From the NCBI GenBank assembly GCA_938027655.1, contig CALJAP010000216.1, forward strand, positions 1-34,735: a stretch of 34,735 bases of DNA. Reading direction: 5' to 3'. The DNA comes from an uncultured bacterium (GTDB taxonomy: Bacteria > Armatimonadota > HRBIN16). The notes below the pieces were generated by a model that made no database searches, had not been told where the DNA came from, and was given only the letters and a program-made list of their open reading frames with translations. Below, piece after piece: positions 1 to 34,735 of this stretch. Within the stretch, counting starts at the first letter, position 1; every line of letters starts with the position of its first letter. Both the position numbers and the translations under genes were made by a program.

Positions 1-107
1 ACGCGGAGATTGTTGCCCGTCGTTTCCTCACCCCACTGCGCAAACGCTGGCACCGTCCATGCCGTCAGCACCACTGCCGCCGCGAACGCGAACCACAGTC
101 GTTTCAT
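1..107 (-). CDS. Secreted protein, N-terminal fragment (cut by window edge)
   Basis: Reading leftwards from the ATG at 107, the frame gives MKRLWFAFAAAVVLTAWTVP followed by AFAQWGEETT and stays open to the window edge, 35 codons in all. The first ~23 residues form a textbook Sec signal peptide: two basic residues, a hydrophobic core, and an AFA-Q signal peptidase I site. A GGGAGGTG ribosome site lies about 9 bases upstream, and a consensus-like sigma-70 promoter lies beyond that. The mature protein is almost wholly outside the window, so its function cannot be named. It is probably the first gene of its transcript, because the next gene upstream (glycerate kinase) ends about 100 bp away. Confidence 0.8.
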   Translation of the reverse strand, partial: MKRLWFAFAAAVVLTAWTVPAFAQWGEETTGNNLR

Positions 108-146
108 ACTGAAACACCTCCCTCGTAAAGTGAACAGGTTGTTTGT

Positions 147-175
147 ATTATAGCCTTTTCGCGCAGAGATTGCAA
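147..175 (-). promoter_or_regulatory. Sigma-70 type promoter for the secreted protein at 1-107
   Basis: On the minus strand TTGCAA (170-175) and TATAAT (147-152) are separated by exactly 17 bases. The -10 box lies 39 bases upstream of the ATG, leaving a short leader with the GGGAGGTG site. This is the best match to the sigma-70 consensus seen in the window. Confidence 0.7.
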
Positions 176-205
176 TACTCCTGCGCTCTGGCTAACTATA
201 GGACG

Positions 206-1336
206 TTATAGATGCCCCAGTAGTTTCGCCGTTTTCTCCTCTAAGACCACAATTGCCTCACGCATCGCCACCTCGCGCGAGACGCCTTCGCAAACCAGCG
301 TTTCACATGCCAGCACACCGTACCGTTTCAGCATGGCGGGTTCGCCCTGAAGGCTTCCGCATATCACCGCAACCGGTACACCCTGCTTTTTCGCCGCCTG
401 CAGCACCCGCATCAGCAGTTTGCCGTGCAGTGTGGTGGCGTCCACCTGTCCCTCGCCCGTCAGCACCAGGTCGGCTCCACGCAGAGCATCGTGGAAGTCA
501 ACCGCTTGCATCACAAAGTCCGCTCCTGAGACCAGTTGCGCCTGCGGAAAATGCGCCAGCAGACCGAACGCCAGTCCCCCCGCCGCACCTGCGCCCAGTA
601 CTCGTGAAATCTTTCTGCCTGTCGCTCGATGCACTGCCACTGCCCAGCGGCGCATGGCACGCTCCAGCTCGGGTAACATCTGTGGCGTCGCCCCCTTCTG
701 AGGAGCGAAGACGGCAGTGGCTCCTCGCTTGCCCAGCAGGGGATTGCGCACGTCCGCCGCCAGTACGACATTCACGCGCCCATCGGCAGGAGGGGCAGGG
801 ATAACACGATGCAGATGAATTAGCCCGGCGTTGCCCGGAGGTATCGGTTGACCATGCCTGTCCAGCAATTGCCAGCCCAGCGCCGCCAGTGCGCCCGCTC
901 CGCCGTCGTTGGTCGCGCTGCCTCCCAGACCGACCAACAGCCGAGGCACCCCCTGCGTCAGCAGATGGCAAATCATCTCGCCGACGCCAAGTGTGGTGGT
1001 CACACGCGGGTCGCGTTCCTCAGGGCGCAGCTGTGCTAGCCCACAAATTTGCGCCATCTCGACGAAGCCGGTTTCGCCGTCCGCGCCGATGCCGTATGGA
1101 GCCAGTCGCTCTCGCCCCAGCGCATCGGAGATGGTGTGGTAGCGCAGCGTGCACACCCCGGCTTGCGCCAAACACTGCAACATGCCATCACCACCATCCG
1201 CCAGCGGCAACAGGAGCACCTCCGCATCGGGCAAAACACGACGCGCCCCACGTTCCATCGCCTGAGCCGCTTCCACCGGCGTCAGACTGCCTTTGAAGGC
1301 GGTAGGGGCGATGATTATTCTTCGAATGGTTCGCAT
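206..1336 (-). CDS. Glycerate kinase (GlxK/GarK type)
   Basis: The 376-residue protein matches the glycerate kinase type-1 family in length (about 380) and in motifs. It opens with RIIIAPTAFKGSLTPVEAA, then has PLADGGDGML near residue 45, GLGGSATNDGGAGALAALGW near residue 137 and VLTGEGQVDATTLHGK near residue 292. The family phosphorylates D-glycerate with ATP (to 2- or 3-phosphoglycerate depending on the member) in photorespiratory, serine or sugar-acid catabolism; it is cytosolic. The ATG lies inside the end of the upstream glycosyltransferase gene (22-bp overlap), so the two are probably cotranscribed and translationally coupled. No functional link to that neighbour is obvious. Family assignment is firm; which carbon is phosphorylated is not visible. 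Confidence 0.93.
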   Translation of the reverse strand: MRTIRRIIIAPTAFKGSLTPVEAAQAMERGARRVLPDAEVLLLPLADGGDGMLQCLAQAGVCTLRYHTISDALGRERLAPYGIGADGETGFVEMAQICGLAQLRPEERDPRVTTTLGVGEMICHLLTQGVPRLLVGLGGSATNDGGAGALAALGWQLLDRHGQPIPPGNAGLIHLHRVIPAPPADGRVNVVLAADVRNPLLGKRGATAVFAPQKGATPQMLPELERAMRRWAVAVHRATGRKISRVLGAGAAGGLAFGLLAHFPQAQLVSGADFVMQAVDFHDALRGADLVLTGEGQVDATTLHGKLLMRVLQAAKKQGVPVAVICGSLQGEPAMLKRYGVLACETLVCEGVSREVAMREAIVVLEEKTAKLLGHL

Positions 1337-2994
1337 CGGTACAGCACCCAGCGACCGTCCTCGCGTTGCCGCAGGGCGCGACAGGGCAGGTCGGGTGCAA
1401 GGGTGTTGCGCTTCTCCGTCAGAATGTATCCTCCCTTTGCACCCTGCAGCACGCGGCGCAGTTCCTCCGCAGTGCCCGGCTCGGATATCTGGGTCGGATG
1501 CCCCATGATGAAGCGCAGGCTGGGTCGGCTCGGCTCGAAGGCGTAGATGGCTACCGACTCACCCTGTTCCAGAGCGGGGATAAGCGAACGCGCTAGGCGA
1601 TGGAGGGGCTCGATATCGTAGGCGTTCCAGCGCGGTAGACCGTCGTGTCCCACCAGAAAGGCAAACAGCAACCCGAACAGTATCGCCGCTCCCACCACTC
1701 GCGGCGTGGAAGACCACCGGGCGAACAATACCACCACGCTCAGCAAGAAAAGCGCTCCCAGCATCAGGGCGAAGGGCGCCATGTGCGCAACCGCCTGCAC
1801 CACGTCCGTCGGTACACTTCTGCCCATCAGCTCCGCACCGGGCTGACCGCGCCATTGCCAGCCGAGAGCTCCTGCCAGCGCAAAAAACGCGCTCAGAATC
1901 AGCCCCGTGAAGCCCATCAGTGCTGCCTCGCCCGCACGTAAGCCGTTTTTCACCGTCCACAGCGAGCGAAGCCTTACCGCCGCCAGCAGACATAACGGGG
2001 GCAGGGCAGGCAGCACATAGCCCGGCAGTTTGGACCTGCTCAGCGAGAAGAAGACCACCACCACCGCCGCCCAGAACGTCCACATTGCCCACGCACAACA
2101 GAGCTTTTCCCGTTCACACTTCCAGCCGCTCATTGCCTGCCAGCCGATAATCGGCACAAACGCGCTCCAGGGGTACATGCCCACCAGCAGCAGAGGAACG
2201 TAGAACCAGAAGGGGGCAACATGCCCGAAGTCTTTGCCCAGAAACCGCTGGATGTGGTGATGGACGATATATTCGCGCACGAACAGGTCGCCTACCACAC
2301 GCCAAACTGCCACGTGCCAGGGCAGCACAATCAGCAGGTAGACGCCGAACGCAGGTAACCAGGGAATACGTTTCCACTCCGCCCAATCGCGTCGGAGCAA
2401 AATCCACAGCACCAGCGCGCTACCCGGCAACAGTAGCCCAATCAAGCCTTTGGTCATCGTTGCCAGTCCTGCGCCAGCTGCCATGAGCAGGTACCACCGG
2501 CGGTCGCCGGTGTAGCCTTCGATCCAGCCGACCATTGCCAGAGTCAACCACAGTGTGAGCAGGCTGTCCATAATCGCCTGACGCGCCAGTCCCATCGTGA
2601 GCGGGCAGAGTGGATAGATAACCAGCGCGAGCCAGCCGACGCGCTCCAGTTCACGCCGTTTCGCCCACTGCCATATCAGCCATGCGGTCAGCACCGCTGC
2701 GCCTGCAGATGGCAACCGCGCAGCCAGAGGCGTGAACCCCAGAAACTTCATGCATAGCGCCTGCATCCAGTAGGTGAGGGGTGGTTTATCGAAAAAGACT
2801 CCCGTCCCAACGCGAGGTATCAGCCAATCGCCTGATTCCACCATCTGGCGCGCCGCAGTGGCGTAAAGTCCCTCGTCCAGGTCGAATAACCCAGCCGCAC
2901 TCAATCCGAAGAAACAGCCCATGCCGAGCGCAATAACCGGCAAGGCGACGGGTAAAACCGCTATCAGGGGGGATGTTCGCGAACGTGTATCCAT
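1315..2994 (-). CDS. ArnT/PMT-like integral membrane glycosyltransferase (GT83 type)
   Basis: This 559-residue protein has many hydrophobic helices. Its first extracytoplasmic loop carries the family signature: FDLDEGLYATAARQMVESGD near residue 37, followed by FFDKPPLTYW. The acidic DEG pair is the expected catalytic site of GT-C transferases related to ArnT (aminoarabinose transferase) and protein mannosyltransferases, which use polyprenyl-phosphate sugars at the outer face of the membrane. The acceptor (lipid, glycan or protein) cannot be told. A soluble tail of about 100 residues follows the last helices. There is no good ribosome site before the ATG at 2994. The gene is divergent from the Uma2 gene at 3082 and overlaps the glycerate kinase gene by 22 bp. 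Confidence 0.85.
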   Translation of the reverse strand: MDTRSRTSPLIAVLPVALPVIALGMGCFFGLSAAGLFDLDEGLYATAARQMVESGDWLIPRVGTGVFFDKPPLTYWMQALCMKFLGFTPLAARLPSAGAAVLTAWLIWQWAKRRELERVGWLALVIYPLCPLTMGLARQAIMDSLLTLWLTLAMVGWIEGYTGDRRWYLLMAAGAGLATMTKGLIGLLLPGSALVLWILLRRDWAEWKRIPWLPAFGVYLLIVLPWHVAVWRVVGDLFVREYIVHHHIQRFLGKDFGHVAPFWFYVPLLLVGMYPWSAFVPIIGWQAMSGWKCEREKLCCAWAMWTFWAAVVVVFFSLSRSKLPGYVLPALPPLCLLAAVRLRSLWTVKNGLRAGEAALMGFTGLILSAFFALAGALGWQWRGQPGAELMGRSVPTDVVQAVAHMAPFALMLGALFLLSVVVLFARWSSTPRVVGAAILFGLLFAFLVGHDGLPRWNAYDIEPLHRLARSLIPALEQGESVAIYAFEPSRPSLRFIMGHPTQISEPGTAEELRRVLQGAKGGYILTEKRNTLAPDLPCRALRQREDGRWVLYRCEPFEE

Positions 2995-3034
2995 CTCGAC
3001 AGGAGCGTTTCTGCGCCGACGTGGTGGATTCCTG

Positions 3035-3054
3035 TTGGCGCGTCGATGTATACT
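3035..3054 (+). promoter_or_regulatory. Promoter-like 20-bp box upstream of the Uma2 gene (copy 1)
   Basis: The stretch TTGGCGCGTCGATGTATACT ends in a TATACT -10-like hexamer 27 bases before the ATG at 3082. It matches the box at 3721-3740 at 17 of 20 positions, including an unbroken 13-base identity (GTCGATGTATACT). A -35 element at normal spacing is not convincing, so the shared part may also be an operator. Confidence 0.4.
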
Positions 3055-3081
3055 GAGTATGTCTCGGTGAGGTGATGATGC

Positions 3082-3660
3082 ATGGCAACCGTTGTTCCAT
3101 CCCGACGCATTCGGCTGACCCGGCAGGAGTTTGAGCAGCTGCCTCAGGGTCCGCCATACTACGACTATATCGGCGGAGAGGCTATCGAGGTGAACCGACC
3201 CTCAGGACGCCACCAGCAGCTGGTCGTGTGGCTGGCTGCCTCGTTGTGGCAGTTTGTGCGCAGTAAAGGCTTAGGCGAGGTATGGGCTGATATTAACGTG
3301 GAGCTGCCTACAGGAGATGTGCTCAGCCCGAATGTGGTGTACCTAAAAACCGATCATCTGCAGCGATATGATGAGGCGAGAGGTTACATCGTTGGTACGC
3401 CAGACTTGGTGGTGGAGGTTCTTTCGCCAAGCACCGCAGTCTATGACAGGGTAGACACATTCGATGCCTACCGGCGGGCGGGGGTGCCCTGGGTATGGCT
3501 TGTTGACCAGGATACTCTGGTTGTTGAGGAGTATCAGTGGACGCCTGAGGGCTACCTGTGCGTAGAAACGGTGGGCGGACACGCAATCTTCCAGCCTCGC
3601 CTGTTCACCCAGTGGCAGGTTCGTCTGGAAGAGGTGTTTACTCAGAGCGGGGAAGGATAG
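3082..3660 (+). CDS. Uma2-family (DUF820) protein with altered nuclease residues
   Basis: The 192-residue length, the early RLTRQEFEQLP segment, PDLVVEVLSPST (residues 107-118), AYRRAGVPWVWLVD (129-142) and the hydrophobic core all match the Uma2 family. This is a PD-(D/E)XK endonuclease fold that is often present in many copies in cyanobacteria and thermophiles. Two positions that are normally catalytic look changed: the usual RPDVVYV is SPNVVYL (Asn84), and the lysine usually found in DRxxKxxxY is Thr126. Glu112 is kept. GAGGTGAT precedes the ATG. The protein may therefore be a binding or regulatory relative rather than an active nuclease. That is inferred from recalled family patterns, not from an alignment. 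Confidence 0.85.
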   Translation: MATVVPSRRIRLTRQEFEQLPQGPPYYDYIGGEAIEVNRPSGRHQQLVVWLAASLWQFVRSKGLGEVWADINVELPTGDVLSPNVVYLKTDHLQRYDEARGYIVGTPDLVVEVLSPSTAVYDRVDTFDAYRRAGVPWVWLVDQDTLVVEEYQWTPEGYLCVETVGGHAIFQPRLFTQWQVRLEEVFTQSGEG

Positions 3661-3720
3661 CAGAAGACCTTGGTAACTCTTACCCTCCAGATGGAAGACA
3701 CAAATCGAACTGGCGAAGGT

Positions 3721-3740
3721 TTGGTATGTCGATGTATACT
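3721..3740 (+). promoter_or_regulatory. Promoter-like 20-bp box upstream of hicBA (copy 2)
   Basis: TTGGTATGTCGATGTATACT is a near copy of the box at 3035-3054, with three differences confined to positions 5-7. Its TATACT would give a leader of about 55 bases before the antitoxin start at 3804. HicB-type antitoxins usually repress their own promoters, so a shared box could mean joint control of the two genes. Confidence 0.4.
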
Positions 3741-3803
3741 TGATGGTGCCCGGGAAACGACCGATTTGCAGAGGCGCTTCACTGGGTTGAAGGAGGCTAG
3801 CAG

Positions 3804-4016
3804 ATGCAGACTCGCAGTTTCGCTGCGGTCCTATACAAAGAGGGTAACCTTTATGTGGCGGAGTGCCCTGAGGTGGGGACGGTGAGCCAGGGGTACACCG
3901 TTGAGGAGGCTCTTGAGAATCTGCGGGAAGCCACCGAGTTGTACCTAGAGGAGTTTCCACTTCCCAATACTTCCAAGCCGCTGATAACTACCTTTGAGGT
4001 AGCAGTTCATGCCTGA
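3804..4016 (+). CDS. hicB: HicB-like antitoxin
   Basis: This 70-residue protein matches the HicB / UPF0150 fold: an FAAVLYKEGNLYVAECPEVG strand pair near the start, then a helix of the form TVEEALENLREATELYLEE. HicB neutralises the partner HicA ribonuclease. The C-terminal DNA-binding helix-turn-helix or ribbon-helix-helix domain of long HicB proteins is absent, as in the common short form, so autoregulation may need another factor. AAGGAGG at 3790-3796 sets the ATG. The toxin gene starts 8 bp before this one ends. The order is antitoxin first, which differs from the toxin-first order in Escherichia coli. Confidence 0.88.
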   Translation: MQTRSFAAVLYKEGNLYVAECPEVGTVSQGYTVEEALENLREATELYLEEFPLPNTSKPLITTFEVAVHA

Positions 4017-4242
4017 ACTACCCATACTATCTGGGGGCGAAGTGATTCAGGCTTTGCGAAAACTGGGGTTCGCACGTGTGCGTCAGCGTGGCAGCCACGT
4101 TGTTCTAAAGAAGCAAACTCCAACGGGGGAGGTAGGCTGTGTTGTTCCCCTACACAAGGAGTTGGCTGTGGGTACTTTGCGTGGTATCCTGCGACAGGCG
4201 CAAGTCGATGTAGACGAGTTTCTGCGGTGCTTAGGAGATTGA
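4009..4242 (+). CDS. hicA: HicA-like mRNA interferase toxin
   Basis: The 77-residue protein has the HicA double-stranded-RNA-binding-like fold. It starts MPELPILSGGEVIQALRKLG and carries RQRGSHVVLKK, in which His30 is the expected catalytic residue. HicA proteins cleave mRNA and tmRNA independently of the ribosome and cause reversible growth arrest. The start codon lies inside hicB (8-bp overlap), so the two are co-translated. The gene is followed by a strong hairpin before the convergent tpx gene. Confidence 0.9.
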   Translation: MPELPILSGGEVIQALRKLGFARVRQRGSHVVLKKQTPTGEVGCVVPLHKELAVGTLRGILRQAQVDVDEFLRCLGD

Positions 4243-4290
4243 GTAAACATTGCCAGGTGCTCTTCCGCCGTAAGTGGCGCATCTCGGCAA

Positions 4291-4314
4291 GCAGGGCGCC
4301 CGAAGGCGCCCTGC
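4291..4314. terminator. Hairpin between hicA and tpx, probable bidirectional terminator
   Basis: A perfect 10-bp stem, GCAGGGCGCC / GGCGCCCTGC, closes a CGAA tetraloop. It sits between two convergent genes, 48 bases after the hicA stop and 3 bases from the tpx stop. Neither side has a true T-run (only GCTTTATAT on the plus strand), so termination may be partly hairpin-driven. Confidence 0.6.
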
Positions 4315-4317
4315 GCT

Positions 4318-4836
4318 TTATATCAGACTTTTGACCGCCTCCAGCGCGGCGTCGTAGTTCGGGTGGCTGGCGATTTCCGGCACGTACTCCACATAGCGGA
4401 TAATCCCGTCGCGGTCTATGACGAAAATCGCTCGCGACTCCAGCCTCAACTCCTTCACCAGCGTGCCGTATGCCTGTGCGAAGGAGGCATCGCGGTGGTC
4501 GGAAAGCACTTTCACGCGGTCGATGTTCTCCGCCCCGCAGAAACGAGCCTGCGCAAAGGGCAGGTCCATGCTCACCGTCAGAATAGCCACATCTTCGGGC
4601 AGTTTCGCCGCCTCCTCATTGAACCGCTTGGTCTGCGCCGAGCAGATACCGGTGTCCAGGGAGGGCACAACGCTGAGCAAAACCACCTTGCCCGCATAGT
4701 CTTTCAGCGAAGCGGGCTGTAGCGACTGGTCTATGATGGTGAAATCGGGCGCCTTGTCACCCGGTTTCAATTCCGGTCCGACAAGCGTCATCGGCTGTCC
4801 TTTGAACGTCACCGCCCCAGGGCGTTCCATTGACAT
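4318..4836 (-). CDS. tpx: Thiol peroxidase (Tpx, atypical 2-Cys peroxiredoxin)
   Basis: The 172-residue protein matches Tpx throughout: MERPGAVTFKGQPMTLVGPE at the start, GDKAPDFTI, then VPSLDTGICSAQTKRF with peroxidatic Cys65, and FAQARFCGAENI with resolving Cys100. The 35-residue spacing agrees with the known Tpx pair. It reduces hydroperoxides using thioredoxin, in the cytosol. Two starts are possible: ATG at 4836 (AAGGAG 8 bases upstream) or ATG at 4830 (AGGAG 6 bases upstream). Conservation begins at the second. A longer in-frame extension upstream has no ribosome site and is not family-like. The gene is monocistronic, or follows the tricorn-like gene that ends elsewhere on the same strand. 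Confidence 0.94.
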   Translation of the reverse strand: MSMERPGAVTFKGQPMTLVGPELKPGDKAPDFTIIDQSLQPASLKDYAGKVVLLSVVPSLDTGICSAQTKRFNEEAAKLPEDVAILTVSMDLPFAQARFCGAENIDRVKVLSDHRDASFAQAYGTLVKELRLESRAIFVIDRDGIIRYVEYVPEIASHPNYDAALEAVKSLI

Positions 4837-4928
4837 CTCCTTTGCTCCTTTCCGGGTTTGTGGGTTTTGAGCTACCTCAGTATAGCACGTGGAAGAATGC
4901 TTAATCAAGATAATGAACATCCATTCAC

Positions 4929-7900
4929 CTACCGCGCGGGCGATGGGAACTCCGGCGGTGCTTCCCGCGCCAATTTCATCAGCACCTCCACCGCCTTCTC
5001 CAGCTGGCGGTCGCGTCCGGCGGCGAGGTCTTCGGGCATGTCTTCCAATACGTAGTCGGGTATCGCGCCGTTGTGTTCCATGTTCACACCCTTGTCGATG
5101 GTAAACCAGCCCCGCCCCGGCGTGGCAACGGAGCTGCCATCAATCAGCGAACGCCTTCCCGTGCTGATGACCCCACCGGCGGTAGGCATCCCAATCACCG
5201 GACCCCGCTTCAGCGTCTTGATGGCGTGGGTAAAGATTTCGGCGTTACTGAAGCTGCGCTCGTTGCACAGCACGGCGATGGGCTTCGTCCATACGTACAG
5301 CGGCAGGCGGTCCTGCGGATAGCCCGGTTCGCCACCACGCGAGAGGGTGTAGGCATGTCGTCTCGCCATCAGAATCGCCAGCAGGTAATCGGTGGTCCAA
5401 CCGCCTCCGTTGAAGCGCACGTCGATCAACAGCCCTTTCTTGCCGTATGCCACTGCGTGCAGCTGGCGGATGAACTCATAGACGTTCAGTTCACCCATGC
5501 CCTGAATGTGCACATAGCCCAGCTCGCCGCCCGATTGCTGCTCCACCCACTGACGGTTGCTTTTGACCCAGTGCTCGTAGCGGGCGCGACGGAAGTCCGA
5601 GAGGGAGATAGGACGTAGAGTGACAGTGCGCTCTTTACCATCCGCAGAGCGCACCAGCAGCTCCGTCTTCTCGCCGACGGTTCCGTTCAGCAGTTGCCAG
5701 ACATTCGTGGTTGGAGTGATGCGCTTGCCGTTGATTGCCAGCACGCGCTCGCCCGGTTTGAGGTTCACTCCGGTGCGCGATGCGGGCGTGTTCGGGATGA
5801 CCGACTCGACGGTCAATCCATCGCCTTCGCGCGTGTTTGCCCACACGACGCCCAACATACCCGTCTCTGTCGATTCGGGATTCGTCGTCTGGCGGGGTGT
5901 AAAGCCAAGGTGCGACGAGTTCAGCTCGCCCAACATCATGTAGATAACCGCTGTGAAGTCACGCTCCTCGCTCACCCACGGCAGATAGGTGCGGTATTTC
6001 CCTCGCATCGCCGCCCAATCCGTGCCGTGGAACTGTTCGTCGTAGAATACCTGATTGAGGGTACGCCACACCGCGTCGTAGATATATTCCCGTTCAGCGG
6101 CGAGGTCTACCCGCATTTGTGCGTTGAAGTCGGTGGTCTGCACGTTGCCACCTGCAGCGGCGATGCGCGAGATGCGCCCCCGACTCAGGAAGGTGAGGCT
6201 ATTGCCGTCAGTGCTCCAGCGGATGTCGCTCGGGGACGCACCGCCGGTAGTGAGCCGCTTCTCGTCGCTGCCATCCCAGCCGATGAGGTACAGGTCACTC
6301 TGACCCTGATAGCTCGTGCGAAAGGCAATCTTCTTGCCGTCGGGCGAGAGGGCTATCTCCTGGACACCTCCCGCGTAGCGCGTTACCTGTCGTACGCGGT
6401 CGTGAATATCATCAAAATCTATCTGTACCGGTTCCTTCTCCTTGCCATCCTTCGGTTTCTCCTCGGGCTTTTTGGGGGCGTCGTAGCGGGCGTCCTCTTC
6501 ATCCTGCCAGTCCGCCTTGCTCTTCTCGTCATCTGCCTTGCGCAGGAATACGTAGCAGATGTTGAAGTTGCGCCCGTCGCGCTGGGACAGGAACGCTAGC
6601 GCACGCCCATCCGCTGACCACGAGGGATTGATGTCGTTGTTCGGGTGGCGGCTGATGTTGACGCTTTTGCCGTCCTCGACGGAGAGGATGTAGATGTCGC
6701 TGTTGTACTCGTTGTCTTCCATCTCGTACGCGACCCAGCGGCTGTCCGGCGACCAGACAAACCTTCCCAGATTCCAGTGGCGTAACAGCACGCGCTCCGT
6801 CTTCGTGTCCATGTCCAGCAGAATCAGGTCGCCGTTGCCGCGGCGGAAGGCAATCTTTTTGCCGTCTGGTGAGAAGGCGGGCGAGGTGTCGGGTAGAGGA
6901 GAGTTGGTCAGCCGTTCGGTCTTCAACTTCGTTGAACGACGCAGGCGAGGCTCTTCCGGGTCGTCGGAGGTGACCAGATACAGGCTCGTGGTGCCGCCGC
7001 GCTCGGAGGCGAACACCAGCGTTTTGCTGTCGGGCGACCAGGCGAGGTCGGATTCGGGTTCCACCGTTTCGGTGAGGCGACGGGCGGAGCCTCCTTCAGG
7101 GTAGCGGGTGACGAACACCTCTCCGCGCACCACAAACGCCACCTCCTTACCGTTGGGCGCGATGGCGAACTCGGACACGTCACCGCTGCGCACCTGCTGC
7201 CAGAACCCTTGTGGCTTGCGTACATCGGCGGCGGGCGCGGTGATGTTCAGGATACGTATCTCGCCTGAGGCGGGCGCAAGGGCGCAGATGTCCATCCCCT
7301 GTTCGTAGGCAATCAGGCTGCCGTTGCGGGCAACCTGTGGGAAGCGCACCCCGTCGCCTTTGTAACGGGTCAGCTGCTTGACCGCTTTACTCGCCACATC
7401 CATCGCCCACAGGTTGTAAGTGCCGTCGCGCTCGGAGAGGAAATAGAGCGTTTTGCCATCGGGTGACCACATCGGGAAGGTGTCGGAGGTGTCTGTTTGT
7501 GTTAGCCGGGTGAAGCGGTCGGCTTTCAGGTCGTGCAGCCAGATGTCGCCGGTCGCGCTTCCCCTGTAGCCCTTGCGCCACCAGCTGGAGTCACGCCGCA
7601 CGAAAGCAACCCTTTCTCCCTCGGGCGAAAGGGCGGCAGGTGTGCCAGTGGCGTTATGCAGACGGTAGGGGGTTCCGCCGCTCAGGGGCGCAACATACAC
7701 ACAGGGCTCCGCGCCGTAGGGTTCCCAATCGCGTGTGGAATCGAAGAGCACCGCTTTGCCGTCGGGTGTCCAGCCGAGCGCGCGGTCTCGTCCCGACCAG
7801 TAGGTTAACCTCTGAATCGTTCCGTCGCGCAGGTTCAGCACAAATACATCATCGTTACCGTAGCGGTCGGAAGTAAAGGCAATCTTCGTTCCGTCCGGTG

Positions 7901-8126
7901 ACCACACCGGAGCGAAATCGTAGCCTTCATGCACGGTCAACCGTTTCGCCTCTCCGCCTGCACTGCTCACCAGCCACAGGTCGCCCTGCCATGAGAAGGC
8001 GATTTGCTTGCCATCGGGCGATGGGGCAGGGTAGCGGGCAAAGCGGACAGCGGTTTGGGCAGGGCAACGGATTGCCAGAAGGACGATAACCGCGGCGAAC
8101 GCGCTAAACCGAATCAGCGATTTCAT
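4929..8126 (-). CDS. Secreted tricorn-like S41 protease with beta-propeller and PDZ domains
   Basis: The 1065-residue protein starts with a signal peptide (MKSLIRFSAFAAVIVLLAIR, then CPAQ). Residues ~30-680 hold many PD40/WD40-like repeats of the form PVWSPDGTKIAFTSDR, probably two propellers. A lysine- and glutamate-rich linker lies near residues 555-590. A PDZ domain follows (~760-850, with GERVLAINGKRI), then an S41 peptidase domain. Candidate catalytic residues are His739 (NSSHLGF), Ser960 (ERSFSNAE) and Glu1017 (NMEHNGAIPD). They lie 5-7 positions from archaeal tricorn His746, Ser965 and Glu1023. Archaeal tricorn trims proteasome products in the cytosol; the signal peptide here points to digestion of peptides outside the cytoplasm. 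The CPAQ site could also be read as a lipoprotein-like boundary. Confidence 0.9.
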   Translation of the reverse strand: MKSLIRFSAFAAVIVLLAIRCPAQTAVRFARYPAPSPDGKQIAFSWQGDLWLVSSAGGEAKRLTVHEGYDFAPVWSPDGTKIAFTSDRYGNDDVFVLNLRDGTIQRLTYWSGRDRALGWTPDGKAVLFDSTRDWEPYGAEPCVYVAPLSGGTPYRLHNATGTPAALSPEGERVAFVRRDSSWWRKGYRGSATGDIWLHDLKADRFTRLTQTDTSDTFPMWSPDGKTLYFLSERDGTYNLWAMDVASKAVKQLTRYKGDGVRFPQVARNGSLIAYEQGMDICALAPASGEIRILNITAPAADVRKPQGFWQQVRSGDVSEFAIAPNGKEVAFVVRGEVFVTRYPEGGSARRLTETVEPESDLAWSPDSKTLVFASERGGTTSLYLVTSDDPEEPRLRRSTKLKTERLTNSPLPDTSPAFSPDGKKIAFRRGNGDLILLDMDTKTERVLLRHWNLGRFVWSPDSRWVAYEMEDNEYNSDIYILSVEDGKSVNISRHPNNDINPSWSADGRALAFLSQRDGRNFNICYVFLRKADDEKSKADWQDEEDARYDAPKKPEEKPKDGKEKEPVQIDFDDIHDRVRQVTRYAGGVQEIALSPDGKKIAFRTSYQGQSDLYLIGWDGSDEKRLTTGGASPSDIRWSTDGNSLTFLSRGRISRIAAAGGNVQTTDFNAQMRVDLAAEREYIYDAVWRTLNQVFYDEQFHGTDWAAMRGKYRTYLPWVSEERDFTAVIYMMLGELNSSHLGFTPRQTTNPESTETGMLGVVWANTREGDGLTVESVIPNTPASRTGVNLKPGERVLAINGKRITPTTNVWQLLNGTVGEKTELLVRSADGKERTVTLRPISLSDFRRARYEHWVKSNRQWVEQQSGGELGYVHIQGMGELNVYEFIRQLHAVAYGKKGLLIDVRFNGGGWTTDYLLAILMARRHAYTLSRGGEPGYPQDRLPLYVWTKPIAVLCNERSFSNAEIFTHAIKTLKRGPVIGMPTAGGVISTGRRSLIDGSSVATPGRGWFTIDKGVNMEHNGAIPDYVLEDMPEDLAAGRDRQLEKAVEVLMKLAREAPPEFPSPAR

Positions 8127-8222
8127 TCTGTACCCCGAGAACCTCCGTAAACAGTATCATGTGCAAACTAACGGAGAATGAGCCTCGAAAAATTTGCCGG
8201 TGGACAAACCGCCAGCTTGCGA

Positions 8223-8248
8223 CTACAGGAGCCAAAGCCCTCCTGTAG
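8223..8248. repeat. Small inverted repeat in the beta-mannosidase upstream region
   Basis: CTACAGGAG and CTCCTGTAG form a perfect 9-bp stem around an 8-base loop. It lies in the 283-bp gap between the divergent protease and mannosidase genes, upstream of the mannosidase promoter. It resembles the dispersed intergenic palindromes elsewhere in the window more than a regulator site, but a regulator half-site pair cannot be excluded. Confidence 0.5.
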
Positions 8249-8351
8249 GGGCAACATCCTATTCATTCACCGTGTGCCACAGCCATACCTGCACAAAGAG
8301 AGAGGTGTAAATTGTCGAGGCTCTGCCCGCCTGCAGGTAATCTGCACAGCC

Positions 8352-8381
8352 TTGACGAACCCGCCCAATCTCCTGTATAAC
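8352..8381 (+). promoter_or_regulatory. Promoter of the GH2 beta-mannosidase gene
   Basis: TTGACG (8352-8357) and TATAAC (8376-8381) are 18 bases apart. The leader is about 20 bases and holds AAGGAGG (8395-8401), 8 bases before the ATG at 8410. Confidence 0.6.
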
Positions 8382-8409
8382 TATGCGGTAAGGCAAGGAG
8401 GTACACAGG

Positions 8410-10947
8410 ATGCAGTTATCTCTCAACGGCACATGGAATCTTTTCTACTTTGAGCCCGGACAGGGTGTGCAAAAAGGGGCACACCGTGCGGATTTCACCG
8501 AGCGTGAGGCCATCGCGGTGGAGGTGCCCGGCGACGTACACACCGCACTGATTCGCGCGGGCATCTTGCCCGACCCTTACTACGACGAGAACCCCGAAGC
8601 CTGCGGCTGGGTGGAGGACTACGAGTGGTGGTATCGCACCCATTTCACCGTGCCCTCCGAGATGCAGGGCGAGCGGTTTGACCTCGTGTTTGACGGGCTA
8701 GACACCCTCGCCGACATCTACCTGAACGGCGAGAAGGTCGGCTCCGCTCAGAACATGTTCACACCCTATCGCTTTGACGTGACCGAACACCTGCGCCGCG
8801 GCGAGCAGAACACGCTGGCGATATGTTTCCACTCCGTCGTGCTGGAGGCGGAGAAAAAGGATGTCTCCCGCTACTGGGCAGCGTTCTACAAGCCGCGCGT
8901 TTGGGTGCGCAAAGCGCAGATGGGGTGGGGTTGGGACTGGGGACCCCGTTTCGTGACCGTCGGCGTGTGGCGTCCCGTTCGGCTGGAGGCGCATTCGGTG
9001 GCGCGTATCGCCCACCTGTTCGCCCATACCCTTCGCCTCACCGAGAACGGGGCGGAGGTACGCTTGAGCGCGGAGATAGAACGCATCGGCGAAGAGGGAC
9101 GTCCGCTGGTGGTGAGCTTCTTTGTGCGGGACCATCGGCAGGATTGGGGGGCGAGCGCACCGGTTATCGACGGCAAGGCGGAGACCACCCTGTGGATAGA
9201 TTCGCCCCAGCTGTGGTGGACGCACGACCTGGGCAAGCCGCACCTGTACACTGTGCAGGCGGAACTGCTGGACGGCACGAAAGCAGTACATGCCGATTCG
9301 GTGCGATTCGGCGTGCGCACCATCGAGGTAGACCAGTCGCCCGGTCTGGAACCAGACACCACGAACTTCACCTTTGTGCTCAACGGCGTGAAGCTCTTTG
9401 CGAAGGGGGCGGACTGGATTCCCGCCGATAACCTGATCGGCTCGATACCCGCCGAACGCTACCGCAAGCTGGTGCAGATGGCGCGCGACGCCAATATGAA
9501 CATGCTGCGCGTGTGGGGCGGGGGAATCTACGAATCGCCCGAGTTTTACAACGCCTGCGACGAGATGGGCGTGCTAGTGTGGCAGGATTTCATGTTCAGC
9601 TGCGCCGCCTACCCCGACGATGATGAGGGTTTCGTCAAGGAGGTGCAGCGCGAAGCGGAGGTGGTGGTCAAGCAGCTGCGCAACCACCCGTGTATCGCCC
9701 TCTGGTGCGGCAATAATGAGAACCAGTGGATTGACAGCATGATTCACTGGAACGAGCCGGATTTTCCCTTCTTCGGCAAGCGCATCTACGATGAGGTGCT
9801 CCCGCAGGTGTGTGCACAACACGACCCCTCGCGTCCTTACTGGCACGGTAGCCCCTGGGGCGGCGACGACGCCAACAGCGACAAGGCAGGTGACAAGCAC
9901 AACTGGCAGGTGTGGGCTGGCATGATTTACCCGCGCACCAGCCGCGAGGAGCCTCGCTCGAATCCCACCCCGGAGGGCGTTTCCTACCGTCACTACGCGC
10001 ACGACAAAGGACGATTTATCAGCGAGTTCGGTATGCACGGCGCACCTGCCCTGCGTACCCTGCAGCGCAATATCCCGCCCGAGCAGTTCTTTTACGACAG
10101 TGAGGGCTTTCTCTACCGCATCAAAGACCCTGACACCTCGCGCAAGGAGCGGATGTTCGAGGCGCATGTGTGGCAGCCAAAGGACATTCAGGAGTTTGTG
10201 CTGTTGTCGCAGCTCGTGCAGGCGGAAGGGCTGAAGTTCGGCATCGAGCACTACCGCCGACGCAAGTTTGAGTGCAGCGGCGCCCTCTTTTGGCAGCTGA
10301 ACGACTGCTGGCCCGGCATCTCGTGGAGCGTGATAGACTACTATCTGAACCCTAAAGGAGCGTACCATTACGTCGCCCGTGCCTTCGCTCCGCTCCTGTA
10401 CACCTTCCGTCAGGAGGAAGATGGCTCGGTGACCCTGTGGGGCGTGAACGACTGGCTACATAAAGCCTGTAGCGTACTGCGTATCCGCCGATTGCATCTG
10501 GACGGACGTGTGCTGGAAGAACGGGATCATGTGGCGCACGTAGCCGCGAACAGCAGCCAGCAATTGCTGCACCTTGCGCCAGCGGCAGACCCCACAGGCG
10601 AGTTTCTGGTGGTGCAAGTCAGGCGTGGTCATTATGCACCTGACAATGTGCACTTCTTCGCCGAGTGGAAACACCTGAAGATGCCCAAAGCGACGGTGCA
10701 GGCAGTGTTCACGCCAAAAGGGCAGGAGGGCAGTTGCTGGGAATGCGAGCTGCGTTCCGATAAGGTTGCGCACTTCGTGCATCTGGTGTTCCCACAGGAT
10801 GCGGTGCAGGTCAGCGATAACTACTTGTTCCTCCTGCCCGGCGAGCCGCGCACGGTCGAGTTCACCTGTGCCGAGCCTTGCGACCCCCGACAGGTGCAGG
10901 TATGGGGGTTCAACGTGGATAAGGTGGAGACAGAGGTGAGGGGGTAG
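8410..10947 (+). CDS. Glycoside hydrolase family 2 beta-mannosidase
   Basis: The 845-residue protein follows the GH2 beta-mannosidase plan. A jelly-roll domain holds SLNGTWNLFYF and EDYEWWYRTHFTVP, then come Ig-like domains and a TIM barrel with RVWGGGIYESPEFY. The expected acid/base is Glu437 in WCGNNENQW and the nucleophile is Glu539 in ISEFGMHG. C-terminal beta domains follow. The LWCGNNENQW and SGALFWQLNDCWPG patterns favour beta-mannosidase over beta-galactosidase. It removes terminal beta-mannose from mannan oligosaccharides or N-glycans. No signal peptide is seen, so it probably acts in the cytoplasm on imported oligosaccharides. It has its own promoter and is convergent with the AGE-family epimerase gene. 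Confidence 0.92.
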   Translation: MQLSLNGTWNLFYFEPGQGVQKGAHRADFTEREAIAVEVPGDVHTALIRAGILPDPYYDENPEACGWVEDYEWWYRTHFTVPSEMQGERFDLVFDGLDTLADIYLNGEKVGSAQNMFTPYRFDVTEHLRRGEQNTLAICFHSVVLEAEKKDVSRYWAAFYKPRVWVRKAQMGWGWDWGPRFVTVGVWRPVRLEAHSVARIAHLFAHTLRLTENGAEVRLSAEIERIGEEGRPLVVSFFVRDHRQDWGASAPVIDGKAETTLWIDSPQLWWTHDLGKPHLYTVQAELLDGTKAVHADSVRFGVRTIEVDQSPGLEPDTTNFTFVLNGVKLFAKGADWIPADNLIGSIPAERYRKLVQMARDANMNMLRVWGGGIYESPEFYNACDEMGVLVWQDFMFSCAAYPDDDEGFVKEVQREAEVVVKQLRNHPCIALWCGNNENQWIDSMIHWNEPDFPFFGKRIYDEVLPQVCAQHDPSRPYWHGSPWGGDDANSDKAGDKHNWQVWAGMIYPRTSREEPRSNPTPEGVSYRHYAHDKGRFISEFGMHGAPALRTLQRNIPPEQFFYDSEGFLYRIKDPDTSRKERMFEAHVWQPKDIQEFVLLSQLVQAEGLKFGIEHYRRRKFECSGALFWQLNDCWPGISWSVIDYYLNPKGAYHYVARAFAPLLYTFRQEEDGSVTLWGVNDWLHKACSVLRIRRLHLDGRVLEERDHVAHVAANSSQQLLHLAPAADPTGEFLVVQVRRGHYAPDNVHFFAEWKHLKMPKATVQAVFTPKGQEGSCWECELRSDKVAHFVHLVFPQDAVQVSDNYLFLLPGEPRTVEFTCAEPCDPRQVQVWGFNVDKVETEVRG

Positions 10948-10979
10948 CGGTTTGTCCCGCTTGTTTGGAGTTCGTACTG

Positions 10980-11012
10980 CGCCACAAACACCACTCAGGA
11001 TGGCTTGTGGCG
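10980..11012. terminator. Hairpin after the beta-mannosidase gene
   Basis: CGCCACAA (10980-10987) and TTGTGGCG (11005-11012) form an 8-bp stem with a 17-base loop, 32 bases after the stop. It could end the mannosidase transcript, but there is no T-run, and it merges into a repeat-rich 226-bp gap. Confidence 0.4.
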
Positions 11013-11014
11013 TT

Positions 11015-11030
11015 TGCGACTAAAGTCGCA
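11015..11030. repeat. Short palindrome TGCGACTAAAGTCGCA
   Basis: A 7-bp inverted repeat with an AA centre. Related (G)GCTTTAGCC(GC) palindromes lie at 11101-11110 and 27367-27380. All have the pattern GC-rich arm, TTTA or TAAA centre, GC-rich arm, and all are intergenic, which suggests a dispersed family. Confidence 0.5.
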
Positions 11031-11137
11031 GCCTTCCAAACGAAACCGTGCCGTCGCAGGGTTCCAAGGCAGCGCAGGCTGGCTTCGTCTGCAGGAGGAC
11101 GGCTTTAGCCGCAAAGACACCTCCATCGGGCGAACTC

Positions 11138-11157
11138 GGCTCGGGGGGAGCCTCGCC
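11138..11157 (-). repeat. Dispersed 20-bp repeat GGCGAGGCTCC..CCGAGCC, copy 1
   Basis: On the minus strand this is GGCGAGGCTCCCCCCGAGCC. It differs by one base from the copy at 32219-32238 and by two from that at 27281-27300. It lies 17 bases beyond the end of the AGE-family gene, on that gene's strand, so it would be in that transcript's 3' end. Confidence 0.6.
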
Positions 11158-11173
11158 TTACACGATACGTCCG

Positions 11174-12367
11174 CTACAAAACGTGCCTTATTTCTCGCCC
11201 GTACAGGTTGCCTGCAACGTGCCACCACGCTTGTGTCAGGTGGTAAGCCGCCTTCCATGCACTGCCTTTATGGGAGTGTGTCGGCTGACCGCTTTCGTCC
11301 AGCGTTTCGAAGTACTCGCCGTAGTCGGGGTCATGGAAGCGGTTCAGCACGGTGTAACAAACCTGCGCCAGTCGTTCGCGGTACTCTGCTTCTCCCGTCA
11401 GCCGCCACCAGAGAGACAATGCGCCCATCGCCTCGCCCTGCGTCCAGTAGATGAGATGTCGATCCACAGGTTCACCCACGGGCGTAACGGTCTGGATAAA
11501 CGCCTCTTGTTCGTCGTCCCAGCCGTGTTGCAGGCAGAAGCGCAACAGCGTGTCGGCAAGGGGAGTGAACTGCTCTGTGTTCAACTGCAATCCGGCCACG
11601 CGCAGGAACCACGCCGCCTCCAGATTATGCCCGATGCTGACGTTACCGCCGGTGGCGTCCACGTTCTCGCTCCAGTCATTCAGAAACCACTCGCGGGCGC
11701 ATCTGCCGTTCGGGTGAATGGCACGTGCGGCGACAGTCTGCGCCAGCTCGCGCAGGTGCTCTCTGGCAAAGGGTGACCCGCAGAACGCCGCGACCGCCGA
11801 TGCCGTCTCCATGCTATGCAGTTGCGTGTCCAGCCGTTTGGTATCGTCCAGCGGGAACAGACAGCGGGTGAGCGACTGCACATAGCCGCCTCTGTTGGTA
11901 TCCCACAGGTGCTCATGCATCCAGTGCAACCCTTCTTCCGCATCGTGCAGGAGGGCGTCGTCTTGCAGGGCGTGCCCGGCGTAGGCGAGGGCGTACACCG
12001 CAAAGGCGTGTCCATATGCCATCTTGCTGCCGTTGGTCAATTCGCCTTCGCGGGACACCGTCCAGAACCAGCCGCCGCACTTGGGGTCGTGCATCCTCTC
12101 CTGCAGGAAGCGCACGCCGTGTTCCACAAGGTGTTTCCACGCGCTGTCGCCGCTCCACAGGGTGGCAATAGCAAAAGCGTAGGTCATTCGCGCCTGCATC
12201 ACCAGGAACTTCTGTCCGTCGCCATAGCGACTGCCGTCACGGTGGAGATGTGTCCAGAAGCCGCCGTGTTGATGGTCTACGGCGTGTTCCGCCCAGAATT
12301 GCAGGTTGCGCAGCACGTGCGCTTTGATCTCCCGTGCGGAAGGCAGGCTCAGCTCACTCATCGTCAT
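11174..12367 (-). CDS. AGE-family sugar 2-epimerase
   Basis: The 397-residue length and repeated helical hairpins with Trp and His match the N-acylglucosamine 2-epimerase / cellobiose 2-epimerase superfamily, an (alpha/alpha)6 barrel. Examples are HQHGGFWTHLHRDGS near residue 33, KMAYGHAFAVYALAYAG near 115, THSHKGSAWKAAYH near 367 and SIGHNLEAAWFL near 244. Members interconvert GlcNAc/ManNAc or act on the reducing-end glucose/mannose of disaccharides. No N-acetyl-specific residues can be called from sequence alone. Its ATG overlaps the stop of the nicotinate phosphoribosyltransferase gene (ATGA), so it is translated from the NAD-salvage operon. With GH2 and GH130 genes in the same window, a mannobiose 2-epimerase role is possible but unproven. 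Confidence 0.88.
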   Translation of the reverse strand: MTMSELSLPSAREIKAHVLRNLQFWAEHAVDHQHGGFWTHLHRDGSRYGDGQKFLVMQARMTYAFAIATLWSGDSAWKHLVEHGVRFLQERMHDPKCGGWFWTVSREGELTNGSKMAYGHAFAVYALAYAGHALQDDALLHDAEEGLHWMHEHLWDTNRGGYVQSLTRCLFPLDDTKRLDTQLHSMETASAVAAFCGSPFAREHLRELAQTVAARAIHPNGRCAREWFLNDWSENVDATGGNVSIGHNLEAAWFLRVAGLQLNTEQFTPLADTLLRFCLQHGWDDEQEAFIQTVTPVGEPVDRHLIYWTQGEAMGALSLWWRLTGEAEYRERLAQVCYTVLNRFHDPDYGEYFETLDESGQPTHSHKGSAWKAAYHLTQAWWHVAGNLYGREIRHVL

Positions 12368-13722
12368 AGCTCCACACGCTGGAGGTTTGGGTTGTCGCAG
12401 GCTCTGCGTCCCTCTTTTGCCATGTGTACCCAGTGGTTGTCTACCTTCACCCGCACCACATCGGCGGTGAAGTCGGTCATCGTGCCCTCCACCGAGCTGT
12501 TGGAGAAGAAGGACGAACCGACGCCATAGATGTCTACCGGCACGCCTTCCTCTTCGAATTGGCGGATGCGCTGCACGTTGAAGCCGCCTGTCGCCACGAT
12601 TTTGATTTGCCTGCAGTACTCTGCGGCGCGCTCACGCCACTCAGCGGGCAGGCTCCACCCTTTCCATGCGTTATCCAGCGCGTCCCGCAAGGCACGAATC
12701 AGCGCGGGGCTGACTCCATACAGCGATGGATCATCAGGAAGATGCTGCAGACTGCGGTCGCGCAGTTCACCGCCCGTATCGGGGCGAACGCCGAACAGTT
12801 TATACCGTTGCGCCCCCTCGTGGTCGCCGGATTCCACCGCCTGCCGGTAGCGTTCAAAAAAGGCTCTGGCGACCTGCAGGGAGGTATTCACGCAGTCATT
12901 ATGGAAATCCACCAGCGCGATGCGGGGCACGCCGGGCGGCAGGATGCGGGCAAACTGCAGCATCAGCTCGGTGGTATCGCCTAGGAAGCAGGCGATCATC
13001 GCGTGCGCCACCGTTCCGCCAGCCTGTCCGCCCCACAGCGAGGCTTGAGCGGGGGTAGAGACAAAAGGTAAGGTGTTCCCTCCGAAATCGTGGTTGTAAC
13101 GCTGAACCCCTATATAATAGGCGTAGCCATCCATCGCCTGCGTGGCGGGCAAGTCGAAGCGAGCGGGGAAGAACAGCACCGGTTTGCCTCGCGCCGCCTT
13201 GACCAGGGTATAGGTATTGGTGGCGATTCGGCTGGCGCGGGTGAGCACGCCCAGCGTCGGCGTCTCCAGAATGGCGAAGTAGCGATAGCGTCCACGCACC
13301 TTCAGCACGGGCGTAACCTCCAGCGGGTTGCCGGCGTACGGAGCGAGGTCGCCGTCCTGCACCGCCAGAATCTCCAGTCGGTCGCCAGCGGGCAGGAAGG
13401 TGTCTCCCTGCCATTCGCCGCTGCACTGTTGCAAGATGGCTACCGCTGCGTCTACGCCGGCCACTACCGTGAACGGCTTGCGGCGGGGAAACCACTGCAT
13501 CTCCACGACGGTATCCCCGGTGAGCAGGTGCTGGTAGTCCGTAATGCCCTGTGCCTCCAGCAGGGTGGAGTGCCCGCGAAACCGATAGCCTTCCCGCGCC
13601 AGTTGGGTGAGGATGGTCATGCCGTTCCAGAAGTAGCGGTCGGTATATTCGCCGCGCCGAATGCCCTCCCAATCCAGGTTCAGTTTGTCTGTAGGTATCC
13701 GCTTGCCGTCGAAGATGCTCAT
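12364..13722 (-). CDS. Nicotinate phosphoribosyltransferase-like protein
   Basis: The 452-residue protein resembles type II nicotinate phosphoribosyltransferases. It has YTDRYFWNGMTIL near residue 29, KPFTVVAGVDAAVAIL near 88, LGVLTRASRIATNTY near 157, FGGNTLPFVSTPAQASLWGG near 214, ALVDFHNDCVNTS near 270 and IVATGGFNVQRI near 375. The enzyme makes nicotinate mononucleotide from nicotinate and PRPP in the Preiss-Handler NAD salvage route. The start is taken as ATG 13722 (MSIFDGKRIP). A GTG at 13734 is in frame and overlaps the upstream stop (GTGA), which would give tight coupling to the hydrolase gene. Residues encoded farther upstream are not family-like and lie over that gene. A downstream ATGA overlap leads to the AGE-family gene. 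Confidence 0.88.
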   Translation of the reverse strand: MSIFDGKRIPTDKLNLDWEGIRRGEYTDRYFWNGMTILTQLAREGYRFRGHSTLLEAQGITDYQHLLTGDTVVEMQWFPRRKPFTVVAGVDAAVAILQQCSGEWQGDTFLPAGDRLEILAVQDGDLAPYAGNPLEVTPVLKVRGRYRYFAILETPTLGVLTRASRIATNTYTLVKAARGKPVLFFPARFDLPATQAMDGYAYYIGVQRYNHDFGGNTLPFVSTPAQASLWGGQAGGTVAHAMIACFLGDTTELMLQFARILPPGVPRIALVDFHNDCVNTSLQVARAFFERYRQAVESGDHEGAQRYKLFGVRPDTGGELRDRSLQHLPDDPSLYGVSPALIRALRDALDNAWKGWSLPAEWRERAAEYCRQIKIVATGGFNVQRIRQFEEEGVPVDIYGVGSSFFSNSSVEGTMTDFTADVVRVKVDNHWVHMAKEGRRACDNPNLQRVEL

Positions 13723-13730
13723 CTCTGTGT

Positions 13731-14444
13731 TCACCGTATATCTTTTACCACTTTCGCGCCGTGCATTGCCAGATGGTACAGGGCGATTTTGTGGCACAGG
13801 TCGCCGGGGTGGGGCAGGATGCCCAGCTCCTGCGCGAGGTCCGGAGCGATATCGTAGGTGTCCGTGCAATCGGCGGGCACGATGACCCCGCTCGGCAGGT
13901 TGTGTGCCAGCAGGTGCGTGTGCAGGTAGGTCGCCAGCAGGTAGACGCCCAAATCGGTTCCGCAACCGGTGACCACAAAGTGGGTGACCTGCGGGTTATC
14001 TATCAGCCAGGGCTCGAGGCTGGTAGCGATGGCGGGATGAAAGGAGTTCTTCACGAACACGGTGAACAGGTCGCGAAAGGGCAGGGAAGCAATCTCCGGC
14101 ACCAACCGCGCCTCCGTCGTGCCGCGAACCGCGTGTGCGGGAAAATGGCGAAACTCCTCCGCGTCGTCGCTGTGGCTATCCACCACCAGCACAAAGTTCT
14201 GCACGCCCCACTCATGCGCCCGGATGAACAGGTTGCGCAAGCGAGGGAGCATCGCGCGGATGCGCACACTGGCGAGGCTGCCTTCATGCGCAAAAGCGTT
14301 GACCATATCCACCGCAAACAGGGCAACCGCCTCAGGAGAACCTGCCGGCGTGAGGATGTCCTCTTCCCACTGTGCTTCGGGGAGGTGGGTGAACCACTCA
14401 TCTATGAAACGGAGAGCAGATGCTCCGTGAAGGGCGTGTTCCAT
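13731..14444 (-). CDS. Isochorismatase-like cysteine hydrolase, probable nicotinamidase
   Basis: The 237-residue protein has the cysteine-hydrolase triad in the expected order: Asp46 (FAVDMVNAF), Lys132 (VFVKNSFHP) and Cys161 (VVTGCGTDLGV). Asp89 and His91 in VVDSHSDD resemble the metal-binding Asp/His of PncA nicotinamidases. Because it overlaps or directly abuts the nicotinate phosphoribosyltransferase gene, a nicotinamide to nicotinate deamidase role is the best inference. The first ~40 residues are longer than in classical PncA. The start region has no clear Shine-Dalgarno (AAAAAGCG only), so the exact start is less sure. Confidence 0.85.
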   Translation of the reverse strand: MEHALHGASALRFIDEWFTHLPEAQWEEDILTPAGSPEAVALFAVDMVNAFAHEGSLASVRIRAMLPRLRNLFIRAHEWGVQNFVLVVDSHSDDAEEFRHFPAHAVRGTTEARLVPEIASLPFRDLFTVFVKNSFHPAIATSLEPWLIDNPQVTHFVVTGCGTDLGVYLLATYLHTHLLAHNLPSGVIVPADCTDTYDIAPDLAQELGILPHPGDLCHKIALYHLAMHGAKVVKDIR

Positions 14445-14621
14445 CGCTTTTTGTTTTCTACTAATACTCCGCCGCTCGTTCTATCGCCCAGCCCTCTGGC
14501 TCAGAATATGTTATCTCAAGATATGAAGAGAGGTCAAGTAGTACTTTACCACCCGTTGGATGGTGAGCACAGCAGTTCCGCGTATCTGTTACTCCCAACG
14601 TCGCCGCAACAGCGACCAGTT

Positions 14622-14649
14622 GAGATGGTTCGCTATCGCTCAGCATGAC
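14622..14649 (-). repeat. Dispersed TGTCATGCTGAGCGATAGCG-type repeat
   Basis: On the minus strand the sequence begins TGTCATGCTGAGCGATAGCG and continues AACCATCTC. Near-identical stretches (TGTCATGCTGAGCG..GAAGCATCTC) are scattered through the intergenic DNA of many bacterial genomes and produce spurious peptides such as VMLSDSE. I recognise the motif from general knowledge; only one copy is in this window. Confidence 0.5.
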
Positions 14650-14683
14650 AAAATAGGATGAAAAGCGTTGGTGCAATCTCCCC

Positions 14684-14787
14684 ACCATTGAAACGGTGGG
14701 CTATGGTGAGGATAAACCTGTCTTCACAGGTGTTCCAATCCGCGCAGGCGGATTTTGCTCCCCTCATAGCCCACGATTTCAAGCGTG
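14684..14787. repeat. Structured inverted-repeat element with three stems
   Basis: A perfect 10-bp outer stem, GTGGGCTATG (14696-14705) with CATAGCCCAC (14765-14774), extends outward through a shared TTGAAA block to about 23 bp with four mismatches. It encloses two small perfect hairpins: ACCTGT-CTTC-ACAGGT (14716-14731) and AATCCGC-GCAG-GCGGATT (14737-14754). The element abuts the stop codon of the secreted dockerin-like gene (TAG at 14788-14790), so it would form the 3' end of that minus-strand transcript. It looks like a dispersed palindromic repeat with RNA-like folding. Confidence 0.7.
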
Positions 14788-15960
14788 CTAATCGCCGATC
14801 TCCCCGAAACTCTGCACGAAGATACCGAAGTCGAAGAGCGTTACCTCGTTATCTCCGTCCAGGTCGCCCGAGATAAGGAAGAAATCTTCCACTACCGGCG
14901 TGGCGGGCGAGGAGGCGGTGACCGTCTTCGCGCGCACGAGGTACGGCGGACCGGTCACGATGCGCACATCGTGCTCCACATCGGGCGTCAACGGCAGGGT
15001 GAAAGCGCGGATGGTGCCTTCGCTCAGCGCTATAGGCTCCAGAGGCACAGTCAACGGATGCCCGTCGATCTGCACCTTGACCTCGCTCATATCCACTCCT
15101 GCGTTGTTGGACACCGTGCCGATGAAGTTGTAACTGCCGTACACGCTGAAGGAGAAGTTGCCCAGCGGACTTCCGCCAAACCAGTAGTTACCTGTGCCCT
15201 GCCGCCACACGTTGTCGCTGGTGCCGGTGAAGTAGCGTTCGTAATGGAAGCGGTTGCCCACATCATCCCAGAACGCTCCTGTGCCCAGCGGGTAGAGGGA
15301 AGGCAGGCTCTGCGCCAGTCCACCGTCGTTGCGCAAGCCCAGCGAGTTCGCGCCGTTGGCGATGAAGAAATCGGGGATGGCATTCGGTTGACCAGTAAAC
15401 ACCACCTGTACCAGCAGGTCGTGTGCATAGGGTTTGCCCGTGCCGTCAACGCCCGCATTGTACACCACGCCGCCGAGGTCTAGTATCCACAGGTAGACAC
15501 CATCGGCGGGAATGGTTTCGGTGAAGGAGGCGATTAGCGGAAAGCCCGCTGGACCGTCGCCCACAAAGCCGGAGAGGCATCCGTACACCTGCACGCTCGC
15601 GCTAACGGTGCTGCCCGCTGCACCGCCGGCAGAGTACAGTATCGCCAGCGCGTCCAGCCGGGCAGGTCCCAGCAGGGGAATCTGCTCGCGGAACACTTCG
15701 CCACTGGCAGGACCAAACACATACACGGACGAGCCGTCGAAGGCGAGTTGCGAGTCGGATGTGGCGTCGTATAGGGTCAGGGTAGTTACTTGCTGCGAGG
15801 AGGCGGGCGTGAGAGAACTTCTCGCCGGGGTAACGAACCGCTTCACCGTGCCAAGCACCATCGGATGCATCGGACTGGGGCGCACAGGGCTGACCAGAGA
15901 CTGAGCCCACGCGCCAGCCAGCGCCGTGCAGAACAGCAGAGTGCAAAGGGTCGCTTTCAT
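14788..15960 (-). CDS. Secreted protein with C-terminal dockerin-like calcium-binding repeat
   Basis: The 390-residue protein has a signal peptide, MKATLCTLLFCTALAGAWAQ. Its middle is rich in Gly, Ser, Thr and aromatic residues and looks like a beta-rich domain of unknown family (for example GVYLWILDLGGVVYNAG and GTGNYWFGGSPLGNFSFSVY). The last ~25 residues, GDLDGDNEVTLFDFGIFVQS then FGEIGD, form one dockerin-type EF-hand half repeat (D-x-D-x-D..). Such tails are common on secreted proteins of Armatimonadota and Planctomycetota, and with only one half repeat it need not mean a cellulosome. AGGAAGGAGAG precedes the ATG, and a strong promoter lies upstream. It appears to be a single-gene transcript. 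The function is unknown. Confidence 0.85.
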   Translation of the reverse strand: MKATLCTLLFCTALAGAWAQSLVSPVRPSPMHPMVLGTVKRFVTPARSSLTPASSQQVTTLTLYDATSDSQLAFDGSSVYVFGPASGEVFREQIPLLGPARLDALAILYSAGGAAGSTVSASVQVYGCLSGFVGDGPAGFPLIASFTETIPADGVYLWILDLGGVVYNAGVDGTGKPYAHDLLVQVVFTGQPNAIPDFFIANGANSLGLRNDGGLAQSLPSLYPLGTGAFWDDVGNRFHYERYFTGTSDNVWRQGTGNYWFGGSPLGNFSFSVYGSYNFIGTVSNNAGVDMSEVKVQIDGHPLTVPLEPIALSEGTIRAFTLPLTPDVEHDVRIVTGPPYLVRAKTVTASSPATPVVEDFFLISGDLDGDNEVTLFDFGIFVQSFGEIGD

Positions 15961-15996
15961 GGTTTCTCTCCTTCCTGAGAAGATAAGTGTAGGTGT

Positions 15997-16025
15997 ATCC
16001 TACCAGCAATGCGCCGATGTGTCAA
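15997..16025 (-). promoter_or_regulatory. Promoter of the secreted dockerin-like protein gene
   Basis: On the minus strand TTGACA (16020-16025) and TAGGAT (15997-16002) are 17 bases apart, 36 bases before the ATG at 15960. The -35 box is a perfect consensus. Confidence 0.65.
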
Positions 16026-16112
16026 GTATAAAGTTACTCAAACACTACTTAAGTAAAAAGCATCGCCAGATTGCGAACAAGGGCTAGCTGGCTCCTCTCC
16101 GACCAGGTTGGG

Positions 16113-16541
16113 CTACAGCGTTTCTCCTATATACGCACCCACCTGTCGCAAGAACTCGTCCAGGTCGCCGATATCCTCCCGGGCGACACGCAACACCTGA
16201 CGGTCGTCAATCTGCCAGTAGCGATGCACCAGAAGGTTCCGAAACCGCGCCATCGCCTGCAGACGTTGGGCAAGCGTCTCATCGATAATACCTCGCTGAT
16301 GCAACGAGGCGAAACACTCGGGATAGGCGGAAGGCGCTACTCCTCCAACACGCGCCATTAGGTGCGTGCAAATACTCGCCACGTCCTCTATTGCCTGAAT
16401 AAGATGTAACTTCGCCGAGTCGATATAAAGCTCGTTGCTCCAGAACTGTTCGTCGGGCAACGCGGCGAGCTTTTGTATCTTCTCTATGTTCTGCCTCAAC
16501 GACATCGCTCGAGCCTGAAGCACATGCAGGTCCGGCTTCAT
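16113..16541 (-). CDS. hepT: HepT-like HEPN ribonuclease toxin (DUF86)
   Basis: The 142-residue all-helical protein carries the HEPN signature RX4HXY as Arg101-NLLV-His106-Arg-Tyr108 (RFRNLLVHRYWQID). Other typical parts are NIEKIQKL near residue 18 and a KLHLIQAIEDVASICTHLMA helix near 44. HepT proteins are toxins that cleave RNA (some act on tRNA) and are silenced when the partner MntA adds AMP groups to the Tyr next to the active site. The ATG at 16541 overlaps the antitoxin stop by 4 bp (ATGA). GGAGG lies 10 bases upstream. Residues encoded before this ATG belong to another frame of the antitoxin gene. Confidence 0.9.
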   Translation of the reverse strand: MKPDLHVLQARAMSLRQNIEKIQKLAALPDEQFWSNELYIDSAKLHLIQAIEDVASICTHLMARVGGVAPSAYPECFASLHQRGIIDETLAQRLQAMARFRNLLVHRYWQIDDRQVLRVAREDIGDLDEFLRQVGAYIGETL

Positions 16542-16957
16542 CTCCCGAGTGCCTCCTTCAACATCTGCCGGGCATGGTAATCGAAGTCCATAATCTCTAG
16601 CCAGAGTCTCTCCAGAAAGTTGCAACGCAGTTCCTCGTCACGGCTCAGCAACAGCTCCCCTGCGGTTGCGGTGAATTGCACTCCGCGCGGAGCCTGGTTG
16701 AGCACCAGCACGTCCACAGGCAAACCGACATGCTTCTCCAGCTCATCAGCCAGCCGGAAGGCATAACGAAGCCCCTCTTCCCCATCGACACTCCCCGCGC
16801 GCAGGTAAACCGCCACATCGATATCCTCGAAGGGCACATCTAGCAAAAAGGAGCCGTGCAGAGTGGCGAAAAGTATCTCGCCGTGAGGCTCCAGCGCCGT
16901 CCGGAGTCGCTCGCGAACCCGCTCCTTCTCCTCGTGTGAAAGGGTAAACCGATGCAT
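16538..16957 (-). CDS. mntA: MntA-like nucleotidyltransferase antitoxin
   Basis: The 139-residue protein is a minimal nucleotidyltransferase. LFATLHGSFLLDVPFEDIDV includes Gly35-Ser36 and the metal-binding pair Asp45-x-Asp47. The GS to DxD spacing is eight residues, shorter than the ten in the best-known MntA. A helical tail follows (EIMDFDYHARQMLKEALGR). In MntA/HepT systems this protein AMPylates the toxin. AAGGAG lies 8 bases before the ATG at 16957. A much longer open frame upstream runs across the DNA polymerase gene on the other strand and is not coding. The gene is divergent from the polymerase gene. Confidence 0.88.
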   Translation of the reverse strand: MHRFTLSHEEKERVRERLRTALEPHGEILFATLHGSFLLDVPFEDIDVAVYLRAGSVDGEEGLRYAFRLADELEKHVGLPVDVLVLNQAPRGVQFTATAGELLLSRDEELRCNFLERLWLEIMDFDYHARQMLKEALGR

Positions 16958-17029
16958 CTCGTGCTCCTTCCTCATTCTACCGCCCGCGCCGTGCGACGTC
17001 AACCGGTGTTCACCCAGCGCTCCTTCAGG

Positions 17030-17035
17030 TATAAT
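17030..17035 (+). promoter_or_regulatory. Putative -10 element of the DNA polymerase gene
   Basis: A perfect TATAAT lies 27 bases before the ATG at 17063. The -35 region (TGTTCA, 17-base spacing) is poor, so a weak or regulated promoter is likely. GTGAGGAG at 17047-17054 is the ribosome site, 8 bases from the start. Confidence 0.45.
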
Positions 17036-17062
17036 ACCAGTACCCTGTGAGGAGCGGGCAAG

Positions 17063-19228
17063 ATGATGAATCTTTTCGATACCCCAGCCCTCTCTGCCGA
17101 GCAGATTCTCTTCGGCTGGAGGGATACGCCGCGTCTGGTAGCGGTGGAGCTGACCGACACCGAAGCTGTCCTGCACCAGCGCACGCCCGATGGCGCGTGC
17201 ACCAGCTGGCGCGAACCGTTCACCCCCTGGCTGCTGACCACCCAGCAATATACGGATATCGACGCGCAGTGGAAGCGGCTGGACGGCGACGGTTTCTGCT
17301 GGATGGCGCAATTCGCTTCGTGGGCGGAGTACCAAAGCGCACGGATGCGCCTGCGCGATATGCATGTGGACGTTATCGCCTTCGGCAGCCCCGAACGGCA
17401 GTTTCTGATGTGGTCGGGCTACACGCTGTTCAAAGGCATGAGCTTCGACGATGTACATCGGATGCAGGTGGATATCGAAACAGCCGGACTGAACCCGCAA
17501 GAACCCTCCAATCGGATATTGCTGATTGTTCTGCGCGATAATCGCGGCTGGAGCGAGGTGATAGAGGACGCAGACGAAGCGCAAATGCTCCACCGATTCG
17601 TGCAGCTGATGCGCGAACGCGACCCCGACGTTGTAGAGGGACATAACCTGTACGGTTTTGACCTGCCCTACCTGATAGAACGCGCCCGACGACATAACAT
17701 CCCCCTTACGGTAGGGCGCAGTGGGCAGCTAATGACCATCGGTGGCGAGCGTAACCTGCCCATCGGCGCGATTAACCGCCCCTATCGCCCTGTGTACATC
17801 CCCGGAAGGCACGTCGTGGACACCTATTTCGCCGTACAGCGCTACGACTGGGCAAAGGGCGACCTGCAAAGCTACGGGCTGAAAGAGGTGGCTCGCGCCT
17901 ACGGCATCGCCGATGAGGAGCGTGTGCTGATAGACCGCGCCGACCTGGGCGAGCAGTGGAGGGCTGACCCCCAAAAGGTGCGCCAGTACGCCCTGCAAGA
18001 CGTGCAGGAAACCGCCCGGCTGGCGGAAATCGTGTTGCCCACCGAGTTCTACCAGACGCAAATGGTTCCCGATACCTACCAGCACGTCGCCACCGCCGGC
18101 AGCGGGGAGAAGATTAACGCCATTTTCGTGCGGGCATACCTGCACGCCAGTTATGCCATCCCCAAACCCCAACCTGCCCGCGACTACCCGGGCGGATACA
18201 CGGAGGTGCGACGCACAGGGGTCATCCCACGTGTGGTGAAGGCGGACGTAGAGAGCCTCTACCCCAGCATTATGCTGGTGCACCGCATTGCCCCCGCCTC
18301 CGACCGGCTGGGCGTGTTTCTGCCCGCGCTGGAGGAGCTCACCCGTCGGCGTCTGGAGGCGAAGGCGGAACTGCGCCGCGCTACCGACCCGCGTCAGCGC
18401 GCCTACTGGGACGGTATTCAGGGTTCCTTCAAGGTGCTCATCAACTCCTTCTACGGCTATCTGGGCGCAAACTTCCCCTTCAACGACTTCGACGCGGCGC
18501 AACGGGTGACCGAAGAGGGGCGCAAAATCGCCATCCAGCTGGTGGACGCGCTGGAACGCACAGGCAGTAAGGTGATCGAGGTGGACACCGATGGCGTCTA
18601 TTTTCAGCCGCCGGAGGGCGTGGAGGGGCAAGAGGCAGAAGAGGCATATGTGCAACAGATAGCGGAAACCCTGCCTCCCGGCATTCGCCTTAGCTTCGAC
18701 GGGCGGTACCGAGCGATGATTTCGGTGAAGACCAAAAACTACGCCCTGCTGGACTACGAGGGCAGCTGGACCTATAAGGGAGCCTCTCTGCGCTCCCGTG
18801 CCGACGAGCCTTATGGACGCCAGTTTATCGCCGAGGTGCTGCAGAAGCTGGTGGAAGGCGACCGCGACGGCATCGCGAAGTTATACCGGCAAACCGTCCT
18901 GCGCATCCTGAACGGCGAAGTGCCCATCGACGAGCTGGCGCGGCGCGAGCGCGTCACCGAAAAGACCTTTACCAGCGAGAACAAGCGCAAAGCGGCTGAG
19001 GCAGTGCGCGGCGTCAGTGTGGGCGATTACGTGAACCTTTACCAGCGGGCAGACGGTTCACTGGGCATGATAGAGGATTATGCAGGCGATGAAGACCGCG
19101 AACACTACGCAAACAAACTCTACCGCTTCGCCCTGCGACTGCGCGAGGCGATTGGAGAGGATTTTGACCTGCTCTTCCCCCGTCCTGAACAGGTGATTCG
19201 CGAGCACCAGCAGCCCAGTTTGTTCTAA
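17063..19228 (+). CDS. Compact family-B DNA polymerase with 3'-5' exonuclease
   Basis: The 721-residue protein has all the main family-B motifs. ExoI is MQVDIETAGL (Asp137, Glu139), ExoII is VEGHNLYGFDLPYL, and ExoIII is YALQDVQET. Polymerase motif A is KADVESLYPSIM (Asp395), motif B is KVLINSFYGYLGA, and motif C is EVDTDGVYF (Asp508, Asp510). Catalytic residues appear intact, so both proofreading and synthesis are expected. It is shorter than Escherichia coli Pol II (783 residues), mainly in the N-terminal and thumb parts. It would serve in repair or bypass rather than main replication. The gene ends overlapping, by 4 bp, the convergent CARF-RelE gene. The alternative start three bases downstream is equivalent. 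Confidence 0.93.
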   Translation: MMNLFDTPALSAEQILFGWRDTPRLVAVELTDTEAVLHQRTPDGACTSWREPFTPWLLTTQQYTDIDAQWKRLDGDGFCWMAQFASWAEYQSARMRLRDMHVDVIAFGSPERQFLMWSGYTLFKGMSFDDVHRMQVDIETAGLNPQEPSNRILLIVLRDNRGWSEVIEDADEAQMLHRFVQLMRERDPDVVEGHNLYGFDLPYLIERARRHNIPLTVGRSGQLMTIGGERNLPIGAINRPYRPVYIPGRHVVDTYFAVQRYDWAKGDLQSYGLKEVARAYGIADEERVLIDRADLGEQWRADPQKVRQYALQDVQETARLAEIVLPTEFYQTQMVPDTYQHVATAGSGEKINAIFVRAYLHASYAIPKPQPARDYPGGYTEVRRTGVIPRVVKADVESLYPSIMLVHRIAPASDRLGVFLPALEELTRRRLEAKAELRRATDPRQRAYWDGIQGSFKVLINSFYGYLGANFPFNDFDAAQRVTEEGRKIAIQLVDALERTGSKVIEVDTDGVYFQPPEGVEGQEAEEAYVQQIAETLPPGIRLSFDGRYRAMISVKTKNYALLDYEGSWTYKGASLRSRADEPYGRQFIAEVLQKLVEGDRDGIAKLYRQTVLRILNGEVPIDELARRERVTEKTFTSENKRKAAEAVRGVSVGDYVNLYQRADGSLGMIEDYAGDEDREHYANKLYRFALRLREAIGEDFDLLFPRPEQVIREHQQPSLF

Positions 19229-20259
19229 GGATACCACTCCTCGAACTGCTCGCGGGGATAGTGTGTCCTGTACACCCCCTCCGCCAGCGCACGCTCGTAA
19301 TCGGTGTGCGTCCAGAACACCTCGCAGACGCGCAGGTTGCCGCGCTCGTCTAGATAATACAGGATGCGCTCCGCCACGTTGCCGGAAGGATACACCAGAC
19401 AGTCGCTTCCGTGCACGCTGTGTGAGTTCTGTTTGCGCATCTCGGGCACCCGCAAACGCTTCAGCCTTTCGTGCAGCACCTGCCGCACCGACGGCTCCGC
19501 CGAGTCCAGCGCGTGCACTGCCCGCCGGTGCAGGTAGAGCGGGGTCGGTCGCTCTGCCTCCACACGCGCTCGATACGCCTCGTAAAACGCCTCGCCCGTC
19601 GGAGAGAGCAGGGTGTACCCTTCCTCCTCCACCAGCAACAGCCGAATCTCTTCGGGCAGGGGGCGCAAGCGATCGTCTACCGCTGTTGTGGGGCGCAGGT
19701 CTGCGCTAATCCAGTCAAAAAAGTCCACGTAGGTATCGATCAAGCTGAAGTCCCAGCTGATGGGCGTTGGAGGCAGTTCGATAATCTCCCTAAACGCTTC
19801 GTGGATGTAGTACACCGGCACATCGAACAGCAGCCCAACCAGCGTGGCATAGGCGATTTCCGCCTTGAAGCCGCCCGTCGCGTTCACCAGCACCTGCCTG
19901 TCGGCGTCACGCTCTTTACGGATGATTTCCACCAGCGTCGCCACCAGCGAGCGCAGTCCGCGCATCTTGAAACGGCTCTCGCGGTACTGCAGGTCGGTCA
20001 CTTCGCGCAGGTCTACCGGATAGCCTCTATTGTTGTAGAAGGTTGCCAGTGCCTCCGCCGCGTGTTTTCCCTCTTCCGTCTGCGAGTGTAGAAACACGAT
20101 GCGGTCGCCCTCTTGTAATAAATGTCTCAGCGAGTTGGTCTCCGCGCTAGCCCTCTCCGGCTCCGTAAAGCGCAGGTAGGTCTGCAGGTCATTCTTCTTG
20201 CCCGCGCGTTCAGCATTACCCAACAGCGACGTTCCCACGGTAACGATAATCGTGCGCAT
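19225..20259 (-). CDS. CARF-RelE fusion, candidate cyclic-oligoadenylate-activated mRNA interferase (Cami1-like)
   Basis: The 344-residue protein starts MRTIIVTVGTSLLGNAER and has LVNATGGFKAEIAYATLVG at 124-142. These are the ligand-pocket motifs of CARF domains of the Csm6/Csx1 and APE2256 type. A middle part (~195-232, PLPEEIRLLLVEEEGYTLLS then PTGEAFYEAY) looks like a small winged helix. The C-terminus (~240-325) fits a RelE/ParE fold: two helices (SVRQVLHERLKRL), then strands with AERILYYLDERGNLRVCEVF and a final HTDYERAL. CARF-RelE proteins (Cami1) are activated by cyclic oligoadenylates from type III CRISPR complexes and cut mRNA in ribosomes. No HEPN motif is present. The start at 20259 is chosen by homology; a GGGGGG run lies upstream. 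The RelE call is my reading of the fold pattern. Confidence 0.8.
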   Translation of the reverse strand: MRTIIVTVGTSLLGNAERAGKKNDLQTYLRFTEPERASAETNSLRHLLQEGDRIVFLHSQTEEGKHAAEALATFYNNRGYPVDLREVTDLQYRESRFKMRGLRSLVATLVEIIRKERDADRQVLVNATGGFKAEIAYATLVGLLFDVPVYYIHEAFREIIELPPTPISWDFSLIDTYVDFFDWISADLRPTTAVDDRLRPLPEEIRLLLVEEEGYTLLSPTGEAFYEAYRARVEAERPTPLYLHRRAVHALDSAEPSVRQVLHERLKRLRVPEMRKQNSHSVHGSDCLVYPSGNVAERILYYLDERGNLRVCEVFWTHTDYERALAEGVYRTHYPREQFEEWYP

Positions 20260-20291
20260 ATACCAGCCCCCCAGCATCGTGTATTGCCTGT

Positions 20292-20321
20292 AGTATACTC
20301 GAAGGACACTGCGGAAGGCAA
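20292..20321 (-). promoter_or_regulatory. Promoter-like site of the CARF-RelE gene
   Basis: On the minus strand TTGCCT (20316-20321) and TATACT (20292-20297) are 18 bases apart, about 33 bases before the ATG at 20259. The CARF-RelE gene thus seems to have its own promoter, divergent from the DUF4380 gene. Confidence 0.45.
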
Positions 20322-20411
20322 TGGACGCTCGGCCAATGACCATGCAGGAACCCTCACCACAGGGCGCGAATGGGCTTGCAGGAATATGCAGTAAGGGAGG
20401 TGTTGTGGCCC

Positions 20412-21410
20412 ATGACATGGCGAACCATCGGTTTATTCCTTCCCGCCCTGCTTTCGGCAGCATCGGCGGGGCAAGTGCAGTTTGAGGAAAAGGTCAGCTA
20501 CGGAGGGTGGGCAAACTGCATCCGCCTGAGCAACGGACGCATCGAGCTGATTGTCACCACAGACGTGGGTCCACGTGTCATCCGCTGCGCCTTTGTGGGT
20601 GGCCAAAACCTGTTCCACGAGTTCAGGAACGATATGGGCAAGACGGGGGGCAACGAGTGGCGACCCTACGGCGGACATAGACTATGGCATGCGCCGGAGC
20701 AGATGCCTCGCACCTATTCGCCCGACAACGACCCAGTGCAGTACAGCTGGGATGGGAAGACGCTCACCCTGACTCAGGCGGTGGAACCCTCCACAGGTAT
20801 TGTCAAACAGATAGAGATAACCCTCTCGCCGACAGAAAACCATGTCAAACTGACTCATCGGCTGGTAAACAAGAACCTGTGGGACATCGAGGCAGCGCCG
20901 TGGTGCCTGACGTTCATGGCACAGGGCGGACGAGCCATCTTCCCACAGGAACCGTACATCCCCCACTCGGAATACCTTTTGCCCGCGCGTCCGCTGGTGC
21001 TGTGGCACTACACCAACATGCGTGACCCGCGCTGGATCTGGGGCACGAAGTACATCCAGCTGAAGCAGGACCCCACCGTCCCCCCCGACGACAGGGGCAA
21101 GCAGAAAGTGGGTATGCTCAACAAGCAGGGCTGGGCAGCGTATGTGCTGAAGGGCGAGGTGTTCTTGAAACGCTATGTCTATAACCCTGCTGCAACCTAC
21201 CCGGACTATGGCTGTAACACCGAAGTTTTCACCAACGCCGACATGCTGGAGCTGGAGACGCTGGGCGCGTTCAGCAAGATACCTGCTGGCGGCTCGGTAG
21301 AACACGTGGAGCACTGGTTCCTGTTCAAGGCGGAGGTAGGTGAGCAGGAGGCGGACATCGACGCCACACTCCTCCCGCTGGTGCAGCAAACGGAGAATCT
21401 GGTTAAATAG
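20412..21410 (+). CDS. DUF4380-like secreted carbohydrate-associated protein
   Basis: The 332-residue protein begins with a signal peptide (MTWRTIGLFLPALLSAASAG). The body resembles DUF4380, a galactose-mutarotase-like beta-sandwich. Examples are NCIRLSNGRIELIVTTDVGP near residue 34, RVIRCAFVGGQNLFHE, YGGHRLWHAPEQMPRTYSPD near 85 and KQIEITLSPTENHVKLTHRL. The fold suggests sugar binding or epimerase-like action on the cell surface, but no function is established. The start at 20412 is chosen because it gives the signal peptide and has GGAGG 11 bases upstream; the residues before it are not family-like. A 49-bp gap leads to the HDOD gene, so they may be cotranscribed. Confidence 0.8.
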   Translation: MTWRTIGLFLPALLSAASAGQVQFEEKVSYGGWANCIRLSNGRIELIVTTDVGPRVIRCAFVGGQNLFHEFRNDMGKTGGNEWRPYGGHRLWHAPEQMPRTYSPDNDPVQYSWDGKTLTLTQAVEPSTGIVKQIEITLSPTENHVKLTHRLVNKNLWDIEAAPWCLTFMAQGGRAIFPQEPYIPHSEYLLPARPLVLWHYTNMRDPRWIWGTKYIQLKQDPTVPPDDRGKQKVGMLNKQGWAAYVLKGEVFLKRYVYNPAATYPDYGCNTEVFTNADMLELETLGAFSKIPAGGSVEHVEHWFLFKAEVGEQEADIDATLLPLVQQTENLVK

Positions 21411-21459
21411 GCTCAAGAAGGCTCTTCTGTTTCCCCGTCGTTTACCGATAATCAAGAAT

Positions 21460-22332
21460 GTGAACGATAGGGATGCTCTCGGCATAAGAATATCGCGTGC
21501 GGTGGGACTTCCGCCCCTGCCACACGTCACCGTGCAGGTGATGAAGCTGATAGATGACCCACGCGCTTCCACGCGCGACTTTGAGCGGGTCATCACGCAG
21601 GATGCTGCTCTGGCGGCGAAGGTATTGCGCATGGCGAACTCCGCCTACTATGGCGGCAATGGCAAGATAAGCACCGTGAGCCGTGCTATCGCCGTGCTGG
21701 GCATGAACACCATCCGCACCATCGTGATGTCGTTGACCTTCCATGCGATGGTGCACGCTCGCCAGCGTAAGTCGCGCTTCAACCGGCAGGAGTACTGGCG
21801 GCATTCTCTGGCAACCGCCATTGCGGGCAGGGTGCTGGCGCGCCTGAAACGCTCCAAATGGGACGAGGAGGTGTTCCTTGCCGGACTGCTGCACGACATG
21901 GGCAAACTGATCGCTGACCAGTTCCTGTCCGAAGAGATGGATGTGTTCATCTCGCACAGTATGGAGATCACGTCCGGCACGGTGGAAGAGGTGCTGGCGC
22001 TGGAGTCGAAGGTGTTGGGCTGCACGCATACCGAGCTGGGCGAGTTTGCCGCCCAAAAATGGAACCTGCCCGCCGCTATTCGTGCTGGCATCGCTTACCA
22101 TCACACCCCTTCTCAGGTGGATAAAGAGCTGTTTGAGCCGACCGCGCTGGTTCACGCCGCCAATTGCCTGGTGAATCAGGCGGAGATAGGCGTGTTGATA
22201 CCAGGCATCCAGCACGAAATAGACCCTGCCGTGAAGGAGTTCCTCGCCATCCCCGAAGAACAATATGAACCGATACGCCTCGTGGTGGCAAAGGAGGTTA
22301 TCGAGGCGCAAGCTGCCTTCGGGGTGACGTAA
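21460..22332 (+). CDS. HDOD-domain signalling protein
   Basis: The protein is about 290 residues from the GTG at 21460. It has the HDOD signature: LPPLPHVTVQVMKLIDDP near residue 16, then DFERVITQDAALAAKVLRMA, NSAYYGG, ISTVSRAIAVLGMNTIRTIV and FLAGLLHDMGKLIADQFLSE near 142, with EVLALESKVLGCTHTELGEF later. HDOD proteins are HD-superfamily relatives that usually act as non-enzymatic scaffolds in motility, stress or second-messenger circuits. The HD pair in LLHDMGK is kept here. No GGDEF, EAL or receiver domain is fused. There is no strong ribosome site, so the start is uncertain; codons before 21460 overlap the DUF4380 gene. Acylphosphatase follows after 5 bp. Confidence 0.88.
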   Translation: MNDRDALGIRISRAVGLPPLPHVTVQVMKLIDDPRASTRDFERVITQDAALAAKVLRMANSAYYGGNGKISTVSRAIAVLGMNTIRTIVMSLTFHAMVHARQRKSRFNRQEYWRHSLATAIAGRVLARLKRSKWDEEVFLAGLLHDMGKLIADQFLSEEMDVFISHSMEITSGTVEEVLALESKVLGCTHTELGEFAAQKWNLPAAIRAGIAYHHTPSQVDKELFEPTALVHAANCLVNQAEIGVLIPGIQHEIDPAVKEFLAIPEEQYEPIRLVVAKEVIEAQAAFGVT

Positions 22333-22337
22333 TCGCC

Positions 22338-22613
22338 ATGCGCAAACGGATGGTCGCGCTGGTTTCGGGGCGGGTGCAGAACGTGGGTTACCGCGCCTTT
22401 GTGTTGCGATATGCCCGCGCTCTGGGGCTGGACGGCACTGTGCGCAACCTGCCGTCTGGCCAGGTGGAGGTGATTGCAGAGGGCGACGAAAAGTCGCTCA
22501 ACCAGCTGCTCACCTTACTGAGGCAGGGACCGCCAGCAGCACGGGTGACCGACGTATCGGTGCAGTGGGGGGACGCCACGGGTATATCCAGCGGTTTTCA
22601 CATCGCGTGGTAG
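22338..22613 (+). CDS. acyP: Acylphosphatase
   Basis: The 91-residue protein is a canonical acylphosphatase: SGRVQNVGYRAFVLRYARAL near residue 10 with the phosphate-binding loop and catalytic Arg19, and GTVRNLPSGQVEVIAEG with catalytic Asn37. It hydrolyses acyl phosphates such as 1,3-bisphosphoglycerate and carbamoyl phosphate in the cytosol. It starts 5 bp after the HDOD gene, has no strong ribosome site of its own, and is probably translated by coupling. The small, very stable fold is common in thermophiles. Confidence 0.95.
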   Translation: MRKRMVALVSGRVQNVGYRAFVLRYARALGLDGTVRNLPSGQVEVIAEGDEKSLNQLLTLLRQGPPAARVTDVSVQWGDATGISSGFHIAW

Positions 22614-22676
22614 TAGCCGATTGGTCTGCAGGAAGGTCTTCGGGTTCAGGCATTTCGCGAACAGGCTCGTATTATC

Positions 22677-22705
22677 TTGCCTCTACCCGCTCATCGTGAT
22701 ACAAT
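22677..22705 (+). promoter_or_regulatory. Promoter upstream of the TldE-like gene
   Basis: TTGCCT (22677-22682) and TACAAT (22700-22705) are 17 bases apart, 33 bases before the ATG at 22739. GGAGG is 7 bases from the start. Confidence 0.5.
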
Positions 22706-22738
22706 ACCCTCGCGCCAATATGCGAACGGAGGCAGTCG

Positions 22739-24025
22739 ATGAACGAGAAAGAAGCGCGAGAGATTTGTGAAAAAGCTATCGCCTTCAGCGAGGCAGAGCA
22801 TGTTCAGGTGAACCTCTATGGGGCCCGCGAAGCCTCTACCCGTTACGCCAACAACGAAATCACCCAGAACGTCGCCAGAGCGCAAACCACCCTGCGCGTG
22901 CTGTGCGCCTACGGCAATAGGGTGGGACGTTGTAGCACCAACCGACTGGATACCGATTCCATCCGCGAGGCGGTAAAGCGTGCCGAGGAGATGGCACGTG
23001 TAGCAGAACCCGACACGGAGTTTCTCCCCCCGCCAGAACCTGCAGTGTATCGCCCGATACAGGCGTATGTGGACGGTACCGCACACGCTACCCCTGAAGA
23101 CCGTGCCCGTGTGGTAAGGCAGGTCATCGGCGAAGCGAGGTCGCGAGCACTGAAGACGGCAGGAAGCTTCGCGACGAACTCCAGGGTTGTCGCGGTCGCA
23201 AATAACAAGGGGCTGTTTGGCTTCCATACCGCCACGCAGGCATCGCTGGTATGCACGATGATGGCGGAGGACAGCAGTGGCTGGGCAGAACAGACGCATG
23301 AGGATATAAACGCCATCTCCCCGGAGGCGGTTGCCAAACGAGCCGCCGACAAGGCGGAAGCGGCGCGTCACCCACGAGAGGTTCCGCCGGGCGATTATAC
23401 TGTGGTGCTGGAACCGGCGGCGGTGGCGGAACTGCTGGCGTATATGGCGTGGAGCATGGACGCCAAAGCCGCCGACGAAGGGCGTTCTGCCTTTACCGGA
23501 AAGGAAGGAACCGCCGTCGGTAACAATCTGGTCACCCTGCAGTCCCTGCCCGCGCATCCCGAGTGCCCGGCAGAGCCTTTCTTCGACGATGGGATACCCA
23601 CGCCGGATGTGACGTGGATAGAGCAGGGCGTGCTGAAGACGCTGGTGTACAGCCGATTCTGGGCGCAGAAGCAGGGTAAAACCTTCACCGGTCACCCATC
23701 CAATCTCATCCTGCAGGGCGGAAGCCACTCGCTGGATGAACTGGTAGCGCAGGTGGAGGACGGTCTGCTCATCACGCGATTCTGGTACATTCGCTTCGTG
23801 GACCCGATGCAACTGCTGTTGACCGGCATGACACGTGACGGAGTGTATCGCATTGAGAGGGGCAAAGTCACCCATGCGGTGAAAAACCTGCGATTCAATG
23901 AAAGTCCGCTGGTCGCGCTTCAGAACGTGCAGCTGCTGGGCATGGCACAGCGTGTGGAAGGGAGTATGCTTGTGCCGCCGGTGGTGGTGAACAACTTCAC
24001 GTTCAGCAGCACGACCACCTTCTGA
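22739..24025 (+). CDS. TldE/PmbA-like protein of the TldD/PmbA family
   Basis: The 428-residue protein matches the PmbA_TldD family. It has RYANNEITQNVARAQTTLRV near residue 35, GFHTATQASLVCTMMAED near 161, RHPREVPPGDYTVVLEPAAV near 213, then FFDDGIPTPDVTWIEQGVLK near 281 and NFTFSSTTTF at the end. TldD and TldE form a heterodimeric metalloprotease that opens unfolded or modified peptides; TldD supplies the HExxxH zinc motif and TldE does not. No HExxxH is found here, so this looks like the TldE partner. No tldD gene is in the window. It may be elsewhere, or the protein may work alone. Confidence 0.88.
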   Translation: MNEKEAREICEKAIAFSEAEHVQVNLYGAREASTRYANNEITQNVARAQTTLRVLCAYGNRVGRCSTNRLDTDSIREAVKRAEEMARVAEPDTEFLPPPEPAVYRPIQAYVDGTAHATPEDRARVVRQVIGEARSRALKTAGSFATNSRVVAVANNKGLFGFHTATQASLVCTMMAEDSSGWAEQTHEDINAISPEAVAKRAADKAEAARHPREVPPGDYTVVLEPAAVAELLAYMAWSMDAKAADEGRSAFTGKEGTAVGNNLVTLQSLPAHPECPAEPFFDDGIPTPDVTWIEQGVLKTLVYSRFWAQKQGKTFTGHPSNLILQGGSHSLDELVAQVEDGLLITRFWYIRFVDPMQLLLTGMTRDGVYRIERGKVTHAVKNLRFNESPLVALQNVQLLGMAQRVEGSMLVPPVVVNNFTFSSTTTF

Positions 24026-24095
24026 GGTCGGGCACAGAAGGAGATACACCTTGCGTAACGAAACATGTAACGCATACGCAAATCAAGGAGGAACC

Positions 24096-25118
24096 ATGAG
24101 AAGTATCTGGCTGAACGGCGTAGTCGCTGCATCGCTTGCGCTGGCGTGGGGTAGTGCGGTATGGGCGCAGGCGAAACCGCCGGCTCAGAAGCCCGCAGCG
24201 AAGCCTGCTCCTACCGCGTCGAACGTGGTGGGGCGTGTGGGTGGAGCGGTCATCACACGTGACGAGATGCTCAGCACCATGGAAGCGTGGTACGGTCCGC
24301 AGGTGGTAGAGGACCTGATTTCGCTGAAGATTGTTGAGCAGGAGGCGAAGAAGTACGGTATTACTGCCACCAAAGCGGAGATTGACCAGCGATACAACGA
24401 AGCGATTGACGGGATGCGCGCGCGCGTTCCGCCGGGCGCGGATGTGTATGTGGAGCTGGCAAAACAGGGCTGGACCCGGGCGCACATGGAAGCGGTGCTA
24501 AAACGTGCCCTGTTGCTGGAGAAGCTGGTGGCTCGCACCGTACGCGATACCGACTTCATTCAGGCGCGTCACATCCTGATACAACCGCAGATGCCTGCCA
24601 TCTCCCCGGACCAGAACGTGAGCGCGGAGGAACGACAGAAGATGTTCGCCGAGGCGCGCGCGAAGGCGGAGGAAGAGGCAAAGGCAAAGGCGTGGAAGGT
24701 GTATGAAGAGATCAAGGCGGGTAAGGACTTTGCCGAAGCGGCGAAGGAGTACTCCGACGACCGTTCGAACAAGGACAAAGGCGGCGACCTGGGATCCTTC
24801 GCGCGCGGCATGATGGTGCCGGAGTTCGAACAGGCGGCGTTCGCGCTGAAACCGGGCGAAATCAGCGAACCCGTCAAAACACCGTACGGCTGGCACATCA
24901 TCCGGGTGGAGAAGCTGGGTAAGGACATCCCTGCGGTGGAGAAAGCGAGATTGACGCAGTCCATCGTGCGCCAGCGCATGGGGCAGTACTATCAGGATTT
25001 GCTGAAACGGGCGAATGGGCAGAATCTGTTGCTGCCGAAGCCCTCGGCGGAGGCACAACCCCGCACACCGACAACGGGTGCTCCGGCAGTGCCACCTCCG
25101 CCACCACCGAATCGATAG
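24096..25118 (+). CDS. Secreted parvulin-type peptidyl-prolyl isomerase (SurA/PrsA-like)
   Basis: From the ATG at 24096 (AAGGAGG at 24085-24091) the protein has 340 residues. A signal peptide ends in AVWAQA. An N-terminal SurA-like helical chaperone part follows (VVGRVGGAVITRDEMLSTME, then ALLLEKLVARTVRDTDF). The rotamase domain starts at ARHILIQPQ and includes KDFAEAAKEYSDDRSNKDKG, GGDLGSFARGMMVPEFEQAA and YGWHIIRVEK. A charged Glu/Lys/Ala helix is inserted after the first strand. The tail is proline-rich (TGAPAVPPPPPPNR). It assists folding of exported proteins. An earlier in-frame ATG at 24051 gives non-homologous residues before the signal peptide and is rejected. Confidence 0.92.
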   Translation: MRSIWLNGVVAASLALAWGSAVWAQAKPPAQKPAAKPAPTASNVVGRVGGAVITRDEMLSTMEAWYGPQVVEDLISLKIVEQEAKKYGITATKAEIDQRYNEAIDGMRARVPPGADVYVELAKQGWTRAHMEAVLKRALLLEKLVARTVRDTDFIQARHILIQPQMPAISPDQNVSAEERQKMFAEARAKAEEEAKAKAWKVYEEIKAGKDFAEAAKEYSDDRSNKDKGGDLGSFARGMMVPEFEQAAFALKPGEISEPVKTPYGWHIIRVEKLGKDIPAVEKARLTQSIVRQRMGQYYQDLLKRANGQNLLLPKPSAEAQPRTPTTGAPAVPPPPPPNR

Positions 25119-25157
25119 CGTTCCTGTAAAACATATCCATGAGGAGGAGGAGCAACC

Positions 25158-26324
25158 ATGAGCAAGCGCAAGCTGAACGTGGCGTTAATCGGCTACCAGT
25201 TTATGGGCAAAGCGCACAGTAACGCCTATCGACAGGTCGCTCGTTTCTTCGACGACCTGGAAGTGGAACCGGTGCTCAAGGTTATCTGCGGGCGCAACGA
25301 GGAGAATGTGCGCAAAGCCGCGCAGAAGTACGGTTGGGAAGAGTACGACACCTCGTGGGAGCGCGTGGTGGAGCGCAAGGACATCGACCTCGTGGACGTG
25401 TCGGTGCCGGGCAACATGCACGCACCCATCGCTATCGCTGCGGCGAACGCGGGCAAGATGGTGCTGTGCGAGAAGCCGCTTGCGAACACGCTGGCAGAAG
25501 CCCGACAGATGTACGAGGCGGTGCAAAGGAACAAAGTGCCCCACGCGCTGTGTCACAACTATCGCTTCGCTCCGGCGGTACAGCTCGCTAAGCAGCTTAT
25601 CGATGAGGGGCGCATCGGCAAGATTTACCACTTCCGCGGTACCTACCTGCAGGACTGGATTGTCGACCCCACCTTCCCGCTGGTGTGGCGACTGCAGAAA
25701 GAGGTGGCAGGTTCGGGAGCACATGGAGACCTAAACGCACACCTGATTGACATGGCACGCTTCCTCGTGGGCGAAATCGCCGAAGTATCGGGTATGATGG
25801 AGACCTTCATTAAGCAACGGCCCAAGCTGGCGGCTGCCGATGACCGCCTGGGCGGCGTTGCCAGCAGTGAGATGGGCGAGGTGACTGTAGATGACGCCGC
25901 GCTGTTCCTGGTACGCTTCGAGAACGGCGCCATCGGTAGCATCGAAGCCACCCGCTTCGCACTGGGGCGCAAAAACTATAACCGCTTCGAAATTAACGGC
26001 AGCAAGGGCAGCCTTGTGTTCAACATGGAGCGCATGAACGAGCTCGAGGTCTACTTGCAAGACGACCCTGCGCACATTCGGGGCTTCCGGGTGGTGCAGG
26101 CGAGCGATAGTGTGCATCCGTTCATGAGCGCGTGGTGGCCCGTCGGACACATCATCGGCTACGAGCACACGTTCATCAACCTTGTCTACACCATGCTGAA
26201 GGCGTTCGACAAGGGCGAACAGTTCAAGCCGAACTTCGAGGACGGCGTGCGCAATCAGGCGGTGCTCGAAGCGGTGGACATCTCCAGCCAGCAAAAACGC
26301 TGGGTGAGTATCTCAGAACTGTAG
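25158..26324 (+). CDS. Gfo/Idh/MocA-family oxidoreductase (first copy)
   Basis: The 388-residue protein has the N-terminal Rossmann motif [20 protein letters not shown], the [20 protein letters not shown] strand-helix and the diagnostic EKPLA (~residue 111), whose Lys is catalytic. The C-terminal beta-sheet domain has [19 protein letters not shown] and [20 protein letters not shown]. It oxidises or reduces a sugar, inositol or sugar-acid hydroxyl with NAD(P). The substrate cannot be named. AGGAGGAGGAG precedes the ATG. It starts 39 bp after the parvulin gene and is followed by a repeat hairpin before the NodB-like gene. It is only distantly similar to the second copy at 27414. Confidence 0.93.
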
Positions 26325-26340
26325 ACCGACGCATTCCGAA

Positions 26341-26411
26341 GCACACGGATAGACACGGATGGGACGGATAGTATCCGTGTGCATCCGTTGTATCCGTGTT
26401 TGTCCGTGTGC
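26341..26411. repeat. Long imperfect palindrome built of ATCCGTGT-like units
   Basis: Left arm 26341-26369 and right arm 26383-26411 form a 29-position stem. By my count 24 are Watson-Crick pairs, four are G-U pairs if read as plus-strand RNA, and one is a mismatch; the loop is 13 bases. The right half repeats ATCCGTGT-like units about every ten bases. A competing perfect 10-bp stem pairs 26342-26351 with 26372-26381. It lies between the Gfo/Idh gene and the NodB-like gene, in the latter's leader. Similar (A)TCCGTGT tandem repeats are known to me from intergenic DNA of other bacteria. Confidence 0.65.
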
Positions 26412-26502
26412 TGTTTTCCCGAAGGACGTAGATAGAGGCAGGACTCCCGTTTTCTCCCGCCGAAATAGAGGAAAACATCACCATACAAAGGGGGTGGTTC
26501 CC

Positions 26503-27234
26503 ATGGCGACCGTGGTGGTCAGCGTGGACTGCGCGGCGGCGAACCAGGGACAGTGTTACACGCCCGAACTGGTGCGCGTCGCGGAAGAGTTCCACGTGCC
26601 CATGACATGGTTCATCACCGTATCCGCAAGCGACCCAATGAGCAACATCATGCTCTATCACCGTGAGTATCTGCACCGAATCCCCTCCTGGCATGAAATC
26701 GGTCTGCGTGTGCACTTTCAGAGCAACGGCAACTATATTGCCGACGAACGAGAGCGTGCCATGCTGATTCAAGAAGGCAGGGACCTGCTCAAGCAGTGCC
26801 ATGTCAAACCGACAGCGTTTCGCGCAGCAGATTACGCTTTGCAGGCTTCCGACCTGCGTTATCTGGAGGACATCGGCATTGCGGTGGACGGGACGCCGGC
26901 ACCCGGCATCGTGATAGAGGGCCGAGCGGACTGGAGCGGTGCTCCTGCCCAGCCCTACCATCCTGCATACGACGACCTGAAGGCGCAGGGTAATGCAAAG
27001 CTGTTACTGGTGCCTCTGGCGACACACGAGGGGCAAGCGGCATATCTGGACGTGGAATGGGGTCTCCTGCAAACGATTATGGAGCGCTATCTTCAGCAGA
27101 GCTCGGTCATCAGCATTGCAGCGCGCGACTGGGCGAACGGGGTGGCGAACTGGCGCAGGTGCGTGCAGTTTCTGCGCGGGCGCGGCTGTCGCTTCGTGAC
27201 GCTATCACAACTGGCTTCCGAGTGGGGTGGGTAG
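26503..27234 (+). CDS. NodB-like polysaccharide deacetylase-related protein
   Basis: The 243-residue protein looks like a short NodB-homology hydrolase. VVVSVDCAAANQG carries the first Asp, VPMTWFITVSA corresponds to the ATFF region, SWHEIGLRVHFQS carries two His residues in the H-x-H zone, and KPTAFRAADYAL matches the RxP loop region. No signal peptide is seen. The acetylated substrate is unknown, and because the motifs are only partly canonical (HEIGLRVH rather than HTxxH), activity is not certain. AAAGGGGGTG precedes the ATG. The residues upstream of 26503 come from repeat sequence. The gene is convergent with the second Gfo/Idh gene. Confidence 0.75.
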   Translation: MATVVVSVDCAAANQGQCYTPELVRVAEEFHVPMTWFITVSASDPMSNIMLYHREYLHRIPSWHEIGLRVHFQSNGNYIADERERAMLIQEGRDLLKQCHVKPTAFRAADYALQASDLRYLEDIGIAVDGTPAPGIVIEGRADWSGAPAQPYHPAYDDLKAQGNAKLLLVPLATHEGQAAYLDVEWGLLQTIMERYLQQSSVISIAARDWANGVANWRRCVQFLRGRGCRFVTLSQLASEWGG

Positions 27235-27276
27235 TGCATTAGTGGGGACTACTGGTCCGCCAAGGTTCATTCTTTT

Positions 27277-27339
27277 GGAGGGCGAGGCTCCTGCCGAGCC
27301 GTTGCGCAACGTTTCGGCTCACCGGCAGGTTCGCCCTCC
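27277..27339. repeat. 63-bp hairpin repeat between convergent genes, includes 20-bp repeat copy 2
   Basis: GGAGGGCGA (27277-27285) pairs with TCGCCCTCC (27331-27339). CCTGCCG and GAGCCG blocks pair further in, and GTTGCGCAAC (27301-27310) is a perfect palindrome at the tip. The left arm holds GGCGAGGCTCCTGCCGAGCC (27281-27300), the second copy of the dispersed 20-mer. It sits between the ends of the NodB-like and second Gfo/Idh genes and probably helps end both transcripts, although no T-run follows. Confidence 0.65.
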
Positions 27340-27366
27340 GGGTCACAGCACTTGGTTTGACGGGGC

Positions 27367-27380
27367 GCGGCTTTAGCCGC
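27367..27380. repeat. Short palindrome GCGGCTTTAGCCGC
   Basis: A 14-base near-perfect palindrome with a TTTA centre, related to the sites at 11015-11030 and 11101-11110. It is intergenic, 34 bases from the end of the second Gfo/Idh gene. Confidence 0.5.
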
Positions 27381-27413
27381 CAATGCAGGGCAGACGCGAT
27401 AAAGGGTTTCCTC

Positions 27414-28562
27414 TCAGTACGTCACCTCTGCCCACTGCTTGGTACGGTGGCTTTGCAGTACCGCATCCACAATAGCCATCTCCACGTGACCGTCCTCGAA
27501 GGTGCTGAAGTCCCACTCGCCGCTGCCCTCAGCAACCGCCGTGTACACGCGCCACAAGAAGTTCTTCAACCCGTCGGGGTAGCCCTCGGGGTGACCGCCC
27601 GGGTAGTGTGCAAAGGGACGCGCGTCGGGGGTTAGCAGCGACGGGTCGCGCATCACTATCTCGTTCGCCTTCTCGCGGTAGCCGACCCACAGCTCATCCG
27701 GTCGCTCCTGATCCCATACCAGCGAGCACTTACTGCCGGAGATTTCATAGAACATGCGGTTCTTGCGTCCCGCGAAGCACTGCGACACCGTGAACGAGCC
27801 GACCGCGCCGTTGTCGAACTCGAACGCCACGGAAGCGTAGTCCTCCGTGTTGATGGGAACCGGCTCATAGTCCTCCGGCTGCAACACCTTGCCCGCGTAG
27901 GTCTCTAGCTCCTTCTTGGGCTTCATGCGCGTCTTGTGAATGGTATGCAGATGGGCGTACACGCGCTTAATCTTCAGTCCGGTCACATACTGCACACTGT
28001 CGCACCAGTGCGAGCCGACGTCCGCCACCGCACGCGACTCACCGCTGAGCTCGGGCACCAGACGCCAGTTCCAATCGGTAGGCAGGAACAGCCAGTCCTG
28101 TGTGTAGGAGCCGGTGGCGTGGTAAATCTCGCCCACGTCGCCCCGCATCACCATCGAGCGGGCATGGCGCACCAGCGGGTAGTAGCGATAGATGAAGTTA
28201 ATCGCGTTCACCACGCCTGCCTTCTTCGCCATCTCCACCAGCTGGCGCGACTCGCTGGAGTTCATCGCCAGAGGCTTCTCGGAGATGACGTGCTTGCCCG
28301 CCTCGATAATCTTGCGGTTGACCTCGAAGTGCAGGTTGTTGGGCGTGCAGTTGTGAACGACCTCAATCTCCTTATCGTTCAGCAGGTCGTCCACGTTCCA
28401 GTACACGCGGTCAATATTCAGTTGCGCCGCTTTGGCTTTGGCAGTTTCTTCATCTTTCTCGCACAGCGCCACCACATCCACAAAGCCCAATCGGCGCGCG
28501 GCTTCCACATGCGCCGGTCCAATGAAGCCCGTGCCGATAATCGCAGCTTTGACCTTTCGCAT
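27414..28562 (-). CDS. Gfo/Idh/MocA-family oxidoreductase (second copy)
   Basis: The 382-residue protein has AAIIGTGFIGPAHVEAARRL at the N-terminus, VVHNCTPNNLHFEVNRKIIE, the catalytic-lysine motif SEKPLA (~residue 96) and a C-terminal domain with VADVGSHWCDSVQYVTG and EDYASVAFEFDNGAVGSF. The YPGGHPEGYPDGLKNFLW segment is typical of a subgroup common in sugar and inositol catabolism clusters. The substrate is unknown. AGGAGGTG lies 8 bases upstream of the ATG. The gene is divergent from the epimerase/DUF1611 pair with a 99-bp shared gap, so it may be co-regulated with them, or independent. Confidence 0.93.
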   Translation of the reverse strand: MRKVKAAIIGTGFIGPAHVEAARRLGFVDVVALCEKDEETAKAKAAQLNIDRVYWNVDDLLNDKEIEVVHNCTPNNLHFEVNRKIIEAGKHVISEKPLAMNSSESRQLVEMAKKAGVVNAINFIYRYYPLVRHARSMVMRGDVGEIYHATGSYTQDWLFLPTDWNWRLVPELSGESRAVADVGSHWCDSVQYVTGLKIKRVYAHLHTIHKTRMKPKKELETYAGKVLQPEDYEPVPINTEDYASVAFEFDNGAVGSFTVSQCFAGRKNRMFYEISGSKCSLVWDQERPDELWVGYREKANEIVMRDPSLLTPDARPFAHYPGGHPEGYPDGLKNFLWRVYTAVAEGSGEWDFSTFEDGHVEMAIVDAVLQSHRTKQWAEVTY

Positions 28563-28661
28563 TGCCGTTCACCTCCTTGTTGCTCTAATAGATGTATTCC
28601 GTTCATCGTCTCACTCCTCCTGCAGGAAAGTCTGCCTGAGGAGTTGAAACCTGAATGCGCT

Positions 28662-29717
28662 ATGCGTGCTCGGTATGAAACCTTCACGGTCAATAAGCGA
28701 TTTCCGCTCACTATCAGCCGGGGCACTACTGCCCAGACCACCAACCTGTGGCTGCGTGTAGAAGCGGATGGCGTTGAGGGCTGGGGGGAAGCCTCGCCCT
28801 TCTCCATCGGCACGTACCGCGAGAGCGCGGAGGCTTTGCTGGAAGCGGCAGAACGCGCCATCGCCCTCTTAGAGCCTCTCCACCCCCTGCAACGCTACCG
28901 CATAGAACGCCTGCTGAAAGAACACGGAGTGCCGTGCGCCCTCTGCGCGGCGATAGACATCGCCCTGCACGATTGGCTGGGCAAAGCGGTGGGTCTGCCC
29001 CTGTGGAAGCTGTGGGGTCTGGAGCGCGAGCAGATTGTGCCCACCACCGTCACCATCGGCATCAACCCGCCAGATATCGCCCGACAGCGCGTGCGTGACT
29101 GGCTAGCTCTCACCGGCGCGAAGGCTCTTAAGGTGAAACTGGGTAGCCCCGGAGGCATCGAAGCGGATAAAGCCATGTTTGAAGCCGTTCGAGAGGAAGC
29201 ACCAGGAGGGGTTATCCTGCGCGTGGATGCGAACGGCGGCTGGAACCTGCAGGACGCGGTTGCCATGTGTCGATGGTTGGCAGAACGGGGCGTGGAATAT
29301 GTGGAACAACCCCTGCCCAAAGGCATGGAAGACGCCCTACCGGAGCTGTACCGCCTGTCTCCTCTGCCGATTTTCGTCGATGAAAGCTGTTTCACCAGCT
29401 CGGACGTGGTGAAGCTTGCCGACCGCGTGCACGGAGTGAACCTGAAGATGATGAAGTGTGGTGGGTTAAGCGAAGCGATGCGCATTGTGCATACCGCCCG
29501 TGCGTGCGGATTGCAGGTGATGTTCGGTTGCTACTCCGATAGCAGCCTTGCCATTACCGCTGCGGCGCATCTCTCCCCTCTTGCCGACCATCTGGACCTG
29601 GACAGTCACCTGAACCTGCTGGACGACCCCTTCGTGGGCGCGACCCTGCGGGACGGACGGATTGTTCCGAACGACTTGCCCGGACTGGGGGTGCGACGCC
29701 GTGAGGATACTGCCTGA
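28662..29717 (+). CDS. Enolase-superfamily dipeptide epimerase / DgcA-like racemase
   Basis: The 351-residue protein is a muconate-lactonizing-group enolase. The base pair Lys157-x-Lys159 lies in KALKVKLGSPGG. Metal ligands are Asp189 (LRVDANGGW), Glu215 (YVEQPLP) and Asp240 (IFVDESCF). The opposite base is Lys262 in NLKMMKCGGL. This pattern fits L-Ala-D/L-Glu epimerases and the related N-acetyl-D-glutamate racemase DgcA. The next gene is DUF1611, the family of DgcN, which supports the D-glutamate route. The ATG at 28662 is chosen by homology. The nearest GAGGAG is about 19 bases upstream, so a TTG at 28644 is possible but too close to it. The much longer open frame upstream runs antisense through the Gfo/Idh gene and is not coding. 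Confidence 0.88.
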   Translation: MRARYETFTVNKRFPLTISRGTTAQTTNLWLRVEADGVEGWGEASPFSIGTYRESAEALLEAAERAIALLEPLHPLQRYRIERLLKEHGVPCALCAAIDIALHDWLGKAVGLPLWKLWGLEREQIVPTTVTIGINPPDIARQRVRDWLALTGAKALKVKLGSPGGIEADKAMFEAVREEAPGGVILRVDANGGWNLQDAVAMCRWLAERGVEYVEQPLPKGMEDALPELYRLSPLPIFVDESCFTSSDVVKLADRVHGVNLKMMKCGGLSEAMRIVHTARACGLQVMFGCYSDSSLAITAAAHLSPLADHLDLDSHLNLLDDPFVGATLRDGRIVPNDLPGLGVRRREDTA

Positions 29718-30747
29718 GCATCGCGTGGCGATACTGCAACATGGCGGTATCCGGGGGCAGTTCGGCAAGACGGGGCTGGCTCTGCTGCGCTACAGTGAGG
29801 CGCAGATTGTGGCGGTGATAGACGCCGACTGCGCGGGCGGCTCCATTCCTCAGCTCACCGGCATCCCGCGTGAAGTCCCTATCGTGGCTTCCCTGCGCGA
29901 GGCGTTGCGCTATCAGCCACAGGTGCTGGTCACCGGTATCGCGCCGCCCGGTGGTGCGCTCCCCGAAGCCTGGTGGCAGGAAGTGGTGGAGGCGGTGCAG
30001 GCGGGGTTGTGCGTGGTGAACGGTCTGCATACCCCGATGGCAGAACACCCCGACCTGAAACCCCTCCTGCGGGAAGGGCAATGGATTTGGGACGTGCGCC
30101 GTGAACCGCCGGGCTTGACGCTGGGCAGCGGTGCTGCGCGGGAGCTGCCCTGCCTGCGCGTGCTCACCGTCGGCACGGATATGGCTATCGGCAAGATGTC
30201 CACCAGTATCGAGCTGCATCGTGCCTCGCTGAAGAGGGGACTGCGTTCGGCGTTCATCGCATCCGGGCAAACGGGCATCATCATCGCAGGCGATGGCGTG
30301 CCGCTGGACGCAGTGCGTGTGGACTTCGCGGCGGGCGCGGTGGAGCAGGTGGTGCTGCGCTATGGGCACGACCACGAGATTCTACATATCGAGGGACAGG
30401 GCTCCCTGCTCAACCCGGCGTCGACGGCTACCTTGCCTCTCATACGTGGCTCACAACCCACGCACCTGGTTCTGGTGCACCGCGCCGGGCAGACGAACAT
30501 CCGCAGCTATCCGCACGTGCCCATTCCACCGCTCCCCGAAGTGATTCGGCTTTACGAGACGGTGGCGTCGGGAGCGGGGGCGTTTGCGCCTGCGCCGGTA
30601 GTGGGCGTGGCACTCAACACCGCGCATCTTTCCGAAGAGGCAGCGCAGGTCGCCATCGCACAGGTGGAGGCTGAAACCGGCTTACCTTGTACCGACGCGG
30701 TGCGCTACGGAGCAGAGAAACTGCTGGAGGCGATTCTGAAACGCTAA
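29701..30747 (+). CDS. DUF1611 P-loop protein, DgcN-like
   Basis: The 348-residue protein matches DUF1611. A Rossmann-like first half (RVAILQHGGIRGQFGKTGLA, VAVIDADCAGG, VTGIAPPGGALPEAW) is followed by a P-loop half with VGTDMAIGKMSTSIEL (Lys165) and FIASGQTGIIIAGDGVPLDA. The tail VRYGAEKLLEAILKR is also typical. A member, DgcN, N-acetylates D-glutamate, after which DgcA inverts the product to N-acetyl-L-glutamate. The start is taken as GTG 29701, inside the epimerase gene (17-bp overlap) with GGGGGTG upstream. The residues encoded before it are not family-like. The end overlaps the convergent PIN gene by 4 bp. Confidence 0.85.
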   Translation: MRILPEHRVAILQHGGIRGQFGKTGLALLRYSEAQIVAVIDADCAGGSIPQLTGIPREVPIVASLREALRYQPQVLVTGIAPPGGALPEAWWQEVVEAVQAGLCVVNGLHTPMAEHPDLKPLLREGQWIWDVRREPPGLTLGSGAARELPCLRVLTVGTDMAIGKMSTSIELHRASLKRGLRSAFIASGQTGIIIAGDGVPLDAVRVDFAAGAVEQVVLRYGHDHEILHIEGQGSLLNPASTATLPLIRGSQPTHLVLVHRAGQTNIRSYPHVPIPPLPEVIRLYETVASGAGAFAPAPVVGVALNTAHLSEEAAQVAIAQVEAETGLPCTDAVRYGAEKLLEAILKR

Positions 30748-31208
30748 CCTTCCGTGCGGAGCAGGCTGTCTACCTTTTCAGGCGACCACGCTTTCAAGAA
30801 ATCAAACCGCAGGAAGTCTTGCGTATTGAAAGTGAGCAGATGTGGTATGCCATATAGCCTCAGGATGGCAGCAATTCTGGCATCCCATACCTGTCGCCCG
30901 AGCACCTTGTAGTCCTGGACGATACGCCACCATATGCCGAAAAGGCGTTCGTCCTCAGGAACTGTAGCAAACCAGTTCCTGTATGCTTCCACATCCAAAA
31001 TAGCCTCTTCAGCTGTCAGTCCCAGTCCACCGCGTGCAGTGGATGGACGAGTAGCAACAGCCCAGTATTCCATCAACACCTGTGTGCTTAATAGCAGGTG
31101 AAAGCCTTTCGCATCGAGGAGTTCTATTGCCCGTTCCGCTAAGCTGCGAAGAGGGACGATAGGGTCTTTCAGGCGTACCAAAACCGAGCTGTCTATAAAG
31201 ACATCCAT
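30744..31208 (-). CDS. vapC: PIN-domain ribonuclease toxin (VapC-like), module 1
   Basis: The 154-residue protein has the PIN acidic cluster: Asp6 (VFIDSSVLV), Glu47 (VLMEYWAVATRP), Asp109 (VWDARIAA) and Asp131 (FNTQDFLRF). These should bind Mg or Mn for RNA cleavage. ATRPSTARGGLGL after the Glu is a subgroup feature shared with the second PIN toxin at 31438. The start overlaps the antitoxin stop by one base (TAATG). It is the last gene of a four-gene overlapping chain, and its end overlaps the DUF1611 gene by 4 bp. Confidence 0.9.
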   Translation of the reverse strand: MDVFIDSSVLVRLKDPIVPLRSLAERAIELLDAKGFHLLLSTQVLMEYWAVATRPSTARGGLGLTAEEAILDVEAYRNWFATVPEDERLFGIWWRIVQDYKVLGRQVWDARIAAILRLYGIPHLLTFNTQDFLRFDFLKAWSPEKVDSLLRTEG

Positions 31209-31441
31209 TAATCCGCTCCGTAAATGTGCTCACGCCGTAGCGACTCGGCATCTGGAGACTCACCTCGAGCAGGACGGCTGGCGAGGTCTTTCCACAACCG
31301 TGCAAAACGGTTCTCCCCCTGCAGGGCATCCTCTGCTTCTATTCTCAAAAGTAGCCTTTTGCCTACCGGCAAATCCAGCGGCTCCTTGGGGATAAGCACC
31401 TTGCCGTCGTACTCCGCCTCGATCAGTAGGGTAGACATCAC
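31208..31441 (-). CDS. DUF104-like antitoxin (AF2212 type), module 1
   Basis: The 77-residue protein has LLIEAEYDGKVLIPKEPLDL then PVGKRLLLRIE, the pattern of the AF2212-like / DUF104 antitoxins that pair with PIN toxins. The second half (~40-77) is a charged helix, probably the toxin-binding tail. MM at the start allows two adjacent ATGs. A 56-bp stretch of its 5' coding part (31365-31420) matches that of the second copy with one difference. It starts inside the upstream PIN gene (ATGA, 4-bp overlap). Confidence 0.85.
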   Translation of the reverse strand: MMSTLLIEAEYDGKVLIPKEPLDLPVGKRLLLRIEAEDALQGENRFARLWKDLASRPARGESPDAESLRREHIYGAD

Positions 31442-31926
31442 ACATCACCTCTCTGATTCATCTTAGCATACTGAAGCAAGCCGTCTACGTCTTCGGGTGA
31501 CCAAGCGCGGATAAAGTCAAACCGAACAAAGTCCTGAGTATTGAAAGTGAGCAGATGCCTTATCCCGTGCAACTGCATGATTGCCGCGATACGTGCATCC
31601 CATACCTGTCGCCCGAGCACGCGGTAGTCGCGCACAACTCCTCGCCATATCTCAAACAACTCTGGGGTTTCGCTCAGCACATCGTGGGTGGAGATAAAGT
31701 TATCCACATCCTTCGCTGCGCTTTCCACGCTCAACCCCAGACCCCCACGCGCCTCCGGAGGACGGGTCGCAACCGCCCAGTATTCCTGAAGGCACTGCGG
31801 CGCGGTATAAACGTTCCAACCCATGTACACCAGTTTCTCGATAGCACCCACTACTGTCTGGTGGTAAACATCGCGAGCATGGCGTTCCCGAAGGAGGATA
31901 CCGGTATCCAGCAGTACCGCTTTCAT
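31438..31926 (-). CDS. vapC: PIN-domain ribonuclease toxin (VapC-like), module 2
   Basis: The 162-residue protein carries Asp7 (VLLDTGILL), Glu48 (CLQEYWAVATRP), Asp110 (VWDARIAA) and Asp132 (FNTQDFVRF). The C-terminal half is nearly the same as in module 1 (VLGRQVWDARIAAI.., HLLTFNTQDF.RFDF, AWSPE.VD.LL), while the N-terminal 40 residues differ. That fits a duplication with the recognition part drifting. Its start overlaps the antitoxin gene by 4 bp. Confidence 0.9.
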   Translation of the reverse strand: MKAVLLDTGILLRERHARDVYHQTVVGAIEKLVYMGWNVYTAPQCLQEYWAVATRPPEARGGLGLSVESAAKDVDNFISTHDVLSETPELFEIWRGVVRDYRVLGRQVWDARIAAIMQLHGIRHLLTFNTQDFVRFDFIRAWSPEDVDGLLQYAKMNQRGDV

Positions 31927-32162
31927 AGGCGGTCCTCGTAAAGGTTCTCTCGTCGTAATGCCTCGTCGTCCAGGCCCGGAACGTCTACGGGGTTCTCTTC
32001 AAAGTGCTGCCATAGGGCGCGTAGCCTTTGTAAACGCTCCTCAGCATTCTGCTCCACATGAAGACTCAGCTGTACTCTGGTCCCCACCGGCAAATCCAGC
32101 GGCTTCTTGGGGATAAGCACCTTGCCGTCGTACTCCGCCTCAATGACTATCGTAGGCATCAT
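31923..32162 (-). CDS. DUF104-like antitoxin (AF2212 type), module 2
   Basis: The 79-residue protein opens IVIEAEYDGKVLIPKKPLDL then PVGTRVQLSLH, as in module 1. The C-terminal helix (EERLQRLRALWQHFEENPVD) differs from that of module 1, which suggests separate toxin specificity. GAGGTGATG precedes the ATG. This is the first gene of the four-gene chain and lies next to its likely promoter. Confidence 0.85.
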   Translation of the reverse strand: MMPTIVIEAEYDGKVLIPKKPLDLPVGTRVQLSLHVEQNAEERLQRLRALWQHFEENPVDVPGLDDEALRRENLYEDRL

Positions 32163-32181
32163 GCATCACCTCTTCGGATTC

Positions 32182-32211
32182 ATATTAGCATATCCGTCGA
32201 GAGGGGTTCAA
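32182..32211 (-). promoter_or_regulatory. Promoter of the double antitoxin/PIN-toxin operon
   Basis: On the minus strand TTGAAC (32206-32211) and TAATAT (32182-32187) are 18 bases apart, 20 bases before the ATG at 32162. No second promoter is obvious for module 1, whose start lies inside module 2. Confidence 0.5.
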
Positions 32212-32218
32212 CCGGGAG

Positions 32219-32238
32219 GGCGAGGCTCCCGCCGAGCC
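32219..32238 (+). repeat. Dispersed 20-bp repeat GGCGAGGCTCCCGCCGAGCC, copy 3
   Basis: A third copy of the 20-mer, preceded by GGGAG as in the 27277-27339 hairpin (GGAGGGCGAGG). Only this arm is present, so no long hairpin forms. It lies between the double toxin-antitoxin operon promoter and the end of the GH130 gene. Confidence 0.6.
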
Positions 32239-32250
32239 ACGCCCTATTCG

Positions 32251-33234
32251 CTACACCAGCGAGTTCTGCTTCGTGAACTCCACCAGCTCCTCCACGTGGC
32301 AGAACGCCAGTCCGGTCACGGTGTCCGCCGCGCCGTAGTACACCGCAATCCGCCCCGTCGCCGAGTCCGCCAGCGCAGCGCAGGGGAACACCACGTTCGG
32401 CACGTCGCCCACGCACTCGTACAGCTCCTGCGGGGAGAGGATGTACGGCGCGGTGCGGGCAATCACCTTCCATGGCTTCTCCAGGTCTAGCAAAGCCGCC
32501 CCCGCACTATACACGAACCCGTTGCACGAGGTCAGCACGCCGTGATAGATAAGCAACCAGCCCTCGGTGGTCTCAATCGGCACGGGCCCCGCGCCGATTT
32601 TGGTACTCTGCCAGCCGCCCGCAGGCGCCATCACAAACCGGTGGCAACCCCAGTGTATCATGTCGGGGCTTTCGCTATAGAACATGTCGCCCCAAGGGGT
32701 ATGCCCCCGGTCGCTGGGACGGCTGAGCATGGCGTACTTGCCGTTTATCTTGCGCGGGAACAGCACGCCGTTGCGGTTGTAGGGCAGGAAGGCGTTCTCC
32801 AGCTGGTGGAAGGTCTCAAAGTCCTGCGTCCACGCCATGCCGATAGTGGGTCCGTGGTAGCCGTTGCACCAGGTCACCCAGTAACGGTCTTCTATCCACA
32901 CCACGCGCGGGTCGTAGCCGTACTCCCAGCCCAGCTCCTGCGCGGCTTCGCCCACAAAGTGAATGCGTTCGGGGTGAATCTGCCAGTGGATACCGTCCTT
33001 ACTGCGTCCGGCGTGCAGCTGCATATAGCGGCGGGTGTCATCGCAGCGGAAGACGCCACGAAACTCGTTGCCATACGCCACCACCGCGCTGTTGAAGATG
33101 CTGTTAGAGGTGGGTAGCAGATTGCGAGGGATAATCGGGTTCTTACTGTAACGCCACATCACGCCCGGATAGCCTTTGGGCTTGTCTTCCCACGGAATAT
33201 TCGGCAGCTCCGGCCCGATAATCGTGACCGCCAT
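32251..33234 (-). CDS. Glycoside hydrolase family 130 beta-mannoside phosphorylase
   Basis: The 327-residue protein has a five-bladed propeller of the GH130 type: [20 protein letters not shown] near residue 32, [19 protein letters not shown] near 60, [18 protein letters not shown] with the expected proton donor Asp108, [16 protein letters not shown]-like blade motifs and [20 protein letters not shown] near 214. The family phosphorolyses beta-mannosides such as mannosyl-glucose or mannobiose, giving mannose-1-phosphate. The exact subfamily is uncertain. GGAGG lies 7 bases before the ATG. It could work with the beta-mannosidase and AGE epimerase of this window. Confidence 0.9.
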
Positions 33235-33316
33235 CGTTCATCCTCCGTGTGATTCTACTATGCGTTTTTTCATTACACACGGGGACGAAGCGTTCCTGCT
33301 CTGAGAGGTATCGCCC

Positions 33317-34042
33317 CTACCAGTCCTGCGTGATGGGCTTGTTCCAGTGAGGGTCCCACTCCGGCAGGTCGCGCTTCCAGTTGCGATAGAATATCCCGCC
33401 CAGAGGCGCCCAGCGTGCGTGACCGTCCGCAAACACCATGTTAATCCCCCCACCGTGCCAGTCGGTGCGCTTCGTGCAGTCCCCCTGATAACACCCCCTG
33501 CCTATCCGATCCCACACGAAACTACTACACCCACCTGTGCAGTTGCTGCAGTCATGAATACAGTCCATCCACGGGTTGTAACTGTCCGCAAACACGATGA
33601 GCTCCGACACCCGCTCGATCGCCGCCATCGGGATGTCCATCACCTCGTAGTTGGAGGTGTAACTGCCCTGACGTGGGCGGTGCGTGTCCAGCGCAGGATT
33701 GGTGGTGCTGAAGTCCCAGCCCAGCTGCGTGGGGCATACGAATATCTTCTCCGTGCGAATATACGGCAACAGTGCCCACAGCGCAGTGTAGCGTTTTCCG
33801 TCGGGGCTTCTGCCGGTATATTTGTCTGCAAAACGGGTGTATGCGCCGCCGGGGGTGCATTCGTCCCAGTCCTGCGCATACATCACCCACGCCTGCGCCA
33901 GCTGGCGCACGTTGGAAGCACAGGTGGTCTTGCGTCCTGCCTCGCGGGCGCGGAAAAAGACGGGAAAAACCAACGCCGCCAGCAGGGCAATGATGGCGAT
34001 GACCACCAGCAGTTCTATCAGCGTGAAGCCTTTTCGGCACAT
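33317..34042 (-). CDS. Type IV prepilin-like protein with H-X9-DG domain
   Basis: The 241-residue protein has a prepilin peptidase site: a short MCRKG leader, then [20 protein letters not shown] with Phe at +1 and Glu at +5. The first helix anchors in the membrane. A Cys-rich globular part follows ([15 protein letters not shown] near residue 161). The H-X9-DG motif, [12 protein letters not shown], is near the C-terminus. Such proteins are numerous in Armatimonadota, Planctomycetota and Verrucomicrobiota and their function is unclear. AAGGAGG precedes the ATG. The transglycosylase gene ends 18 bp upstream, so they may be cotranscribed. Confidence 0.92.
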
Positions 34043-34060
34043 AGCGAAACCTCCTTCCGA

Positions 34061-34735
34061 TTACCTCTCCCACACGAACACTATCTTCTCCCCCATCGCC
34101 CGCTCTATCTGCTCCGGCGAGTAACGCCACGCGAAGAAATACCCCAACCGGCTCAACGCCCTCCGCTTGCAACGCTCCACCTTCTCCGCCGTTAACTCCT
34201 CTCGCCTCTTCGGCGGTTCGGGCAACACCCCCGCCAAAAACGCCGACTCCGCCAACGTCAACTCACCCGGCTTCTTGCCAAAATACACCCGACACGCCGT
34301 GCCGATGTCCTCCGCGCCCAATCCGAAACGCGCACTGTTCAGATACAACTCCAGTATCCGCTCTTTGGAGAGCCGCTTCTCCATCTCCAGCGCGAGCAGG
34401 ATTTCGGCGAGCTTGCGCGAGAGGGTCTTCTGCCTGCCCACGAACAGGTAGCGTGCGGTCTGCATGGTGATGGTGGAGCCACCCTGTTTGAAGCGCAAGG
34501 AGCGAATGTTAACGCGCAGGGCACGGTGCAGCGCCTGCCAGTCCACGCCGTGATGCTGGTAGAAGTTGCCATCTTCGGAGGCGATGAGGGCATAACGCAT
34601 CGGCTCGGCAATCTCCGCTAGCGGGGTGAACTGCGGGCGGGCAGGTGCACGGGTGCGGTAGGCATCGATCTGCCCTCTGGCTCGGGCGAACCGCCACAGC
34701 CCCGAAGCTGCAGGAACCGCCACCAGCAGACAGAT
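34061..34735 (-). CDS. GT51 peptidoglycan transglycosylase, 5' end outside window
   Basis: The frame stays open to the window edge, beginning with hydrophobic ICLLVAVPAASGLW, which looks like the end of a membrane anchor. The GT51 motifs are ALIASEDGNFYQHHGVDW with the catalytic Glu, then KQGGSTITMQTARYLFVGRQ, KLAEILLALEMEKRLSKERI and ELYLNSARFGLGAEDIGTAC. It polymerises lipid II glycan chains. The sequence ends about 15 residues after the glycosyltransferase domain and has no penicillin-binding domain, so it is a monofunctional (MtgA-like) enzyme or a short variant. The true start lies beyond 34735; a GTG at 34723 cuts the anchor and is unlikely to be the start. Confidence 0.93.
   Translation of the reverse strand: MCLLVAVPAASGLWRFARARGQIDAYRTRAPARPQFTPLAEIAEPMRYALIASEDGNFYQHHGVDWQALHRALRVNIRSLRFKQGGSTITMQTARYLFVGRQKTLSRKLAEILLALEMEKRLSKERILELYLNSARFGLGAEDIGTACRVYFGKKPGELTLAESAFLAGVLPEPPKRREELTAEKVERCKRRALSRLGYFFAWRYSPEQIERAMGEKIVFVWER

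Follow-up and report, generated by a model that had tools for sequence, protein, structure and literature searches.

A stand-alone Cami1-family CARF-RelE gene in the bacterial genus HRBIN16, with type III CRISPR loci elsewhere in the genome

Introduction

Why would a gene resembling an effector of type III CRISPR signalling lie in DNA that shows no CRISPR locus? This question was raised by a 34,735-nucleotide stretch (the window), in which a first-pass annotation had read a fusion of a CARF sensor with a RelE-type domain and had seen no CRISPR genes within 15 kb on either side. This limit corresponds to the contig ends, since the window spans all of contig C216; the draft genome to which it belongs measures 3.53 Mb in 219 contigs and is 99% complete. 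The locus touches a known puzzle, namely that of type III loci which produce a second messenger yet lack an effector.

Results

Sequence and predicted structure place the protein in the Cami1 family

The open reading frame at 19225-20259 proved to be real and is encoded on the minus strand, running from 20259 down to 19225, which the first-pass annotation had not specified. A longer in-frame start exists at 20463, but in every orthologue the alignment starts at the Met of 20259. The nearest named record, Bacterium HR16 (HRbin16), is 92% identical. The features of the locus are the following:

19225..20259, minus strand: Cami1-family CARF-wHTH-RelE gene, 344 amino acids plus stop (profiles, AlphaFold2 model, Foldseek)
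19765..20259, minus strand: CARF sensor domain of the CARF7/APE2256 type, residues 1-165 (PF09651, 1.1e-34; Foldseek to Crn1)
19525..19746, minus strand: helical and winged-helix linker, about residues 172-245 (secondary structure of the AlphaFold2 model; Sis0811 alignment)
19228..19524, minus strand: predicted RelE-fold mRNA-interferase domain, about residues 246-344 (8phb profile alignment; RelE matches 4fxe_E and 3g5o)
20227..20229, minus strand: codon of S11, GTS motif, invariant (motif equivalent of SyCsm6 S12)
19864..19866, minus strand: codon of K132, TGGFK motif, invariant (motif equivalent of SyCsm6 K167)
19366..19368, minus strand: codon of R298, kept in 36/36 RelE-type homologues
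19306..19308, minus strand: codon of H318, matching the position at which ribosome-bound Cami1 (8phj) has Ala for His, kept in 35/36
19297..19299, minus strand: codon of Y321, kept in 36/36 RelE-type homologues
17063..19228, plus strand: family-B DNA polymerase (PolB), convergent neighbour kept in the genus (Pfam PF00136, PF03104)

Both CARF motifs quoted in the first-pass annotation were found, TVGTSLLGNAER at residues 7-18 and NATGGFKAEIAYA at residues 126-138, and CARF residues S11, E40, G129, G130 and K132 are invariant. The CARF half matched Pfam Cas_APE2256 (the PF09651 hit listed above) and NCBIfam TIGR02619 (1.7e-24), and residues 2-342 matched the PADLOC profile CARF7--CARF_RelE (2.9e-119). 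The best PDB match in a single-sequence search was Cami1 8phb (residues 37-251; 6.9e-13). With a 17-sequence profile, the alignment to 8phb reached 6.2e-29 and spanned the CARF and wHTH domains through the RelE domain.

The AlphaFold2 model (38 sequences, monomer; pLDDT 91.9, pTM 0.86) comprises a Rossmann-like half, a helical winged-helix segment (H191-198, H203-208, E209-212, E215-218, H220-235) and a C-terminal alpha/beta domain. In a Foldseek search of the PDB, the top four matches were Cami1 chains (8phb, 8phj; 7.9e-19 to 1.8e-18), with two Crn1 ring nucleases next in rank, Sis0811 and SSO1393 (about 1e-12 to 1e-13), the Sis0811 alignment reaching about 272 columns. TM-scores against Cami1 over the whole length were moderate (0.5-0.6) and the rmsd was large, which we read as a different arrangement of the domains. 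The winged-helix domain between CARF and RelE, unnamed in the first-pass annotation, is present in the model and in the 8phb and Sis0811 alignments, with approximate borders. The C-terminal part matched E. coli RelE (4fxe_E, TMt 0.69) and M. tuberculosis RelE2 (3g5o_B, TMt 0.75). These fold matches and the 8phb profile alignment bear out the RelE assignment, which had been made by pattern reading.

As deposited, 8phb and 8phj differ in sequence at one His (DHDEY versus DADEY), at the position that aligns with H318. Judging from these sequences, the change from His to Ala in 8phj probably marks the catalytic His. The single exception at H318 among the 36 RelE-type homologues (genome G164) has a His adjoining the aligned position. 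Since the Cami1 assignment passed the profile, structure and catalytic-residue tests, we found neither a non-RelE C terminus nor a first half devoid of CARF similarity. The protein is thus a Cami1 in every respect that sequence and predicted structure can test. A location within a type III CRISPR locus, usual for Cami1 and not strictly defining, was not seen here. Assignment to the Crn1 class failed, given the presence of the RelE domain and an NF040951 score of 43.8 against a cut-off of 600. The CARF residues themselves are compatible with cleavage of cA4.

The gene is conserved as a stand-alone copy in HRBIN16

Our survey covered 291 genomes of the phylum Armatimonadota, 10 of which belong to the genus HRBIN16. 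Orthologues with 80-92% identity were found in 9 of these 10: the copy of the window, six further full-length copies (82-92% identity) and two copies cut by contig ends. The gene was not found in the tenth genome, G182 (89% complete). As first described, it meets PolB (17063-19228, plus strand) tail to tail, with a 4-base overlap, and this order is kept in six of the eight informative HRBIN16 genomes. PolB lies 1.7 kb from the gene in G180, and none was seen on the short contig of G183. A functional link to PolB was considered, for which the conserved neighbourhood is the support and nothing beyond, and PolB is not judged to be part of the effector. Around the HRBIN16 copies, no cas gene was detected.

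In a draft genome of 219 contigs, separation from cas genes could be an artefact of assembly or binning. However, the contigs with the PolB order include ones of 203 kb (G184) and 1.34 Mb (G185), and the single-contig genome G164 also has a solo copy. This explanation is already contradicted, and we give it almost no chance.

The dN/dS ratio was 0.084 for the whole gene, 0.068 for the CARF part and 0.116 for the RelE part, with 0.058 for PolB, so the gene evolves under purifying selection. A decaying relic might well be left, like this gene, with none of the operon partners of its relatives; yet all seven full-length copies in the genus are free of stops, the whole-gene dN/dS is low and the catalytic residues are intact. 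Decay is thereby contradicted for the genus and hardly credible.

The same values bear on the idea that the stand-alone copy works chiefly as a ring nuclease, a shared off-switch for the product of a distant Cas10, with the RelE domain secondary or idle. Indeed, the CARF domain is close to Crn1 by profile and fold, its S11 and K132 are invariant, and SyCsm6, also a CARF7-RelE protein, breaks down cA4 and cA6 with no RNase activity observed (PMC9676260). Moreover, Cami1 is stated to possess ring-nuclease activity (PMC12409355). A pure ring nuclease would, however, need neither the conserved RelE catalytic residues nor the constraint on the RelE part, and orthologues without RelE were not seen in the genus. 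We regard a mainly ring-nuclease role as unlikely. We conclude that this is a genus-wide stand-alone Cami1, probably split from cas operons and fixed as a chromosomal gene in the HRBIN16 lineage.

Other genes of the window resemble toxin-antitoxin components. Next to PolB, positions 16113-16975 (minus strand) encode a HepT-like HEPN ribonuclease (PF01934, 2.6e-28) and an MntA-like nucleotidyltransferase (PF18765), likely a toxin-antitoxin pair; an MntA-like gene also adjoins PolB in G181. Tandem PIN-domain (VapC-like) genes at 30744-31208 and 31438-31926 (minus strand), with 73% DNA identity over 176 nt, are possibly duplicated toxin-antitoxin pairs.

Two type III loci lie elsewhere in the same genome

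The absence of CRISPR genes described earlier holds for contig C216, on which searches for Cas10, a second CARF7 gene and CRISPR repeats gave no match, and does not hold for the genome. The genome-wide cas10 search proposed in the first-pass annotation revealed two loci with a GGDD Cas10. On contig C63, a type III-B locus comprises Cmr1-6, an HD-less Cas10 with GGDD and a CARF-HEPN Csx1. On contig C188, a type III-A locus comprises Csm3, Csm2, an HD-GGDD Cas10, SAVED-TM and CARF-DUF2103 proteins and then an array. The repeat GTTTCAATCCCTTATAGGTAGGCTCGTAAC was counted in 21 copies on five contigs and in none on C216; the reversed control gave 0. Since both loci have local effectors (Csx1 in one, CARF-DUF2103 and SAVED-TM in the other), the stand-alone gene is not needed to complete them.

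Three candidates in this genome were rejected. A third Cas10-like match on C39 (2.6e-4) falls in a GGDEF diguanylate-cyclase-like gene. The second CARF7 protein, on C188, is not another Cami1, as it matched PADLOC CARF-DUF2103 (7.3e-102) and lacks a RelE-type C terminus; its AlphaFold2 model is weak in the C-terminal part (pLDDT about 36-68). A 202-aa C188 protein considered as Cam1 is the SAVED-TM protein. The SAVED-TM and CARF-DUF2103 genes adjoin Cas10 in the III-A locus (L005:4172-6003). A DUF2103-type CARF7 protein was also seen in G177 (contig C10, locus L058), a genome reported as 98% complete in which no Cas10 was found.

Several HRBIN16 type III-A loci have no recognised effector

Searches detected Cas10 in nine of the ten HRBIN16 genomes. 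III-B loci that do not run off a contig end have Csx1. An HD-GGDD Cas10 with Csm genes, in most cases also with Cas6, is present in the III-A loci of G179, G180, G181, G184 and G185 and in one of those of G187; no effector was detected in them by profiles or, for selected neighbours, by PADLOC. Genome-wide searches of G179 for Csx1, SAVED and Card1 proteins gave none, which leaves the solo Cami1 as the sole member of this effector set detected there. In G185, Cami1 lies about 265 kb from the only Cas10, and a Csx1 gene is also away from that Cas10. Csx1 genes apart from Cas10 were observed in both G164 (C1:1767999 and 2481911) and G185 (C3:442744), so that scattered effectors may be a frequent feature of these Armatimonadota.

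Effector-less loci were reported to be 2.57 times likelier to occur where a genome has several type III loci, and they were proposed to activate effectors encoded elsewhere by inter-locus signalling (PMC11229360). The HRBIN16 case fits this idea, but its III-A loci may have effectors of an unrecognised kind beside them.

Claims of Cas10 absence based on a single model are unreliable, since G165 and G028, at first taken as Cas10-less, both have divergent Cas10 genes. A weak match in G183 was rejected as a GGEEF gene. Two carriers of the gene have no confident Cas10: G183 (80% complete) and the L092 genome, bacterium LSA4.bin17 (completeness not given). In the latter, the ORF next to the solo CARF-RelE gene begins with a Cas3-like HD motif, which suggests a type I system.

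These two carriers would suit a protein that has left CRISPR and responds to some other nucleotide signal, for instance a cyclic nucleotide of the CBASS or housekeeping type. The gene never adjoins cas genes in the genus, and an orphan CARF protein without a type III system, VC1899, provides a precedent (PMC7969007). On the other hand, Cas10 is present in nine of the ten genus genomes, no SMODS (CBASS) cyclase was found in the 14 genomes searched (E 0.001), and the ligand-site residues are unchanged, unlike those of VC1899. We therefore hold such a departure from CRISPR to be very improbable. The first-pass annotation had left the choice between a distant CRISPR system and another signal. The two GGDD Cas10 loci, the Cas10 distribution and the lack of SMODS matches favour the distant CRISPR system; the other signal survives as a minor alternative.

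Operon-borne relatives and the tree suggest repeated or old separation

Outside HRBIN16, RelE-type homologues are mostly found inside type III operons (Cmr or Csm), in other Armatimonadota, Blastocatellia, Myxococcota, Atribacterota, Syntrophomonadaceae and Thermaceae. Clear solo copies are few (G164, G169, G165 and L092). In the tree, the HRBIN16 clade groups with the solo G164 copy (100/99), and the solo label requires 3 changes, compared with 9.6 in shuffles. This grouping and the few label changes suggest that separation from operons was repeated or old, with its direction not proved. In the single-contig G164 genome, about 0.98 Mb separates the solo Cami1 from a III-B locus (HD-less, GGDD) in which no effector was recognised.

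Discussion

The gene lies far from CRISPR genes that are present elsewhere in its genome, and so it probably answers a CRISPR alarm at a distance. We consider it likely that the protein is a Cami1 effector of type III signalling that stands alone in HRBIN16 and acts in trans for distant Cas10s. Either Cas10 would detect phage RNA and make a cyclic oligoadenylate, most likely cA4, which would diffuse to the CARF dimer and switch on the RelE domain. The latter would then cut mRNA in the ribosomal A site and halt translation, and the CARF domain would probably destroy the ligand slowly, limiting the response. Switch-on by cA4, ribosomal mRNA cutting and self-limitation by ring-nuclease activity are inferred by analogy with the family (PMC11229360, PMC12409355, PMC9676260); Cami1 is described as cA4-activated in PMC11229360. 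In genomes such as G179, Cami1 may be the sole effector serving a type III locus with none adjoining it. Three points count against action in trans as an effector: the local effectors at both type III loci of its own genome, the absence of RNase activity in the SyCsm6 assays (PMC9676260) and the lack of a convincing Cas10 in G183.

A more speculative extension, which we rate as very improbable, is that HRBIN16 Cami1 is a core chromosomal gene that outlasts the turnover of type III loci and answers both Cas10 products and a further, non-CRISPR nucleotide signal, as a stress-triggered mRNA interferase.

The kind of protein is already known. What is of interest is its conserved separate location, paired with type III loci without a recognised effector. 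HRBIN16 thus offers a concrete comparative case for the puzzle of effector-less loci, with the effector at one chromosomal site and III-A loci with an active-looking Cas10 and no recognised effector elsewhere. The simplest example is G179, with a solo Cami1 and a III-A locus in which no effector was recognised.

Characterised Cami1 is a homodimer that is activated by cA4, cleaves mRNA in a ribosome-dependent manner and binds the ribosomal stalk. Of the structures attributed to Mogila et al. (2023), 8phb is reportedly the apo form and 8phj the cA4-bound form with the 70S ribosome. The HRBIN16 protein shares with them the CARF-wHTH-RelE plan, the top four PDB fold matches, the His that is Ala in 8phj and the ligand-site motifs. 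It differs in sequence (about 20-23% identity in structural alignments) and in that its gene is alone, far from cas genes. CARF-RelE proteins of type III-A/B operons (Blastocatellia, Myxococcota, Thermaceae, Thermosyntropha and other Armatimonadota) are closer, with the same domains, 40-61% identity and the same conserved residues, but are encoded beside Cmr, Csm or Csx1 genes.

SyCsm6 (Sll7062, Synechocystis) is likewise a CARF7-RelE fusion with the Ser and Lys of the ring-nuclease site. Its S12 and K167 were implicated in ring-nuclease activity and ligand binding, and its cOA cleavage depends on K167 (PMC9676260). In contrast to the HRBIN16 gene, it is the last gene of a III-D operon, and the protein is a ring nuclease in vitro with undetected RNase activity (PMC9676260). 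Crn1 (Sis0811, SSO1393) shares the CARF and wHTH fold (about 1e-12 by Foldseek) and lacks the RelE domain. Finally, VC1899 (orphan CARF, DUF1887) is also a CARF protein with no type III locus next to it, but it has another nuclease domain and a pocket reported as unsuitable for cA4 (PMC7969007), whereas the HRBIN16 protein has kept its pocket residues.
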